Origin: Thermoplasmatales archaeon
GTDB taxonomy: Archaea > Thermoplasmatota > E2 > UBA202 > JdFR-43
DNA: 60,485 nt
Direction: 5' to 3'
Assembly: GCA_014361195.1 (NCBI GenBank)
Contig: JACIWA010000008.1
Location: forward strand, 1-60,485
Positions within the stretch are counted from its first letter, which is position 1. Every line of letters starts with the position of its first letter. Below are positions 1 through 60,485 of the stretch, one piece after another. The position numbers and the translations under genes are program-made. The notes under the pieces are model-generated. The model did not search any database. It saw only the letters and a list, made by a program, of their open reading frames with translations, and was not told the origin of the DNA.

Positions 1-257
1 TAAGGTGCTGGAGCGGGCTCTATCTTTCCACTTATTTTTATTTTTTCAACATTTTTTTCCATTACTTCTATTTCCTTTATTTCTGTTCCAAATGGAAATA
101 TGTATGTTTCATATTTATATGGCAGGATAGGATAACCTTCTCTGTAAATAAAATTTGTATAGCCATAGAAAATATTTTCATTGCTTTCATAATTTATTGC
201 GGAGTAAAAGGGCATCTGAAATAAGAAAACAATTAGAGCAAAGATTAATTTCTTCAT
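1..257 (-). CDS. Secreted C25-type (gingipain-like) protein, N-terminus only, cut by window edge
   Basis: Reading back from an ATG at 257 gives 85 open codons to the window edge. The protein begins with a typical signal peptide (MKKLIFALIVFLF, then polar residues after about residue 20). Next comes a segment with REGYPILPYKYETYIFPFG followed by TEIKEIEV. The same pattern (GEPILPYENK..LPINAKIEKI) occurs in the prodomain of the C25 peptidase at 51866-53725, and GEPAIPVKPV..LPYGAEVKEIKV occurs in the giant protein's N-terminus at 44429-45004. I therefore infer a C25 propeptide. The catalytic part lies outside the window, so peptidase activity is not shown. It follows the asnS operon on the same strand after a gap of 28 bases. 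Confidence 0.75.
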   Translation of the reverse strand, partial: MKKLIFALIVFLFQMPFYSAINYESNENIFYGYTNFIYREGYPILPYKYETYIFPFGTEIKEIEVMEKNVEKIKISGKIEPAPAP

Positions 258-285
258 GCTTTGAATAAATTATTGCTTTAAAAAA

Positions 286-1170
286 CTATTCCGATAATTT
301 TTTAATGTACTGCCCGCAATTACTCCCTATCTCTATTTCTTCTTTTGCCCCTATACTTATTATTACATCAAATCCTTCCTCCATCAATTCATCAACAATG
401 CCCGGTTTTTCTCTTTTTTCATAAGAAATTAATGTATGAAAACCATGCTTTATTGCATTTTCTGTTGGATTAAGGGGAGTAATTTTTATTAAAAATTTAT
501 CAGGATCAAAATATCTGGATATAATTTTTGTATTCACTGGAAATTCTTTTGCGAGTGCAAAATTTAGATTTATTTTTCTATCACCCTTCCTGAAATAAAA
601 TTCTCCAAATTCAGAAATTTCTTCAAAACTCATTTTTGGAATTGGCATAATTTCATCCCTTATTTTTTCATCAGTGGTATTTATTGAAAATTGCATCTGG
701 AATTTTCCATTTTTATATAATTCATTTTTTATTTCTGCAATTTTATAAAGTATATCCTTGCTAAATTTTGGTGCAACAGTCGCAATGCAGGGCATCAGAG
801 AATCATCTTTTATCTCTTCTCTTAGTAAAGTTAGTGCATCCAATATATTTGGATTTAAAAGTGGTTCTCCCATCCTAGCAAAATGAACCTTCAATTTCTC
901 TGTTTTTAAACCATTTCTTGAATTTATAACAAATCTTATTTGAGAAAGAATTTCGCCAGCGGTAAGATTTCCCATGAATTTCCCACCCGCATCACAAATC
1001 TTGCAATTTACAGGGCATCCAAATTGTGTTGAAACTATTATACACCATTTTTTCTCCCTTGCCAATCCTGGCTCAACAGAATCAACAAACTCCACAAAAT
1101 GATCCTCCCTAAGCATTGCGGTGTATATGAGAGCGTGCTCTTCCCTGCCGTGTTTTGATATTATCTTCAT
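286..1170 (-). CDS. Short RlmN/Cfr-like radical SAM enzyme
   Basis: A 294-residue radical SAM protein. The cluster motif CPVNCKIC (C52, C56, C59; CX3CX2C) is followed by GNLTAGEILSQI, and HARMGEPLLNPN lies further on. Both match the RlmN/Cfr family signatures (NLTAGEI and GMGEPLLN). A single Cys near the C-terminus in GSNCGQYIKKL (C285) sits where RlmN has its catalytic ACGQL cysteine. Family members methylate C2 or C8 of an adenosine in 23S rRNA or tRNA through a methyl-Cys intermediate. This protein is shorter than bacterial RlmN and lacks its N-terminal helical domain, so the substrate is uncertain. It is the last gene of the asnS operon and overlaps the upstream flavoprotein gene by an ATGA. 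Confidence 0.8.
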   Translation of the reverse strand: MKIISKHGREEHALIYTAMLREDHFVEFVDSVEPGLAREKKWCIIVSTQFGCPVNCKICDAGGKFMGNLTAGEILSQIRFVINSRNGLKTEKLKVHFARMGEPLLNPNILDALTLLREEIKDDSLMPCIATVAPKFSKDILYKIAEIKNELYKNGKFQMQFSINTTDEKIRDEIMPIPKMSFEEISEFGEFYFRKGDRKINLNFALAKEFPVNTKIISRYFDPDKFLIKITPLNPTENAIKHGFHTLISYEKREKPGIVDELMEEGFDVIISIGAKEEIEIGSNCGQYIKKLSE

Positions 1171-2030
1171 TTTTCACCTCTTAAATATTTAATGGCGCCC
1201 TCCGCCGCCATAATTCCAGTTGCAAATGCAATTGATATATATCTTTTTTCTGGCATTGCAAAGTCACCCGCAATGAATAATCCAGGATAAATTTCAATTA
1301 ATTTTTTCCTTAATTTTGATTTTATATTCTCCGGAAATATTGCATTATTTCTTTTCTTTCCGTAGCATATTAAAACCTTATCCACTTCAATTTTCTTTTT
1401 GGAAGAAAGTCTGATTATAATTTTATTTTTACTTTCGCTTATTCCTAAAACATCTTTATTTAAAATTTTTACATTTTCCATTTCTTTCACTTTTTCAACA
1501 AGAGCTTTAATTGCCTTTATTTTTCTTCCTATCAGATATATTTTTGAAGCGGATGAAAATCTCAGGGAAGCATCAAAAGCGGTATCACCTAACCCAAGAA
1601 TTGCAATAACTTTATTTCTCCAGCTTTTCAAATCTCTCGCCCTTGTATAAATATTTTTTATTCTTTTATTTTTCCATTTTTCCCTATTAACCAGCCCTAT
1701 TGCAACAATTAAACTCCTGGCTCTGTAATTCCCTTTCTTACAAACTAAATCAAAAAATTTTCCTCTGAATTTAATTTTCAAAACTTCATCAAAAATAACT
1801 TTTACTCCAATGCTAAACAAATGCTCTTCCAATTTTTTTGCAAGAGTTAGGCCTTTTATTCCAGCTGGAAATCCAGGATAATTTTCTATTATGTTTGCAT
1901 CATGCAATGATCCACCTATCCTTTCCTTCTCAATTAAAACGATATTAAAACCACTTCTCTGCAAATGAATGCCCGCCATACATCCCGCGGGCCCGCCCCC
2001 GATAATTATGCAATCAAAAACATTTTTCAT
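1167..2030 (-). CDS. Thioredoxin-reductase-like FAD/NAD(P) oxidoreductase lacking the CxxC pair
   Basis: 287 residues. The N-terminal FAD-binding Rossmann motif is IIIGGGPAGCMAGIHL, the NENYPGF-type segment is IIENYPGFP, and a second nucleotide-binding motif is ILGLGDTAFDASL. The C-terminus has the flavin-contact pattern GLFIAGDFA. This is the thioredoxin reductase fold at about the usual length minus 25 residues. The region between the two domains, where classical TrxB has CATCDG, reads TRARDLKSW, so the redox-active disulfide is missing. It may act as an NAD(P)H:flavin or ferredoxin-type reductase. Its neighbour is a radical SAM enzyme that needs an electron donor; supplying those electrons is a speculative role. 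It overlaps the upstream gene by 17 bases. Confidence 0.85.
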   Translation of the reverse strand: MKNVFDCIIIGGGPAGCMAGIHLQRSGFNIVLIEKERIGGSLHDANIIENYPGFPAGIKGLTLAKKLEEHLFSIGVKVIFDEVLKIKFRGKFFDLVCKKGNYRARSLIVAIGLVNREKWKNKRIKNIYTRARDLKSWRNKVIAILGLGDTAFDASLRFSSASKIYLIGRKIKAIKALVEKVKEMENVKILNKDVLGISESKNKIIIRLSSKKKIEVDKVLICYGKKRNNAIFPENIKSKLRKKLIEIYPGLFIAGDFAMPEKRYISIAFATGIMAAEGAIKYLRGEK

Positions 2031-2628
2031 TTTTTAATACCTCTTCAGTTGCTACTATTTTTGCAAATCCATGCGATAGATTTAGCAATGTCGCAAAATG
2101 ATATTCTTCCTTATATGTGCAGGTTGCATCACAGATGAGATAAACATCATAGTTATAACAAAATGCATCTCTTGCGGTGCTCTCACAACATAGATTTGTT
2201 AAAAGACCTGAGATATAAACCCTCCTTACATTCATTTTTTCCAATATTTCATTTAAATTTGTATTGAAAAAAGCGGAATATCTGTTCTTCTCAATCATAA
2301 TTCCCTTTTTTATCCTTGGATCTATTTCTGCAAACTCTCTGTCTATTCTCTTACCCCACCATTTAAGCATGCAATTATTTTCTTCAATTGAATCAATATG
2401 CCTTGTTTTGATTACATTTTCAAATAAATTTGATAGCGCTATTACATTTTCAAAGATTTCCTCACTGGCGGGAACATATGCGTGCGATTTTTTATCTAGA
2501 AAATAATTCTGCATATCTATTATAAGGAGAGCGGATTTTTCAATATCAAAATTTATATTTTTCCTCCCCCTGCTATCCTTTAATTTTTCAAGCCATTTCC
2601 CTTTATTTTCCATATATTTTTCCTTCAT
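2014..2628 (-). CDS. Isochorismatase-family cysteine hydrolase
   Basis: 204 residues of the isochorismatase-like alpha/beta hydrolase fold. The catalytic triad is visible: Asp in LLIIDMQNYF, Lys in IEKNRYSAFFNT and the nucleophilic Cys in GLLTNLCCESTARDAF. The family includes nicotinamidases, N-carbamoylsarcosine amidases and isochorismatases. Nothing in the sequence fixes the substrate; nicotinamidase is possible, but I see no clear metal-binding DxHxxxH set. It lies between asnS (ATGA overlap at 2625-2628) and the flavoprotein gene, so it is probably co-transcribed with both. Confidence 0.85.
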   Translation of the reverse strand: MKEKYMENKGKWLEKLKDSRGRKNINFDIEKSALLIIDMQNYFLDKKSHAYVPASEEIFENVIALSNLFENVIKTRHIDSIEENNCMLKWWGKRIDREFAEIDPRIKKGIMIEKNRYSAFFNTNLNEILEKMNVRRVYISGLLTNLCCESTARDAFCYNYDVYLICDATCTYKEEYHFATLLNLSHGFAKIVATEEVLKNEKCF

Positions 2629-3914
2629 GGATATGCCCTTCCTAAAAGGCGTGGGAAAGGTGTTGCATCTCTTATATGCTCCAGCTTTGCAATCCAGCAG
2701 ACAAGCCTCTCCATACCTAAGCCAAAACCTGAGTGAGGAACTGAGCCATATCTCCTCAAATCAAAATACCACTCATAATTCTCAATTTTAGCTCCATCCT
2801 TCTTAAGCCTTTCAATCATGCTCTCTATATTTTCCTCTCTTTCTGATCCCCCTATAATTTCTCCATAACCCTCTGGAGCAAGCATATCCGCGCATTCAAC
2901 AGTTTTTTTATCTGGAGATATTTTCATATAAAATGCCTTTGCCTCAACTGGAAAATTTTTTATGAAGATTGGTTTTTCTTCACCTTCAACAATCGCTCTT
3001 TCATGCACCGCACCAAAGTCATCTCCCCATTTTATATCAAAACCCTTATCCTGCAAAATTCTGATTGCCTCTTCATATTTTATTCTCCTGAAAGGTGGCT
3101 CAACTTTCTTCAAATCTTCCGCATTTCTTCCAAGAAAATCAAGCTCATTTTTGCATTCCTTAGCAACTCTCTGGCAGACATAGCTTATTAAATCTTCTTG
3201 CAATCTCATATTTTCCTCATTATTCACCCACGCCTCCTCCGCCTCCAGGTGCCAGAATTCTATTAAATGCTTCCTTGTTTTGGATTTCTCCGCCCTGAAG
3301 GAAGGGGTTAAGCTCCATACTCTTTCGAGAGAGAAAATCAGTGCCTCGAGATACATCTGCGCGGTTTGACTTAAATAAGCTGGCTCACCAAAATAATCAA
3401 TGGAAAAAACTGTTGCACCTCCCTCTGCGGCATTCAATGTTATTACGCTCGGGGTTACTTCATAAAAATCATTTTCATCAAACCATTGGCGAATGAATTT
3501 AAGAATTTTTGCCTTCAACTTCATAACTTCTGTTAGCTTTCTTGACCTTATCCATAAATGCCTTTTATCCATCAAAAATTCAACACTCTGATATTCAGTT
3601 ATAGGAAATTCTTCCGCAAAGCCCTTTATTCTAACTTTTTTTGCATGAATTTCTTTTCCCCCAGGCGCACGCTCATCTAAATGAATGACTCCTTCTACTT
3701 CAATTGATGATTCAATCAATGCCTTCTCTGCTTTCTTAAAATCTTCTTCTCCTATTTTTTCTTTCTCAATAATTACTTGCATAATGCCAGTTGTATCTCT
3801 TATAATTAGGAATATAATTTTTCCGCTGCTTCTTTTACGATATATCCATCCCCTTAAGCTCGCTTCTTCTCCCTCATTTTTTTCAAGAGCATCTTTTATT
3901 TTATCAAACTTCAT
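2625..3914 (-). CDS. asnS: Asparagine--tRNA ligase
   Basis: 429 residues, class IIb aminoacyl-tRNA synthetase. An N-terminal OB-fold anticodon-binding domain (about 1-110, with LRGWIYRKRSSGKIIFL) precedes the catalytic domain. Motif 2 is FRAEKSKTRKHLIEFWHLE. Motif 3 is GFGLGMERLVCWI. YGEIIGGSEREEN and DLRRYGSVPHSGFG are AsnRS/AspRS-type active-site segments. The form SQTAQMYLEAL and the close match to archaeal AsnRS favour asparagine over aspartate specificity. It is the first gene of a four-gene operon running to 286 and is divergent from the gene at 3983. An A/T-rich TATA-like stretch lies about 28 bases before its ATG. Confidence 0.92.
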   Translation of the reverse strand: MKFDKIKDALEKNEGEEASLRGWIYRKRSSGKIIFLIIRDTTGIMQVIIEKEKIGEEDFKKAEKALIESSIEVEGVIHLDERAPGGKEIHAKKVRIKGFAEEFPITEYQSVEFLMDKRHLWIRSRKLTEVMKLKAKILKFIRQWFDENDFYEVTPSVITLNAAEGGATVFSIDYFGEPAYLSQTAQMYLEALIFSLERVWSLTPSFRAEKSKTRKHLIEFWHLEAEEAWVNNEENMRLQEDLISYVCQRVAKECKNELDFLGRNAEDLKKVEPPFRRIKYEEAIRILQDKGFDIKWGDDFGAVHERAIVEGEEKPIFIKNFPVEAKAFYMKISPDKKTVECADMLAPEGYGEIIGGSEREENIESMIERLKKDGAKIENYEWYFDLRRYGSVPHSGFGLGMERLVCWIAKLEHIRDATPFPRLLGRAYP

Positions 3915-3982
3915 TGCTTTAATACAGTTTAGAATAAAAAATTTTTTTGGTAAAAAAGATATAATCTATTTCTATTAATTTT
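3915..3982. promoter_or_regulatory. Divergent promoter region between asnS and the Cys-motif gene
   Basis: A 68-base A/T-rich spacer separates two divergent start codons. Rightward, GATATAATC at 3957-3965 is centred 22 bases before the ATG at 3983. Leftward, a run of A/T around 3937-3947 is about 28 bases before the asnS ATG. Both spacings suit an archaeal TATA box driving leaderless or near-leaderless mRNA. No Shine-Dalgarno sequence is seen on either side. Confidence 0.5.
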
Positions 3983-5281
3983 ATGCATTTAAGGATAGCA
4001 ACAAAGCAAATGGAAGAAAGGATAAAAAGGATAGCAAAGGAAATAAAAGAAAATCCTGCAAAATTGATTCCAGAATGCGGGGGAAAATGCTCAAAATGCT
4101 ATTTCAGGAAAATAAAAGATAAAATAGAAAAAATTGATGATGAAAAATTTTTAAAGAAAATGTGCAAAAAGAAGGGATTTATTTCAGCAATTGCCCTAAC
4201 AATAATGCTGAATGAGCAAAAAATACCTTATGTTGCATTTATAAAGGCGGGAAATGAAAATATATATTATGCGAAAAGGGGGAAAGTTAAAGATGAATTG
4301 CTTGCGGGCCTGCAGAACTGGGATAAACCAAATGTAAGATTGCTTGCTTATGAAGAAATTGCAAAAAAGAATAAAATATATCTATTCTCTTTGCCAGATA
4401 GATTAATTTGCTCAAAGGAAATGCCAGATGAATTTTTTGATTTCATTTCAAAAAAATTTGGTTGCGATAGAGGTATTTTAATAAAATGGAAAGAAAAGAT
4501 TATGAAAGTTTGTAATGATTTTAATTCTTTAAAGAAGATTAGCGAGTATTTTTATTATCCCCCCTTTGAAAATGAAATAGAAATAGAGCTGGAAAATGAT
4601 TTTATAAATTGTAAAAATGAATGCAAAGAATGCTACATGAAAGATGAGCTTAAAATCGATGATAGAAAATACAGGGAAGGAGAGATAAGTGATAAGGAAT
4701 TTATAGATATTTCAAAAAGAGAGATTTTATCAAGAATTGAGGACAAGAAAGTTTTTGTTATAGGAGATGAATGCTATGGAGACAATGCTCAGGCTTTCAT
4801 TGAAAAAATTGACCCAAAAGAATGGGAAAAGAGTGAAATAGAAAGAATTCTAAAAGAGGAAAAGAGAGGAATAATTCTTTCCTCACCCTCATCAGCAAAA
4901 TTGCTGGAAAAATATGGTATCTCAACAAAAGATTTAAAGGAGAAATATGAAAGAAAGGAGAAAGAGAAGATAATTAAAGGTTTGCCAGAAATTGAGGCGA
5001 AGGAAATAGCAAATTTTATAGATAACATTGCAAGAGCATATAAATTGTATGGAAAGGAGGGCTTGCTGAGAGAGATAAAGGCGAGAAAAATGAATGTTAA
5101 AGAAAAAGCTATATCTTACGCATTTATTTTTTCTCTTGATATAAAAAGTGAAGAGTGGAAATACAGCAGAATGGAAAAGGATTTTGGAATTCATCTTTCC
5201 TCATATGCTAAAAGATTGATTGATGCGGAAGGAGAAAATTATAAAAAAATTCTAGAAGAATTTGTAAGAGAGGTAGGCTAA
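3983..5281 (+). CDS. Unknown protein with two CX3CX2C cysteine motifs
   Basis: 432 residues, highly charged, with no signal peptide or membrane segment. I do not recognise the family. Two short cysteine clusters of identical spacing stand out: CGGKCSKC at C32/C36/C39 (with C61 close by) and CKNECKEC at C210/C214/C217. The spacing is like that of radical SAM clusters, but no other radical SAM motif follows. They may hold a shared Fe-S cluster or zinc. The C-terminal third is helical and rich in Lys and Glu. The stop overlaps the start of the Nudix gene by one base (TAATG), which suggests translational coupling. Its function is unknown. Confidence 0.75.
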   Translation: MHLRIATKQMEERIKRIAKEIKENPAKLIPECGGKCSKCYFRKIKDKIEKIDDEKFLKKMCKKKGFISAIALTIMLNEQKIPYVAFIKAGNENIYYAKRGKVKDELLAGLQNWDKPNVRLLAYEEIAKKNKIYLFSLPDRLICSKEMPDEFFDFISKKFGCDRGILIKWKEKIMKVCNDFNSLKKISEYFYYPPFENEIEIELENDFINCKNECKECYMKDELKIDDRKYREGEISDKEFIDISKREILSRIEDKKVFVIGDECYGDNAQAFIEKIDPKEWEKSEIERILKEEKRGIILSSPSSAKLLEKYGISTKDLKEKYERKEKEKIIKGLPEIEAKEIANFIDNIARAYKLYGKEGLLREIKARKMNVKEKAISYAFIFSLDIKSEEWKYSRMEKDFGIHLSSYAKRLIDAEGENYKKILEEFVREVG

Positions 5282-5703
5282 TGGCATTTGAATTATCCTG
5301 CGGGGGAATAATATTCAAAGAGAGGAAATTTTTATTGATGAAATATGGATGGGGGCACTGGGGCTTTGTAAAGGGGAAAATTGAGAAAGGAGAAAAAATT
5401 GAGGAGACATTTTTCAGGGAGGCGGAGGAGGAGGCGGGCCTGAAAAGGGAGAATTTAAGGATAATAGAAGGATTTAAGGAGAAGATAAGTTATTTTTACA
5501 AAAAGGAAGGAGAGACAATTTATAAGGAAGTAATTTATTTGCTGGCGGAAAGCAATACTTTTGATGTCAAGCTTTCTTATGAGCATACTGATTTTGGTTG
5601 GCTTGAATATGATGAAGCTATTAATAGAATAACTTATGAAAATGATAAAAAAGTTCTGAGGAAAGCTTATGATTTTCTTTGCCAAAATTTAAATAGTGAT
5701 TGA
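5281..5703 (+). CDS. Nudix hydrolase (Ap4A hydrolase-like)
   Basis: 140 residues with one clear Nudix box, GKIEKGEKIEETFFREAEEEAG (GX5EX7REUXEEXGU), starting near residue 36. It opens with the ELSCGGIIF strand typical of diadenosine tetraphosphate hydrolase-type members. These enzymes hydrolyse nucleoside diphosphates linked to another moiety, using Mg2+ bound by the box glutamates. The WGFVKGK segment before the box also fits asymmetric Ap4A hydrolases, but substrate specificity cannot be read from sequence alone. The start is coupled to the stop of the Cys-motif gene upstream. Confidence 0.85.
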   Translation: MAFELSCGGIIFKERKFLLMKYGWGHWGFVKGKIEKGEKIEETFFREAEEEAGLKRENLRIIEGFKEKISYFYKKEGETIYKEVIYLLAESNTFDVKLSYEHTDFGWLEYDEAINRITYENDKKVLRKAYDFLCQNLNSD

Positions 5704-5716
5704 GATATGAATATAT

Positions 5717-6148
5717 ATGAAAATCAAAAACATAGGAATAAAGGCTATAGAAGCAAGAAGATTTATTAAGGATTTCTCTCATCCAGTTAATGTGAGAATA
5801 GATCACAACAGCAATATAACACTATTTTCTGTTATACAGAAAAATGAGGCATATATTGAATTTGAATATATTGCAAGCTATGGAGGAATGGGTGTAATAA
5901 GATTTGAAGGAGAACTTTCATATGAAGGAGAGGATGCTGAAGAAATAGCGGATAATTGGAGAAATAAGAAAAATATGCCAGATGAAGTAGCTTCTCAGAT
6001 TCATACCGCAATAATGCATTATTGTCTCCCTGAGGCGGTTGCAATAGCACGTGAGCTAAGGTTACCACCCCCTATACCATTGCCACAGATAAGGTTTGAT
6101 AGTAAAGGGAAAAGAGGTAGCGGACCAAGCGGACCAGAAGTAGCATAA
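5717..6148 (+). CDS. Small conserved protein, possibly SecB-like
   Basis: 143 residues with no signal peptide. It has a strand-rich N-terminal half (VNVRIDHNSNITLF, YIEFEYIASYGG, IRFEGELSYEGE). A helix follows and the protein ends with ARELRLPPPIPLPQIRFD and a basic, Gly/Ser-rich tail. The arrangement of antiparallel strands, a long helix and a Pro-rich loop ending in PxINFD-like residues recalls SecB, where the C-terminal part reads like FPPLxLxPINFDA. I infer a SecB-like fold, as reported for some archaeal proteins, but the similarity is weak. It lies 13 bases after the Nudix gene and 36 bases before ileS. Confidence 0.6.
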   Translation: MKIKNIGIKAIEARRFIKDFSHPVNVRIDHNSNITLFSVIQKNEAYIEFEYIASYGGMGVIRFEGELSYEGEDAEEIADNWRNKKNMPDEVASQIHTAIMHYCLPEAVAIARELRLPPPIPLPQIRFDSKGKRGSGPSGPEVA

Positions 6149-6184
6149 AAAAATATTTTAATCATTCTTTTATTTCCTCTGAAC
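6149..6184 (+). promoter_or_regulatory. TATA-like promoter of ileS
   Basis: AAATATTTTA at 6151-6160 is centred about 29 bases upstream of the ileS ATG. No Shine-Dalgarno sequence lies in the 25 bases before the start, so the transcript is probably leaderless or has a very short leader. Confidence 0.4.
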
Positions 6185-9100
6185 ATGAATTACCCAAAAA
6201 TGGAAGAAGAAATACTTAAATACTGGAATGAGCATGAGATATTTAAAAAAAGCATTGAAAAAAGAAAAGGGGAAAAGAAATTTGTTTTCCTTGAAGGCCC
6301 CCCAACCGCAAATGGCATGCCCCATCCCGGACATGTTTTAACAAGAACAGTTAAAGATGTGGTTTTGAGGTATAAAACAATGAAAGGATATTATGTTGCA
6401 AGAAAAGCGGGATGGGATACACACGGCTTGCCTGTAGAAATTGAAGTTGAAAAAATTTTAGGGCTAAAAAACAAACAGGAAATAGAGGAATTTGGAATTG
6501 AGAAATTTAATCAGGAATGCAAAAAAAATGTTTTTAAATATGAAGAAGCATGGAAAGAAATGACGAAAAGGGTTGGATTTTGGATAGATATGGAAAATCC
6601 TTATATTACTCTTGATAATCTTTATATAGAATCTGTCTGGTGGTCGCTTAAAGAAGCATGGAAAAGAGGATTGCTTTATCGTGGTTATAGGGTTACACCT
6701 TATTGCCCTAGATGTGGAACAACTCTATCATCACATGAAGTTGCCCAAGGATATAAAGAAGTGGAAGATGACTCTATTTTTGTAAAATTTAAAATAAAGG
6801 GAAAGGATGAGTTTTTGCTCGCATGGACAACAACACCTTGGACCTTAATTTCAAATGTTGCTCTTGCAGTTCATCCAGATGAGCTATATGTAAAAATAGA
6901 ATATAATGGAGAGAAAATTATATTGGCGGAAGCAAGGGCAAAATCTATTTTAAAAGAGTATAGGGTTTTAGATGTATTTAAGGGAATGGAACTAAAAGGA
7001 ATAGAATATGAACCACTCTATAAATTTGTTGAGCCAGATAAAAAATGCTGGTATGTTGTTACCGCTGTTTTTGTTACAATGGATGAAGGAACAGGTATAG
7101 TGCATATTGCTCCCGCATTTGGAGAAGAAGACTATGAGGTTGGAATTAAATATGATTTGCCAGTGGTTCAACTTGTTGATAATGAAGGAAAATTTAAAAA
7201 AGAGGCGGGGTGGCTTTCTGGAAAATTTGTTAAAGATGCGGATAAGGAAATTATAGAGAATTTGAAGGAGAGGGGATTGCTGGAAGGTGAGCAAAAATAT
7301 AGGCATCAATATCCATTTTGCTGGAGATGCGATTCACCCCTAATATATTATGCAATTGAATCATGGTTTATAGGAATGTCAAAGCTAAGGGACAATCTTT
7401 TGAAGAATAATGAAGAAATAAAATGGTATCCAGAGAATTTGAAATATGGAAGATTTTTAGACTTTATAAAAGATGTAAGGGATTGGGCTCTATCAAGGAA
7501 AAGATACTGGGGCACTCCTTTGCCTATATGGGTGTGTGAGAAATGTAAAAAGGAGATTTGTATAGGTAGCATTAAAGAATTGAAGGATTTAGCTGGGAAA
7601 ATACCTTACGATTTACACCGTCCTTTTATAGATGAAATAAAAATAAAATGTGAATGTGGAGGAGAAATGAAGAGAGTTGAGGAAGTGATAGATGCATGGT
7701 ATGATTCTGGATGTGCATTTTTTGCTCAATGGCATTATCCATTTGAAAATGAGGAAGAATTCATGAATAATTTTCCAGCAGATTTTATCTGTGAGGCAAT
7801 TGACCAAACAAGAGGATGGTTCTATTCCTTGCTTGCGGTTTCAACTCTTTTATTTGATAAAACATGCTATAAAAATGTCCTAACTCTTGGCTTAATATTG
7901 GATGAAAAAGGACAAAAAATGTCAAAAAAAGCAAGGAATTATATTGAGCCGAGCGAAATTTTCTCGAAATATGGGGCGGATGCGCTGAGATGGTATCTCC
8001 TATCATCATCTCCCCCCTGGCAACCGAAAAGAATTTATGAAAAGGCGATAAAAGATGCCCTCAGCCAATTCCTGCTTACTCTGTGGAATGTCTATTCTTT
8101 CTATAAAACATACTCAAACCTGGATAAATTTGATTATGAAAGAGATTTTGTTAAGGAAAGAAAGCTGATTGATAGATGGATTCTTTCAAGATTGCAAAAA
8201 GTTATAATGGAAGTAGATAAAAGAATGGAGGAGTTTGAGATACACAAGGCATGCAGGGCTATAGAGGATTTTGTTGTTGATGAGCTCAGCAACTGGTATA
8301 TAAGGCTTTGCAGAAAGAGATTCTGGACGGAAGAGCAGAATTTTGATAAATTATCTGGCTATTCAACTTTATATGAAATTCTTTCAACACTGGCTAGAAT
8401 AATCGCTCCATTTGTACCATTTATAGGAGAAAAAATATATTTGGAAATGAAAGGGGAGAGTGTGCATTTATGTGATTTTCCTGTAGTGGAGGAAAGCCTG
8501 ATAGATGAAAAACTCGAGGAAAAAATGAGATTGGCAAGAGAAATAACTGAAATTATCAGAGGACTAAGGGCGAAAAAGAATATAAAAGTGAGATATCCGC
8601 TTAAGGAAGCAATTATAAGCATGGAGGAGGGGGGTGAATTAGAGGAGGTAATAAATTTGATAAAAGAAGAGACAAATGTTAAGAATATAATTTTTGTTGA
8701 GAATATTGAGGAATATATGGAAAAGAAGGTTAAGGCAAATCTTGCATCTCTTGGTAAAAAATATAAAAAAGATGCGGGCAATATAGCAAATTTGATAGAG
8801 AATTGCTCGGTTGAAAAGCTAAAAGAAGGAAAAATAATTTGCAACGGAAAGGAATATGAAATAAGCGAAGAAGATTATAGAATTGAGATAAAGGAAAAGG
8901 AAGGATATATTTTTGGTGAAAAAGATGGTATAAAGGTTTTGCTCAATATAACTAAGAGTGAGGAGCTTATTGTGGAGGGATTTGCAAGAGAAATAGTGAG
9001 GAGGATCCAGCAAATGAGGAAGGAAATGAATTTAGAAATGGAGGAAAAGATAATTGTTGAAATAAATATAAGCAGGGATAGAATAGATGGATGGGAAGAT

Positions 9101-9217
9101 TATGTAAAGAATGAAACAAGAAGCAAAGAAATAAAATATTGCTTGCCCCAGGATGGTTATATTAAAGAATGGGATATAGATGATGAAAGAATAATTATAG
9201 GAATAAAGAAAATATAA
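6185..9217 (+). CDS. ileS: Isoleucine--tRNA ligase
   Basis: 1010 residues, class Ia synthetase at the usual length for archaeal/eukaryotic-type IleRS. The HIGH motif is HPGH (47-50) within GPPTANGMPHPGH. KMSKK lies near residue 580 (GQKMSKKARNYIEPSE). An editing (CP1) domain lies between, with AWTTTPWTLISNVAL and the DEGTGIVHIAPAFGEEDYE segment. The C-terminal part contains the anticodon-binding helical bundle and an archaeal-type extension. The order RYWGTPLPIW and DAWYDSGCAFFAQWHYPF identifies isoleucine rather than valine or leucine. It charges tRNA-Ile in the cytoplasm. Confidence 0.95.
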   Translation: MNYPKMEEEILKYWNEHEIFKKSIEKRKGEKKFVFLEGPPTANGMPHPGHVLTRTVKDVVLRYKTMKGYYVARKAGWDTHGLPVEIEVEKILGLKNKQEIEEFGIEKFNQECKKNVFKYEEAWKEMTKRVGFWIDMENPYITLDNLYIESVWWSLKEAWKRGLLYRGYRVTPYCPRCGTTLSSHEVAQGYKEVEDDSIFVKFKIKGKDEFLLAWTTTPWTLISNVALAVHPDELYVKIEYNGEKIILAEARAKSILKEYRVLDVFKGMELKGIEYEPLYKFVEPDKKCWYVVTAVFVTMDEGTGIVHIAPAFGEEDYEVGIKYDLPVVQLVDNEGKFKKEAGWLSGKFVKDADKEIIENLKERGLLEGEQKYRHQYPFCWRCDSPLIYYAIESWFIGMSKLRDNLLKNNEEIKWYPENLKYGRFLDFIKDVRDWALSRKRYWGTPLPIWVCEKCKKEICIGSIKELKDLAGKIPYDLHRPFIDEIKIKCECGGEMKRVEEVIDAWYDSGCAFFAQWHYPFENEEEFMNNFPADFICEAIDQTRGWFYSLLAVSTLLFDKTCYKNVLTLGLILDEKGQKMSKKARNYIEPSEIFSKYGADALRWYLLSSSPPWQPKRIYEKAIKDALSQFLLTLWNVYSFYKTYSNLDKFDYERDFVKERKLIDRWILSRLQKVIMEVDKRMEEFEIHKACRAIEDFVVDELSNWYIRLCRKRFWTEEQNFDKLSGYSTLYEILSTLARIIAPFVPFIGEKIYLEMKGESVHLCDFPVVEESLIDEKLEEKMRLAREITEIIRGLRAKKNIKVRYPLKEAIISMEEGGELEEVINLIKEETNVKNIIFVENIEEYMEKKVKANLASLGKKYKKDAGNIANLIENCSVEKLKEGKIICNGKEYEISEEDYRIEIKEKEGYIFGEKDGIKVLLNITKSEELIVEGFAREIVRRIQQMRKEMNLEMEEKIIVEINISRDRIDGWEDYVKNETRSKEIKYCLPQDGYIKEWDIDDERIIIGIKKI

Positions 9218-9235
9218 GGGTTAGAGATTACTTTT

Positions 9236-10726
9236 GTGATCGGGGAAAAATCAATTGCAAGAAAATCCGCATTAATTGTATTGATGCAACTTACAAATGC
9301 ATTTCTTGGCTATGTTGCTCTTAAATTCATTGCGGTATATATGCAACCATGGGAATATGGAATTATTGGTTTTGCCTATGGTTTTATTTCAATTTTCTCT
9401 ATTTTTGGAGATTTGGGATTTAATTCCGCTCATATAAAAAGAATTTCTGAAGGAAAAGATATAGAGAAATGCATTTCTACTTTTGCATTGACAAAAATAT
9501 TTCTCTCTTTTTCAATGGTTTTCCTTGTTTTTTTAACAATTGAATTATGGAAGATAAATGGAAGGGGATTTGAAAGTGATCTGCATGAAAAAGCCCTGTA
9601 TATCATTCTCTGTTCCTTCATTTTGAGTGTTTTAGCTCAAATATTTACAGTAACATTTAATGCAAAAAAAGAAATTGCAAAAAACCAAATCCCCAATTTT
9701 GCCTCAACTCTCTCAAGATGCATAGCAACAATATTTGTTGCTTATTACGGGCTGGGTGTAATGCTTCTTTCATATACCTATCTTATTGGCTCAATATTTG
9801 AATTTTTAACCGCAATATCTCTTTTTAATTATAAATTTGGAAAATGGTCTCGGGAATATTTTAAATATTATTATTCATTTGCAATTCCTGTTGCCATAGG
9901 AAGCGCATCCTCGCTTATAATAATGAATTTTGACAGGGTTGCAATTCAAATTTTTTATGGAGCGGAAGAAGTCGGGCAATATTTTGCGGTTTCAAATCTA
10001 TCCCGCTTTCTTGTGCTTTTCATTTCAGCGGTCACAAGCTTACTGTTTCCGATTACATCAGAGCTTTATTCAAAAAATAATTTGGAGGAAATGAAGAGAG
10101 TCACAAAAATTTCTGAAAGATATCTGAGCATGATTGTTTTTCCAATAGTGGTTACGATGATTGCTCTGTCTCAGGCAGTAATTCATATCCTGATAAGTGA
10201 TCAATATATGCCCGCAATAATGGTTCTGCAGATTTTCCCGATTTTTTTAATATTGGAAGCATTGAGCATGCCTTATTCAACAATGTTATCTGGAATGAAT
10301 ATGCCAAAATATGAGAGAAATAGGTTGGCAATAATAGCATTTTTAAATGTTTTATTGAATATCATATTGCTCCCGAGGATCGGGCTGGCAGGCGGAGCGG
10401 TTGCAATAGTTTTTTCCTATCTGGCGGGCTTGATTTATATAAGGTTTATCGCATTTAGAGTCGCAAAAACTGGAGGAAGCTATAGGATAGCTTTACATGC
10501 CATTTCTTCGCTTATATCATATTTTTTGCTTACCTATGTTTTGAGATTTTTTACAGTAGCGAGATGGTACCATCTTTTGGCATTTTCTTTTCTTGGCTTT
10601 ATAATTTACTTTTTTGTTCTCTTCATTCTGAGAGAATTTAAGAAAGAGGATTTTGTTTTCTTTGCGGATGCTTTAAATCCTATGAAAATGATTGGATATG
10701 TTAAAGATGAGATAAAGAATAAATAA
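9236..10726 (+). CDS. Polysaccharide flippase of the Wzx/MATE (MOP) superfamily
   Basis: 496 residues, almost entirely hydrophobic, with about 12-14 predicted membrane helices. The start is GTG. The opening ARKSALIVLMQLTNAFLGYV and the PWEYGIIGFAYGFISIFSIFGDLG segment are typical of the polysaccharide_synt family (Wzx-like). PKYERNRLAIIAFLNVLLN near residue 350 and LAGGAVAIVFSY after it are also characteristic. It is expected to flip lipid-linked glycans across the membrane. It starts 18 bases after ileS and is followed by glycosyltransferase genes, which supports a role in surface glycan or S-layer N-glycan assembly. Confidence 0.85.
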   Translation: MIGEKSIARKSALIVLMQLTNAFLGYVALKFIAVYMQPWEYGIIGFAYGFISIFSIFGDLGFNSAHIKRISEGKDIEKCISTFALTKIFLSFSMVFLVFLTIELWKINGRGFESDLHEKALYIILCSFILSVLAQIFTVTFNAKKEIAKNQIPNFASTLSRCIATIFVAYYGLGVMLLSYTYLIGSIFEFLTAISLFNYKFGKWSREYFKYYYSFAIPVAIGSASSLIIMNFDRVAIQIFYGAEEVGQYFAVSNLSRFLVLFISAVTSLLFPITSELYSKNNLEEMKRVTKISERYLSMIVFPIVVTMIALSQAVIHILISDQYMPAIMVLQIFPIFLILEALSMPYSTMLSGMNMPKYERNRLAIIAFLNVLLNIILLPRIGLAGGAVAIVFSYLAGLIYIRFIAFRVAKTGGSYRIALHAISSLISYFLLTYVLRFFTVARWYHLLAFSFLGFIIYFFVLFILREFKKEDFVFFADALNPMKMIGYVKDEIKNK

Positions 10727-10754
10727 ATTTTTATATTTTGGGTATATAATCGCA
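10725..10754 (+). promoter_or_regulatory. TATA-like promoter of the GT2 gene
   Basis: AAATTTTTATATT at 10725-10737 is centred about 24 bases before the ATG at 10755. This fits the leaderless pattern seen elsewhere in the window and gives the glycosyltransferase pair its own promoter after the flippase. Confidence 0.4.
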
Positions 10755-11723
10755 ATGAAGAAGATAACAGTTATCATACCAACAATGAACTGTGAAAAAG
10801 ATCTAGAGGAATGCATGCTCGCTTTAAAAAATCAAAAATTTAAAAATTTCGATGTTCTTGTTGTAGATGGTCATTCAAAAGATAATACCGTTGCTATTGC
10901 TAAAAAATATGGAGCAAAGGTTATTTTTGACGATGGAAAAACAAGGGCTAGTGCTTGCAATAAAGCTCTGGAAAATGTATCAACTCCATATATAGCATTT
11001 ACAGATGCAGATTGCCTGCCACCGGAGGATTGGCTTGAAAAAATAATTGAGGATTTTGAAAAATATGATGTTGCAAGCATTGGAGGAGCAAATTTTAGTC
11101 CAGAAAGTGATAATGATTTTGCAAAATGTGTTGATATTGTTTATTCTTCAAGGTTTGTTACAGGTAGCGCAAGATATGGAAAGGTTTATAATGAGATTAC
11201 TGAAGTAGAGCATAATCCAGGATGCAATTCTGCATATAGTATAAAATTTATTAAAGGAATAAGATTTGATGAAAGTCTGCCAACTGCTGAGGATGTTGTT
11301 TTTGATTATGAAATAAGGAAAAAAGGGGGAAAAATTCTTTTTGATCCAGAATTGGGAATGCCTCATAAGAGGAGAAATAGTTTGAAGGGCTTATGGAAGC
11401 AAATATATAGATATGGCTTAGGAAGAGCAATTGCAAATAAAAAATATAAAGAGCTGAAAAGCATATTCCATATTTTACCTTCTCTTGCAATATTATTCTT
11501 TCCAATTTTTTTAATTTTCTCAATAATTTTTTGGATTTTATTTTCTCCTATATTTATATATTTACTTCTTGCCTTCATTTTATCCTACTTCCTTCTTTGC
11601 GTTTATGGCTCTGCAACTTCCCATTCAAAATATAAAAATGCAAGGAGAATAATAAAATCAGCATTTTTAATTCCAGTTGCACATATTGCCTGGGGCCTAG
11701 GATATTTAAAGGGGATGAGATGA
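10755..11723 (+). CDS. Family 2 glycosyltransferase with C-terminal membrane segments
   Basis: 322 residues. The GT-A catalytic domain begins ITVIIPTMNCEKDLEECM and has the nucleotide-sugar/metal motif FTDADC (DxD) followed by LPPEDWLEKII. TAEDVVFDYEIRKKGGKI is the usual GT2 acceptor-side ED segment. The last 90 residues contain two to three hydrophobic helices (LAILFFPIFLIFSIIFWILF and onward), so it is membrane-anchored. The donor and acceptor are unknown. Its stop overlaps the start of the GT4 gene (ATGA). The 3' half, from 11270, belongs to a 1470-base tract repeated at 15237. Confidence 0.88.
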   Translation: MKKITVIIPTMNCEKDLEECMLALKNQKFKNFDVLVVDGHSKDNTVAIAKKYGAKVIFDDGKTRASACNKALENVSTPYIAFTDADCLPPEDWLEKIIEDFEKYDVASIGGANFSPESDNDFAKCVDIVYSSRFVTGSARYGKVYNEITEVEHNPGCNSAYSIKFIKGIRFDESLPTAEDVVFDYEIRKKGGKILFDPELGMPHKRRNSLKGLWKQIYRYGLGRAIANKKYKELKSIFHILPSLAILFFPIFLIFSIIFWILFSPIFIYLLLAFILSYFLLCVYGSATSHSKYKNARRIIKSAFLIPVAHIAWGLGYLKGMR

Positions 11724-12739
11724 TGAGAGTTGGATTACTCACTTTTCAAAGTTCAAAATATATAAAATATGTTGGTGTTGAAAGATATGAAAATTCGCTC
11801 ATTTCTGGATTAAAAAATTATGATATAGATATTGAGAAAGTTGCAATTAATAAAAAGGAAATAGGTATTCATCCTATTCCAAATAGAGTATGGGTTTTGG
11901 TATTGCAATATTTCAGCAAAAAGCCAGATGGATATGATTTATTTCATGCATCTTCTCAATTTACAGCAACAAAATATGCAGATGTTGTAACTGCTCATGA
12001 TGTTATTGGGTTGAAAGATATTCCAGAAATAAAGGAAACCATTAGTGTTTTTGAAAAAGGTCTATGGCTTTCCTGCTTGCCTTTAATAAGAAGAGCAAAA
12101 AGAATTATAGCAATAAGTGAAACAACAAAAAATGATTTGATTAATATCGCAAAAATAAGGGAAAATAAAATAAGAGTTATATATCGTGATGTTGATGAAA
12201 AATTCTATCCAGTTAAGGATAAGGATTTTAAAGAAAAGCTCTCAAATTCTCTTCTCTTTGTAGGGGAATTAAGAATTTATAAAAATGCTCAACTTGTTTT
12301 GAGGGCAATGAAAATTTTAAAAGAAAAGTACGAAGAGGAATATAAATTCATTATAATAGGAAAAGAAAGTAAAGCGAGCTTGAAATGGTGGAATAAATAT
12401 AGCGAATTTATTTCAAAAAATAATTTGAATGTTGAATGGCTTAAAGAAATTGATGATGAATTATTAAGAAAATATTACAGCAATGTTGAGATATTTGTAT
12501 GGCCTTCTTTATATGAGGGATTAGGGTTACCTCCTCTTGAAGCAATGGCTTGCGGAACAAATGTTGTTTGTTTAGATAATGAAATAAATAGAGAAATTTT
12601 GCAGGATAAAGCGTTTTATTCTTTTAACAATTCAGAGGATTTTGCAAAAGCAATAAGAAAAGCAATTGAAAATAAAAAACCAGAGAAAGAATTGATAAGT
12701 TATGCTAAAAAATTCAATTGGGAAAAATCAGCAAAAGAA
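11270..12739 (+). repeat. 1470-bp direct repeat, copy 1
   Basis: The stretch covers the second half of the GT2 gene and nearly the whole GT4 gene. It reappears, identical as far as I can read, at 15237-16706, an offset of 3967 bases. The encoded proteins are identical through the shared tract. Both boundaries fall inside coding sequence, at the Ser-Leu-Pro-Thr segment of GT2 and near the last codons of GT4. The repeats enclose the heptose genes gmhA, hddA and gmhB. Confidence 0.9.
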
Positions 12740-12769
12740 ACAAAAGAAGTTTATGAGGAAATATTATGA
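11720..12769 (+). CDS. Family 4 glycosyltransferase (copy 1)
   Basis: 349 residues, GT-B fold. The N-terminal domain has the DLFHASSQFTATKYADVVTAHDVIGL segment. The C-terminal domain has LLFVGELRIYKNAQLVLRAM and the donor-binding EGLGLPPLEAMACGTNVV motif of GT4 retaining enzymes. It probably transfers a nucleotide-activated hexose or heptose to a growing lipid-linked glycan. It is translationally coupled to the GT2 gene upstream (ATGA) and to a 49-codon ORF downstream (ATGA at 12766-12769). All but the last ten codons are duplicated at 15687-16736. The copies differ only at the end: KETKEVYEEIL here and KEAKEVYEEVA there. Confidence 0.88.
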   Translation: MMRVGLLTFQSSKYIKYVGVERYENSLISGLKNYDIDIEKVAINKKEIGIHPIPNRVWVLVLQYFSKKPDGYDLFHASSQFTATKYADVVTAHDVIGLKDIPEIKETISVFEKGLWLSCLPLIRRAKRIIAISETTKNDLINIAKIRENKIRVIYRDVDEKFYPVKDKDFKEKLSNSLLFVGELRIYKNAQLVLRAMKILKEKYEEEYKFIIIGKESKASLKWWNKYSEFISKNNLNVEWLKEIDDELLRKYYSNVEIFVWPSLYEGLGLPPLEAMACGTNVVCLDNEINREILQDKAFYSFNNSEDFAKAIRKAIENKKPEKELISYAKKFNWEKSAKETKEVYEEIL

Positions 12770-12915
12770 AAATTGAAAAAATAGGATACATGCTTTATAA
12801 AGTAAATGATGCTTTTGTTTATGATAAGGGAAATGGTTTAGCCTGCACTTGTAAGGAATATATTCTTAAAAAAAGTTGTAAGCATATAGATGCGGTAAAT
12901 AAATTAATAAAATAA
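12766..12915 (+). CDS. 49-residue SWIM-type zinc-finger microprotein
   Basis: A 49-codon ORF coupled to the GT4 gene by an ATGA overlap and ending one base before the convergent gmhA stop. The C-terminal half contains ACTCKEYILKKSCKHIDAV, which fits the SWIM consensus CxCxnCxH (C27, C29, C38, H40). SWIM domains bind zinc and mediate DNA or protein contacts, usually inside larger proteins, although short stand-alone SWIM proteins are common in archaea. It is not present after the second GT4 copy. Its role in this glycan locus is unknown. Confidence 0.65.
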   Translation: MKIEKIGYMLYKVNDAFVYDKGNGLACTCKEYILKKSCKHIDAVNKLIK

Positions 12916-13476
12916 TTATTCTAATTTTCTCTCAACGAGCATACATATCAAATGAAGAATTGTAATATGAGTTTCTTGAATTATTGGAGTTAATTCAGAA
13001 TTTACAAATATTGTTTTATTTGCATATCCCTTCAATTTTCCACCACTTTTTCCAGTTAAAGCAATGGTATATGCTCCTCTCTTATTTGCTTCAATAACGG
13101 CATTTACCACATTTTCTGATGAGCCAGAGGTGCTTATGCCGATGACAACATCTCCCTTGTCTGCTAATGCTTGAATCTGGCGGGAGAATACTTCTTCAAA
13201 GCCATAATCATTTCCTATTGCAGTGAGAATGGAAGTGTTAGTAGTTAGGGCTATTGCTTTGTATGGCTTTCTTGAAATGAGGAATTTGCCAACTAGCTCT
13301 GCTACAAAATGCTGGGCATCTGCTGCTGAACCACCATTTCCAAAAGCTATTACTTTTTTGCCATTCTTTAAGGCAGAGACAATAATATTTGCTATTTCTT
13401 CTATTTCTTGAGGATTTATGCTTTGACGGGCTTTGACACCTTCGTTAATGTATGAGGAGATGTTCATATGCTCCAT
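12916..13476 (-). CDS. gmhA: Sedoheptulose-7-phosphate isomerase
   Basis: 186 residues, a SIS-domain protein of GmhA length. FGNGGSAADAQHFVAELVGKF is the phosphosugar-binding and metal-site segment, and ISTSGSSENVVNAVIEA is the second SIS loop. PIIQETHITILHLI carries the Glu and His residues that complete the GmhA active site. It converts sedoheptulose 7-phosphate to D-glycero-D-manno-heptose 7-phosphate, the first step of manno-heptose synthesis. It follows hddA with a 13-base overlap. The start could instead be the Met four codons downstream. Confidence 0.9.
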   Translation of the reverse strand: MEHMNISSYINEGVKARQSINPQEIEEIANIIVSALKNGKKVIAFGNGGSAADAQHFVAELVGKFLISRKPYKAIALTTNTSILTAIGNDYGFEEVFSRQIQALADKGDVVIGISTSGSSENVVNAVIEANKRGAYTIALTGKSGGKLKGYANKTIFVNSELTPIIQETHITILHLICMLVERKLE

Positions 13477-14459
13477 ACCTCGAGACCATTTTTAACAAAT
13501 TCAACATTCCTTATTTCGTATCCAGCGAGAGATTTTATTAAATCATGCTTATGCTCTGCATCAGTAAAAAGTAAGGCATATCCTCCTCCTCCCGCTCCAA
13601 GCAATTTATATCCTAATGCACCATTTTTTTCACAATGCTCAAAGAATGCATCTATTTGAGGATTTGTTATTCCCTCACTCAACTTTTTTTTATGTCCCCA
13701 TTCTTCTTTAAGCAAGTGGCCAAAATCATCAAAATTACCTTTATAAATTCTATTTTTTATCTCTATCGCCAATTTTTTTATTGCTTCATAATGCTCCAAA
13801 ACTTCGGGCTCATTCAATGTTTTCTGCATTTGTTTATGAATTATTCCAGAAAAGCGAGGGGCATGAAGATTTACAAGCAATAAGCGGAATTGCAATTCAT
13901 TTATTACATCCTGCTTTATTTTCATTCTATTTACTATTATATCATCTTTTTTAAATTCTATGAAATTGAATCCACCGAATGTGCTTGCGTATTGATCTTG
14001 AAATCCGCCAGCTATTGCCAAATCCTCTCTTTCTATTTTACATGCAAGATTTGCAATTTCATATTCATTCAAATTCAAATTCAGCCATTTATTGAATACC
14101 CCTACCAATGAAACCATCATGGCGGAAGAAGAGCCAAGGCCAGAGCCATATTCAGTATCAATGTGAGAAATTAAATAGAAGCCATTCTCTGGTTTAAAAT
14201 GCTTTATTATTGCATCAAAAAATTGAGAAGCTTTTCCTCTAACATTCCCGTTTTTCAAATCAATGCTATAATCAATATTAAAAGCGGGCTCTTTGATAAA
14301 AACTATTTTATCATTTCTTGGTGTTAGGCTACTATAAGCATATATTCCAATTGTTGCGGAGATAACTACTCCTCCATATTTCTCAAAATATGCTTTTATA
14401 TCTGTCCCTCCTCCGGCAAATGAAATTCGCATTGGAGAGCGAGAGCGAATTGTCTGCAT
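13464..14459 (-). CDS. hddA: D-glycero-alpha-D-manno-heptose 7-phosphate kinase
   Basis: About 331 residues, GHMP kinase superfamily. The N-terminus reads RSRSPMRISFAGGGTDIKAYF, the ATP-binding loop is GSGLGSSSAMMVSLVG, and motif 3 is LLGAGGGGYALLF. This arrangement and length match HddA-type heptose kinases, which phosphorylate C1 of heptose 7-phosphate. The frame is open to TTG at 14465 and GTG at 14462. I chose ATG 14459 because the family N-terminus aligns there and AAATTTATC at about 14483-14491 lies 25-28 bases upstream. It is paired with gmhA and divergent from gmhB. Confidence 0.88.
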   Translation of the reverse strand: MQTIRSRSPMRISFAGGGTDIKAYFEKYGGVVISATIGIYAYSSLTPRNDKIVFIKEPAFNIDYSIDLKNGNVRGKASQFFDAIIKHFKPENGFYLISHIDTEYGSGLGSSSAMMVSLVGVFNKWLNLNLNEYEIANLACKIEREDLAIAGGFQDQYASTFGGFNFIEFKKDDIIVNRMKIKQDVINELQFRLLLVNLHAPRFSGIIHKQMQKTLNEPEVLEHYEAIKKLAIEIKNRIYKGNFDDFGHLLKEEWGHKKKLSEGITNPQIDAFFEHCEKNGALGYKLLGAGGGGYALLFTDAEHKHDLIKSLAGYEIRNVEFVKNGLEVWSI

Positions 14460-14528
14460 CACCAATAAAAATAAAGGTATGATAAATTTTTTTCGATAAT
14501 TTAAAATATTCTTGGAATTATCAAATCA

Positions 14529-14975
14529 ATGTCTCCCGCTCTCTTTATTGATCGTGATGGCACGATAAATGCAAATGAACCAGAATATCCTCACAAGCCC
14601 GAGCACCTCAAAATATATGAAGATGCAGTAGAACTGATGAGAGAATATCAGCAAAAAGGCTATCTCCTCATCATTATCACAAATCAGAGTGGCATAGGAA
14701 GAGGCTACTTCACAGAGCAACAGATGCATCATTTCAATTCCCTCCTAAGACAAGAATTAGAAAAGCGAGGAGTAAGAATAGACGCCATCTACTTCTGCCC
14801 CCACAAGCCAGAGGACAACTGCAATTGCAGGAAGCCAAAAACAGGCTTAATAGAGCAAGCCCTCAAGGACTTCAACATTGACTTAAAAAACTCCATAGTA
14901 GTAGGCGATAGAGATGATATAGATGGAGAAATGGCAAGAAGATTAGGGATAAAATATATTTTGTTTAGGAGGTAA
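14529..14975 (+). CDS. gmhB: D-glycero-D-manno-heptose 1,7-bisphosphate 7-phosphatase
   Basis: 148 residues, HAD superfamily, histidinol-phosphatase/GmhB type. The nucleophile motif is FIDRDGT (D8 and D10). ITNQSGIGRGYFTEQQM follows. A zinc-binding loop is made by CPHKPEDNCNCRKPKTG, and the Mg2+ motif is VVGDRDDIDGEM. It removes the 7-phosphate from heptose 1,7-bisphosphate. With gmhA and hddA it supplies three of the four steps to GDP-D-glycero-alpha-D-manno-heptose; the HddC nucleotidyltransferase is not in the window. TTTAAAATATT at 14500-14510 is a likely TATA box 24 bases before the ATG. Confidence 0.88.
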   Translation: MSPALFIDRDGTINANEPEYPHKPEHLKIYEDAVELMREYQQKGYLLIIITNQSGIGRGYFTEQQMHHFNSLLRQELEKRGVRIDAIYFCPHKPEDNCNCRKPKTGLIEQALKDFNIDLKNSIVVGDRDDIDGEMARRLGIKYILFRR

Positions 14976-15021
14976 AATTTGGTAAAAATGCTAAAATACC
15001 TTTTAGAATTTACTTATTTTG

Positions 15022-15690
15022 ATGAGGATAATTCATTTCAATGTAAAAAATGAAAATTATGATGAGTTACTAAATATTGTAGTTCCAACAAAGTCAGTGG
15101 AGGGAAACCTTCTTTTTAAAAATTTAATGAAGAGCATACATGAAAATGCAGAAGATTTAGAGATGGATGTGATTGTTTCTGCGGTTGAGTCAAGTGGTCC
15201 AGAATTTAGTTTTGCAAAGTCGGTAAATAAAGGAGCTGAAAGTCTGCCAACTGCTGAGGATGTTGTTTTTGATTATGAAATAAGGAAAAAAGGGGGAAAA
15301 ATTCTTTTTGATCCAGAATTGGGAATGCCTCATAAGAGGAGAAATAGTTTGAAGGGCTTATGGAAGCAAATATATAGATATGGCTTAGGAAGAGCAATTG
15401 CAAATAAAAAATATAAAGAGCTGAAAAGCATATTCCATATTTTACCTTCTCTTGCAATATTATTCTTTCCAATTTTTTTAATTTTCTCAATAATTTTTTG
15501 GATTTTATTTTCTCCTATATTTATATATTTACTTCTTGCCTTCATTTTATCCTACTTCCTTCTTTGCGTTTATGGCTCTGCAACTTCCCATTCAAAATAT
15601 AAAAATGCAAGGAGAATAATAAAATCAGCATTTTTAATTCCAGTTGCACATATTGCCTGGGGCCTAGGATATTTAAAGGGGATGAGATGA
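15022..15690 (+). pseudogene. Chimeric, internally truncated GT2 glycosyltransferase
   Basis: About 222 residues. The first 72 or so are the start of a different GT2 enzyme (LNIVVPTKSVEGNLLFKNLM, then FSFAKSVNKGAE). From SLPTAEDVVFDYEIRK onward the protein is identical to the GT2 at 10755-11723. The junction removes the part that should carry the DxD motif (FTDADC in the parent), so nucleotide-sugar binding is probably lost although the frame is intact. The chimera was made by the 1470-base repeat. ATG 15022 is preferred over the TTG at 15019. It overlaps the GT4 copy by ATGA exactly as in the parent locus. Confidence 0.75.
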
Positions 15691-16706
15691 TGAGAGTTGG
15701 ATTACTCACTTTTCAAAGTTCAAAATATATAAAATATGTTGGTGTTGAAAGATATGAAAATTCGCTCATTTCTGGATTAAAAAATTATGATATAGATATT
15801 GAGAAAGTTGCAATTAATAAAAAGGAAATAGGTATTCATCCTATTCCAAATAGAGTATGGGTTTTGGTATTGCAATATTTCAGCAAAAAGCCAGATGGAT
15901 ATGATTTATTTCATGCATCTTCTCAATTTACAGCAACAAAATATGCAGATGTTGTAACTGCTCATGATGTTATTGGGTTGAAAGATATTCCAGAAATAAA
16001 GGAAACCATTAGTGTTTTTGAAAAAGGTCTATGGCTTTCCTGCTTGCCTTTAATAAGAAGAGCAAAAAGAATTATAGCAATAAGTGAAACAACAAAAAAT
16101 GATTTGATTAATATCGCAAAAATAAGGGAAAATAAAATAAGAGTTATATATCGTGATGTTGATGAAAAATTCTATCCAGTTAAGGATAAGGATTTTAAAG
16201 AAAAGCTCTCAAATTCTCTTCTCTTTGTAGGGGAATTAAGAATTTATAAAAATGCTCAACTTGTTTTGAGGGCAATGAAAATTTTAAAAGAAAAGTACGA
16301 AGAGGAATATAAATTCATTATAATAGGAAAAGAAAGTAAAGCGAGCTTGAAATGGTGGAATAAATATAGCGAATTTATTTCAAAAAATAATTTGAATGTT
16401 GAATGGCTTAAAGAAATTGATGATGAATTATTAAGAAAATATTACAGCAATGTTGAGATATTTGTATGGCCTTCTTTATATGAGGGATTAGGGTTACCTC
16501 CTCTTGAAGCAATGGCTTGCGGAACAAATGTTGTTTGTTTAGATAATGAAATAAATAGAGAAATTTTGCAGGATAAAGCGTTTTATTCTTTTAACAATTC
16601 AGAGGATTTTGCAAAAGCAATAAGAAAAGCAATTGAAAATAAAAAACCAGAGAAAGAATTGATAAGTTATGCTAAAAAATTCAATTGGGAAAAATCAGCA
16701 AAAGAA
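15237..16706 (+). repeat. 1470-bp direct repeat, copy 2
   Basis: The second copy of the tract at 11270-12739. The match begins at the T before GAAAGTCTGCC. It ends in the last codons of the GT4 gene, where the two sequences change from identical to similar (silent and conservative differences). That pattern suggests recombination between homologous glycosyltransferase genes, or gene conversion, rather than insertion of a mobile element. No terminal inverted repeats or target-site duplication are seen. Confidence 0.9.
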
Positions 16707-16736
16707 GCAAAAGAGGTTTATGAAGAGGTTGCTTAA
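15687..16736 (+). CDS. Family 4 glycosyltransferase (copy 2)
   Basis: 349 residues, identical to the GT4 at 11720-12769 except for the last residues, which read KEAKEVYEEVA. All GT4 motifs are intact, including LLFVGELRIYKNAQ and EGLGLPPLEAMACGT. It is coupled by ATGA to the chimeric GT2 and ends three bases before the stop of the convergent FkbM gene. The divergent tail suggests that another GT4 gene stood here and was overwritten up to its last codons. It should be active if copy 1 is. Confidence 0.88.
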   Translation: MMRVGLLTFQSSKYIKYVGVERYENSLISGLKNYDIDIEKVAINKKEIGIHPIPNRVWVLVLQYFSKKPDGYDLFHASSQFTATKYADVVTAHDVIGLKDIPEIKETISVFEKGLWLSCLPLIRRAKRIIAISETTKNDLINIAKIRENKIRVIYRDVDEKFYPVKDKDFKEKLSNSLLFVGELRIYKNAQLVLRAMKILKEKYEEEYKFIIIGKESKASLKWWNKYSEFISKNNLNVEWLKEIDDELLRKYYSNVEIFVWPSLYEGLGLPPLEAMACGTNVVCLDNEINREILQDKAFYSFNNSEDFAKAIRKAIENKKPEKELISYAKKFNWEKSAKEAKEVYEEVA

Positions 16737-16739
16737 CTA

Positions 16740-17702
16740 CTATAATGAAGCATAGATCCAACCAACATACATTTTTGGATTGGTGGAAGAAGGATTATAA
16801 GAGAATTTTGGGAGAGTATATTCAACTTTAAATCCCTCTTTTTTTAACTTTTCAACCAAATTTTTATAACCATAATGATAGTCTATCATTATTTGGTTAA
16901 AATGTTTCAATACATCGCAATTCAAAATAGAGGAATACTCACAACCTTCACAATCCATTTTTAAAACAGCAGAATTTATATTAAAACGATTTATAACTTC
17001 TTCTAATGTAGTAATCTTGACTTCTTTTCCTTCTTTAAATTCTTTTAAATCCTCTCCTCCTTTGCTCTCAAAATCTGGAGGAATTTTGATATATTTTTCT
17101 TTTTTTCCTATTCCTTCATTCAGCAAAGTAATCTTATTCTGCAATTTGTTTAATTCTATGTTTTTTCTGGCAAACTGATAAGAATAAGGATATGGTTCAA
17201 ATGCGTAAATATGTTTAGCACCCTTTAAAGCAAAATAGATAGCACTATCTCCAATGTTAGCGCCTATATCAATAACTATTTTATCTTTAACATCAAGCCG
17301 TGAAAGGTGATCCTCAACAAATTGTTCAAAGATCAAATATAATGTGTCAAAAGTTTCTAAAAATATTAACTTATTTCCATTCCATTCAAAAGAAATCTTT
17401 TCTTCCTCAAAATTTAATTTAATTCCGTAGGATTTAATTTTTTCTTTTAAGACAGCTTTTGATATATTATTCCAAGAATTTTGATGGTCTCCAAAGGAAT
17501 TGATTTCAAATTTTTCTCCATTTCTAAAATTTACAACTATATTTTTTTTCAGCTTAAATTTAAATAGAATAACATCGTACCAATTTTTTACAATGTTATA
17601 ACCATGTAAGAAAGTTGTCAAAAGAGTTCTCAGGTAGGAGTAAACGATATGAATAAAATCCAATTTACCAATATTTTTATTTGGGTCAAATTCCAATTCC
17701 AT
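16740..17702 (-). CDS. FkbM-family methyltransferase
   Basis: 320 residues. The Rossmann SAM-binding motif is IVIDIGANIGDSAIYFALKGA, followed by IYAFEPYPYSYQFARKNIEL and the FkbM signature VLKMDCEGCEYSSIL. The N-terminal 90 residues are an uncharacterised extension (DFIHIVYSYLRTLLTTFLHG). FkbM proteins O-methylate sugars or polyketides and are frequent in glycan clusters. Here it probably methylates a sugar of the surface glycan. It is convergent with the GT4 copy. Confidence 0.85.
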   Translation of the reverse strand: MELEFDPNKNIGKLDFIHIVYSYLRTLLTTFLHGYNIVKNWYDVILFKFKLKKNIVVNFRNGEKFEINSFGDHQNSWNNISKAVLKEKIKSYGIKLNFEEEKISFEWNGNKLIFLETFDTLYLIFEQFVEDHLSRLDVKDKIVIDIGANIGDSAIYFALKGAKHIYAFEPYPYSYQFARKNIELNKLQNKITLLNEGIGKKEKYIKIPPDFESKGGEDLKEFKEGKEVKITTLEEVINRFNINSAVLKMDCEGCEYSSILNCDVLKHFNQIMIDYHYGYKNLVEKLKKEGFKVEYTLPKFSYNPSSTNPKMYVGWIYASL

Positions 17703-17771
17703 GAAAGAAAATTTATTTCACTTTTAAAATTTTTCTAAAAGCTAAATTTTTTAATTCCTTCGCCTTTTTAA

Positions 17772-17853
17772 TTGTGCTTTATATTGTGATTGTAACTCCT
17801 TTATGCAACTATAATTGCAGATATTGTGGTGGTAGCCTACATGGAATGCCAGA
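17772..17853 (+). repeat. 82-bp truncated copy of the radical SAM gene start
   Basis: Identical to 20026-20107 at an offset of 2254 bases. It contains the GTG start and the first 26-27 codons of the radical SAM gene at 20028, including the CNYNCRYC cluster motif. After 17853 the sequences part and the frame closes at a TGA (17888-17890), so the encoded peptide would be 38 residues. The A/T-rich promoter stretch upstream (about 17744-17754) is also similar, though not identical, to the one at 19995-20006. It is a gene fragment left by rearrangement. Confidence 0.85.
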
Positions 17854-17971
17854 ATTTTTGCAATATAGAGAGAAAATCTTCTCTTCCTGAAGCCATGAAA
17901 AACAAAAAGTTATGAAACTTGGAAAAAGATTCCCTAATTAGCGGATAAGAGGGTTAGAGGGTTAAAAAAAT

Positions 17972-18097
17972 CTAAATTTTTACTCTATAACAGGCTGTTG
18001 GGGTTGTAAAATCTATTTTTTTATTATCAAAGAAGCATTCTTCAATAATTTTCAGCAAAGCACATTTCACAAATTTTGCATTTTTCTTAAATTTCAT
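17972..18097 (-). CDS. Possible 41-residue ORF of unknown function
   Basis: The 500-base stretch from 17703 to 18202 holds the truncated radical SAM start and little else. On the minus strand a 41-codon ORF runs from ATG 18097 to TAG 17972, beginning MKFKKNAKFVKCALLK and ending TPTACYRVKI. I recognise no domain, and it may be debris of a mobile element or chance. No tRNA, terminal inverted repeat or transposase is visible in this gap. Confidence 0.25.
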   Translation of the reverse strand: MKFKKNAKFVKCALLKIIEECFFDNKKIDFTTPTACYRVKI

Positions 18098-18202
18098 ATC
18101 TTTCCTTTTTGTGGATATTGAACAAAAATATAAATTAAAATTTATTTTATCCAGAGAGTGTTAATTCTTCTCAAACACGACTGAGGGAAGAGAGCATTGC
18201 CT

Positions 18203-19003
18203 TTATATTAATTTTTTACCTAATTCTCCTCTTGCAGCAGGGTCTCTAGCTATGATTCTCAATAGAAGAGCCAATCTAAGAGCTTTCTCCTCTGGAAAAA
18301 TAGAAAGAAGAGATAGCAAATTTTTACCCCATTCTCTTATTCTCTCTCTTGTCTTTAAGCTTCTTTCAGGAGTAATAGTGAATTCATTTTTTGAGTTATA
18401 ATGCAAGGTTTCTGCTATTATACCTCTAAAAATCTTTGCTTTTATTTTATATCTCTTTAAATCATACCAAAAACACCAACCTTCATTACCCACCAAACCA
18501 TCTTCTGTTTCAAAACATCTAAACTTAATTTTTTCCATTATCCATCTCTTTATTAAAATTCCGCCAAAAGCACCATGAAGTAAGCCAACACCTTGTCTCG
18601 CTTCATATAAATGCACCACAATATCATATCCTTCATCAACTTTTTCTACCATTTTATCAATTATTTTTGGGTTATATACCATATCTCCATCTATAAAAAC
18701 CAAGTAATCGCTTTCATGAGACAAAAAATATTCTCTTATAGAATTTCTTGCAGCAACAATTGTCCATATTCTATCTTTTGCATTCTCGGGTTTTTCTATG
18801 GAAAAAAATATTGCATCCCCGTTCATTTTCGCTTTCTTAATTTTATCATTTAGTGTCCACATAAAATCAATTTCTTCAGTCGCAAATATCGTCTTTACTT
18901 CGCCACTTTTTGTGCTTTCTTGGATCTCTTTCTGATTTTTTATAAACTCATCTATAATATAAGCTGTTTTTGAATTTATAGGAACCCCAACAATAATCTT
19001 CAT
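18203..19003 (-). CDS. GT-A glycosyltransferase-like protein
   Basis: 266 residues. It begins MKIIVGVPINSKTAYIIDEF. It carries a DxD motif in YLVFIDGDMVYNPKIIDKMV (D105 and D107), preceded by WTIVAARNSIREYFL. LLHGAFGGILIKRWIMEKIKF and a Glu/Asp-rich segment before WCFWYDLKRY resemble the acceptor region of GT2-like or Anp1-like enzymes. There are no membrane helices. It probably belongs to the surface-glycan locus. The exact GT family and the donor are unclear. Confidence 0.7.
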   Translation of the reverse strand: MKIIVGVPINSKTAYIIDEFIKNQKEIQESTKSGEVKTIFATEEIDFMWTLNDKIKKAKMNGDAIFFSIEKPENAKDRIWTIVAARNSIREYFLSHESDYLVFIDGDMVYNPKIIDKMVEKVDEGYDIVVHLYEARQGVGLLHGAFGGILIKRWIMEKIKFRCFETEDGLVGNEGWCFWYDLKRYKIKAKIFRGIIAETLHYNSKNEFTITPERSLKTRERIREWGKNLLSLLSIFPEEKALRLALLLRIIARDPAARGELGKKLI

Positions 19004-19174
19004 TAAACGAGATAAATTTTTCTCTATATATAAGTAACGGAAGACAAATTCATTGATAACAAATTTTTGGAATTAAAAATTAAGCCATGAAGTATCCCCA
19101 TAAGAATAGTATTTATTTTCATAATCTAAAAATATTATTTGGATAGTTTTAAAAAATATGATTACTTTTATGTT

Positions 19175-19552
19175 ATGAAAAACATTAAATCAATAGTGGA
19201 TAAAATACTCAAAATAGGGGGAATAAGGTAAAATTTATTTCAATTTATGGCTCAATGGCGAAGGGAAAAAAATACACCTTTATCGGATATCGATATTTCA
19301 GTTTATTATGATGATATAAGAGAGGAAAGGTTTAAATTTAGAATAGAAGTGCTGGGAAATATTAGCGAAAATGTTGATATCCAAATTTTTCAAGATTTAC
19401 CTATCTATATAAAAAAGGAAGTAATCAGCAAGGGGAATATATTATATTAAAAGGATTTCAATGAAACTTTCTCAATTTTTCTAAGAACTTTGAAGGAATT
19501 TGAATGTTTTAAACCTCGCCTGAAAATATTTTATGAAAGTATAGAGGTATGA
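19175..19552 (+). pseudogene. Broken MNT-type nucleotidyltransferase (antitoxin of an MNT/HEPN pair)
   Basis: The family pattern is recognisable but is spread over three frames. MKNIKSIVDKILKIGGI (frame from 19175) runs into TAA at 19229. KVKFISIYGSMAKGK continues one frame over. After a run of seven A's, NTPLSDIDISVYYDD continues in a third. An in-frame TAA at 19448-19450 then interrupts the C-terminal part, which resumes as KDFNETFSIFLRTLKEF and ends at 19552. The GS...DxD nucleotidyltransferase motif is present once the shifts are bridged. Two frameshifts and a stop make a functional product unlikely. Confidence 0.8.
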
Positions 19553-19553
19553 A

Positions 19554-19964
19554 ATGAAGGAAGAAAGGAAAAGAATTCTGAATAAGTTAAATGAGATGAT
19601 AAATTATATAGAGGAACTTAAATTAATGCTCCCATCAAAAGAGGGATACATGAATGATTTAATTAAAAGAAGGGCATGTGAAAAAACAATAGAGATTGCA
19701 ATTGAAGCAATGATAGATGTTGGGGCATTGATCGTTTCAGCAGAAAAGCTTGGATTTCTACTGAAGAAGAAAACATTTTTGATTTACTATATAAAAACAA
19801 AATTTTGGATAAAAACATGTGTGAAAAAGCAAAGAAAATGAGGGGTTTTAGAAATGTTTTAATTCATAGATATACCAAAAGTTGATGATGAAATTGTCTA
19901 TGAAAATTTAAAAAATAGCTGAGATGACTTTTATTATTTTGAAGATAAAATAAAAAATATTTAA
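19554..19964 (+). pseudogene. Broken HEPN-domain toxin (HepT-like)
   Basis: The intact start reads MKEERKRILNKLNEMINYIEELK and RRACEKTIEIAIEAMIDVGA, typical of HepT/DUF86 HEPN proteins. The frame shifts after LGF near 19755; the next frame carries ENIFDLLYKNKILDKN and the HEPN ribonuclease motif RNVLIHRY (RX4HxY). A second shift after YTK leads to VDDEIVYENLKN, then an in-frame TGA, then DDFYYFEDKIKNI to 19964. The open frame in the raw sequence ends at 19841 with an unrelated tail. It sits one base after the MNT relic, the normal order for a type VII antitoxin-toxin pair, and both genes are decayed. Confidence 0.8.
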
Positions 19965-20025
19965 AAACAAGAATAAAAATTAAAAAGCAAGGATAAAAAT
20001 TTTTTAACTCCCTTAGCTTTTCTAT

Positions 20026-20107
20026 TTGTGCTTTATATTGTGATTGTAACTCCTTTATGCAACTATAATTGCAGATATTGTGGTGGTAGCCTACATGGAA
20101 TGCCAGA
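20026..20107 (+). repeat. Intact-gene copy of the 82-bp repeat
   Basis: The counterpart of 17772-17853, spanning two bases before the GTG start and the first 26-27 codons of the radical SAM gene. The repeats bracket the glycosyltransferase at 18203 and the MNT/HEPN relic. Confidence 0.85.
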
Positions 20108-21035
20108 TGAAATAAGCTATAGCAATGAAGAAATCCTAGAGCTTATATCTAAAGATAAGGAGGCAATAGTTGCTTTTTATGGAGGTGAACCACTGCTTAA
20201 ATCAGAGAAAATCAAGGAGTTTCTCGATATTCTGCCCGCAAAAAGATTTGTTCTGCAGACAAATGGCCTGCTAATTGAGAAATTAGGTATCTATATCCAT
20301 AAATTTGATTCAATTCTGCTTTCAATAGATGGAAGAAAAGAGGTAACGGATTTTTATCGCTTTGAAGCCTGCTATGAAAAAGTTATGAAAGCTTTATCTT
20401 TTTTAAAAAAATCTGAATATAAAGGAGAGATAATTGCAAGAATGGCTGTATCATATAAAACAGATATATATGAAGATGTAATTCATTTACTAAATTTTTT
20501 TCCTCTCGTCCATTGGCAACTTGATGTAATATGGAGCAATTTATGGGAGCTAAATGAATTTAAAAAATGGAGCATATCATATAAAAAAGGAATTAAAAAA
20601 TTGCTCAATTTCTGGCTAAATGAAATAGATAAAGGAAAATTGCCTGGCATAATTCCATTTCTCGGCATCGCAACCAGAATTTTAAATAATGGCATCTGCC
20701 CGCCATGCGGAGCGGGCAAAGAAGCAATAACTATAACAACAGATGGAAAAATTCTTGCATGCCCTATTGCTCCTGAATTTGACTGGAATATTTTAGGAGA
20801 CTTCAGAAAATTTAAAAAAGTTGAGATAGGTGAGCCCTGCAAGAGTTGTAAATATTACAGAATTTGTGGAGGGAGATGTTTATTTTTTTATAAGGAAAGG
20901 CTTTGGGGCAATGATGGCTTCAATGAAGTATGCAATTTAACAAAATTTTTGATAGATCAAATTTATGAAAATATTGAAAGAATTCCGGAAATAAGATATC
21001 CTGAGTACAATAATACTACAGAGATAATTCCTTAA
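20028..21035 (+). CDS. Radical SAM/SPASM-type protein, possibly peptide-modifying (AF0577-like)
   Basis: 335 residues from a GTG start. The radical SAM cluster is CNYNCRYC (C11, C15, C18), followed by YGGEPLLKSEKI. The C-terminus holds auxiliary-cluster cysteines: GICPPCGAGKEAITITTDGK, then ACPIAPEF and EPCKSCKYYRICGGRC, ending near NEVC. This is the SPASM or twitch layout of enzymes that modify peptides or other enzymes. It resembles the archaeal family described as putative peptide-modifying radical SAM (AF0577 type), a resemblance I judge from memory. No obvious precursor peptide is adjacent. Its stop overlaps the convergent M28 gene by four bases. Confidence 0.8.
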   Translation: MLYIVIVTPLCNYNCRYCGGSLHGMPDEISYSNEEILELISKDKEAIVAFYGGEPLLKSEKIKEFLDILPAKRFVLQTNGLLIEKLGIYIHKFDSILLSIDGRKEVTDFYRFEACYEKVMKALSFLKKSEYKGEIIARMAVSYKTDIYEDVIHLLNFFPLVHWQLDVIWSNLWELNEFKKWSISYKKGIKKLLNFWLNEIDKGKLPGIIPFLGIATRILNNGICPPCGAGKEAITITTDGKILACPIAPEFDWNILGDFRKFKKVEIGEPCKSCKYYRICGGRCLFFYKERLWGNDGFNEVCNLTKFLIDQIYENIERIPEIRYPEYNNTTEIIP

Positions 21036-22231
21036 ATTGAGAAAATGATAATCTTGACCTTGCTTGAATTTTCATTTTTATAAAAATCATATGCTTTTGC
21101 CTCTATTTCATGGAAAAACAGCATCTTTTCCATTGAAAAATTGTAGGGTGAGGTATAATCAACATTTTTCATTTCTCCATCTATATAAAATTCAACTCTT
21201 TCTATCCCGCTTTCATTATCAAATGCAATTGCTTCAACTGTTATCCTTCCTATTATAATTGAGTGATTTATTTTCAGGGGTATAATTTCTCTATTATTTA
21301 TATATAGCAATCCCGCCTTTGGCTTCTCTATGGTTATGCTTGGCTTGATGTAATCTTCTTTAAGTTTTGCAAGCTCAACTAATGTTGCAACAATTAACCT
21401 TGCCACACGGGTTGCATAATTCAAATCCATCTTGTCTATTGTATCCTGGGGGCTATGATAATAATCATTAAATTCATATTCAAAGAAAAATGTAGCATTG
21501 TATCCATATCTTATAAAGGAATGATGATCACTATATGGCTGGCTTTTCTCCCTTTCTATTTCCAATCCAATATCATATTTCATGCTCACATTTATTGATA
21601 TATTCGTGATCCACATTGAGGAGCTTGTCTCTTGTATAATTACCTTTTTTCTCCCTTCCTCGCTTCTTGCATATCCTATCATATCCGCATTTAAAACTCC
21701 AATTATGCTTTCATTTTTCTCCCTGGCATTTTTAGCATATTCATGAGAGCCAAGCAGACCCTCTTCCTCTCCAGAAAAAGCAACAAATCTTATAGTATGT
21801 TCAAAACTATATTTACTTAAAACCCTAATTGCACACATCACAGCTGCAACCCCTCCCGCATTGTCGTCCGCGCCCGGTGAGTTTGGCACGGTGTCATAGT
21901 GGGCACAGACTATGAAAATTTGTTCATCGCCCTTGATTTCGCCTTCAATATTATAATCTTTATAGCTTGAATACTCCCATTCAATTTTGCTAGCAGAAGA
22001 ATATTTTTGAAATTCATTTAGGATATAATTTCCCGCATCAAAACAAGCTTTTGTGCCAGTTACTCTCGGCCCGAAATTCTGCAAAGCAAGGATATACTCA
22101 CCCATCATTTCCTCTGTTATTTCTTCAATTATGCCATCCCGGGCTTCTGTTATTATATCATGTGCTTCTGATATTGAAAAATTTGGAAATATGAAAAGGA
22201 AAATTACTGCAAAAGCTATTAATCTCTTCAT
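21032..22231 (-). CDS. Secreted M28-family zinc aminopeptidase with C-terminal Ig-like domain
   Basis: 399 residues. The signal peptide is MKRLIAFAVIFLFIFPNFSIS. The di-zinc site of the M28 family is complete: H111 in CAHYDTVP, D122/D123 in PGADDNAGG, the catalytic E155 with ligand E156 in FSGEEEG, D183 in NADMIGY and H259 in DYYHSPQDT. Residues from about 310 form an Ig-like domain with VEFYIDGEMKNVDYTSPYNF, which closely parallels the last domain of the giant protein at 34293. It probably trims peptides outside the cell. It is divergent from the C25 peptidase at 22309, which suggests a joint extracellular proteolytic function. Confidence 0.88.
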   Translation of the reverse strand: MKRLIAFAVIFLFIFPNFSISEAHDIITEARDGIIEEITEEMMGEYILALQNFGPRVTGTKACFDAGNYILNEFQKYSSASKIEWEYSSYKDYNIEGEIKGDEQIFIVCAHYDTVPNSPGADDNAGGVAAVMCAIRVLSKYSFEHTIRFVAFSGEEEGLLGSHEYAKNAREKNESIIGVLNADMIGYARSEEGRKKVIIQETSSSMWITNISINVSMKYDIGLEIEREKSQPYSDHHSFIRYGYNATFFFEYEFNDYYHSPQDTIDKMDLNYATRVARLIVATLVELAKLKEDYIKPSITIEKPKAGLLYINNREIIPLKINHSIIIGRITVEAIAFDNESGIERVEFYIDGEMKNVDYTSPYNFSMEKMLFFHEIEAKAYDFYKNENSSKVKIIIFSI

Positions 22232-22308
22232 GAGTAGAAATTATTTTATGTATTTAAATTCTCTCCTCCTTCAGCAACAAAAATTTATAACCCGATTATA
22301 TTAACATC
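22232..22308. promoter_or_regulatory. Divergent promoter region between the M28 and C25 peptidases
   Basis: AAATTTATAA at 22281-22290 is centred about 23 bases before the C25 ATG. On the other strand TTTAAATA near 22250-22257 is about 23 bases before the M28 ATG. Both spacings predict leaderless mRNAs. The 77-base spacer could let one regulator control both secreted peptidases. Confidence 0.45.
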
Positions 22309-23715
22309 ATGAAGAAAATTGTTGCTATATTGATTGTGGGAATATTTTTAGCTTCTGCGCTTGCAGGAATAAAAAGCAGTGCAAAATATGGAAATTATGG
22401 AAAATATGACCTCCTTATAATATATCCTGAAGAATTCTATGCTCCCTTAATTCCATTTATTTCCCATAAAGAAAGCAAGGGAATAAAAACAATTGCGGTG
22501 GGGCTAAATGAAGTTTATGCTCATCCATCCGCTGTGCAGGGAAGGGATGATGCGGAAAAGGTGAAGTATTTCATAAAAAATGCTTATGATGAATGGAATA
22601 TAAAGTATGTATTACTTATTGGAGGAAGAAAAGCTGGGCTGAAAGAGGATTGGTATATGCCAGTTAGATATGTATATCTTGATGATAAAAGCAATTGGGA
22701 AAACCGCTATCTAAGCGACCTATATTTTGCGGATATATATGATTCAAATGGCTCATTTTCCTCATGGGATACAAATGGAAATGGAATATATGGAGAATGG
22801 AAAGGAAGCTCTGCTGAAGATTATGGAATAGATCTGATTCCAGATGTTTATGTTGGAAGATGGACAGCTCAAAATGCTTTTGAAGTAGAGATAATGGTAT
22901 CAAAAACAATAGAATATGAAACAAATACTTATGGAAAGGAATGGTTTAAAAAATTCATATGCATTGCGGGAGATACATATCCAGAAATATTCAATCCTGA
23001 ATGGAAGGGATATGAAGGAGAGGAAGGATGCGACAGAGCAATCCAGTGGATGCCTGGCTTCGAGCCAATTAAACTATACGCTTCCCTTGGCACATTCACT
23101 GGCCCGAAAGATGTTATAAATGCAATAAATGGCGGCGCTGGCTTCCTTTTCTTTGACGGGCATGGCTCCCCGATGAGCTGGGCGACTCATGCACCAAACA
23201 GCGAGGAGTGGATTGATGGGCTGAATACGAGAAATATGATATTTCTGAGAAATAAAGGAATGTATCCTGTTTGCGTTGTTGGAGGATGCCATAACAGTCA
23301 ATTCAATATAACAATATTTAACTGGCTTAGAATATTTGAAGGCTTCAGTAAATGGATTGAATACATATGGAAGGGGGAAACTGGTTATGAATGCTGGAGC
23401 TGGTGGCTTACCCGTAAAATAAATGGCGGGGCTATAGCTACTCTTGGCTATTCCGGGCTTGGCTATACAAAAGAAGATAAGAATTTTACTGGAGAGGCAA
23501 CTGAATGGCTCGACACCAACTTCTTCTGGGAATATGGAATGAATGGAACAAAATATCTTGGAGAGATATGGGGAAAGGTAATAGCTAATTTCCTAAAAGA
23601 ATATCCCATTGACTGGAGCCAGCCAGCGGGAAGCTTCTCTTCAATTGACTGCAAAACAGTTCAGGAATGGATTTTGCTGGGAGACCCGAGCTTGAGAATA
23701 GGAGGCTATGAATGA
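22309..23715 (+). CDS. Secreted C25-family (gingipain-like) cysteine peptidase without prodomain
   Basis: 468 residues. A signal peptide (MKKIVAILIVGIFLASALA) leads directly into the catalytic region YDLLIIYPEEFYAPL; the propeptide of the relative at 51866 is absent. The conserved segment VYAHPSAVQGRDDAEKVKYF is shared almost word for word with that protein. The catalytic dyad is H285 (FFDGHGSPMSW) and C327 (VVGGCHNS). DTNGNGIYGEW is a probable calcium-binding loop. It ends with EWILLGDPSLRIGGYE. There is no C-terminal anchor. It overlaps yjbQ by ATGA. Confidence 0.88.
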   Translation: MKKIVAILIVGIFLASALAGIKSSAKYGNYGKYDLLIIYPEEFYAPLIPFISHKESKGIKTIAVGLNEVYAHPSAVQGRDDAEKVKYFIKNAYDEWNIKYVLLIGGRKAGLKEDWYMPVRYVYLDDKSNWENRYLSDLYFADIYDSNGSFSSWDTNGNGIYGEWKGSSAEDYGIDLIPDVYVGRWTAQNAFEVEIMVSKTIEYETNTYGKEWFKKFICIAGDTYPEIFNPEWKGYEGEEGCDRAIQWMPGFEPIKLYASLGTFTGPKDVINAINGGAGFLFFDGHGSPMSWATHAPNSEEWIDGLNTRNMIFLRNKGMYPVCVVGGCHNSQFNITIFNWLRIFEGFSKWIEYIWKGETGYECWSWWLTRKINGGAIATLGYSGLGYTKEDKNFTGEATEWLDTNFFWEYGMNGTKYLGEIWGKVIANFLKEYPIDWSQPAGSFSSIDCKTVQEWILLGDPSLRIGGYE

Positions 23716-24125
23716 TTTATAAAGATAAAATTTATCTAAGGACAGAGAGCGATGAAATAGTTGATATAACAGGCGAGATTGAAAAAATAGTTGAGAAAAG
23801 CGGTATAAAAGATGGTATTGTTTGCATTTTTTGTCCTGGTTCAACAGGGGCAATAACAACAATAGAATATGAGGATGGATTGATATATGACTTAAAAAAT
23901 GCCATGGAAAGAATTGCTCCAAAAAATGCATATTATAAGCATGAGGAAAGATGGCATGATGGAAATGGTCACAGCCATATAAGGGCAAGCATAATAGGGC
24001 CAAGCTTAGCCATACCAGTGGAAAATGGAAAAATTGTTCTTGGAACATGGCAACAAATAGTTTTTGTTGAATGCGATGTAAGGAGAAGGGAAAGGAAGAT
24101 TATTGTCCATGTCTTTGGAGAATAA
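23712..24125 (+). CDS. YjbQ/UPF0047 family protein
   Basis: 137 residues covering the whole YjbQ (UPF0047) family domain. FCPGSTGAITTIEYEDG and NGHSHIRASIIGPSLAIPV are the conserved segments, and LGTWQQIVFVECDVRRRER is the C-terminal signature. Bacterial members have a weak thiamine-phosphate synthase activity; the physiological role is unsettled. It is coupled to the C25 gene by ATGA, which looks like compact packing rather than a functional link. Its last 26 bases overlap the convergent reductase gene. Confidence 0.88.
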   Translation: MIYKDKIYLRTESDEIVDITGEIEKIVEKSGIKDGIVCIFCPGSTGAITTIEYEDGLIYDLKNAMERIAPKNAYYKHEERWHDGNGHSHIRASIIGPSLAIPVENGKIVLGTWQQIVFVECDVRRRERKIIVHVFGE

Positions 24126-24720
24126 CAAGAAAACCATCCCCTATCCTTTTAATTTCTTTTATTTCCATTCTAATTATTTCCTGAATTTCATCTATTAATG
24201 AAGTCGCATTTTTACCGATAAATATCGGTGAAAAAAATATTTGCATTTCATCAACAATTCCTTTTTTCAAAAATTCTGTTATTACCCTCGCCCCTCCTTC
24301 AACAAGTAACTTTCTTACTCCTTTTTCATATAAAATCTCCATAAGCTTTACTATATCTACTCTATCATTTCCACATTTTATTACTTCCAAATTTCCTTTC
24401 TTAAATTCCTTGCAGGTTGTGGCAACAATTGTCTTTCCTTCCTGCTTCAGCAGGCTGGCATTTTCAGGCAAGCGGAATTTGCTATCAAGCACTACTCTTA
24501 TCGGATTTTTTGGATTTTTTACATATTTCTCTTTTACTGTAAGCTTTGGGTCATCAGCCAAAACAGTTTCAATTCCAACCAAAATTGCATCACATTCATT
24601 CCTCAAATGATGAACCCTTTTTTCATCTTCCTCATTTGATATTTTCAAGGGCTTTTTTTCTGCAAGAGATATCTTTCCATCTAAAGAGGAGGCACAATTT
24701 ATTATTACATAAGGCCTCAT
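24100..24720 (-). CDS. 2,5-diamino-6-(ribosylamino)pyrimidinone 5'-phosphate reductase (riboflavin pathway)
   Basis: 206 residues, a RibD C-terminal (dihydrofolate-reductase-like) domain on its own, as in archaeal and fungal Rib7. It begins RPYVIINCASSLDGKISLAEK, has CDAILVGIETVLADDPKLTV, and ends with KLLVEGGARVITEFLKKGIVDEM, the NADPH-binding segment. It reduces the ribosyl side chain in riboflavin and methanopterin-type flavin synthesis. It is coupled by ATGA to tpiA upstream and overlaps yjbQ tail to tail by 26 bases. Confidence 0.87.
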   Translation of the reverse strand: MRPYVIINCASSLDGKISLAEKKPLKISNEEDEKRVHHLRNECDAILVGIETVLADDPKLTVKEKYVKNPKNPIRVVLDSKFRLPENASLLKQEGKTIVATTCKEFKKGNLEVIKCGNDRVDIVKLMEILYEKGVRKLLVEGGARVITEFLKKGIVDEMQIFFSPIFIGKNATSLIDEIQEIIRMEIKEIKRIGDGFLVILQRHGQ

Positions 24721-25376
24721 ATCATCGCCCTGGCAAATTCTTCCAGAACCTTTTCCCTATTTCTTGCTTTAACAACCCCGCTCGCAACAAGAATCCCATC
24801 AACTCCAAGCTCAACTGCCTTTTCAACATCCCCCTCTTTTTTTATCCCCGCCCCGCATAAAATTTTGCATCCAAATCCTTTTACAATTTCAACCGCCTTT
24901 CTTACAATTTCCGGCTTTGCCTCACTTACAGAAACATCTCCTCCAATAAGCTCGGGTGGCTCAATTGCAACATAATCTGGAGTAAGGCATGCAATTGATT
25001 TTGTAACCGCTAGATTGCCCGCGCAGGCAATGGTTGTTAAGCCTGTTTTTTTTCCTATTTCAATGCATTTAGCAACATCCTCAATTTTCATTCTATGCTC
25101 TGAATGATTGAGGATGCTCCCCTTTCCTCCCGCCCGCTTAATTGCTAAAGGAGAGATGAAGCCAGTATATGCACCGCTTTCAATTGCATCCATATGCTGG
25201 GAGAAAACCTTTATTGAGCTATTTGAGCTTATTAAATATATATCTGTTGGCTGAACCGCTATAACCATCTCTATGCCATATTTCTCCCCTATTTTCTCCA
25301 TTATTTTTGCGATTTCCAGAGCTTCTTTGCCTATTGCCTCCTCATATGCCTTTGTATTCACAACTATAATGCCCAT
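24717..25376 (-). CDS. tpiA: Triose-phosphate isomerase, archaeal type
   Basis: 219 residues, the short archaeal form (bacterial enzymes have about 250). The catalytic His is in SILNHSEHR, the catalytic Glu in YVAIEPPELIGG, and the phosphate-binding loop is CGAGIKKEGDVEKAVELG followed by DGILVASGVVKA. It interconverts glyceraldehyde 3-phosphate and dihydroxyacetone phosphate. It starts 12 bases after the stop of the CrtC-like gene and is coupled by ATGA to the riboflavin-pathway reductase. Confidence 0.93.
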   Translation of the reverse strand: MGIIVVNTKAYEEAIGKEALEIAKIMEKIGEKYGIEMVIAVQPTDIYLISSNSSIKVFSQHMDAIESGAYTGFISPLAIKRAGGKGSILNHSEHRMKIEDVAKCIEIGKKTGLTTIACAGNLAVTKSIACLTPDYVAIEPPELIGGDVSVSEAKPEIVRKAVEIVKGFGCKILCGAGIKKEGDVEKAVELGVDGILVASGVVKARNREKVLEEFARAMI

Positions 25377-25388
25377 AATGTAAAAATC

Positions 25389-26603
25389 TTAACCCATTAA
25401 ATCTTTTCTTATTTTTGAAAGGTAAATTGAGAAGCTAAAAGGATTTATGCTTATATTTATTCCAAAAATTAAATTCAAGAGATATGAAATAAAGATAAAG
25501 TTTAGTGAAGAATTTGAAAAATATAGTTTCAGTAGGAAATATTCAAAAATACTTACTTGCCTCTCTATTTCTATTTCACATTTCCCTATCTCCTTGCCAT
25601 TCTCATAAATTTTTCCAGGGGCTTCATAAAGAATTAATTTCTTCCAATAAAAAGAGGGAAGATTATCTAAATATACATGACAAATATCTCCCATCTCAAG
25701 CACAATGGAAAAATTCTCATTGCTGATTTTTATCTTTTTTGGTATAAAAGCTCCTTCAAAATAAATCCCATCTAAATATTCAATTTTTAAATTTTTTACT
25801 TCCCTTATCTCACCATCATAAATATACAGCACTCCAAAATTCAGCTCATTTATCCAGAAAGGAATATTTCCAAAGAAAATTGCTCTTCCATCATAAAGCC
25901 ATCCCCAGCTCCAATCATAACCAAAGGGATTATCTGAAGAAATGCTAAAAGATGAAAATGATAAATTTGCATTTCCCGCCCACCATCTAAATATTCTTAC
26001 ATAATTTTTAATTGTTTCAATTGAAAAATTTGATAATGGCTTATTATAGCTCCAGTTTCCCCATACATGCTCAAAATAGGCAATTCCCTCAAACTCCTTC
26101 TTGCTCCCATAAAATTCTATCCAGCCCCAGGCCCTGCATTCGGGCACAAAAAGATAATAATAGGAGCCAAACCCAATAGGAATTGCTCCATCAGATACAA
26201 TTTTCTTTGGAGAAATTGCTTCCAGATATATTCTAACCGCAACACCCTTATTTTCAAGATGAAATATATAGTAGGGATATTCACCATGAAGAGAGGAATT
26301 TTTATATGTTATATTCAGCCCTTCTCCAAACTTTATTTCATCTATATCATCTTCATAGCTGCTGAGATTATAAACTATTTTATCGTCATGATCAAATATT
26401 GTGAAGAAAAGATTTGCTGCGGGTGTCTCTTTTTCATATTCAAAAGATGCGGTTATGCTATAATTTTTATCCGCTTTTATGAATGCATCAACATTCCACC
26501 ATTCTCGCATACAGTCATGGAAAAAATCATCGTTTCCACTTTTTAAGGGCAAATTTACAGGAATTAATGCTAAGGAAAGGAAGAAAGTTATTAATTTTTT
26601 CAT
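25389..26603 (-). CDS. Secreted CrtC/AttH-like (lipocalin-fold) protein
   Basis: 404 residues from ATG 26603. The frame stays open to 26783, but that extension would run across the tRNA gene; TATAAAATA at 26621-26629, about 23 bases upstream, supports the shorter start. A signal peptide (MKKLITFFLSLALIPV) comes first. The segment FEGIAYFEHVWGNWSY, followed by FGYDWSWGWLYDGRAIFFG, resembles the DHNWG...W motifs of CrtC/AttH proteins, a two-lipocalin fold found in hydratases and secreted lipid-binding proteins. A hydrophobic C-terminal stretch (FIFISYLLNLIFGINISI) may anchor it. Its function is unknown. Confidence 0.65.
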   Translation of the reverse strand: MKKLITFFLSLALIPVNLPLKSGNDDFFHDCMREWWNVDAFIKADKNYSITASFEYEKETPAANLFFTIFDHDDKIVYNLSSYEDDIDEIKFGEGLNITYKNSSLHGEYPYYIFHLENKGVAVRIYLEAISPKKIVSDGAIPIGFGSYYYLFVPECRAWGWIEFYGSKKEFEGIAYFEHVWGNWSYNKPLSNFSIETIKNYVRIFRWWAGNANLSFSSFSISSDNPFGYDWSWGWLYDGRAIFFGNIPFWINELNFGVLYIYDGEIREVKNLKIEYLDGIYFEGAFIPKKIKISNENFSIVLEMGDICHVYLDNLPSFYWKKLILYEAPGKIYENGKEIGKCEIEIERQVSIFEYFLLKLYFSNSSLNFIFISYLLNLIFGINISINPFSFSIYLSKIRKDLMG

Positions 26604-26639
26604 GAAAATAAAGAGATTCATATAAAATAATTTTTTGGC

Positions 26640-26671
26640 AAAATTTTTTAATTTGATTGCATATACATTTA
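26640..26671 (+). promoter_or_regulatory. TATA-like promoter of tRNA-Asp
   Basis: An A/T stretch (AAATTTTTTAATTT) at about 26641-26654 precedes the tRNA 5' end by about 20-30 bases, the expected archaeal spacing. It lies back to back with the promoter of the CrtC-like gene. Confidence 0.4.
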
Positions 26672-26760
26672 GCCCCGGTGGTGTAGCGGTTATCATGTGG
26701 GCCTGTCGAGCCCACGACCCGAGTTCAAATTGCAAATGCATGAAAATCTCGGCCGGGGCG
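26672..26760 (+). tRNA. tRNA-Asp(GTC) with an intron in the T-loop
   Basis: The acceptor stem pairs GCCCCGG (26672-26678) with CCGGGGC (26753-26759); the discriminator is G 26760 and no CCA is encoded. The anticodon stem TGGGC/GCCCA encloses the loop CTGTCGA with anticodon GTC at 26705-26707. The D-loop AGCGGTTA has the G18-G19 pair. The T-stem is CCGAG (26719-26723) and CTCGG (26748-26752). Between the arms lie 24 bases instead of 7. Removing 17 bases restores a standard TTCAAAT T-loop. The ATG-initiated frame that crosses this gene on the minus strand is spurious. Confidence 0.93.
26730..26746 (+). other. 17-nt archaeal tRNA intron (position 59/60) in a bulge-helix-bulge
   Basis: The pre-tRNA folds as a textbook BHB. 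The outer helix is the T-stem. The central 4-bp helix pairs TTCA (26724-26727) with TGAA (26741-26744). The 3-nt bulges are AAT (26728-26730) and AAT (26745-26747). The inner helix pairs TGC (26731-26733) with GCA (26738-26740) around a loop AAAT. Cleavage after the second base of each bulge, the archaeal EndA rule, releases 26730-26746 and rejoins the T-loop as TTCAAAT. The exact cut sites are inferred from the rule. Confidence 0.88.
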
Positions 26761-26766
26761 CCTGCT

Positions 26767-28968
26767 TTATTTCCATTCTTCAATTAATTTCCCGTCTCTC
26801 AATGAATAGAAGGAAGCGAGGGTGAATATTGACGCAATGCATGCAAATACGAGCATCGATAGAACAAGAATTATGAACTGACTTATCATCTTATATTCCA
26901 TCAATAATATAGGAATTCCTCCCCCAACAAGTGCTATTGTAGCTTCTACAAGCGATGGTGTTTTTTTAGAAAGAGCGGTCTTTATTGCTTGCAAACCACT
27001 TTTGCTTTTTACTTCATCCCTAACTCTTTCCGTAATATGGCATGCAAAATCTATCCCGGAGCCAATTGCAATCGATGCAACTGTAACTGTTGAGACATTT
27101 AAAGGTATATTAAAGGAGAAAAGTAAAATTGGTTGCCAAAATATAAGAAAAACTATGGGCAAAACGGTAAATGAAGCATATCTGAAGGAGCGATATATGA
27201 TAAGGAGGGTAAGATATACTGCAATTAATGAAATAAACATGAATTTGAATTGCTGGTTCATCAGCATTTCATTTATTTCAACAGTAATTGCGGATAAGCC
27301 AGCAAGATTGCTTATTTCCCCATAATCTTTAACATCTTCATTTATCTGCTTTATTATCTGATTCACTGTTGCAACAACTCTTTTTGTTTCTTCAACTGAC
27401 ATTACTGGCATTTCCACATACATTAAAGATTTGCTATAATTTTTATTAAACATCATTACCTTATATTGCTCTGGCATTCTTTCAACAATATCTTTAACTT
27501 CTTCTTTTGTATTTGGAATTTTATTACTATTCAATCTTTTTATTACATCCACCACTGAATAAACAGATACATTTACAACCCCACTATTAATTATTTTTTC
27601 CATCTCATCTATTTTTTTGAGGAAAGATGGCTCAAGCAGCCCTTCCTCTTTGCTTTCTATAAGAATTACCCCACTCTGCCCGCTATTAAACTTCTCTGAA
27701 TATTCCATCATTACTTGCATACTCCCCATTTTCTCGGGCATCATTTCCCATACAGAATTCCTTGTCTCAACATTTGGAAGAGAAACAATTGAAATTATTG
27801 AAATTATTAAAATAATCAAGAAGATATGCTTCCTGTATTTTGTCAAATTCGCAAACCTTCCAAACTCAACTTTCATTGCCTTTCTCGGCTTAAAAATAAG
27901 CAAAAGACATGGCACTAGTACAATTGTCGCAATAAAGCAATAAACAACACCTATGAAAAATGCAAGCCCCATATTCGCGATGGGCGGCATGCTCGATGTG
28001 AGCAGGGAGGCGAAGCCTATTACAGTTGTTACTGCGGAGAGAAATGTTGCCATTCCTGTTGTGGAGATCATTTTTTTAATGCTTTCTTCCTCGCTCTTTG
28101 TTTCTATTAGCTCGAGATAGTGATTTATTACATGCAATGAATAGGAAATACCATATGCTGCAAGGAGTGGAATAACCGCTATTACAGTTGGAGCGAATTT
28201 TATTGGCATCAGCCCCATTGTTCCAAAAGTTAAGCCAATGCAATATAGCACTGGTAAAATTGAAATGATTACTATTTTCAAATCCCTATGAAAGGAAAAG
28301 AGAACTATTGTTATGAACAAAAGAGAAAAGATAGAGATGGGATATATTCTTTCCATTATCCAATTTATTGTTTCCGCATATAAAGTAAGCATTCCTGTTG
28401 GGTAAAATTTTGTATTTGTTGTTGAGCTGGTTATTGGATAAACCCTTTCATCAAGCAATGAATTCACATCTATTCCTTTCTGTGTTGTAACTATTATGAC
28501 ACCATTTTTATTGTCCTGAGAAATTAGCATTTTTTTTATTTCATCTGGTATAAAATTGAGTAAAAAATTTACCGCAAGCTGACTCTGCGGTATTTCATCC
28601 TTGCCAAAAATTGGAAGATATGCATTTGTTGATTTTAAAAGAGATGAAATGCTTGATGTATAAAAAACTCCATCTTCTAAACCTTCTTTTGGATTTAATG
28701 CCTTTTCAACCGCATAAATTTCTTTAAGTGAAGATATCTCTGTTATATTTGTTGAATTTATATATATCATAAGGGAATCAATTGGCCACTCTTTTCTTAT
28801 TTCTTCGAGCAATTTAACACTTGGCTGATCAGAAGGCATATATACTTCAATATCTGGAGTAATCGCTACTCTTAATCCATTAATTGAAATGATTATAGTA
28901 ATGAGTGTAAATAAAGCAACTACAGTTTTTGGTCTTTTAAATAGGTATTCATATAGCATCGATACCAT
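26767..28968 (-). CDS. RND/MMPL-superfamily exporter
   Basis: 733 residues with the two-fold RND layout: one N-terminal helix, a large extracytoplasmic domain (about 30-205), a helix bundle (about 210-365), a second soluble domain and a second bundle (about 570-725), about 12 membrane helices in all. The helix-4-type segment LAAYGISYSLHVINHYLE and its repeat IAIGSGIDFACHITERVRDE carry the conserved Gly-Asp/Ser residues of the MMPL/HAE3 group. Archaeal and actinobacterial members move lipids or hydrophobic compounds by proton motive force. It follows the PKD/PGF-CTERM gene by 16 bases, so the two are probably co-expressed. Its stop is six bases from the tRNA. Confidence 0.85.
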   Translation of the reverse strand: MVSMLYEYLFKRPKTVVALFTLITIIISINGLRVAITPDIEVYMPSDQPSVKLLEEIRKEWPIDSLMIYINSTNITEISSLKEIYAVEKALNPKEGLEDGVFYTSSISSLLKSTNAYLPIFGKDEIPQSQLAVNFLLNFIPDEIKKMLISQDNKNGVIIVTTQKGIDVNSLLDERVYPITSSTTNTKFYPTGMLTLYAETINWIMERIYPISIFSLLFITIVLFSFHRDLKIVIISILPVLYCIGLTFGTMGLMPIKFAPTVIAVIPLLAAYGISYSLHVINHYLELIETKSEEESIKKMISTTGMATFLSAVTTVIGFASLLTSSMPPIANMGLAFFIGVVYCFIATIVLVPCLLLIFKPRKAMKVEFGRFANLTKYRKHIFLIILIISIISIVSLPNVETRNSVWEMMPEKMGSMQVMMEYSEKFNSGQSGVILIESKEEGLLEPSFLKKIDEMEKIINSGVVNVSVYSVVDVIKRLNSNKIPNTKEEVKDIVERMPEQYKVMMFNKNYSKSLMYVEMPVMSVEETKRVVATVNQIIKQINEDVKDYGEISNLAGLSAITVEINEMLMNQQFKFMFISLIAVYLTLLIIYRSFRYASFTVLPIVFLIFWQPILLFSFNIPLNVSTVTVASIAIGSGIDFACHITERVRDEVKSKSGLQAIKTALSKKTPSLVEATIALVGGGIPILLMEYKMISQFIILVLSMLVFACIASIFTLASFYSLRDGKLIEEWK

Positions 28969-28984
28969 TATCCTATTTTTCTAT

Positions 28985-30211
28985 TTAAAATCTTTTTTTA
29001 ATTGCAATTAAAAATGCAATAAGGAGGAATAGAATCTCAAAGCCCGGTGTTTTTTCCTCGCCTTTTACTTCTATTGTTTTTGTTGCTACAGTTTCTTCTC
29101 CATATTTATCTATAACTGTTAGCTTCACAGTATATTTACCCGCCTTATTATATGCATGGGTTGGATTTGTCTTATTGCTTGTTGTTCCATCCCCAAAGTC
29201 CCAGTAATAACAAATAATACCATCTTCATCGCTTGCATCCGCCTTGAATGAAATGCTTTCTTTAACCTTTGAAGTATTGTTGCAGATTATACTTGCCTTA
29301 CCCGCTTTATTTATGCGGGGATTGTAATTAAAGTTTGTAAGATTAATAACCAGGTTTGTTGATATCTTAAAGCCTTCATCATCTATAACATCTCTATTTA
29401 CCATTTTCTCAATCATTCCCTTATCTGAATTCCAGAGCAATGTTGTATTTTCAAAATTCATTATCGGGACAGGATAACCCATTATATCTATTGTTATTTC
29501 TCCTATAAATGGAATATAATCAGATAATATTGTTGCGGTGTTTCTTCCAGCATCCGGGCATTTAAATTTTAATTCAACAGGAACACTTTCTTCAGAGCCA
29601 TCACTGACATATTTTGCGGAGCAATTTGCCCACCATTCCTCGCCCTCATTTATGGGGAAATTCAAAAAGTCTAGAGGAGGAGTGTATGAAACTTTTGTTT
29701 CATTTCTCGCCCTTATTGTCTGATTTTTTAATCCAAAGAACGCTAAAACAAAATCCGGCACACCTGGCGCATCTAAAATGATATCTATCTTTACATCAGT
29801 TAGCAAATTGCTCTCTGATACCGCAATTTCTTTAGTTGTAATATATGTTTCACCATTTGCAGTTACATTCATATTAAGATTTACATATATCCTATAAACC
29901 TTATCCTCATAAGGCAATTTTAAGCTTAACAAGCCACCTCCATTTATATAACTATTTACACCAACTAAATAGCAAACAACGGGTGTATTGTTGAAAAATC
30001 TCAAAACAGTATCATTTATCTTTGCTTCAACATTTATAGATATTGTTACCTCACCATCTATGCTAAGATTAATTGATTCATCAGTCATTTTTACAGAATA
30101 GCTCATGTCCCCCTTATAATTCCACGAATCGCCTACACTCCATCTCGGCGCATCAATTGCGGTCGCAAGGGGCAGGGCAAGCACAATAAATAAAGCAATC
30201 CATATTTTCAT
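28985..30211 (-). CDS. Secreted PKD-domain protein with PGF-CTERM sorting signal
   Basis: 408 residues. Signal peptide MKIWIALFIVLALPLATA; a beta-rich body of about 280 residues; then one PKD domain (about 300-380) with DEDGIICYYWDFGDGTTSN and HAYNKAGKYTVKLTVIDKYG. The tail TPGFEILFLLIAFLIAIKKRF is a PGF motif, a hydrophobic helix and a basic end, the form recognised by archaeosortase A. Such proteins are cleaved at the tail and joined to a lipid in the cell envelope. It is upstream of the MMPL exporter in the same transcription unit. No archaeosortase gene is in the window. Confidence 0.8.
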   Translation of the reverse strand: MKIWIALFIVLALPLATAIDAPRWSVGDSWNYKGDMSYSVKMTDESINLSIDGEVTISINVEAKINDTVLRFFNNTPVVCYLVGVNSYINGGGLLSLKLPYEDKVYRIYVNLNMNVTANGETYITTKEIAVSESNLLTDVKIDIILDAPGVPDFVLAFFGLKNQTIRARNETKVSYTPPLDFLNFPINEGEEWWANCSAKYVSDGSEESVPVELKFKCPDAGRNTATILSDYIPFIGEITIDIMGYPVPIMNFENTTLLWNSDKGMIEKMVNRDVIDDEGFKISTNLVINLTNFNYNPRINKAGKASIICNNTSKVKESISFKADASDEDGIICYYWDFGDGTTSNKTNPTHAYNKAGKYTVKLTVIDKYGEETVATKTIEVKGEEKTPGFEILFLLIAFLIAIKKRF

Positions 30212-30250
30212 ACTTGTTTATTGTAATACCATATAAATTTTTTTTGATCA

Positions 30251-30280
30251 AGATTTTATACCTCTTTTTAATTTTTATTC
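30251..30280 (+). promoter_or_regulatory. TATA-like promoter of the DUF438 gene
   Basis: TTTTATA at 30254-30260 is centred about 24 bases before the ATG at 30281, with no Shine-Dalgarno sequence between them. It is probably a leaderless transcript. Confidence 0.45.
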
Positions 30281-31348
30281 ATGGAAGCAATTGGAAATAA
30301 GAAAGGTATTTTGAAAAGCATAATTAAGCAAATTCATGAAGGAGCGAGCATTGAAGAAGTTAGAGAAAAGTTAAAGGAAGTTATGAAGGATTTAAAGGCG
30401 AGTGAGATTGCTGAAGTTGAACAGGAATTGATAAAAGAAGGAATACCAAGAGAAGAAATTCATAAGTTATGCGATGTGCATCTCTCTCTTTTTAAAGAAA
30501 AACTTGAAAAAGAAATCCATTTGCCAGATTGGCATCCAGTAAAAATCCTTATGAAAGAGCATGAAAAAATAGAGGAAGCGGTAAAAAATGGTGATTTAGA
30601 GCTAATAAAAAACTCAGGAAGGCATTATTTAAGGGAGGAAAATGTTCTCTTCCCATATTTAGAAAAATATGGGATAGTTGAGCCATCCGCAATAATGTGG
30701 CGGGAGCATGACAGAATAAGGGAGATAGAAAAGGAGATTTTTAGAGGAAAGGATAAAATCGAGGAGCTTGAGGAAATTTTAAAGAGCCATTTTTATAAGG
30801 AAAATAAGGTGTTATTCCCGACCGCAATTGATGTTATAAGTGAGGAAGAATGGAAGGAGATAAGGCTTCAGTTTGATGAAATCGGATATTTTGCTTTTGA
30901 GCCAGAAAAAATAAGAGGAGAAATGAGGAAGGAAATCAAAGAAGGATTTATAAATTTTGAAACAGGGGAAATGAAAATTGAGGAAATTGAGGCAATCTTA
31001 AATAATGTTCCTTTTGATATTACTTTTGTTGATAAAGATGATACGGTAAAATATTTCAACCAATCAAAGGATAGAATTTTTGTGAGGACAAAAGCTATAA
31101 TTGGAAGAAAAGTGCAGAATTGCCATCCGAGCAAGAGCATTCATATTGTAAATAAAATAATTGATGAATTCAAGAAAGGAAAAAGAAATGAAGCAAGCTT
31201 CTGGATTGATATGAATGGAAGGAAAATATTGATAAGATATTTTGCGGTAAGGAGAAATGGAGAATATGTTGGAACAATAGAAGTTACTCAGGATATTACT
31301 GATATTAAAAAGATAGAAGGGGAGAAGAGATTGCTCGACTGGGAATAA
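30281..31348 (+). CDS. DUF438-hemerythrin-PAS protein
   Basis: 355 residues, soluble. A helical DUF438 domain (about 1-75, IKQIHEGASIEEVREKLKEV) is followed by a hemerythrin-like domain (about 85-185). Its iron ligands are spread over HPVKILMKEHEKIEE, GRHYLREENVLFPYLE, MWREHDRIREIE and LKSHFYKENKVLFPTA. A PAS domain (about 235-345) contains NNVPFDITFVDKDDTVKYFN and FWIDMNGRKILIRYFAVR. The family is found in anaerobes and is thought to sense oxygen, NO or redox state. No kinase or output domain is attached, so the partner is unknown. Confidence 0.88.
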   Translation: MEAIGNKKGILKSIIKQIHEGASIEEVREKLKEVMKDLKASEIAEVEQELIKEGIPREEIHKLCDVHLSLFKEKLEKEIHLPDWHPVKILMKEHEKIEEAVKNGDLELIKNSGRHYLREENVLFPYLEKYGIVEPSAIMWREHDRIREIEKEIFRGKDKIEELEEILKSHFYKENKVLFPTAIDVISEEEWKEIRLQFDEIGYFAFEPEKIRGEMRKEIKEGFINFETGEMKIEEIEAILNNVPFDITFVDKDDTVKYFNQSKDRIFVRTKAIIGRKVQNCHPSKSIHIVNKIIDEFKKGKRNEASFWIDMNGRKILIRYFAVRRNGEYVGTIEVTQDITDIKKIEGEKRLLDWE

Positions 31349-31484
31349 TTCCATTGATCATGCATTTAAGCATTTCTTCACTTTTTATAGAAAGAGAGCA
31401 CTATTTTGGAAAAGTAAATTATATAGTGGGAGCCGATCACTTCTTCTTTCATCTTTTTAAAATGGGGATAAAAAAATGGGAATA

Positions 31485-31515
31485 AAATTATATAATACGC
31501 TTTTTTTCCTTTTTG
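31485..31515 (+). promoter_or_regulatory. TATA-like promoter of leuS
   Basis: TTATATAATA at about 31488-31497 is centred about 23 bases before ATG 31516. The spacing supports ATG 31516 over the in-frame TTG at 31513 as the start. The rest of the 31349-31484 spacer shows no gene. Confidence 0.5.
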
Positions 31516-34260
31516 ATGGATTTTAAAGAAATAGAAGCTAAATGGCAAAAGAAATGGTATGAAGAAAAGATTTATGAGGCAAAAAGGGAGGAAAATAAAA
31601 AATTTTTCATACATTTTGCATATCCTGGAATCTCTGGCTACTTGCATGTAGGACATATGAGGGGCTTCACTTATGCGGATATAATAGCGAGATATAAGAG
31701 AATGCAGGGATATGATGTAATTTTTCCCGCTGGATTTCATGCGACTGGCCTGCCCGCGGTAAGCCTGGCGAAGAAGGTTGCGCAGGGAGATGAGAGAACA
31801 ATTGAATATCTGCGAAGGAATGGTTGCCCTGAAGAAGTGATAGAAAAGCTTTCTGATGCGAGGGAAGTTGTTAAATATTTCAGCAATGTATATGTTGAAA
31901 ATTACTGGAAAAGGTTTGGTTTTTTAATTGATTACACCCGCCTTATGAATACAATATCTGAAGGTTACAAAAAATTTATTCAATGGCAGTTCAGGAAGCT
32001 TATGGAAAAAAATCTCCTTGTTCAAAAGCCCCATTTCGCTCCATTTTGTCCGAATTGCGGGCCAGTTGCAGTTGATAGATCAGAAACAGATATAGCGGAG
32101 GGAGGAGATGCGGAAATTCTCGAATTTATTGTTATAAAATTTAAGATGGATGGAAAAATACTGCCCGCAGCAACACTTCGCCCTGAGACAATTTTTGGAG
32201 TAACAAATATGTGGATAAATGGAAATGAGAAATATGTGATTGCAAAAGTTGGGAAAGAAGAATGGATTTTATCTGAGAAAGGTTTTAAGAAAATATCTTT
32301 CCAGTTTGAAAATGTTGAAAAAATTGGTGAGATAGATGGCAAGGAAATTGTCGGGAAAAAATGCATTGCCCCCATAGTGAATAGAGAAATTCCAATTCTA
32401 GATGCAAGTTTTGTTGATGTGGACATTGCAACAGGTGTTGTAATGAGTGTTCCCGCTCATGCTCCTTATGACTATATTGCATTGCTTGATGCGGGTATGA
32501 GGATTGAACCAATTAAAATAATTGATCTCCATGGATATGAAATTCCTGCAAAAGATATTGTTGAAAAAATGGATATAAAGAATCAGATGGAAAAAGAAAA
32601 GCTTGATGAAGCAACTCAGATAATATACAAGGAAGAATTTCATAAGGGTTTTTTAAATGAGAATTGCGGGGCTTATGCGGGAAGAAAAATAAATGATGCG
32701 AAGGATGAAATAAAGGAGGAAATGCTGGCAAATGGTGATGCGGAGATAATGAGGGAATTTTCAAAAAGAGTGATATGCAGATGCGGGGAGGAAGTAATGA
32801 TAAAAAATATACCCGAACAGTGGTTTATAAGGTATAGCGATTCTGAGCTAACTGAAAAAAGCAAGAAATGCGTGGAAAATATGAATATATATCCAAATGA
32901 ATATAAGGAAGAATTGCCAAAAATTCTTGAATGGTTTGGGGACAGGGCTTGTGTGAGGCAGGGCTCCTGGCTGGGTACGCCATTTCCTTTTGATGAGAGA
33001 TGGATTATTGAGCCAATTTCAGATTCAACAATATATCCCGCTTACTACATCATCTCAAAGTATGTAAATGAGGGAAAAATAAGAGAGGAAGAGATAAATG
33101 ATGAATTCTTTGATTATGTTTTTCTCGGTATAGGAAAGGAAAAAAATGAAATATGGAGGAAAATAAGGGAGGATTTCATTTACTGGTATCCTGTTGATAT
33201 AAATCTTGGAGGAAAGGAGCATAAGACAGTGCATTTCCCTGTTTTTATAATGAACCATGTTGCAATATTTCCTCCAGAATTTTATCCAAAGGGAATATTT
33301 GTAAACTGGTGGATCACCCAAAAGCAGGGAAAGATTTCAAAATCAAAAGGGGGGGCGGAGCCGATTCCTGATGCTGCAAAAATTTATGGAGTGGATGCGA
33401 TGCGACTATACTATGCAAATGCAAGCTCGCCATTTGCGGATTTAGAATGGAATGGTAGCCAGGTTGAGCAGTATAAAAAGAGGTTGATAAGGTTGTATCA
33501 GCAGTTCAATGAGCTTATTAATTTAAATGGAAAAGAAAGTGAGGTTGATAAATGGCTTGCGTCTTCTTTTAATAAAAAATTGAAGGAAATTATTGATTCA
33601 ATGAATGAATTTGATTTGAGGAGGGCATCAATGATAATATTTTTTGATATTCCAAATATTTTTACCTGGTATGTTAGGAGAGGGGGAAAAGCGAATATGG
33701 TTAAATTCTTGAGGAAATGGGTCGCAACAATGGCTCCTTTTACCCCCCATTTGGCAGAGGAGATGTGGGAAAAAATTGGCAATGGCTTAGTTTCTCTTCA
33801 AAAATTTCCAGAGCATGAAGAAATTGATGAAAGAATAATAAAGGCGGAGGAAATTTTGATTAAAACGATTGAGGATATTGAGGAAATAAGGAAAGTTACT
33901 CTAATTAAAGGAGAAAAAATATATATTTATATTGCTCCAAAATGGAAATGGAAAATTGCAGAAATGGCCACAGAAATGAGTAGAGAAGGTAAATTAGATA
34001 TTAAAAAATTGTTTGAAAAGGCAAGGGAAATGAATGTTGATATGAAAGAAGCGAGTAAATTCATATCAAAAATTGTTGAAGAAGTAAAAAAAGAGGAATT
34101 CTTTTACATAGATGAAAAAGAGTATTTTGAGAATGCAAAAGATTTCATTGAAAAAGAGCTGGATGCAAAAGTGGAAATATATGGAGAAAATGAAGGAGTT
34201 GATAAAGGAGATAAAAGAAAGCAATCAATGCCATACAGACCCGCTATTTATATAGAATAA
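31516..34260 (+). CDS. leuS: Leucine--tRNA ligase
   Basis: 914 residues, the archaeal/eukaryotic LeuRS type. The HIGH-equivalent is HVGH (44-47) in PGISGYLHVGHMRG. FPAGFHATGLPAVSLAKK follows. The editing domain contains AATLRPETIFGVTNMWIN and GVVMSVPAHAPYDYIAL. The KMSKS loop is GKISKSKGGAEPIPDAAK. WLGTPFPFDERWIIEPISDST is typical of LeuRS. The C-terminal extension (about 760-914) is helical and charged. It is convergent with the giant peptidase gene, 32 bases away, and the A/T-rich spacer there probably ends transcription on both strands. Confidence 0.95.
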   Translation: MDFKEIEAKWQKKWYEEKIYEAKREENKKFFIHFAYPGISGYLHVGHMRGFTYADIIARYKRMQGYDVIFPAGFHATGLPAVSLAKKVAQGDERTIEYLRRNGCPEEVIEKLSDAREVVKYFSNVYVENYWKRFGFLIDYTRLMNTISEGYKKFIQWQFRKLMEKNLLVQKPHFAPFCPNCGPVAVDRSETDIAEGGDAEILEFIVIKFKMDGKILPAATLRPETIFGVTNMWINGNEKYVIAKVGKEEWILSEKGFKKISFQFENVEKIGEIDGKEIVGKKCIAPIVNREIPILDASFVDVDIATGVVMSVPAHAPYDYIALLDAGMRIEPIKIIDLHGYEIPAKDIVEKMDIKNQMEKEKLDEATQIIYKEEFHKGFLNENCGAYAGRKINDAKDEIKEEMLANGDAEIMREFSKRVICRCGEEVMIKNIPEQWFIRYSDSELTEKSKKCVENMNIYPNEYKEELPKILEWFGDRACVRQGSWLGTPFPFDERWIIEPISDSTIYPAYYIISKYVNEGKIREEEINDEFFDYVFLGIGKEKNEIWRKIREDFIYWYPVDINLGGKEHKTVHFPVFIMNHVAIFPPEFYPKGIFVNWWITQKQGKISKSKGGAEPIPDAAKIYGVDAMRLYYANASSPFADLEWNGSQVEQYKKRLIRLYQQFNELINLNGKESEVDKWLASSFNKKLKEIIDSMNEFDLRRASMIIFFDIPNIFTWYVRRGGKANMVKFLRKWVATMAPFTPHLAEEMWEKIGNGLVSLQKFPEHEEIDERIIKAEEILIKTIEDIEEIRKVTLIKGEKIYIYIAPKWKWKIAEMATEMSREGKLDIKKLFEKAREMNVDMKEASKFISKIVEEVKKEEFFYIDEKEYFENAKDFIEKELDAKVEIYGENEGVDKGDKRKQSMPYRPAIYIE

Positions 34261-34292
34261 AAAATTTTTAAAAATATAAAAAGGGAAGAGGG

Positions 34293-37200
34293 TTAGAAGT
34301 TTATTATGAATACGCTTATTCTATCTGTCGTTGTCTGGCCACTGCTATCATATGCAATCGCTTTTATTTCATGCATTCCTATTGCTCTTTCATCCCATGT
34401 CCATGAATATGGCTCACTTGTATCTGTGAATTTAAGAACATTATCAATATAGAATTCTACTTTAGCTATGCCTGTTGTTGAGGTTGCAGTTGCTTCAATT
34501 GTTATTCCTCCTATTATTACTGGAATCGGCAATGGAATTATTTCTCTATCAAAGATATACAATGCATTTCTTGGTTTAACTATGCTTACTGTTGGTGGGG
34601 TTGGTGCTGTTATTGTAAATGTTCCATCACTTGTATCACTTGCCTTATTTCCAGCACTATCTTTTGCAATTATTTTAACCATATAGTTGCTTCCATATGG
34701 TAAACCTGTGGTATTCCAATTATATGATCCAGTATTTGGAATATTGCTTGCTATTACATTCCAGGTTAAGCCCGCATCATTGCTATATAGCAAATCAATG
34801 CTTGCAATTCCTATATTATCGCTTGCTGTCCATCTTATTGTTATTATTCCTCCTAATACCTCGCCACCATTTGGATATACTACTTTAACTGTTGGCGCTG
34901 TTTTATCTATCTTGAAGACAGTTATCTTTGCTGGTGTTTCAACAATGCATGAGTTGCTCACTGAATAATATTCTATTGTATGTGTTCCTTCTGATGTAAA
35001 TGTAAATGGTCCAACATAATTCTGCCATTCTCCTCCATCAATGCGATAATATGTTTCTTTAACTCCGCATATGTAAGCATTTGCTACCAGTTTAATTTGC
35101 ACATTGCTTGTGTACCATCCATTTTCACCCATTGTTCCATCTATTATGCAAGTTGTTACTGGCATTGAATATGCGATTCCAAAGCTGCAGGATTTAATTG
35201 ATTCTGTTGCTCCTAAGGTATCAACTGAATAGTATTCAACTGTGTAAAGCCCTTCTGTTGAAACAGTTACTGGCCCAGTGTAATTTTGCCATTCTCCTCC
35301 ATTTATTCTATATCTTGTATATGCAACTCCATCCGCATCTGTTGCATCCAGATAAATTGTAACTGGTCCAATATACCAGTTATTGCATCCAAGTGGTCCA
35401 AAGCATGAGCAAGTTGTTACTGGTGGGAAGCCTGTTTTTGTTGATATGGTGCTATCTTTATAATCGTTCGTTGAGTTTATATCTCCTGTGAGCAATGTTG
35501 TTACTTCTATTGAATAAACTCTCTCAACCAAAGCGGTAAATGGCGGGAATGTGATCTGTCTTTCTTCTCCTGCCTCTAAATCATTTACTCTCAAAGTTTC
35601 CTGGTAAACAATATCTTCCTTTGTGATTTTTATTATTTCAACATCATCAATATACCATCCTTCATAATTTCCAGTATCATCACTGACAAATAAGAATGCA
35701 ATTGCTATCCTTCCTGTTGTCTTATTTACATAGCGCGTTATATCAATTTTTTCCTCCTCCCATCCGCCGCCAATGCTTCTGCCTGTATAATACCTGATGA
35801 GGGTGAAGCGATAGCCATCTGCGCTTACCGCCAATATTCCATAATCTTTGTTGTCCTCTATCTCGTACCATTGCTTCCATTTCAATATCACCTGCACTGC
35901 TCCGCCCACATTTATCATAGGTGATACCAACCAGTTAAACATACTAGGTAGATATCTTCCAAGTGTTTCATTTCCACAATACCATGAATGGCTTGGGCTT
36001 GCATACCTTCTTGTGCTTATATGCCACAAATCATATTGTGGATTTCCATAGGCATCAAGATGGAACCATCCATCTTCCCCACTTTCAACATCATCACTGA
36101 AAACTGTGGTTGTTTTTGTTGTATAAATCTTGCATCTGACATCAAATGTTTCTGTTGTTGTTCCATAGTTCTTTACTGTTGCCTTAATTGGATAGTTACC
36201 TGGCTCGTAAAGGAGTTCTGCGGTAACTTTAACATTGTCTATTTCCCAGTAGTAGCAATTCCACTGCATAGCGGGGCCATAATAATGCCATCTTATTATT
36301 ACAGTCTGGCCGAGGTATGGTGTTAAATCAATTGTTACGAGTTCTCCTGGTCCATAGGGCGAGTGGCTTTCATCCCAGTGCAACAAGTTAGTCCATGTTA
36401 ATCCACCGTTTGTGCTTATATCTACATCTGCATAGTCCTTTCCTGGACCTACTACAGTATCTGATGCGTCATTATATGCGGTTACAAATTCTAAAAATGC
36501 GGATTTATATCCAGTTAAGTTAATTGGCGGGGACCATAGCTCTGTGTCCATTGTCTTTCCTGCGCCAAATTTATATTTATCAGCAAGAGCGCAATAGCCA
36601 TCTCCTCCCGCATAGTTTGTTCTGCCCCATTCATCATTTCTCTTCCATCTTCCTCCAGGATCTCCATTTTCTACAACTCTCCAGCCAGCGGGCGGGAATG
36701 TTCCTTCAAATTTTTCATCTAGCAGGGCTATGGTGCGTGGTGGATAATCTACTGATTTAACTCCAACATCCCTTATGTTCAATATCTGAATTAAAGCCTC
36801 TGTTGCATTGTTTGTATTGTTTTCATCTACTGGCAAGCGTGTTTCCACATTAATTATGTAATAAACTCCTTCTTCCGCAAAGTTAAACGGGCTAAATGTT
36901 ACATATACGGTTTCTCCAGCAGATATGCCTGGAATTGTTTTATTTTCTTCAAACAACCAGGTTGGAGAATATAAAATTACGTCATCAAGACAAACTCCCC
37001 TTTCTCCCCACTGGGTCTTATAGTAATTAAATCTTATTGAAATGCTCTGCCCCGCATATGAAGATAAATCAATGGTGAATCTATACCAAGCGCTGTCTGC
37101 TAATTCATTAGCTTCTGTTTGATTTAGTTGCATTAATACCGTCCACTCTTCAGCCTCCTGGGTTGGAGCAACGCTTACATTGAAGTACTCTCCAGAGGAG

Positions 37201-40200
37201 AAGGTACCTTTTCTGAGTAGCCAGAACTCCAAAACAATGGTTCCGCTTGGTATGGAGATAACTGGGGATGCCATGTAGCTTCCTGCCGGATATGTTGGAA
37301 TTGTAGATGCGGAATACATTCCACTGTGAGCATAAGTTGAATTCCTTACCCATTGGGTTACCTGCGATCCCCAGTAACCCAGTTTCCATCCTGCAGGTGG
37401 CCATGAAGTTTCGAAGCTCTCATTTAATTTAATATCTTTCTTTCCTATTAATAAATTAACTGGAATATTTGTTAAATCAAAATTTCCGAAGTTCTTTATT
37501 GTTGCATTTACCGCGTGATAGCCAGTGCATACAATTTCATATGGATAATTAATTGATATTGCCCCTGCATCATATATATTGTCTATATCCAAAATCATTG
37601 TTTTTTCATTGTTTCCACTATTTTCATCTCCTTCCATCAATGTTTTTACAGACAAAACATATTTTCCTTCCTGCTCAAAGTTGTACGGGCTGAATTCAAC
37701 ATATGTTGAGGTGTATGCATTCAGGTAATCAATTATCTTTTCTTCTCCTTGTAGGAATGTAGAATTATAAACCGCTACATCATCTATGAATATGTGAGCA
37801 CCCGCAAGATTTACTTTATGATTGAATTTTATATAAATGGTTTGTCCAGCATATTGAGATAAATCAAGAACAAATTCATACCATTGCTGATAGATTAATG
37901 AATTTATCATATTGTAATCCATGCTGAGCAATAATGTCCATGGCCCGCTCTGACTTGTGGAAACGCTCACATTGAAGAAATCACCCTTTTTTGCAGAAGG
38001 ATATCTCATCAGCCAGAATTCAAGCAGGGCTCCACTTGGAATGTTTATTCCAGGAGTTATCATATATCTTTCTCCCTCGTAAGCTTGTGTTGAATATACT
38101 GAGTAATTTCCGCTGTGCTTATAAGCGCTGACTTGTACCCAATATTTGGTTCCACTTTCTATTCCAAATATCCACCCATCTGGTGGAACTGTACCCTCAA
38201 ATCCTTCGCTAAATATTTTGGAAACAACGCGATATATTGAGCAATTTACTGGAACATTTGTCTTTCCAATATTTCCAAAGTTTGTTACAGTTGCATTCAC
38301 CGCATATGAGCCAACTGGCTCAACATAGGATGGATAATTAATTGCGGTTGCTCCAACATCATCTATGTCATTTATTATAAGGTTTATTTCTCTGTAATCA
38401 TTATTTGGATATTCATCAGATTGATTAATTAATTCCGCAGTTATGTTTATTGCATATGTATCCTCAATAGTTACTGTCCATGGGTCAAATATTACATATA
38501 TTTGCTCTCCAACAGCCAAGCCACTGAAAACTTTTTCATCTGTAAATACTATATTATCTGATAAATTCCTTATTGTGCAATTTACAATGAATTCTCCTGC
38601 TGGCATATTTCCATAGTTTGAAACTGTTGCATTTACTTCATATGTTCCAGTGAATTGTGTTCCAGTTGGATAGTTAATTGAAACAACCGCAATGTCATAA
38701 AAGTCTTTCAATTCAATTGTTATTTCCTGGTAATCATTATGTGGGTTGGCATCGTCCTCTACGAATGCGGTAACATTTATCCTATATGTATCTTCAATTT
38801 CTCCTATCCATTCACCAAATTCAACATATATTTCTTCGCCTGGAGATAAGCCTGGAATAATTTGCTCCTCTGTGAATACTATCCCACCCGTTGAATTCTT
38901 TATTGTACAATTTACTTTTATATCTGATAAATTCGCTATTCCTTCATTTGCTATTGTTGCATTCACTCTGAATGATGTGTTTAAGTTATAAATTCCAGTT
39001 AATGGTGAATTTATTGCTTTAACTCCCACATCACTCACACCTTGCAGGGCTATTATTTTTGTTGTATAATTGTTTGTTTGGTTTTCATCCTGGCTCAGCA
39101 TTGTTGTCACATTTATCAGGTAAACGCCCGCCCCGCTTTTAATAATCCACTCAAATTCAACAAATTCCTCACTTCCAGGTGGGAGTGTAATTGGTGAATC
39201 TTCCTCGGCAGAGAATACTTCTTCAAGTGTGTAATTTACTGATACTTTTACATTATCTATCATCCAGTACCATCCCCAGAGTCCAAAGTCCCAGTATTCC
39301 CACATTATCTTTATTGTTTTTCCTGCTGCATATGGAGTAATATCATATGCCATGTGTCCCTCGGTATCTGAGGTATAAGTTACCAATGTGACTTCGTTCC
39401 ATGGGTCACCTGGCTCCACTGGTTTCTCCAATATCTTAACTTTTCCATGGCCCAAAGGAATATGCTTATAAGAGTGATCAAATTCAAGCAAAACTTTTTG
39501 TGCACCAGTAAAGGTCATCTCTGGGGTAATCAATTGCTCAAACATTTCTTTATCTGATTCCGGTAATGCTGGATTTGGTGGGCCGAAGTAATCACTATCA
39601 ACAATCATGAATGGCGGCAGGCATCCTCCTTCTGGTTGTTTCAATCCTGGGTTCAAGTGTGTCCAGGTTGCGGGAATATCTGTTCCTGGGTAGTTTCCTG
39701 GAGAGCCACCATTAACAATTGTCCAGCCAGTTGGCAAGCCATTTGAAAAATCTGCGAATAACACTATTGAAGGTGTAATAATCTTGTATATTGTGCAGTT
39801 TACTGGAATATTTGATTGTGGAATGTTTCCGAAGTTCTTTATTGTTGCATTTACTTTCAGCGATTCTGGCAGTAGAATTGAGCCAGTTGGATAATTGATT
39901 GATATCGCTCCGACGTCATGAATATCCTTTACTTTTATCGCTCTCTCATATACATCATTTACAATATTTGTATCTCCTTCCAATCTTGTCTTTATCCTTA
40001 TATAGTGGATTCCTTCCGCAAAGTTGTGTGGGCCAAATTCAACATAATTTTCTTCACCCGCATTCAGGTAAACTGATTTATCTTCTCCAAATACTAAATC
40101 CGCGGAGTATACACTCACATCATCAATGAGGATATTTCCTGTATTTCCTGATAGCCAGTTGAATCTTATCCATGTATTATTTCCTGCATATTTGGATAAA

Positions 40201-43200
40201 TCGAGTGTTACTAAATACCATACATTAGTCCCCAATTTATTTAGCTCACTGGCACCGAGAACCAACAAATTCTCCCATGGCCCATTCTGACTTGTTGTGC
40301 TAATGCTTATATTGAGGAATTCACCAATCTTACGCTTTTGATTATAATTATAAAGCCCAAATTCAAGGATATAACCTTTCCCGCTCGTCAATGTTATCTG
40401 AGGAGTTGTTAGGTATCTTTCTCCAGCTGCTTGATAGCCCTGTGCAGAGCCAGGGGTAGAGAAATAGGGTATTGCGACTCTTCCCCAATTAACACTACCA
40501 CTGATTCTTCCTGTTAACCATCCCGGTGGTGGGAATGTAGTGTTAACAAATCCTTCATTTAATATTGTGGAGTCAATCTTGTATAATGAGCAATTTACTG
40601 GAATATAGGTAGATACAGTTCCATAATTCTTTACTGTTGCATTTATTATATGTGGGCCAGATGATATTATTATGCCTGCTGGTGGATAATTTATTTCTTT
40701 TACTCCTCCGTCATATATATTCCTTACTTCAACAAATTTTTCTTTGTAGTTATTTCCTGCGTCTTCATCTAGGCTGAATCTTGTCTCCAGCCTTACTAAA
40801 TAAAGGCTCTCAACATTAATTGGCACTGGGCCAAACTCAACATATTTTATTTCCCCAGGAGCTATTGGACCAATATTTGTATCACCCGCAAGAGCTAATG
40901 ATTTTGATTTAACAGTTACTCCATCTATATAAATGAAGGCACCAGTTCCTGGTTTATAGTTGCGGAATCTTATTGAAATGCCCTGCCCCTCATATGAAGA
41001 TAAATCAACAGTAATTATATACCATGCTGTCGACATCGCACCTAATACAGTGCTGTTAATGGTTAGCACAGTTTCCCAATTACCTCCAGATGGCTGAACT
41101 TCCACATTTAAAACTTCACTGGCATTTGGAGTGCCGGATCTTCGCAAATAGAATTCAAGAGTTGTTAGCGTTCCAGGTGGCAAACTTATTGGGGGTGATT
41201 GGAGATATCTATCTCCTAAAGTAGAATTTGATACCGCGGAGTATCCTCCATCAGCGTAAGAAGAGCCACTCCACCACCACTGAGTTGTACCGCTGATGAC
41301 TCCTCTTGTCCATCCAGGCGGCGGGAATTGAATATGTTCGAAGCTTTCATTAAGGAATATATCAAATTTATAAACCGTGCAATTTATTGGAACATTGTCA
41401 ATAGGAACATTTCCAAAGTTCTTTATTGTTGCATTCAATGTATGATAGCCAGGTGATATTGCATCAGGTGGATAATTGATTGAAACAACACCAACATCAT
41501 ATATATTCTGTACATTAAATGAAGTATTCTTGTAGTTATTTCTTGCATCTTCATCTTCCGCTAAGTTTGTTGAAACATTTATCGCATAATACCCTTCTTG
41601 CTCAAAGTTAAATGGACTGAATTCAACATATTTATATTCCCTGGAGTTCAAATTAACTTGCTTCTCGTCTTCAAAAATCAGGGTAAGCTCACTGCTCTCC
41701 TTTAACATCACATCATCTACGGACAGGCTCCAAGCTGTTTCTTTAACACTGTAGCAGTGGAAACCGATATAATAAATTCCATCACTCGGAACAGTAAACC
41801 AAACATTTGTCTGTCTATAAGAAGGGACGGCCATGCGATAACCATTCCAAATCCTTGTTGTCATGCTTGAAGAATTTTGAGCACTTCCAAACCAGATATC
41901 CATGCTCTCCAAGCCCATTGGATAGGCTGTTACCCACCAGAATGATAGATTGTAAACATAACCCGCTTTCAAATTCAAACCAGGAGTGAAAAGCCAATCA
42001 TTCGCATCAATGACTGCACCAGATCCAGGATAATTAACACAATAAGGAGGACTGCGCCCGCCTGTGGATAAACTCCAAGTTACGAGGTCTCTGTTTGTGT
42101 CTTCAACCGCCCACCCTGGCGCAGATCCTGAATCAAAATTCTCATTTAGCAACGGTTGTTCTTTGAAGCTGAAATTGTACACTGAGAGATGGACCGACAA
42201 ATTTGTTTGGTATGTATTTCCGTAATTTGCTACAGTTGCATTTACCGAATATGAGCCTGTTGGCTTAACTCCTGTTGGAGAATTTACTGAGCTTACTCCA
42301 ACATCTATTACCTTTCTTACTTCGAATGTTAAATTTTGCCAGTCATTGTCTTGATACTCATCTCCCTCAAGTTTTGTTGTAACATTTATTGCATAAAATC
42401 CATTGCTTGCGTTCCATGGATCAAATTCAACATATGTTTGCTTTCCTGACTCTAAGCTTATTGTTTTCTCATCATAATGAACCAATTCTGCATTCCATGA
42501 ATAAACAATTACATCGTCAACATACATTCCTTCATATTCATTGTTAGCATCTGATACCCATGTAAATTTAATTCTTACCTGGTGTGTTAAATCTATATAT
42601 TTTTCTATCGGAATTCTGACCCATCCTCCTCTTCCAATACAGTATGAGATGTTTGTTTTAACCTCATTCCATGTTAAACCATTATCATCGCTGAGATATA
42701 TTGTTCCATAATCCATATATCCTGAAGGGTCATAAGCAGTTGATCTCCATTCTCCATCCGCCCAGATCCATGCTTCAAGAATTGCATGATCCCTGCCTAA
42801 CAAATTAATTGGTTTTGAAATCAAACTATCATTTGCATTTCTACCATACTGCAGTTGAGACGTGCACTTAAATGAATGATTTTGACTATTATATCTTGCA
42901 GTTGAAATTGTCCATGTATCTCCATCACCATTTCCATCCACTGCTGTCCAGTTGGTGGAGCCACTTTCCATATCATCAAAGAAATGAATTACTTTTGTTA
43001 GCTTATATATTGAAAGCTCTACACTGAAATTGCTTTGGTCATTTAATCCTGTATTTTCAATTGTTGCATTTACTCTATAAGTTCCAGGTGCAATAATTTG
43101 TCCTGGTTTTGGCTCATTTATGCTTTTTACCCTCACATCATTATCGCGTATTGTTCCTGGCTTTACCGCAATCTCTGGATCACCAAGTAGATTTATCTCA

Positions 43201-44474
43201 TAATAGCACCATCTCATACAATCTTCTTGCAAGCGATATAAATTATATTCTTTTGAAAGCTGGTTCGCCTTTCCTAACTCCCTTATATTTTCTCCAAATA
43301 TTACATGGAAGAACGCCCTGTCATATGCCTGGCTCGGGCCGTCTGTGGAATGGTGTCGTCCCCATCCATAGTTGGCATTCATTATAACTGCAAATGGCCC
43401 GTTTGGATGATTAACAAGTTTTTCCGCAATACAATCATCGATTGTGAAGTGTCCCGCAAGGCAGGCCTGTGAATATACAAAGAAATAATTTGTATTTCTC
43501 AAAAGATGCAGATCTCTATCAGTGAATCTCATTACTCTATCAACTTGTCCATGTCCCAAATGGTTTATTATATGAACTCCTCTATTAATATTGACCGCTA
43601 AATCCGCTACACCCCAACTATAGCCATACGCATCATACAATGTGCTTATATTATATTCATCCCCTGGAATACCCACTGTATAGTAGCCATTTGCATTTGA
43701 GCCATTTCTTATCTCTTCTTTATAACTAGATGCATATCGGGCAATTCCTCCAAATCCAAGGTATTCTCCGCAAAGCAATACATTGTTAAGATATGGATCC
43801 TGGGAAGCATCATATTCAAGCGTTTTCCTAACAAAGTTTGAAAGCTCTTCCGCATTTTCAACTGGTGCCCTTCCAACATATACCTCTGCTACTAAGTCGA
43901 CGTCTCTTCCTCCTGGCCCATCATTTGGCTCTCCCCAGTAGCTATCTCCATCGCTGTTATAGTCTCCATCAAGGCAGGCATAGTATAAATCCGACTCTAT
44001 ATCTGCACGGCTACTTGTAGGATCTCCCGGGCGTACCTCAACATATAACGCCCTATGAGGAACAACACTTACATCTCCTCCAAGCAATACATATTGAGTA
44101 TGCCATTCCTGATATGCCCACTTTATGAAATTTCTTATCTTTTCTGGATTATCCCTGCCAGCAAAGTTTGAATAAATATATTCAACTGTTACAATTGTTG
44201 CATTCATTCCCTTTGCAATCTTTGAATTCATCAATGTGGTAAAGTTATAAGGGCCAGGTGCATTTTTTAATTCTTCATTTGTTATAATAACATATTCACA
44301 TGTATGGGTGGCATATTTTGGGTATGTTAAAATTTCTTTTGGATTATTAACTATTTTTGTAACTAATTCTCTATCCGCTTCTATACCTCTATATAATTCA
44401 TTTATCTCCCCTTCTTTCAATTCAACAATCAGCTCCATCGTTGTATATAGATATATTTTGTTGATGGATTCCAA
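34293..44474 (-). CDS. Giant C25 peptidase with CARDB and jelly-roll-like repeats, main part
   Basis: 3,393 codons. Residues 13-470 are a C25 catalytic region with H308 (HLGHGQVDR) and C338 (VYSQACLAGHF) and a calcium-type loop DGDYNSDGDSYWGE. Ten CARDB-type units follow, with signatures like YDVGVVSINYPP...VNATIKNFGN...VNCTIYK. Most are separated by jelly-roll-like (MAM-like) domains with PPPGW, ERYL.SP, WY..TLDLS.YAG and IDDV.VYS. Then come two OmpL47-like domains (YYRIDGGEWQNYVGP), a PNGGEVLGG Ig domain and a final Ig domain with VEFYIDNVLKFTDTSEP. There is no C-terminal membrane anchor. The first 15 codons overlap the upstream frame, so this is the 3' part of a frameshifted gene. Confidence 0.85.
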   Translation of the reverse strand: MESINKIYLYTTMELIVELKEGEINELYRGIEADRELVTKIVNNPKEILTYPKYATHTCEYVIITNEELKNAPGPYNFTTLMNSKIAKGMNATIVTVEYIYSNFAGRDNPEKIRNFIKWAYQEWHTQYVLLGGDVSVVPHRALYVEVRPGDPTSSRADIESDLYYACLDGDYNSDGDSYWGEPNDGPGGRDVDLVAEVYVGRAPVENAEELSNFVRKTLEYDASQDPYLNNVLLCGEYLGFGGIARYASSYKEEIRNGSNANGYYTVGIPGDEYNISTLYDAYGYSWGVADLAVNINRGVHIINHLGHGQVDRVMRFTDRDLHLLRNTNYFFVYSQACLAGHFTIDDCIAEKLVNHPNGPFAVIMNANYGWGRHHSTDGPSQAYDRAFFHVIFGENIRELGKANQLSKEYNLYRLQEDCMRWCYYEINLLGDPEIAVKPGTIRDNDVRVKSINEPKPGQIIAPGTYRVNATIENTGLNDQSNFSVELSIYKLTKVIHFFDDMESGSTNWTAVDGNGDGDTWTISTARYNSQNHSFKCTSQLQYGRNANDSLISKPINLLGRDHAILEAWIWADGEWRSTAYDPSGYMDYGTIYLSDDNGLTWNEVKTNISYCIGRGGWVRIPIEKYIDLTHQVRIKFTWVSDANNEYEGMYVDDVIVYSWNAELVHYDEKTISLESGKQTYVEFDPWNASNGFYAINVTTKLEGDEYQDNDWQNLTFEVRKVIDVGVSSVNSPTGVKPTGSYSVNATVANYGNTYQTNLSVHLSVYNFSFKEQPLLNENFDSGSAPGWAVEDTNRDLVTWSLSTGGRSPPYCVNYPGSGAVIDANDWLFTPGLNLKAGYVYNLSFWWVTAYPMGLESMDIWFGSAQNSSSMTTRIWNGYRMAVPSYRQTNVWFTVPSDGIYYIGFHCYSVKETAWSLSVDDVMLKESSELTLIFEDEKQVNLNSREYKYVEFSPFNFEQEGYYAINVSTNLAEDEDARNNYKNTSFNVQNIYDVGVVSINYPPDAISPGYHTLNATIKNFGNVPIDNVPINCTVYKFDIFLNESFEHIQFPPPGWTRGVISGTTQWWWSGSSYADGGYSAVSNSTLGDRYLQSPPISLPPGTLTTLEFYLRRSGTPNASEVLNVEVQPSGGNWETVLTINSTVLGAMSTAWYIITVDLSSYEGQGISIRFRNYKPGTGAFIYIDGVTVKSKSLALAGDTNIGPIAPGEIKYVEFGPVPINVESLYLVRLETRFSLDEDAGNNYKEKFVEVRNIYDGGVKEINYPPAGIIISSGPHIINATVKNYGTVSTYIPVNCSLYKIDSTILNEGFVNTTFPPPGWLTGRISGSVNWGRVAIPYFSTPGSAQGYQAAGERYLTTPQITLTSGKGYILEFGLYNYNQKRKIGEFLNISISTTSQNGPWENLLVLGASELNKLGTNVWYLVTLDLSKYAGNNTWIRFNWLSGNTGNILIDDVSVYSADLVFGEDKSVYLNAGEENYVEFGPHNFAEGIHYIRIKTRLEGDTNIVNDVYERAIKVKDIHDVGAISINYPTGSILLPESLKVNATIKNFGNIPQSNIPVNCTIYKIITPSIVLFADFSNGLPTGWTIVNGGSPGNYPGTDIPATWTHLNPGLKQPEGGCLPPFMIVDSDYFGPPNPALPESDKEMFEQLITPEMTFTGAQKVLLEFDHSYKHIPLGHGKVKILEKPVEPGDPWNEVTLVTYTSDTEGHMAYDITPYAAGKTIKIMWEYWDFGLWGWYWMIDNVKVSVNYTLEEVFSAEEDSPITLPPGSEEFVEFEWIIKSGAGVYLINVTTMLSQDENQTNNYTTKIIALQGVSDVGVKAINSPLTGIYNLNTSFRVNATIANEGIANLSDIKVNCTIKNSTGGIVFTEEQIIPGLSPGEEIYVEFGEWIGEIEDTYRINVTAFVEDDANPHNDYQEITIELKDFYDIAVVSINYPTGTQFTGTYEVNATVSNYGNMPAGEFIVNCTIRNLSDNIVFTDEKVFSGLAVGEQIYVIFDPWTVTIEDTYAINITAELINQSDEYPNNDYREINLIINDIDDVGATAINYPSYVEPVGSYAVNATVTNFGNIGKTNVPVNCSIYRVVSKIFSEGFEGTVPPDGWIFGIESGTKYWVQVSAYKHSGNYSVYSTQAYEGERYMITPGINIPSGALLEFWLMRYPSAKKGDFFNVSVSTSQSGPWTLLLSMDYNMINSLIYQQWYEFVLDLSQYAGQTIYIKFNHKVNLAGAHIFIDDVAVYNSTFLQGEEKIIDYLNAYTSTYVEFSPYNFEQEGKYVLSVKTLMEGDENSGNNEKTMILDIDNIYDAGAISINYPYEIVCTGYHAVNATIKNFGNFDLTNIPVNLLIGKKDIKLNESFETSWPPAGWKLGYWGSQVTQWVRNSTYAHSGMYSASTIPTYPAGSYMASPVISIPSGTIVLEFWLLRKGTFSSGEYFNVSVAPTQEAEEWTVLMQLNQTEANELADSAWYRFTIDLSSYAGQSISIRFNYYKTQWGERGVCLDDVILYSPTWLFEENKTIPGISAGETVYVTFSPFNFAEEGVYYIINVETRLPVDENNTNNATEALIQILNIRDVGVKSVDYPPRTIALLDEKFEGTFPPAGWRVVENGDPGGRWKRNDEWGRTNYAGGDGYCALADKYKFGAGKTMDTELWSPPINLTGYKSAFLEFVTAYNDASDTVVGPGKDYADVDISTNGGLTWTNLLHWDESHSPYGPGELVTIDLTPYLGQTVIIRWHYYGPAMQWNCYYWEIDNVKVTAELLYEPGNYPIKATVKNYGTTTETFDVRCKIYTTKTTTVFSDDVESGEDGWFHLDAYGNPQYDLWHISTRRYASPSHSWYCGNETLGRYLPSMFNWLVSPMINVGGAVQVILKWKQWYEIEDNKDYGILAVSADGYRFTLIRYYTGRSIGGGWEEEKIDITRYVNKTTGRIAIAFLFVSDDTGNYEGWYIDDVEIIKITKEDIVYQETLRVNDLEAGEERQITFPPFTALVERVYSIEVTTLLTGDINSTNDYKDSTISTKTGFPPVTTCSCFGPLGCNNWYIGPVTIYLDATDADGVAYTRYRINGGEWQNYTGPVTVSTEGLYTVEYYSVDTLGATESIKSCSFGIAYSMPVTTCIIDGTMGENGWYTSNVQIKLVANAYICGVKETYYRIDGGEWQNYVGPFTFTSEGTHTIEYYSVSNSCIVETPAKITVFKIDKTAPTVKVVYPNGGEVLGGIITIRWTASDNIGIASIDLLYSNDAGLTWNVIASNIPNTGSYNWNTTGLPYGSNYMVKIIAKDSAGNKASDTSDGTFTITAPTPPTVSIVKPRNALYIFDREIIPLPIPVIIGGITIEATATSTTGIAKVEFYIDNVLKFTDTSEPYSWTWDERAIGMHEIKAIAYDSSGQTTTDRISVFIINF
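35430..43150 (-). repeat. Tandem CARDB units with jelly-roll-like domains inside the giant peptidase
   Basis: I count ten CARDB-type signatures (D-[VG]-G-[VA]-x-[SA]-[IV]-N-x-P, then VNAT[IV]xN[FY]GN). Full modules are about 200-250 residues. Units 6 and 7 lack the jelly-roll-like domain and are about 100 residues. In the tenth, the CARDB domain is interrupted after DVGVKSVDYPPRTIA by a jelly-roll-like domain and resumes at YEPGNYPIKATVKNYG. Sequence divergence between units is considerable, so they are old duplications. CARDB domains are adhesion modules. Confidence 0.8.
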
Positions 44475-45004
44475 TGTACGGGATACAGGTTTAGAGTTAC
44501 TACTGGAAAGCCTTTTACATATTGAGTTGTTACTTCTTCATAAAGGCGACCTGGATATATTTCACTTGAGCCATATATTTCCTCTTTTTCCTTTATTGCC
44601 TGTTCCTCGCAAATATCAATTCCAAGCGGAACAGGCATTGACCTTGGAGCAATCCTTGCCTTTCCTATTAAAACCGCTTCCCTCGCAGCAACCTTTATTT
44701 CCTTTACTTCTGCTCCATAGGGTAGCAATACATTCACTGGCTTTACAGGAATTGCGGGTTCGCCAGCATTACCTACAATTGGCAAATCCATAGCAATATT
44801 TACATATTCCTGTCCATCAATAGATACAGCTTCCAATTTTGGTTTTGTAAATTCAAATTGCATTCTTATTGCATTTGCTGGCTCTGGTTTTGTTATTACT
44901 GTGCCTTCTTTTGGTGGCTCAATCGCATTTATTGGCAATGCCATAGAGCTCATTACTAACGCCAACACAACACATACGCTTATTCCTGCTTTTTTTCCTT
45001 TCAT
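44429..45004 (-). CDS. Signal peptide and C25 prodomain of the giant peptidase (frameshifted 5' part)
   Basis: 191 codons. Signal peptide (KKAGISVCVVLALVMSSMALPINA), then a C25 propeptide with GNAGEPAIPVKPVNVLLPYG and VVTLNLYPVHWNPSTKYIYI. The frame then hits TGA after QRWS. The homologous stretch at 51866-53725 reads SINAYPVRYLPEEKKIIYAEKIKIEVSY without a break. Moving one frame within the overlap at 44429-44474 gives STKYIY joined to YTTMELIVELKEGE, restoring the family pattern. I infer a one-base loss, a sequencing error or a -1 frameshift. Unlike most genes here it has an AGGAGG-like leader, described separately. Confidence 0.85.
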   Translation of the reverse strand: MKGKKAGISVCVVLALVMSSMALPINAIEPPKEGTVITKPEPANAIRMQFEFTKPKLEAVSIDGQEYVNIAMDLPIVGNAGEPAIPVKPVNVLLPYGAEVKEIKVAAREAVLIGKARIAPRSMPVPLGIDICEEQAIKEKEEIYGSSEIYPGRLYEEVTTQYVKGFPVVTLNLYPVHWNPSTKYIYIQRWS

Positions 45005-45050
45005 TTTATCTGCCTCCGTTAGGATAAATTAACAAAAAAATATATAAGTT
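45005..45050 (-). promoter_or_regulatory. Promoter and ribosome binding site of the giant peptidase gene
   Basis: On the minus strand CGGAGGC (plus 45012-45018) lies about 8 bases before the ATG, a good Shine-Dalgarno site. CTTATATATTTTT (plus about 45036-45048) is a TATA box about 40 bases before the ATG. The mRNA should therefore have a leader of about 20 bases, unlike the leaderless promoters elsewhere in the window. Bases 45051-45180 show no gene. Confidence 0.55.
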
Positions 45051-45180
45051 TTATTGGGAAAATATAGGAGAAAATGGCAATTTTTTTTCAATGTAGGTAA
45101 AATATTTCCAATTTTTACTTTATTCTTATATCAGAAAATTTTACAGGAGAAATAAAACATTTCTGAAAAATTTGTGCGGA

Positions 45181-45690
45181 CTATAAATAAAGATGATGCA
45201 CTTCCTTAACTCCATCTAATTTTGCTATTTTTTTAATTGTTGCAGGGGATAATGGGTTTTCAGTAATTATATAGGCGCAATTTTTCTCATCTTTTTCTTC
45301 TATAATCACTTCCGCTATGCTAACCCCTTCTTCCGCAATTAGCTTGGCAATTGGAGCTAATATTCCCGGTCTATGAGGGTCATCTACATATATTTCCAGT
45401 ACATTCCAATTATCAATAAGTGATGCCAAGGATTTCAAATCACATTTTGGCTTTATTTTACTAAATATTTTTTGAAGATAGGGATCTTCTTCTATCATTT
45501 TTATTGTCACATCCACACTCTTTATATTTACACCCGCTGATTTCGCAATTCCTAATTTAGATATCTTTATTTCCCCACAGTAGATATTTCCTTTCTCTAC
45601 TCTTAAACCATAATCAAGCAATTTTCTGGCTACTTTTGCTCTTGCCAGATATTTTTTAAAATGTGCCAATATTTTATCCCGCATCGCCAT
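45181..45690 (-). CDS. ACT-domain regulator of amino acid metabolism (COG2150-like)
   Basis: 169 residues. The N-terminal half (MRDKILAHFKKYLARAKVARKLLDYGL, then ISKLGIAKSAGVNIKSVDVTI) is helical and suggests a helix-turn-helix. The C-terminal half (about 95-169) is an ACT domain: VLEIYVDDPHRPGILAPIAKLIAEEGVSI. This matches an archaeal family annotated as a predicted regulator of amino acid metabolism. ACT domains bind amino acids. The true start may be the Met two codons in. It is downstream on the same strand of the small ORF at 45721. Confidence 0.8.
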   Translation of the reverse strand: MAMRDKILAHFKKYLARAKVARKLLDYGLRVEKGNIYCGEIKISKLGIAKSAGVNIKSVDVTIKMIEEDPYLQKIFSKIKPKCDLKSLASLIDNWNVLEIYVDDPHRPGILAPIAKLIAEEGVSIAEVIIEEKDEKNCAYIITENPLSPATIKKIAKLDGVKEVHHLYL

Positions 45691-45720
45691 TATTTGGGAA
45701 TAAAATTTTAATATTAAAAA

Positions 45721-45963
45721 TTAACTTCTGAGAATTTCCGAATGTTTAAATAAGAAGATTTGAATGGGTAATTCTGTTATTCTCTCAGATACCCTTTTAA
45801 TTTTTCCATCAACCAAATTATAAGCTTGTTTTTTTAGAATCCCTTCCCACATGGGTGAATAGAATGTTTTTAATCTCTGGCAAAACACTCCTGTTTCCGC
45901 AAGTCTTCTTAACTGATAATCTAAAAACTTGTTTTTGCTCTCTTTTAAAGAAGTGCTAGCCAT
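45721..45963 (-). CDS. Hypothetical 80-residue protein
   Basis: An 80-codon ORF on the minus strand between the ACT regulator (30 bases downstream) and the TIP49 gene (divergent, 38 bases away). It is basic and mixed in composition (KFLDYQLRRLAETGVF, ILKKQAYNLVDGKIKRV), with no membrane segment or known motif. Its position in a gap that would otherwise be unusually long, and its protein-like composition, support a real gene, but I cannot assign a family. Confidence 0.45.
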   Translation of the reverse strand: MASTSLKESKNKFLDYQLRRLAETGVFCQRLKTFYSPMWEGILKKQAYNLVDGKIKRVSERITELPIQIFLFKHSEILRS

Positions 45964-45970
45964 TGGAATA

Positions 45971-46001
45971 AAATTTTTATAGTAGTTCTATAAATAAAAA
46001 T
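45971..46001 (+). promoter_or_regulatory. TATA-like promoter of the TIP49 gene
   Basis: TTTTTATAG at 45974-45982 is centred about 23 bases before the ATG at 46002, giving a leaderless transcript. Confidence 0.45.
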
Positions 46002-47357
46002 ATGCCTGAAATAAGGGAAGTGGCTCTGAGAGAGTGGGAAAGAATTTCCTCTCATTCACACATTCAGGGTCTTGGTTTAAAAAATGGAAAAGCACTTCCT
46101 GTCGCTGATGGAATGATTGGACAAGAAGAGGCAAGGGAAGCTGCTGGAATACTGGTTAAACTTGTAAAAGGAGGGAAATTTGCGGGGAGGGCGGTTTTAA
46201 TTGCGGGGCCACCTGGGACTGGAAAAACTGCGCTGGCACTTGCTGTAGCAAAGGAGCTTGGGAAGGATGTTCCATTTGTTCCGCTTGCTGCTTCAGAAAT
46301 CTATTCTGCGGAAATGAAGAAGACGGAGTTTTTAACTCAGGTGCTGAGGAAGGCAATAGGTGTAAAAATAAGGGAGATGAGGAAGGTTTATGAAGGAGTT
46401 GTTAAGGGAATTGATATAAAAACTCAACCACATCCCTATAATCCTTATCAGAGAATACCCTCTTCCGCAATTGTAACAATAGCAACAACTGAAGAAGAGA
46501 AGAAGCTATCAATGGATGAAGATTTTGCCCTTCAATTTATCCAGCAGAACATAGGAGAGGGAGATATTATTCAAATTGATGTTGATGGAGTGAGAGTAGC
46601 TAAACTGGGAAAGGCGGAGGAATATGTAAAAAAGGAAGGTCTTGATTTATCTTCAACAAAAGCTTTGCCAGTACCAGATGGGCCTGTTGTAAAAAATAAA
46701 GAATTTGTCTATACATTAAGCCTGCATCACATGGATATGATAAACTCAAGGCGAAGCGGGGATATTTTCAGCTTATTTTTTGGAGAAAGAGAGAAGGAAA
46801 TAGATTCAGAATTGAGAAGGGCTATAGATGAAAATGTTAAAAAAGTGGTTGAGGAAGGAAGAGCGGAAATATTGCCAGGCGTTGTTTTTATAGATGAATG
46901 CAGTATGCTTGATATAGAAACCTTTGCTTTTCTTAACAGAGCAATGGAGCAGGAGCTTGCTCCTATAATAATTTTTGCAACAAATAGGGGAATAACAGAA
47001 ATAAGAGGGACAACAATAAAAGAGGCTCATGGAATGCCTCTTGATTTGCTTGATAGAGTTTTAATAGTAAATACAAAACCATATTCTGCGGAGGAAATAA
47101 GACTAATAATAAAGGAGAGAGCAAAAATTGAAAAAATAGAAATGGATGAGGAAGCTTTAGATTTCCTTACAGAGCTTGGCACTAAAACATCATTGAGGCA
47201 TTGCATCCAGTTGCTTGCACCCTCATATGAAATAGCAAAAGAGGCAAAGAGGAAAAAGATAACAAGAGAAGATGTTAAAAGAGCTTCACAGCTGTTTGTT
47301 GATGTGAAGCAATCTGTTGCATATCTGCAAAAATTAGAAAAGGAAATGCTGAAGTGA
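46002..47357 (+). CDS. TIP49/RuvB-like AAA+ ATPase
   Basis: 451 residues, full length for RuvBL1/2 (TIP49) proteins. Walker A is GPPGTGKT (69-76) and Walker B is GVVFIDECSMLDIETF. The opening ISSHSHIQGLGL is the diagnostic RuvBL N-terminal motif. Domain II, the OB-fold insertion, lies between about 125 and 290. Sensor residues are in IIFATNRG and ELGTKTSLRHCIQLLAP. Eukaryotic homologues build hexameric rings in chromatin remodelling and in snoRNP and PIKK assembly; the archaeal role is unknown. It is followed by a 62-residue ORF after four bases. Confidence 0.93.
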   Translation: MPEIREVALREWERISSHSHIQGLGLKNGKALPVADGMIGQEEAREAAGILVKLVKGGKFAGRAVLIAGPPGTGKTALALAVAKELGKDVPFVPLAASEIYSAEMKKTEFLTQVLRKAIGVKIREMRKVYEGVVKGIDIKTQPHPYNPYQRIPSSAIVTIATTEEEKKLSMDEDFALQFIQQNIGEGDIIQIDVDGVRVAKLGKAEEYVKKEGLDLSSTKALPVPDGPVVKNKEFVYTLSLHHMDMINSRRSGDIFSLFFGEREKEIDSELRRAIDENVKKVVEEGRAEILPGVVFIDECSMLDIETFAFLNRAMEQELAPIIIFATNRGITEIRGTTIKEAHGMPLDLLDRVLIVNTKPYSAEEIRLIIKERAKIEKIEMDEEALDFLTELGTKTSLRHCIQLLAPSYEIAKEAKRKKITREDVKRASQLFVDVKQSVAYLQKLEKEMLK

Positions 47358-47361
47358 GAAA

Positions 47362-47550
47362 ATGAAAGGATACAGCATTTCAATAAAGCAGATTGGAGAT
47401 AAAACAGTGGTGGAGATAAATGGGAATTTGCCAGAAGAGGAAATAGAAAGGATAAAAAAGAGATATAAAGATGCAGAGATTTTTTTAAATGGAAAAAAAA
47501 TAAGCGGAAAGCAAAAAATTGTTGAGCTTGAGACAAGAAAATTGCGATAA
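47362..47550 (+). CDS. Small protein of 62 residues, unknown
   Basis: 62 codons starting four bases after TIP49. The protein begins MKGYSISIKQIGDKTVVEING and continues with a charged helix (EEEIERIKKRYKDAEIF) and a basic tail. Strand-strand-helix-strand is likely. I do not recognise the family. The close spacing suggests co-translation with the AAA+ ATPase. It is followed by a TATA box (AATATAAAA, 47551-47559) for tmk. Confidence 0.55.
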   Translation: MKGYSISIKQIGDKTVVEINGNLPEEEIERIKKRYKDAEIFLNGKKISGKQKIVELETRKLR

Positions 47551-47577
47551 AATATAAAAGCATTTTTATTTTACTTC

Positions 47578-48153
47578 ATGAAAGGAAAATTTATAACAAT
47601 TGAAGGAATAGATGGTTCTGGAAAGACAACAATTGCAAAAATTTTGCATGAAAAAATTCCCAATAGTGTTTTAACATATGAGCCAACAGATGGATGGATT
47701 GGAAAAATGATAAAAGGAGCAATAAGTAAGGATGTAGATGGAATAACAATTTCCCTTCTTTTCTGTGCGGATAGAAATGAGCATTTAAAAGAAATAAGAA
47801 AATGGCTTGGTGAGGGAAAAATTGTTATATGCGATCGCTACTTTGACTCAACCCTTGCATATCAGAAAGAGCAATTGAAATTTGAAAATGCGGAGAAATG
47901 GCTTTTAAACTTGCAACCGTTTTTAATAAAACCAGATTTAACTATTTTGCTAAAAATAGAGCCAAAAAAGGCAATGGAAAGGATAAAGAGGAAAAAAGTT
48001 TTTTTTGAAAATGAGGAGTTTTTGGAAAAAGTTCAGAAAAATTATCTGGAGATGGCAAAGGAGGAGAGGTTTTTTTTGATAAATGCGGAAAAAAGCATAG
48101 ATGAAATAGTGAATGAATGCTTAGAAGAAATAAAGAGAAGAAAAATTATTTGA
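47578..48153 (+). CDS. tmk: Thymidylate kinase
   Basis: 191 residues, P-loop kinase. The Walker A loop is IEGIDGSGKTTIAKIL. The DR(Y/F) motif is CDRYFDSTLAYQ and the Glu/Pro lid precursor is LTYEPTDGWIG. KPDLTILLKIEPKKAMERI is the following family segment. It phosphorylates dTMP to dTDP. AATATAAAA at 47551-47559 is centred about 23 bases before the ATG, so the gene probably has its own leaderless promoter. Its last eight bases overlap the convergent UPF0173 gene. Confidence 0.9.
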   Translation: MKGKFITIEGIDGSGKTTIAKILHEKIPNSVLTYEPTDGWIGKMIKGAISKDVDGITISLLFCADRNEHLKEIRKWLGEGKIVICDRYFDSTLAYQKEQLKFENAEKWLLNLQPFLIKPDLTILLKIEPKKAMERIKRKKVFFENEEFLEKVQKNYLEMAKEERFFLINAEKSIDEIVNECLEEIKRRKII

Positions 48154-48793
48154 TTTCTATCTCCTCATTTGGCTTCATTATTATTACTTCCGCTTCCCTT
48201 ACCGATTTTTTAAACTCCTCTGGATCGCATCTTATTAAATCAAAGGTATTGTAATGCATTGGAATTGCTATCTTTGGCTTTAAAAGCGAGACCGCAATCC
48301 CAGCCTGCCTTGCATCCATCGTATAGCGTCCCCCTATCGGTAAAAGGGCAACATATGGCTTATATATCTCACCTATAATTTTCATATCTGAAAAAATTGA
48401 AGTATCGCCCGCATGATAAACAGGCCTTTCAGTATCTATTATCAAGCCAGCGGGGCAAGTATTACCAGATGAATGAAAAGCGGGAACCATATAAATTTCA
48501 GTATTCTTAATTTTGATTCCTCCTCCTATATTTATTCCCTCCGCCTCCGCCCCCTTGCTCTGGGCATAGCATGCGATTTCATGAATTGCGACAATCTTTG
48601 CATTATTCATTTTTGATATCTCAATTGCATTTCCTAAATGGTCATCATGGCTGTGTGTAACCGCAACTATATCAACTTTTATATTGCTCACTTTCTCCTT
48701 GCAGAGAGGATTTCCTTCTATAAATGGGTCAACTATAATCCTGTCCCTCCCTTCTATTATAAAGCAGGAATGACCGAGCCATTTGATTTTCAT
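48146..48793 (-). CDS. UPF0173 metallo-beta-lactamase-fold hydrolase
   Basis: 215 residues. It begins MKIKWLGHSCFIIEGRDRIIVDPF and has the metal-binding motif THSHDDHLGN (HxHxDH). Other ligands are in VPAFHSSGN, VYHAGDTSIFSD and IPMHYNTFD. This is the UPF0173 (YtkL-like) family of metal-dependent hydrolases, whose substrate is not known. It is convergent with tmk and divergent from the methyltransferase at 48831. Confidence 0.9.
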   Translation of the reverse strand: MKIKWLGHSCFIIEGRDRIIVDPFIEGNPLCKEKVSNIKVDIVAVTHSHDDHLGNAIEISKMNNAKIVAIHEIACYAQSKGAEAEGINIGGGIKIKNTEIYMVPAFHSSGNTCPAGLIIDTERPVYHAGDTSIFSDMKIIGEIYKPYVALLPIGGRYTMDARQAGIAVSLLKPKIAIPMHYNTFDLIRCDPEEFKKSVREAEVIIMKPNEEIEIK

Positions 48794-48830
48794 GAGGATA
48801 AAATAGAAAAATAAGAAAAATTTTTCTATT

Positions 48831-49391
48831 GTGGAAATAAGCGATGAAATAAAAATTGAATTTATGGAAGGAGTGTATAAGCCAGAGGAGGATAGCTATT
48901 TGCTGTTAAGGAGCATAGAAATAAGCGGGAGGAAGGCTCTTGATATGGGATGTGGTTGCGGAATAATTGCCCTTCATCTTGCAAAAAATGGTTGTGATGT
49001 TGTTGCGGTGGATATAAATGAAAAAGCTGTTGAAAATACAATCAGAAATGCAAAAATTAATGGAATAAATTTGAGATGTTTTAAAAGCGATTTATTTGAG
49101 GATATAAATGAGAAATTTGATATGATAACATTTAATCCTCCCTATCTGCCAACAAAAAAGGAGGATGTTGCATGGGATGGGGGAAAGGATGGAAAGGAAA
49201 TAATAGAAAAATTTTTGAAAGAAGCAAAAAATTATTTGAATAAGGGAGGAGTGATATATATGGTTATGAGCAGTTTTAATAAAATAGAAAAAATTATAGG
49301 AAAATTCAGGGAATATGAATTTGAGAAAATCTCTGAAAAAAGATTTTTCTTTGAAGCAATATATGTTTATAAGATAAAGTTAAAGTCATAA
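48831..49391 (+). CDS. HemK/PrmC-like N5-glutamine methyltransferase, archaeal type
   Basis: 186 residues from a GTG start. The SAM-binding motif is ALDMGCGCGIIALHLAKNG. VAVDINEKAVENTIRNAKING follows, and the substrate motif is FNPPYLP (NPPY). YKPEEDSYLLLRSI at the N-terminus is typical of the Mtq2 group, which methylates the GGQ glutamine of archaeal and eukaryotic release factor 1. No separate N-terminal helical domain is present, as expected for the archaeal form. The downstream 667 bases lack a clear gene. Confidence 0.85.
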   Translation: MEISDEIKIEFMEGVYKPEEDSYLLLRSIEISGRKALDMGCGCGIIALHLAKNGCDVVAVDINEKAVENTIRNAKINGINLRCFKSDLFEDINEKFDMITFNPPYLPTKKEDVAWDGGKDGKEIIEKFLKEAKNYLNKGGVIYMVMSSFNKIEKIIGKFREYEFEKISEKRFFFEAIYVYKIKLKS

Positions 49392-50058
49392 AAAATATAA
49401 GGAAATAAGATTGATGAAAAAGATCTAACTCTATGGGGCTAGTAGTGATATTCTTTTTAGCAAGGTAAATGCATATACTCTCCCCAATCCATATAAATGG
49501 AAATGAGCAATTTAAGTCTGAAGGGGGCAAGCAGCTCAGGAACAAAGGCGATACTTTATTGAAAATACAGATGCATATAAGGAAATGTATCTAGGGTGGA
49601 GAGCATCATATATCTCTCATCTAACAAATGGAAAAATTCGCATTTGCCTGCGCAATCCCTAAATGAATTCTTATGGGCATATGCTTTCCTTGCAAAGAGG
49701 GGCATATTCTCATAGCTAATTTTATAGAGTAGAAGATTGTGAGGTTTATGAGAAAGATGGATGTAATATTCAACTATTCGTTAATTCGCTAATAATAAAA
49801 TGATAGTGATAAATTCCATTCTCTATAAAAATTTGGTAGGTGCATTTTGCTGAAGCGATGTCATTGACTGCTGTTTTTATAATGAAATAGAATCAGAGCT
49901 ATCCTCTGTCCTTATAACCCAATCTTAAACTCTTGGAAAGAGAGATAAAGTAAGCAAAAATATTGTATTTCTTTCATGGAATAATAAAGATTTAAAAAGC
50001 GAGACTCTGAAAGAATGAAGAAGAAATTTTAATTCACTCCAGAATTGTATACTTCTCC
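49392..50058. other. 667-bp gap without a recognisable gene
   Basis: This is the longest gene-free stretch in the window. All frames are broken by stops. Short pieces such as the one encoding VEDCEVYEKDGCNIQLFVNS (about 49730-49790) look faintly protein-like, which may mean a decayed gene. I see no tRNA, rRNA, CRISPR array or transposase. Inverted-repeat signals are weak. An unrecognised non-coding RNA cannot be excluded. Confidence 0.5.
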
Positions 50059-50583
50059 CTAATTACGCAGAATATCCCTAACCCTCTCCCTAAATTCCTC
50101 CAAACTTCCTTCATTGATTATAACAATATCCGCCATAGCAATCACCTCCCCAAGCCCCCATGCAAGTTCTTTTTTCTCCCTTTCCCTGAATTTTTCAATG
50201 CTCATCTCATCTCCATATCTTTTCCTTTTACAAATCCTTTCATATCTTGTAGCTGGGGAGGCATGTATTGCAACAACTATTAGCTCATCTATTTTTTCTT
50301 TGAAGGCATTGACTTCCTCCATGCTTCTTATTCCATCTATAACAAAAAAATCTTCCTTAATTTTGGATAAGCACCTTTTTGCCCAATAATCTAGCCCATA
50401 TTTCTTTCTCATTTCATCCGCAATATTTCCAGTGATTTCATCACTCAAAGGCAAATTTCTTTTAATTACTTCTTCCCTTACCTCATCACCCATGCTTATT
50501 ACCTTTATCCTCATCTCCTTAGCAACATTTATTGCTTCTGTTTTCCCTGCGCCCGGCATGCCGGTAAATGCGATTGCTTTCAT
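50059..50583 (-). CDS. UPF0200 P-loop nucleotide kinase-like protein
   Basis: 174 residues. It begins MKAIAFTGMPGAGKTEAINV (Walker A GMPGAGKT), and VISMGDEVREEVIKRNL is the nucleotide-monophosphate-binding type segment. DFFVIDGIRSMEEVNAFKE and ARYERICKRKRYGDEMS correspond to the family core. UPF0200 proteins occur mainly in archaea and resemble dephospho-CoA and adenylate kinases, but their substrate is not established. It is the last gene of the cutA operon, coupled by ATGA to the ligase gene. Confidence 0.87.
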   Translation of the reverse strand: MKAIAFTGMPGAGKTEAINVAKEMRIKVISMGDEVREEVIKRNLPLSDEITGNIADEMRKKYGLDYWAKRCLSKIKEDFFVIDGIRSMEEVNAFKEKIDELIVVAIHASPATRYERICKRKRYGDEMSIEKFREREKKELAWGLGEVIAMADIVIINEGSLEEFRERVRDILRN

Positions 50584-51869
50584 GCTAAATTGGATATTAC
50601 AACTGGTTTATTTTTTTCTATTTCATTTACTTCCCTTACTTCTATTTTCATTCCCTGCAATTTTTTCTCAAATTCTTCCTTTATTTTTTTCTTTAAAATT
50701 TCCTTTCTGTCTTCGCTTTTATCAATTACAAGATTTATTATTATCTCATCCTCGCTAACCTGAACAATCTGGAATTGATCAATTGAAAATCTTTGAAATG
50801 AATACATTACTTTTGCTGGAATTCCAGTTATTGTAAAAGGTGGAATTATTTTTCCACTTGGCAATATAATTGAATCTGCTTTTCTTCCCTCTATTCTCTC
50901 TATAATTGGAGAGTTTATTCCACATCCACATTTACTCTTGATGGGAGTTATGAAATCATTTAAGCCATCATATCTTATTATAGGAGTTGCATTTCCATAT
51001 AGCTTTGTAACAACTATTCTTCCTGTTTTATCTGTTGGCTCATTATTTTCATCAACTACTTCAACATGGACCATATCATAATGCAAGTGATATTTTCCTC
51101 TCTTGCATTCATAGGCAATAGGCCCGCCTTCTGTTGAGCCATATACATCATATACTCTTGCATTGAATGCTTCTTCAATATACTTCTTTGTATATTCATC
51201 CAGCACCGCACCTGATGATGCCATAACTTCTGGCTCTATTTTAAGCCCTTTCTTATTTTTAATTATTGCAAGAGCCCTAAGCGAGGATGGATATCCACCT
51301 AGGAATTTTGGATCAAATTTTTCAATTTTTTCAGCCATCTTTTCCACTTCCTCGCCCACATGAAGAATCTGGAGATTATTTAATTTAAATGGCAAGCATC
51401 TCCTCAAATAAAATTCTTCAATTGCATCAGGGGCTAGATCCGCAATTATGCTCATCCTGTCCTTCATCCAATTTACATCATATTCCCTTAGCTCCCTTAA
51501 AAAGCCCATCAATGCCTTTATTATTGTATAGAAATCAACATATATGCTAACCGGTTTTCCTGTTGAGCCTGATGTGCTTACAATGCTGTATTTTTTTCTT
51601 TTATCTGGAATAATTTTATCTGGAAAATTTTTTCTTATATCTTCTTTTTTTAGTATTGGTAAATTTTCAATGTTTTCAAGAGATATTGAATTTATGTCAA
51701 TTCCCTTATATTTTTCCTTATATAATGGAATTTTCATTGCATATTTTATTATTTTTTTAAAGCATTTACTCCTGTATTTCTCTATCTTCTCCTCACTTTC
51801 AAACAGCCTATCAATATCTGAGATGTATAGTAATGGAATTTTTGCAAGAGTTAGCGGACCATATTTCAC
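50580..51869 (-). CDS. Phenylacetate-CoA ligase-like adenylate-forming enzyme
   Basis: 429 residues of the PaaK/CapK/F390 synthetase group. The P-loop-like ATP motif is VSTSGSTGKPVSIYV. VYDVYGSTEGGPIAYEC is motif A5, and GRIVVTKLYGNATPIIRYDGLND precedes the hinge. The C-terminal domain (about 330-429) is shortened but present. The enzyme adenylates a carboxylate; the acceptor may be CoA or another thiol or alcohol. CapK-like members act in polysaccharide loci. It is ATGA-coupled both to the C25 peptidase gene upstream and to UPF0200 downstream. Confidence 0.8.
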   Translation of the reverse strand: MKYGPLTLAKIPLLYISDIDRLFESEEKIEKYRSKCFKKIIKYAMKIPLYKEKYKGIDINSISLENIENLPILKKEDIRKNFPDKIIPDKRKKYSIVSTSGSTGKPVSIYVDFYTIIKALMGFLRELREYDVNWMKDRMSIIADLAPDAIEEFYLRRCLPFKLNNLQILHVGEEVEKMAEKIEKFDPKFLGGYPSSLRALAIIKNKKGLKIEPEVMASSGAVLDEYTKKYIEEAFNARVYDVYGSTEGGPIAYECKRGKYHLHYDMVHVEVVDENNEPTDKTGRIVVTKLYGNATPIIRYDGLNDFITPIKSKCGCGINSPIIERIEGRKADSIILPSGKIIPPFTITGIPAKVMYSFQRFSIDQFQIVQVSEDEIIINLVIDKSEDRKEILKKKIKEEFEKKLQGMKIEVREVNEIEKNKPVVISNLA

Positions 51870-53725
51870 ACATAGCCTCCTATCTTAAGAGTTGGGTCGC
51901 CGAGTAAAATCCATTCTTCAACAGTCTTTGCATCTGTTTGACCAATCTTTCCACTCATGAATTTATTTATATAATCCTTTATTGCATTTCCCCATGCCCT
52001 ACCGAGAATCTCATCTCCATTCTTATAAACTTCAAAGAAGCGCAATTCAAGCCATGTGAGCAAATATTGTATGCAATCAGGTATGCCATCTTTATCACTA
52101 TCTCCAATTGTCCCATAACCCAGACCAGTGCATCCAAAAGTTGCTATTGCCCCTCCGCTCGGCTCCTTGACAAACCACCAGCCCATGCATTCTGGCGAGG
52201 GCAACCAATACCATGTCTGATATGGCTTGCCAAGAATGTATTTAATTATTATTGTTTTTATGACATCTGTTGTACTCTTATAAAGAGAGGTATTTATCAT
52301 GCTGTTGTGACATCCTCCTATTATTACCACTGGCAATTTCTCCCCGTTCTTAATCATCGGAATATGATATACATCAAGTGCCCATATGTATTTTCCATGA
52401 GGATTCTGGACAAAATCTTTAACAAACCATGCTTCAGGACTTCCATGTCCCGATAAATGAACAAATCCGCATCCCTGGCTAAGAGCATTTAAAACATTTC
52501 TCTGATTAACATTTCCTTGAGACCACCATATTTTGATTGCTTCAAAATCACTCAAAATTTCTGCAACTTTTTGATTTGCTATTTCTCCTTCATAATAATT
52601 ATTTCCACTTATATCATTGAATGTATCACCACCAACCAAAACAACTCTTTTGAACCAATCCTTTCCATAAGTATTCTTTTCATAGTTGATTATTTTATTT
52701 ACCACATCCCTCACTTCTTTTTCACTTCTGCAAGCTAATCTGCCAACATATACATCTGGATAAAAATCTCTTTTATCAACTCTCATTCCCTTCCATTCCG
52801 CAAATATTCCATTTCCATTGCTATCCCAGTCATCAAAGACAAGTGAGCCATTTTCATATTTATATATATCCGCAAAATATAAATCAGTTGTATAATTGCT
52901 CTCACTTCCATCATCAAGATTTGAATCTCTTGTTGGAACAAGCCATGTTTCACTTTTTATAGGAGAAGATAAACCACCTACAAGCATTACATATTTTATT
53001 CCCCATTCTTCAATTGCATTCTTTATGAAATACTTCACTTTTTCTGCATCATCTCTTCCCTGCATAGCTGATGGATGAGCATAAACTTCATCTGTTGTTA
53101 CCATCTTTGTCTTTATACCAAAGCTCTCCTTATGCTCAACCAATGGCTCCAATTCTTCGACAAAATTTTTATGAGTTATTATGAGTAAATCATATACATC
53201 ATTTGTAAATATGCTCTTTCCCAAGCTATATGAAACTTCAATCTTTATTTTTTCTGCATATATTATTTTCTTTTCCTCTGGTAAATAGCGAACTGGATAA
53301 GCATTTATTGAAACAAATATAGCTCTACTCTCGCCATTCAGCCCCACTCCTATATTATATGAAATCCAGTTTTCTGGATATATTTTTTCAATTTTTTCCT
53401 CATATTTTCCATTGCTCCAAATTGGCTCAAAAATTGCAACTGGTGAGCTAATCTTAATTTCCTTTTTTCCAGAAACAGTGAAATCTATTTTTTCTATTTT
53501 TGCATTTATTGGCAAAACCAAAACTTTATTTTCATATGGAAGAATTGGCTCCCCCGCTTGCATTATATATTCCTTTCCTTCCATTAAAATTCTTGTTTCC
53601 TCTCCTTGCACTATAACTGGCTCTTCAAATTTCATTTCAGTTGATATTTTCCTTTCATTGCTTATACTTGCAAATGCGCTCGTCACTAAAAAAGCAGATA
53701 GAATAATAATTATTATTTTCTTCAT
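51866..53725 (-). CDS. Secreted C25-family (gingipain-like) peptidase with prodomain
   Basis: 619 residues. Signal peptide MKKIIIIILSAFLVTSAFA, a C25 propeptide (about 30-170; QAGEPILPYENKVLVLPI, NAYPVRYLPEEKKIIYAE), then the catalytic region from about 178 (YDLLIITHKNFVEELEPL). The dyad is H427 (HLSGHGSPEAW) and C472 (VIIGGCHNSMIN). DSNGNGIFAEWKG is a likely calcium loop. It ends with EWILLGDPTLKIGGYV. It is closely related to the peptidase at 22309, which lacks the propeptide, and its intact propeptide is the reference for the frameshift in the giant gene. No anchor is seen. Confidence 0.9.
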   Translation of the reverse strand: MKKIIIIILSAFLVTSAFASISNERKISTEMKFEEPVIVQGEETRILMEGKEYIMQAGEPILPYENKVLVLPINAKIEKIDFTVSGKKEIKISSPVAIFEPIWSNGKYEEKIEKIYPENWISYNIGVGLNGESRAIFVSINAYPVRYLPEEKKIIYAEKIKIEVSYSLGKSIFTNDVYDLLIITHKNFVEELEPLVEHKESFGIKTKMVTTDEVYAHPSAMQGRDDAEKVKYFIKNAIEEWGIKYVMLVGGLSSPIKSETWLVPTRDSNLDDGSESNYTTDLYFADIYKYENGSLVFDDWDSNGNGIFAEWKGMRVDKRDFYPDVYVGRLACRSEKEVRDVVNKIINYEKNTYGKDWFKRVVLVGGDTFNDISGNNYYEGEIANQKVAEILSDFEAIKIWWSQGNVNQRNVLNALSQGCGFVHLSGHGSPEAWFVKDFVQNPHGKYIWALDVYHIPMIKNGEKLPVVIIGGCHNSMINTSLYKSTTDVIKTIIIKYILGKPYQTWYWLPSPECMGWWFVKEPSGGAIATFGCTGLGYGTIGDSDKDGIPDCIQYLLTWLELRFFEVYKNGDEILGRAWGNAIKDYINKFMSGKIGQTDAKTVEEWILLGDPTLKIGGYV

Positions 53726-53744
53726 GATGAGAAATACAGAACTT

Positions 53745-54485
53745 TTACAAAAATATTTCTATTTCCCCTCCCTCCCTTGCATTAAAATATTTGCCCGCAT
53801 TTCCCTGATTAATTGCAATTTCAAGAAAACCACTGCTTGAACAAACCGCTATTACTTCCCCAACTTTTGCATATCCATATGAAGGATAAAGTTTTACTTC
53901 CCTCTCAATTTTCCCAATCTTAACAACAAATTTTTCCTCTTCAAGCTTAATATTCGTTATTATATTCCCAAATCGATCAATGAATAAAATTTTACCCTTT
54001 ATTTTATTTCCCTCCTCAAGTGGCTCCCCGAAATCAAAATCAACATACTCATCCACCTTCCTCCCCAACTTGCCTGCATCCTCCCCCTTGGAAAGGCGGG
54101 CGGCGGCTGGAGCAAAAACATCCCTTCCGTGAAAGACGCTTGAAACCCTTTCATTTATAATTATCTCATATATATTTTTTATGCCCATTCTTTTGGCGGA
54201 AGGAATTAGCAATCCATTATCTGGACCAACAAAATAGCAGTTTCCGCAATCAATTATAATTGGCCTCCTCTCTGTTCCAACTCCAGGGTCAACAACTCCA
54301 ACATGTATCGCATTTTTAAAGTAAGGAGAGATGGAATAAATTATAAATGCTCCCTCCACTATCCTCTGGGGCTTTATCTCATGGGTAACATCAACAATTT
54401 TTGCATCTGGATTTATTGAATATATCTTTCCCTTCATTTCAGCAGCATATTCCCAACCTATATCAGTAGTTAAAGTGATTATCAT
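53745..54485 (-). CDS. SAM hydrolase/hydroxide adenosyltransferase (DUF62)
   Basis: 246 residues. It begins MIITLTTDIGWEYAAEMKG; VTHEIKPQRIVEGAFII and HVGVVDPGVGTERRPI follow; FVGPDNGLLIP and SVFHGRDVFAPAAARLS carry the Asp and Arg-Asp-His residues of this family. The enzyme splits S-adenosylmethionine with water into adenosine and methionine; archaeal members are of the hydroxide type and are related to fluorinase. The C-terminal beta domain contains KILFIDRFGNIITNI. It is coupled to cutA by ATGA and lies 19 bases before the C25 peptidase gene. Confidence 0.9.
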   Translation of the reverse strand: MIITLTTDIGWEYAAEMKGKIYSINPDAKIVDVTHEIKPQRIVEGAFIIYSISPYFKNAIHVGVVDPGVGTERRPIIIDCGNCYFVGPDNGLLIPSAKRMGIKNIYEIIINERVSSVFHGRDVFAPAAARLSKGEDAGKLGRKVDEYVDFDFGEPLEEGNKIKGKILFIDRFGNIITNIKLEEEKFVVKIGKIEREVKLYPSYGYAKVGEVIAVCSSSGFLEIAINQGNAGKYFNAREGGEIEIFL

Positions 54486-54778
54486 TTGACCACACTATCT
54501 ATCCAGCTGAGATACTTTTCATATCCATTAATTTCAATAGATATTATTTCAGGAATTTCATATGAATGATTTTTTCTTATTATCTCCTCTACCCTCTTGT
54601 AATCATTTGTTTTTATAAAAAGCATTATTTCATTCTCTTCCTCGATCTTGCCTTCCCATATATATTTTGATTTCACTTCAAATGAGCTTATGCAAGCTGC
54701 AGACCTTTCGTTTAGCAGTGCATTCTTTATTTTCTCTTCATCTTCTTTTTTGCATGTGGTTATTACAAGAAAATACAT
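54482..54778 (-). CDS. cutA: CutA1 family protein
   Basis: 98 residues, the full CutA1 fold. YFLVITTCKKEDEEKIKNAL opens the protein, and the signature SKYIWEGKIEEENEIMLFIKT corresponds to YWWxGKI..D.E in bacteria. SYEIPEIISIEI is the third conserved segment. CutA1 forms tight trimers and was linked to divalent-cation tolerance in E. coli; its real role is uncertain. It is the first gene of a five-gene unit. AATTTTATAATC in the 36-base spacer upstream acts as a promoter. Confidence 0.9.
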   Translation of the reverse strand: MYFLVITTCKKEDEEKIKNALLNERSAACISSFEVKSKYIWEGKIEEENEIMLFIKTNDYKRVEEIIRKNHSYEIPEIISIEINGYEKYLSWIDSVVK

Positions 54779-54814
54779 GAAGATAAATGATTTTGAGATT
54801 ATAAAATTGATGAA
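54779..54814 (-). promoter_or_regulatory. TATA-like promoter of the cutA operon
   Basis: On the minus strand AATTTTATAATC (plus about 54796-54807) is centred about 24 bases before the cutA ATG. It separates this unit from the upstream radical SAM operon and predicts a leaderless mRNA. Confidence 0.45.
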
Positions 54815-56278
54815 TTAGCTAACCACTCCCCTCTTCTTTGCCTGCCATTCAATTAATTTCATGAAAAGGATATATAATGGCTTAAGCAATGAATATTTTT
54901 CCTGGAAATATTCATTTGATATTTCTTTCCCCCATTTTAAATCATGCGTCATGCATTTTATAAGCAATTCTTTATGCAAATAACTCATCTCCTCGCTCTT
55001 AAACCAGTCCTCTTTTTTCAATTTTCCAAGAGGAACAAAAAACAATGGAACAATTAGACTTTTGAATTCTCTCAGCTCTTCAATAAGCTCTATTGTTTTT
55101 ATTACATCCTCCTCTCTTTCTTCTGGCAGGCCAACAACAAGCGTGCATGCGGGAATCAGGCCATTATCGTGCATTATCCCCATTGCTTTTTTAACAATCT
55201 CCGTATATTCTTCTGGCTTAAATGGCTTTGCTTTTGCTGGCATTACTTTTTTAACGAGCTCTGGAGAGCCAGTTTCTATACCCATTTCCGCTCCCCACCA
55301 TCTTTGGCTATCATCTATAATTATTTCTGAGCATTTCTCTATAATTTTTGGATTTGCTGAAACAGCTGCAAAAGATGCATGACTCCAGGTAACAAACTTT
55401 GCATGTTTTTTTGCAATTTCATTAATTTTCAAGACTTTCTCTTCATCAGGAATAACTCCATTCTGCCCATAAAGCAAAACATCTTCCGCATGAATTACGC
55501 AACTTCTAACCCCGCATTTTTCATTTACTTCCATTTCCTTCTCAATTTTCTCATATGAATACCATCTCAATGGACGCAAAGTCACACTGCAAAATTTGCA
55601 TCCTCTAGGACAACCTCTCCCAATTTCAACAAGCCCATTTATGCTCGCCCTCTTTATTTCGGATATCTCTTCCAGTGAAGGAGATGCATCGCTTTCATAA
55701 AATCTCTCAATTTTTTCTCCTTTAATTGCTCTCCTTAAAATCTCTATTGCAATCTCACCCTCTCCATCAAAAACACAATCTATCCCATATTTTTCCATAA
55801 ACTCCTGCCTGTGGCGGAACTGCCAAGCGGAGGGGCCGCCAACTATTGTTTTTGCTCCTTCTTTTTTTAATTTCCTATAGCCATTGCTTTCCAAAAGCTT
55901 TCGAAAATATTTTGCATTATAGGGTTCTCCAGTTTTCATTAGCCCAGCAAAAGTTGTTGATGATGGCCCCCATCCAAATGCATCCATTACATATATTCCA
56001 ATTGCTTTTGCCCTGAATTTTCCTAAATCTTCAGGAGAAACAACCACAGCATTTATTCCCTCATCCACTAATTTTGCTTCAATTTTTCTGAGTCCATAAG
56101 GAGCCTGCCATGGAAACCCATTTATTTTTTTCATTCTCGGGAAAAAAAGCCTTTTGAATATAAATTCTGGTATCCAGTTTGGAGGAGCCGAAGTTGCAAA
56201 CCCGAGGAATTCCTTTCCTCTATGATTGCTCATTAATGTTTCATCACATGTGAGTAAAACGTCGTATTGCTTCCTCAT
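54815..56278 (-). CDS. B12-binding-type radical SAM protein
   Basis: 487 residues. An N-terminal region of about 210 residues resembles the cobalamin-binding domain of class B radical SAM enzymes (YDVLLTCDETLMSNHRGKEF, then AKTIVGGPSAWQFRHR and VFDGEGEIAIEILRRAI). The radical SAM cluster is CPRGCKFC (C223, C227, C230). ACTLVVGLPEEREEDVIKTI is the usual segment after the barrel. This class performs methylations and C-C bond formation. The N-terminal part resembles what I remember of archaeal GDGT ring synthases, but this is unverified. It overlaps the upstream SPASM enzyme gene by 35 bases. Confidence 0.82.
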   Translation of the reverse strand: MRKQYDVLLTCDETLMSNHRGKEFLGFATSAPPNWIPEFIFKRLFFPRMKKINGFPWQAPYGLRKIEAKLVDEGINAVVVSPEDLGKFRAKAIGIYVMDAFGWGPSSTTFAGLMKTGEPYNAKYFRKLLESNGYRKLKKEGAKTIVGGPSAWQFRHRQEFMEKYGIDCVFDGEGEIAIEILRRAIKGEKIERFYESDASPSLEEISEIKRASINGLVEIGRGCPRGCKFCSVTLRPLRWYSYEKIEKEMEVNEKCGVRSCVIHAEDVLLYGQNGVIPDEEKVLKINEIAKKHAKFVTWSHASFAAVSANPKIIEKCSEIIIDDSQRWWGAEMGIETGSPELVKKVMPAKAKPFKPEEYTEIVKKAMGIMHDNGLIPACTLVVGLPEEREEDVIKTIELIEELREFKSLIVPLFFVPLGKLKKEDWFKSEEMSYLHKELLIKCMTHDLKWGKEISNEYFQEKYSLLKPLYILFMKLIEWQAKKRGVVS

Positions 56279-57668
56279 ATTCCTGCCTGTTATTTATGCA
56301 TCCAGGATCAGGTTTTAGATAATTTTTGAAATATGCATAAGCCCTTGCCCTACAGCCACCGCAATAATAGCGATAATCACATTTCCTGCATTTTTCAATC
56401 TTATCCTTATTTCTCAAATCCTCCAAAACCTTATTCTTAATCCATAATTTCTCAAAATCATCTTCAAATATATTCCCTATTTTCAATGGAAAGAATACGC
56501 AAGGCTGTAAATCACCATTTGCCTCCATTGCAAGATAGAAGCGCCCCGCCCCACATCCTCCGATGAACTCCGCCAGATTAACAAGCTTACCTTTTAACTT
56601 GGGATTGTAAAAATGAGTTGGCATAACTATTTCTTCCTTGCTTTCCTGTTCAAGTGCAATTCTTGCAAATTGAGGGGCGGTGGATAAAATTTCTATGCTC
56701 GAATTTTTTCCTCTCTCCCATAGCATTTTCAGCAACTCTTCTCTTTCTTCAGGAGTTAAATCATTTTCAAAAATAAATTGTCCTCTCCCGGTTGGAATAA
56801 AATTAAAGACCATGAACCAATTCACATGAAGCTTCTCACATAAATCAATTATATCTGGAATTTGCTTATAATTGAAATGTGTGGCAGTCGTGGATACTTC
56901 AACAAAAAATCCTTCTTCAACACAATTCTTTATTCCTTCTACAGTTTTCTTAAATGCTCCCTTTACACCTCTAAAATCATCATGAATCTCTTCAGTTGAG
57001 CCATCTAAGCTTATCTGAACAAAGCTTATTCCACTTTCCTTCATTTTTCTCGCAACTTCTTTTGTTATAAGAGTTGCATTTGTCGCCATTGCAACATACA
57101 TTCCCTTATCAGATGCATATTTTGCAAGCTCAAATATATCTTTCCTGACAAGTGGCTCCCCTCCAGAGAAAGCAAGAATTGTAACTCCCGCATTTGCAAG
57201 TATATCAATCGCCCTCTTCGCTTGCTCTGTATCCATCTCATCCTCTCCCTTTTTCCCAGAAGCAGAATAGCAGTGCTTGCATTTAAGATTACAAGCCTTT
57301 GTCACATCCCAAACAACCTGAAAGGGGGCGCCCGCGGTGAATGGCCTGCGCACTCCAAAAATTGCTATGCCCCTTACTGTTGAGGCGAGGGCTTTTGCCC
57401 AGTATGAATGGCTGAATTTTTCTTTTATCTCCTTCTCGCTTACTCCAAATGCCTCGCCACCTTTCTTTATTACTTTCCTTATCATTTTTTCCGCTAATCT
57501 GCAAGAAAAACAAGCCTTTTCTCTTTTGCCAACATATAGCTCAACCGCCACTTCTATACTGTTTTTGCCATCTTTTTTGCAGAATTTACTCATTGGCCTC
57601 AGCACACTCCTCGTTAAAGGATTACCTATTGTTTTCTCAAGTATGCTTATTGCGGTCTCTGTTTTCAT
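56244..57668 (-). CDS. Radical SAM/SPASM protein with N-terminal extension
   Basis: 474 residues. The first 115 or so are a helical extension with three Cys (C30, C53, C56). The radical SAM core has CNLKCKHC (C126, C130, C133) and LAFSGGEPLVRKDIF. The SPASM region holds FIGGCGAGRFYLAMEANGD, PCVFFPLKIGN and KCRKCDYRYYCGGCRARAYA, the layout for auxiliary Fe-S clusters. Such enzymes modify peptides, heme precursors or other cofactors. It is paired with a second radical SAM gene and an HTH regulator, coupled by ATGA to the regulator. Confidence 0.85.
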   Translation of the reverse strand: MKTETAISILEKTIGNPLTRSVLRPMSKFCKKDGKNSIEVAVELYVGKREKACFSCRLAEKMIRKVIKKGGEAFGVSEKEIKEKFSHSYWAKALASTVRGIAIFGVRRPFTAGAPFQVVWDVTKACNLKCKHCYSASGKKGEDEMDTEQAKRAIDILANAGVTILAFSGGEPLVRKDIFELAKYASDKGMYVAMATNATLITKEVARKMKESGISFVQISLDGSTEEIHDDFRGVKGAFKKTVEGIKNCVEEGFFVEVSTTATHFNYKQIPDIIDLCEKLHVNWFMVFNFIPTGRGQFIFENDLTPEEREELLKMLWERGKNSSIEILSTAPQFARIALEQESKEEIVMPTHFYNPKLKGKLVNLAEFIGGCGAGRFYLAMEANGDLQPCVFFPLKIGNIFEDDFEKLWIKNKVLEDLRNKDKIEKCRKCDYRYYCGGCRARAYAYFKNYLKPDPGCINNRQEYEEAIRRFTHM

Positions 57669-58063
57669 ATTCCCAGCCTTTCAATATATCTCAATGCCTC
57701 TTCAATTTTTTTAGCAAGCTTTGAAAATTTTTTCCTGTATGAAATTTTATTTCCGAATTCCCTCGCAATTTCTTTAAGCATAGTGGATGCTTTATTAATT
57801 TCATTTTCTATGATTTTTACAAAATCTATATTTGGAAAATATACAAATTTTCTCTCTTTCCTAACCTTTTCAATGTATCCCATCCTGTTCAAGTTATTAA
57901 GCGAATTTATTGTTGTTGAATATGCATATCCAGTTGAATTTGCTATTTCTTCTGCGGTAAGGCCATCTGAAGTCATTAGAGTTGCAAATATTGCGGATTC
58001 TATATCTTCAAAACCCAAGTGTTTGAGTAAATTCATCAATTTTTCTTTTATTTTTTTCATCAT
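57665..58063 (-). CDS. Winged-helix transcriptional regulator
   Basis: 132 residues from ATG 58063; the frame is open to an ATG at 58081. The winged helix lies at about 20-75: SAIFATLMTSDGLTAEEIAN, STGYAYSTTINSLNNLNRMG, YIEKVRKERKFVYFPN. The C-terminal 60 residues are a charged helix that may form a dimer. It is like TrmB/GbsR-type archaeal regulators without an effector domain. The TATA box lies about 25 bases before 58063, and a 16-base palindrome lies between them, so I prefer 58063 over 58081. It probably represses its own operon of two radical SAM genes. Confidence 0.8.
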   Translation of the reverse strand: MMKKIKEKLMNLLKHLGFEDIESAIFATLMTSDGLTAEEIANSTGYAYSTTINSLNNLNRMGYIEKVRKERKFVYFPNIDFVKIIENEINKASTMLKEIAREFGNKISYRKKFSKLAKKIEEALRYIERLGI

Positions 58064-58066
58064 AGT

Positions 58067-58082
58067 TATGATATTTATCATA
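58067..58082. promoter_or_regulatory. Palindromic operator TATGATA-N2-TATCATA
   Basis: A perfect inverted repeat with 7-base arms and a 2-base spacer lies between the TATA-like sequence (ATTTTAAATA, about 58083-58092) and ATG 58063 of the regulator. It is well placed to block initiation. It is a probable autoregulatory site for the HTH protein; binding is inferred. Confidence 0.55.
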
Positions 58083-58153
58083 TTTAAAATTTTTCATGGA
58101 AAATGAATCATAAGGCGAGGAAAAACAAAAATAAAAAATAAAAAAGGAGGAGA

Positions 58154-60485
58154 TTAGCTGTATACAACTACATCATTGTATTCAATTTCTTCAACATTTC
58201 CCGCCATATCCACGCTGTAAAACTCTATTTCATATTTTCCATAGCCAGCAAGATTGAATAGATATATCTTTTCTCCTTTGTATTCTTTCCAGTTGAACAG
58301 CAAAATCCATTTTCCAATGCTTTCATTCCATTTCCATATTCTGTAGTATGTATGATTTACCGCAACATCATCAACACTTGCGAGTTTTATATATGTAGTT
58401 GCTGGTATGTAATGAATTATATATGATCCAAAGAATGTTACGTTTTTAACTTGCCCATAGAATACTTTTCTTGAAGAAGGTGGTGTTAAATCAGGAATAA
58501 TATTCACAATGCATTCATCTTCATCAAATAGTCCATCATATGTTACATTTACTCTATTAACACTAATTCCTGTTTTAATTGCTTTTACATACACGTATAT
58601 AATTTTTATTTCTCCAGCTGCAATTTTATCAAATTTCCATGTAAGCTCACTTCCATTTACAGTTGCATTTGGCTCTGCTTTTATGAATAGCAATTCATTG
58701 CTGAGAATATCTTTTACTGTAACATTTATTGCATCCCCATCACCTATGTTTCGAATGATTATTTCATATTTAATTTCATTGCCTTGCAAAACTTCTTCTT
58801 TATCAGCACTTTTTTCTATTTCAAGCAATGGATAAGCCATTATTGGAGGTGGATTTACTTTTGTTGATTCATTATAATTTGCATAGCTTTCATTGCATCT
58901 CGCTTCAACATTGTTGTAAATTATTTTTTCATAATCTATTGGCTTCACTTTTGCCTTTATTTCCAAAATTATCTGTTCTCCCGCTCTAATTATTGGAATA
59001 TTCCATGTTATTTTATTTCCATTTATTGTTCCATTGCATTCAACTATTTCCAGCAATTCGTCAAATTCATCTTCTATAACAACGTTTCTTGCATCATCAT
59101 TTCCGTAATTTGATATAAGAATTGTATAATTCAGCCAATCTCCTGCAGTAACTGGATCAATGCTATCATATTTAATAATGCTCAGTAAAGGAGATGAAAT
59201 AACAATCGTGATTGCTTCAGCATAATCACTTACATTTTCACTACAATTTATGCTTATATTATTCAAGAGAATTGTTCCATTTTCAAGAGGTGAAATAACT
59301 TTTAAAATTATTGTTATTGTTGCTGCACTTTTAGCTGGCAATTTGCTCAAGAGCCATGTATCATTTCCAATTGTTGGATATGGATATGCATTTATGAAAT
59401 AAGTATTTTGAGGATAATTTTCTTTAATTATAATATTTGTTAAATTGACTTCACTTGGGTTGAAATAAGTAATATTGTATATCAAATAATCTCCAGCATT
59501 TACTTGTTCAGGAGCTTCTTTTCTTATCCCAATTGATGGATAAATAACTCTTGTTTGTTCAACAACTAATCCATTTCCTCCATTTGAGGAAGTATAGAAT
59601 GCAAAATTGTAAATATATTCCTCACCATTTTCTGCTACCCTGCCATATATTCTTATTACTTTTGTTTCTCCTGGATTAATTGTTCCAAGATTCCAAATGC
59701 TGTTGCCAGAGCTCGGAGAAGGCAAAGATGAAATAAATATAAAGTTCTCATCATATTGCTCAACCACGCTAACATTGTAAGCGGGCAAGCCACCAACATT
59801 TCTTATTGTAATTGTATAATTGAGTAAATCTCCTGCTCTAACAGGATCTTTGCTATCTGATTTTGAGATGGTGAGGATTGGAGGCAAGGAAACTATGACT
59901 TGTTTTGTTATGCTATCTTTCAATCCATCATTATCAATGACGGTGAGAGTAATATAGTATATTCCTGGTGTTAAATATTGATGCGAGGGATTTTGCTCAT
60001 AGCTTATATTTCCGTCTCCAAAATTCCATGTCCAATTAACTATATAACCATCTATATCATATGATAAATCAATGAAATGCACAACATCTGATGTTGTTGG
60101 ATTTAATGGTGTCCATTCAAAATTTGCAACTGGTGGATCATTTTTTGAATTTATTGTTATATTTACCCATGCTTCATTACTATCTGCTCCATCATTATCC
60201 TTTACTTTATATTTGAATGAATCTGAGCCATGATAATTTGCGTCTGGTATGTATGTTACTGTTCCATTTGCATTTACTGTTACATTTCCATGAGATGCAT
60301 TTTGGGTTATTGTTACACTGCTTGCATCTATTGTTCCATCTATATCATAGTCATTTTCCAATATGTTTATTATAACAGGTGTATCTTCATCTGTTGTTGC
60401 GGTATCATCAATTGCAACTGGTGGATCATTTTTTGAATTTATTGTTATATTTACCCATGCTTCATTACTATCTGCTCCATCATTA
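58154..60485 (-). CDS. DUF11/PKD repeat surface protein, C-terminal part, cut by window edge
   Basis: The frame is open to the window edge, 777 codons. From its upstream end: an Ig-like/VCBS-type domain (DDTATTDEDTPVIINILEND and KYKVKDNDGADSNEAWVNIT), then a PKD domain (WTWNFGDGNISYEQNPSHQY). Four DUF11 repeats follow, each starting like LTISKSDSKDPVRAGDLLNYTI. It closes with an OmpL47-like domain (HTYYRIWKWNESIGKW, YEIEFYSVDMAGNVEEIEYN). No membrane anchor is seen at the C-terminus. It probably is an exported adhesin-like or scaffold protein; the signal peptide and start are outside the window. Confidence 0.8.
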   Translation of the reverse strand, partial: NDGADSNEAWVNITINSKNDPPVAIDDTATTDEDTPVIINILENDYDIDGTIDASSVTITQNASHGNVTVNANGTVTYIPDANYHGSDSFKYKVKDNDGADSNEAWVNITINSKNDPPVANFEWTPLNPTTSDVVHFIDLSYDIDGYIVNWTWNFGDGNISYEQNPSHQYLTPGIYYITLTVIDNDGLKDSITKQVIVSLPPILTISKSDSKDPVRAGDLLNYTITIRNVGGLPAYNVSVVEQYDENFIFISSLPSPSSGNSIWNLGTINPGETKVIRIYGRVAENGEEYIYNFAFYTSSNGGNGLVVEQTRVIYPSIGIRKEAPEQVNAGDYLIYNITYFNPSEVNLTNIIIKENYPQNTYFINAYPYPTIGNDTWLLSKLPAKSAATITIILKVISPLENGTILLNNISINCSENVSDYAEAITIVISSPLLSIIKYDSIDPVTAGDWLNYTILISNYGNDDARNVVIEDEFDELLEIVECNGTINGNKITWNIPIIRAGEQIILEIKAKVKPIDYEKIIYNNVEARCNESYANYNESTKVNPPPIMAYPLLEIEKSADKEEVLQGNEIKYEIIIRNIGDGDAINVTVKDILSNELLFIKAEPNATVNGSELTWKFDKIAAGEIKIIYVYVKAIKTGISVNRVNVTYDGLFDEDECIVNIIPDLTPPSSRKVFYGQVKNVTFFGSYIIHYIPATTYIKLASVDDVAVNHTYYRIWKWNESIGKWILLFNWKEYKGEKIYLFNLAGYGKYEIEFYSVDMAGNVEEIEYNDVVVYS
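60124..60197 (-). repeat. 74-bp exact repeat within the surface protein, inner copy
   Basis: Identical to 60412-60485 at an offset of 288 bases (96 codons, in frame). It encodes the end of an Ig-like/VCBS module (NDGADSNEAWVNITINS, then KNDPPVA). Confidence 0.9.
60412..60485 (-). repeat. 74-bp exact repeat within the surface protein, outer copy
   Basis: The second copy, which runs to the window edge, so the repeat may continue. Tandem 96-residue modules upstream are likely. Confidence 0.85.

Follow-up and report, generated by a model that had tools for sequence, protein, structure and literature searches.

A candidate 17-nucleotide T-loop intron in tRNA-Asp, one of a set of position 59/60 introns in an order of Thermoplasmatota

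The canonical archaeal tRNA intron lies at position 37/38 within a bulge-helix-bulge (BHB) motif, in which two 3-nt bulges flank a central helix of 4 bp, and the genome encodes the endonuclease EndA and the ligase RtcB. Each bulge of a BHB is cut after its second base. The tRNA-Asp gene described here has the same motif in a genome with both enzymes, but the insert is located in the T-loop, at 59/60, and the introns at this position are short (13–30 nt in this genome). Non-canonical introns of Crenarchaeota, Thaumarchaeota, Nanoarchaeota and ARMAN resemble it in T-loop location and as BHB mini-introns (PMC6379350). Those lineages possess (αβ)2 or ε2 EndA, often with a specificity-broadening loop, and carry introns at numerous positions, frequently several in one gene, whereas this genome has an α′-type enzyme without the loop, and one extra position, 59/60, was found. 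Intron transposition in Thermoproteales likewise places similar introns in different tRNAs, both within one genome and across related genomes, with rapid gain (PMC4033280); the present case differs in its phylum, in its single fixed insertion point with a near-invariant exon half, and in the occurrence of an intron within a provirus repeat. Multi-intron tRNAs of Methanothermobacter and Methanopyrus are also euryarchaeal genes with more than one intron (PMC4033280), but few genes are involved there, compared with an order-wide T-loop set here. Intron-bearing euryarchaeal tRNA genes have been described as carrying a single intron at the canonical position (PMC4090602); the order studied here breaks this rule in position and nearly fits it in motif. 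A literature search of limited reach returned no description of T-loop introns in Thermoplasmatota, and a prior report is possible.

The tRNA-Asp gene and its insert

The window, that is, the whole analysed stretch of 60,485 nucleotides, contains a tRNA-Asp gene in which the region from T54 to C61 spans 24 bases of DNA, as opposed to the normal seven. Removal of 26730–26746 leaves TTCAAAT. The gene is organized as follows.

26672–26760, + strand: tRNA-Asp(GTC) gene with putative T-loop intron; G73 at 26760, 3′ CCA not encoded
26672–26729, + strand: 5′ exon, positions 1–59; same sequence as in the intron-free orthologues of G001, G002, G004 and G009
26730–26746, + strand: putative intron, 17 nt, TTGCAAATGCATGAAAA, position 59/60
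26747–26760, + strand: 3′ exon, comprising T60, T-stem 3′ strand, acceptor 3′ strand and G73
26672–26678/26753–26759, + strand: acceptor stem GCCCCGG/CCGGGGC, by cloverleaf reading
26705–26707, + strand: anticodon GTC; anticodon stem TGGGC/GCCCA around CTGTCGA
26719–26723/26748–26752, + strand: T-stem CCGAG/CTCGG, outer helix of the BHB
26724–26727, + strand: 5′ strand of the BHB central helix, TTCA, T54–A57
26728–26730, + strand: 5′ bulge AAT; predicted cut between 26729 and 26730
26731–26740, + strand: inner hairpin TGC-AAAT-GCA, from folding
26741–26744, + strand: 3′ strand of the BHB central helix, TGAA
26745–26747, + strand: 3′ bulge AAT; predicted cut between 26746 and 26747

The D-stem includes a G10–U25 pair. 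The sequence matches the description in the sequence-only reading with respect to the coordinates, the 17-nt insert, its T-loop position and the full BHB. The edges of the insert are ambiguous through an AAAT repeat, and the register that yields 59/60 was chosen by the BHB cleavage rule. The spliced form is called as tRNA-Asp(gtc) by ARAGORN, while the unspliced form receives no call. On the window, ARAGORN reports no tRNA and thereby misses the gene, and the Rfam tRNA model does not match it at cut-off: the score is 20.8 bits (cut-off 29), with the 3′ end placed wrongly. The predicted risk of oversight by gene finders is borne out with both tools.

Unconstrained folding of the T-arm gave −9.2 kcal/mol without the central helix and −9.1 kcal/mol with it; the BHB is therefore an equal-energy alternative for the precursor, with no clear winner. 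A random 4-mer would pair with TTCA with a chance of about 1.4%. These odds, seven further genes of the same kind and a sister orthologue that differs by exactly 17 bases argue against a product of chance. The suggested search for another tRNA-Asp gene, in an assembly of 1.25 Mb in 39 contigs that is 96% complete, found no second copy with two covariance models (RF00005 to E=10, and the T-loop-intron model R1).

We consider it very likely (probability about 0.93) that the 17-base insert at 59/60 is removed as a protein-spliced archaeal tRNA intron and belongs to an order-wide Thermoplasmatota set. The evidence supports the proposed position and canonical BHB, with splicing itself predicted from DNA. 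In the pre-tRNA, the T-stem would serve as the outer helix, and T54–R57 would pair with an intron YGRR stretch to leave two 3-nt bulges and form the BHB. The α′-type EndA would cut both bulges, and the RtcB-type ligase would join the exons into a normal tRNA-Asp.

A set of T-loop introns and the splicing enzymes

Covariance and pattern searches, with the loci read, placed 59/60 introns of 13–30 nt in eight of the 44 tRNA genes found in this genome and anticodon-loop introns in four (Met, Thr-TGT, Tyr and Trp). The 44 genes comprise 38 above the Rfam cut-off together with Asp, Ala-CGC, Ala-GGC, Arg-CCT, Pro-CGG and Trp. Beyond what the sequence-only reading had described, the tRNA-Asp intron is thus one of at least eight at 59/60 and has a clean intron-free sister orthologue. 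The further seven are in Lys-TTT (18 nt), His (29 nt), Pro-CGG (30 nt), Ala-CGC (13 nt), Ala-GGC (15 nt), Arg-CCT (15 nt) and Leu-CAG (13 nt). The 13-nt introns lack the inner helix and form a bulge-helix-loop; their occurrence shows that 17 nt is not the minimum size here. Among the eight genes, five fall under the Rfam cut-off and seven receive no ARAGORN call. Neither model found tRNA-Ala(TGC) or tRNA-Arg(CCG) in the whole genome. Since these two expected isoacceptors were not found, the tRNA set is incompletely accounted for, owing either to assembly gaps or to an interruption that both models miss.

Two side observations concern individual genes. tRNA-Trp(CCA) (G000:C4:3980-4300, L076) has a long anticodon-loop intron, which is probably the known box C/D guide intron, and the Rfam tRNA model matches only its 3′ end. 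In the two species of the genus (G000:C2:65015-65106, L071; G001:C35:1138-1229, L162), the T-stem of tRNA-Lys(TTT) contains an A50–C64 mismatch (GAGGG/CCCCC); in other genera this stem is paired. The mismatch is possibly tolerated, or possibly subject to C-to-U editing.

For a survey of the order and phylum, a parser was used that made no demand for a BHB; it required the T-stem, the acceptor stem and TTCRA, and the spliced product had to be called by ARAGORN. After removal of alternative registers, 67 T-loop introns were left, with lengths of 13–46 nt (median 30). The central helix has all four pairs in 58 of them and three of four in nine; eight of these nine have G57 opposite A, all in tRNA-Lys, and the remaining one has A–C. 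The intron partner of position 57 changes with the base at that position. A57 faces T in 21 of 22 cases, while G57 faces C in 33, A in 8 and T in 4; the covariation (T versus not-T, 21:1 versus 4:41) has a Fisher p of 2e-12. Pairing of the inner hairpin beside the bulges averages 2.3 bp, compared with 0.65 in shuffles, whose maximum in 2000 was 1.16. The minimum-energy fold lacks the central helix in 31 of the 67 T-arms. The G57–A departure from the 4-bp rule beside the bulge recurs in tRNA-Lys TTT (L149, L150, L151, L153, L155, L156, L158 and L163) and spans families f1, f2 and f3 within this one isotype. A match from the first parser, L006, proved to be a normal tRNA-Met with no intron.

Each of the three families of the order has T-loop introns at 59/60, and such introns are sparser elsewhere in Thermoplasmatota. 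Pattern search of the class outside the order returned mostly background (matches in coding sequence and probable rRNA that lack BHB pairing), and the distribution was therefore taken from covariance model R1. Of 194 genomes from the phylum, 32 have a match to this model at E<=1e-12. Where loci beyond the order were read, T-loop introns were again present, in Arg-TCT of family f25 (L215, L216 and L217) and in Lys-CTT of f27 (L214) and f42 (L213), and the f25 matches include single-contig genomes.

The sole splicing endonuclease gene found (G000:C3:142030-142968) encodes a 313-residue EndA with two PF01974 (tRNA_int_endo) stretches and a TIGR00324 match above cut-off. The enzyme has the catalytic Tyr, His and Lys, which are conserved across the order. 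The EndA alignments of the order contain no loop insert where 3p1y, presumably a loop-graft construct, has extra residues relative to 1r0v. The protein is of the α′ type, as judged from one ORF of about 300 residues with two endonuclease repeats and the catalytic residues in the C-terminal one. The subunit check proposed earlier accordingly gave a single, intact-looking α′-type gene, and an (αβ)2 or ε2 organization with a CSL/ASL insert was not seen in it. The EndA frames of relatives are about 20–35 residues longer at the N-terminus, which may have been shortened in this genus. An RtcB ligase gene is present (611 bits, G000:C9). Judged by EndA, the closest named relatives are MAGs of Thermoplasmatota, among them JdFR-43, S5B3_HD70 and AUK146, in agreement with the suggested euryarchaeal-type host. 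EndA aligns over both repeats with its best PDB relatives, 1r0v and 2gjw, which we take to be A. fulgidus EndA entries, as PMC6379350 supports. The α′ EndA is described as narrow in specificity, and the A. fulgidus enzyme removes a 37/38 bulge-helix-loop intron from full-length pre-tRNA (PMC6379350). Introns without an inner helix or with three central pairs might be cut poorly by a narrow-specificity enzyme.

Gain or loss of the introns and their proposed spread

Since TTCRAA..T and the T-stem are near-invariant among tRNAs, each T-loop would present the exon half of a ready-made BHB. This half is supplied by T54–R57, A58, A59, T60 and the T-stem, and an incoming intron may therefore need little beyond base pairing with R57. 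One intron could then serve many tRNAs, allowing copying between tRNA genes and gain or loss within a genus. Within this genome, Leu-CAG and Ala-CGC have an identical 13-nt intron, and the Arg-CCT and Ala-GGC introns agree at 13 of 15 positions. Introns in Arg, His, Glu, Cys, Lys and Ala tRNA genes from different genera have a core in common, TGCAACTTG..CAAGTTGC. As expected of intron transposition, near-identical introns are found across isotypes in one genome, and empty orthologous sites are found in the sister species G001. T-arm gene conversion, reverse splicing and mobile elements are possible copy routes. We tentatively propose, at somewhat less than even confidence, that T-loop introns of the order act as portable cassettes: the invariant T-loop would let a narrow α′2 EndA serve many isotypes, and cassettes would move between genes and species by T-arm exchange, partly on proviruses.

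The G001 genome contains a head-tail provirus, a 22,015-bp unit in tRNA-Arg(CCT) with tyrosine integrase (PF00589), terminase, portal and tape-measure genes. Its boundaries are as follows.

G001:C4:16809-16883 and G001:C4:38824-38898 (L218, L219): 75-bp attachment direct repeats

The 75-bp repeat begins in the anticodon loop and takes in the rest of the tRNA up to its 3′ end. The T-loop intron, 30 nt in length, is part of the integration site, because the repeat contains it complete. The provirus therefore indicates that T-loop introns are no bar to integration and that viruses can carry them. Spread by tRNA-targeting integrative viruses, in which an intron in the attachment site is swapped into the host tRNA on integration, would fit both the complete intron in the repeat and the state of the tRNA-Arg(CCT) locus in G000, the genome that carries the window: no provirus occupies that locus, and its 15-nt intron is of a quite different sequence. 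This route nevertheless seems rather doubtful: it is illustrated by one case, both repeat copies have the same intron, which was perhaps in the host beforehand, and the G001 type may be the older one, since similar introns are present in Arg-CCT genes of other genera. T-arm gene conversion explains the shared introns equally well. Pattern scans of viral contigs for intron-bearing T-arms gave no viral T-loop intron; the matches were coding-like, apart from one terminator-like hairpin (L232), and none was in a tRNA. The provirus terminase has no relative in the viral contigs, and the att region has no match in phage records.

The tRNA-Asp orthologue of G001 has conserved flanks and an identical tRNA sequence minus exactly 17 bases. 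Four of the eight genes differ in this way within one genus: G001 is without a T-loop intron in Asp, Pro-CGG, Ala-GGC and His, and its Lys-TTT, Leu-CAG, Ala-CGC and Arg-CCT genes do carry one. In the EndA tree, G000 and G001 are sisters, and the pair is nested inside the family with support 100/100; the G020 row was read on the wrong strand and was ignored. The tRNA-Asp genes read from other family members have no T-loop intron, and many carry a 37/38 intron instead. This absence and the sister relationship of G000 and G001 favor a recent gain in G000, which is the simplest reading of the tRNA-Asp sequences. The alternative, that the intron was lost in G001, is unlikely, and it would leave the intron reading untouched. 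In its favor, another family of the order has tRNA-Asp genes with T-loop introns as well (G019, L056; G020, L067), and His introns are so widespread that loss in G001 is the most simple account for that gene. However, the tRNA-Asp introns of that other family (f2) are dissimilar in sequence, and for Asp one gain is simpler than many losses across the family members read. For His, Pro-CGG and Ala-GGC, whose T-loop introns are present in other genera, loss in G001 is as likely as gain or likelier. The tRNA-Asp genes of L056 and L067 are each interrupted by introns twice, in the anticodon loop and again in the T-loop. Having argued for gain at tRNA-Asp, we note that the sister pair offers clean before-and-after sites of intron gain or loss; snapshots of this kind have been called for by reviewers (PMC4033280).

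Two further alternatives concern the insert itself. The gene could be a decaying copy with a chance 17-nt insertion, the functional copy being elsewhere, and a 96%-complete assembly in 39 contigs leaves room for a missing copy. This is very improbable, given exon sequence that matches four intact relatives at all of 59 nt, an intact 3′ part, the lack of another Asp gene by two models, and same-phase inserts with complementary changes in seven other tRNA genes. An assembly or sequencing error, conceivable for a single MAG, is extremely unlikely, because BHB-forming inserts recur at the same position in eight genes here and in tens in independent genomes, which is not an error pattern.

Possible consequences for annotation and splicing specificity

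T-loop introns hide tRNA genes from annotation and may explain reports of missing tRNAs. In Methanomassiliicoccus luminyensis, tRNA-Lys was undetected (PMC4153887, with ARAGORN among its cited tools); by analogy, a T-loop intron might be the cause.

Judged from the DNA, the tRNA-Asp intron appears real, with the strongest argument being its membership of the set, and its splicing is predicted. Introns at unusual positions have been tied in the literature to broad-specificity endonucleases, whereas the enzyme here is of the α′ type without the crenarchaeal loop. The co-occurrence of an α′ EndA with numerous T-loop introns, almost all of which have the canonical motif, therefore suggests that position and motif are separable, and EndA may require the motif only.
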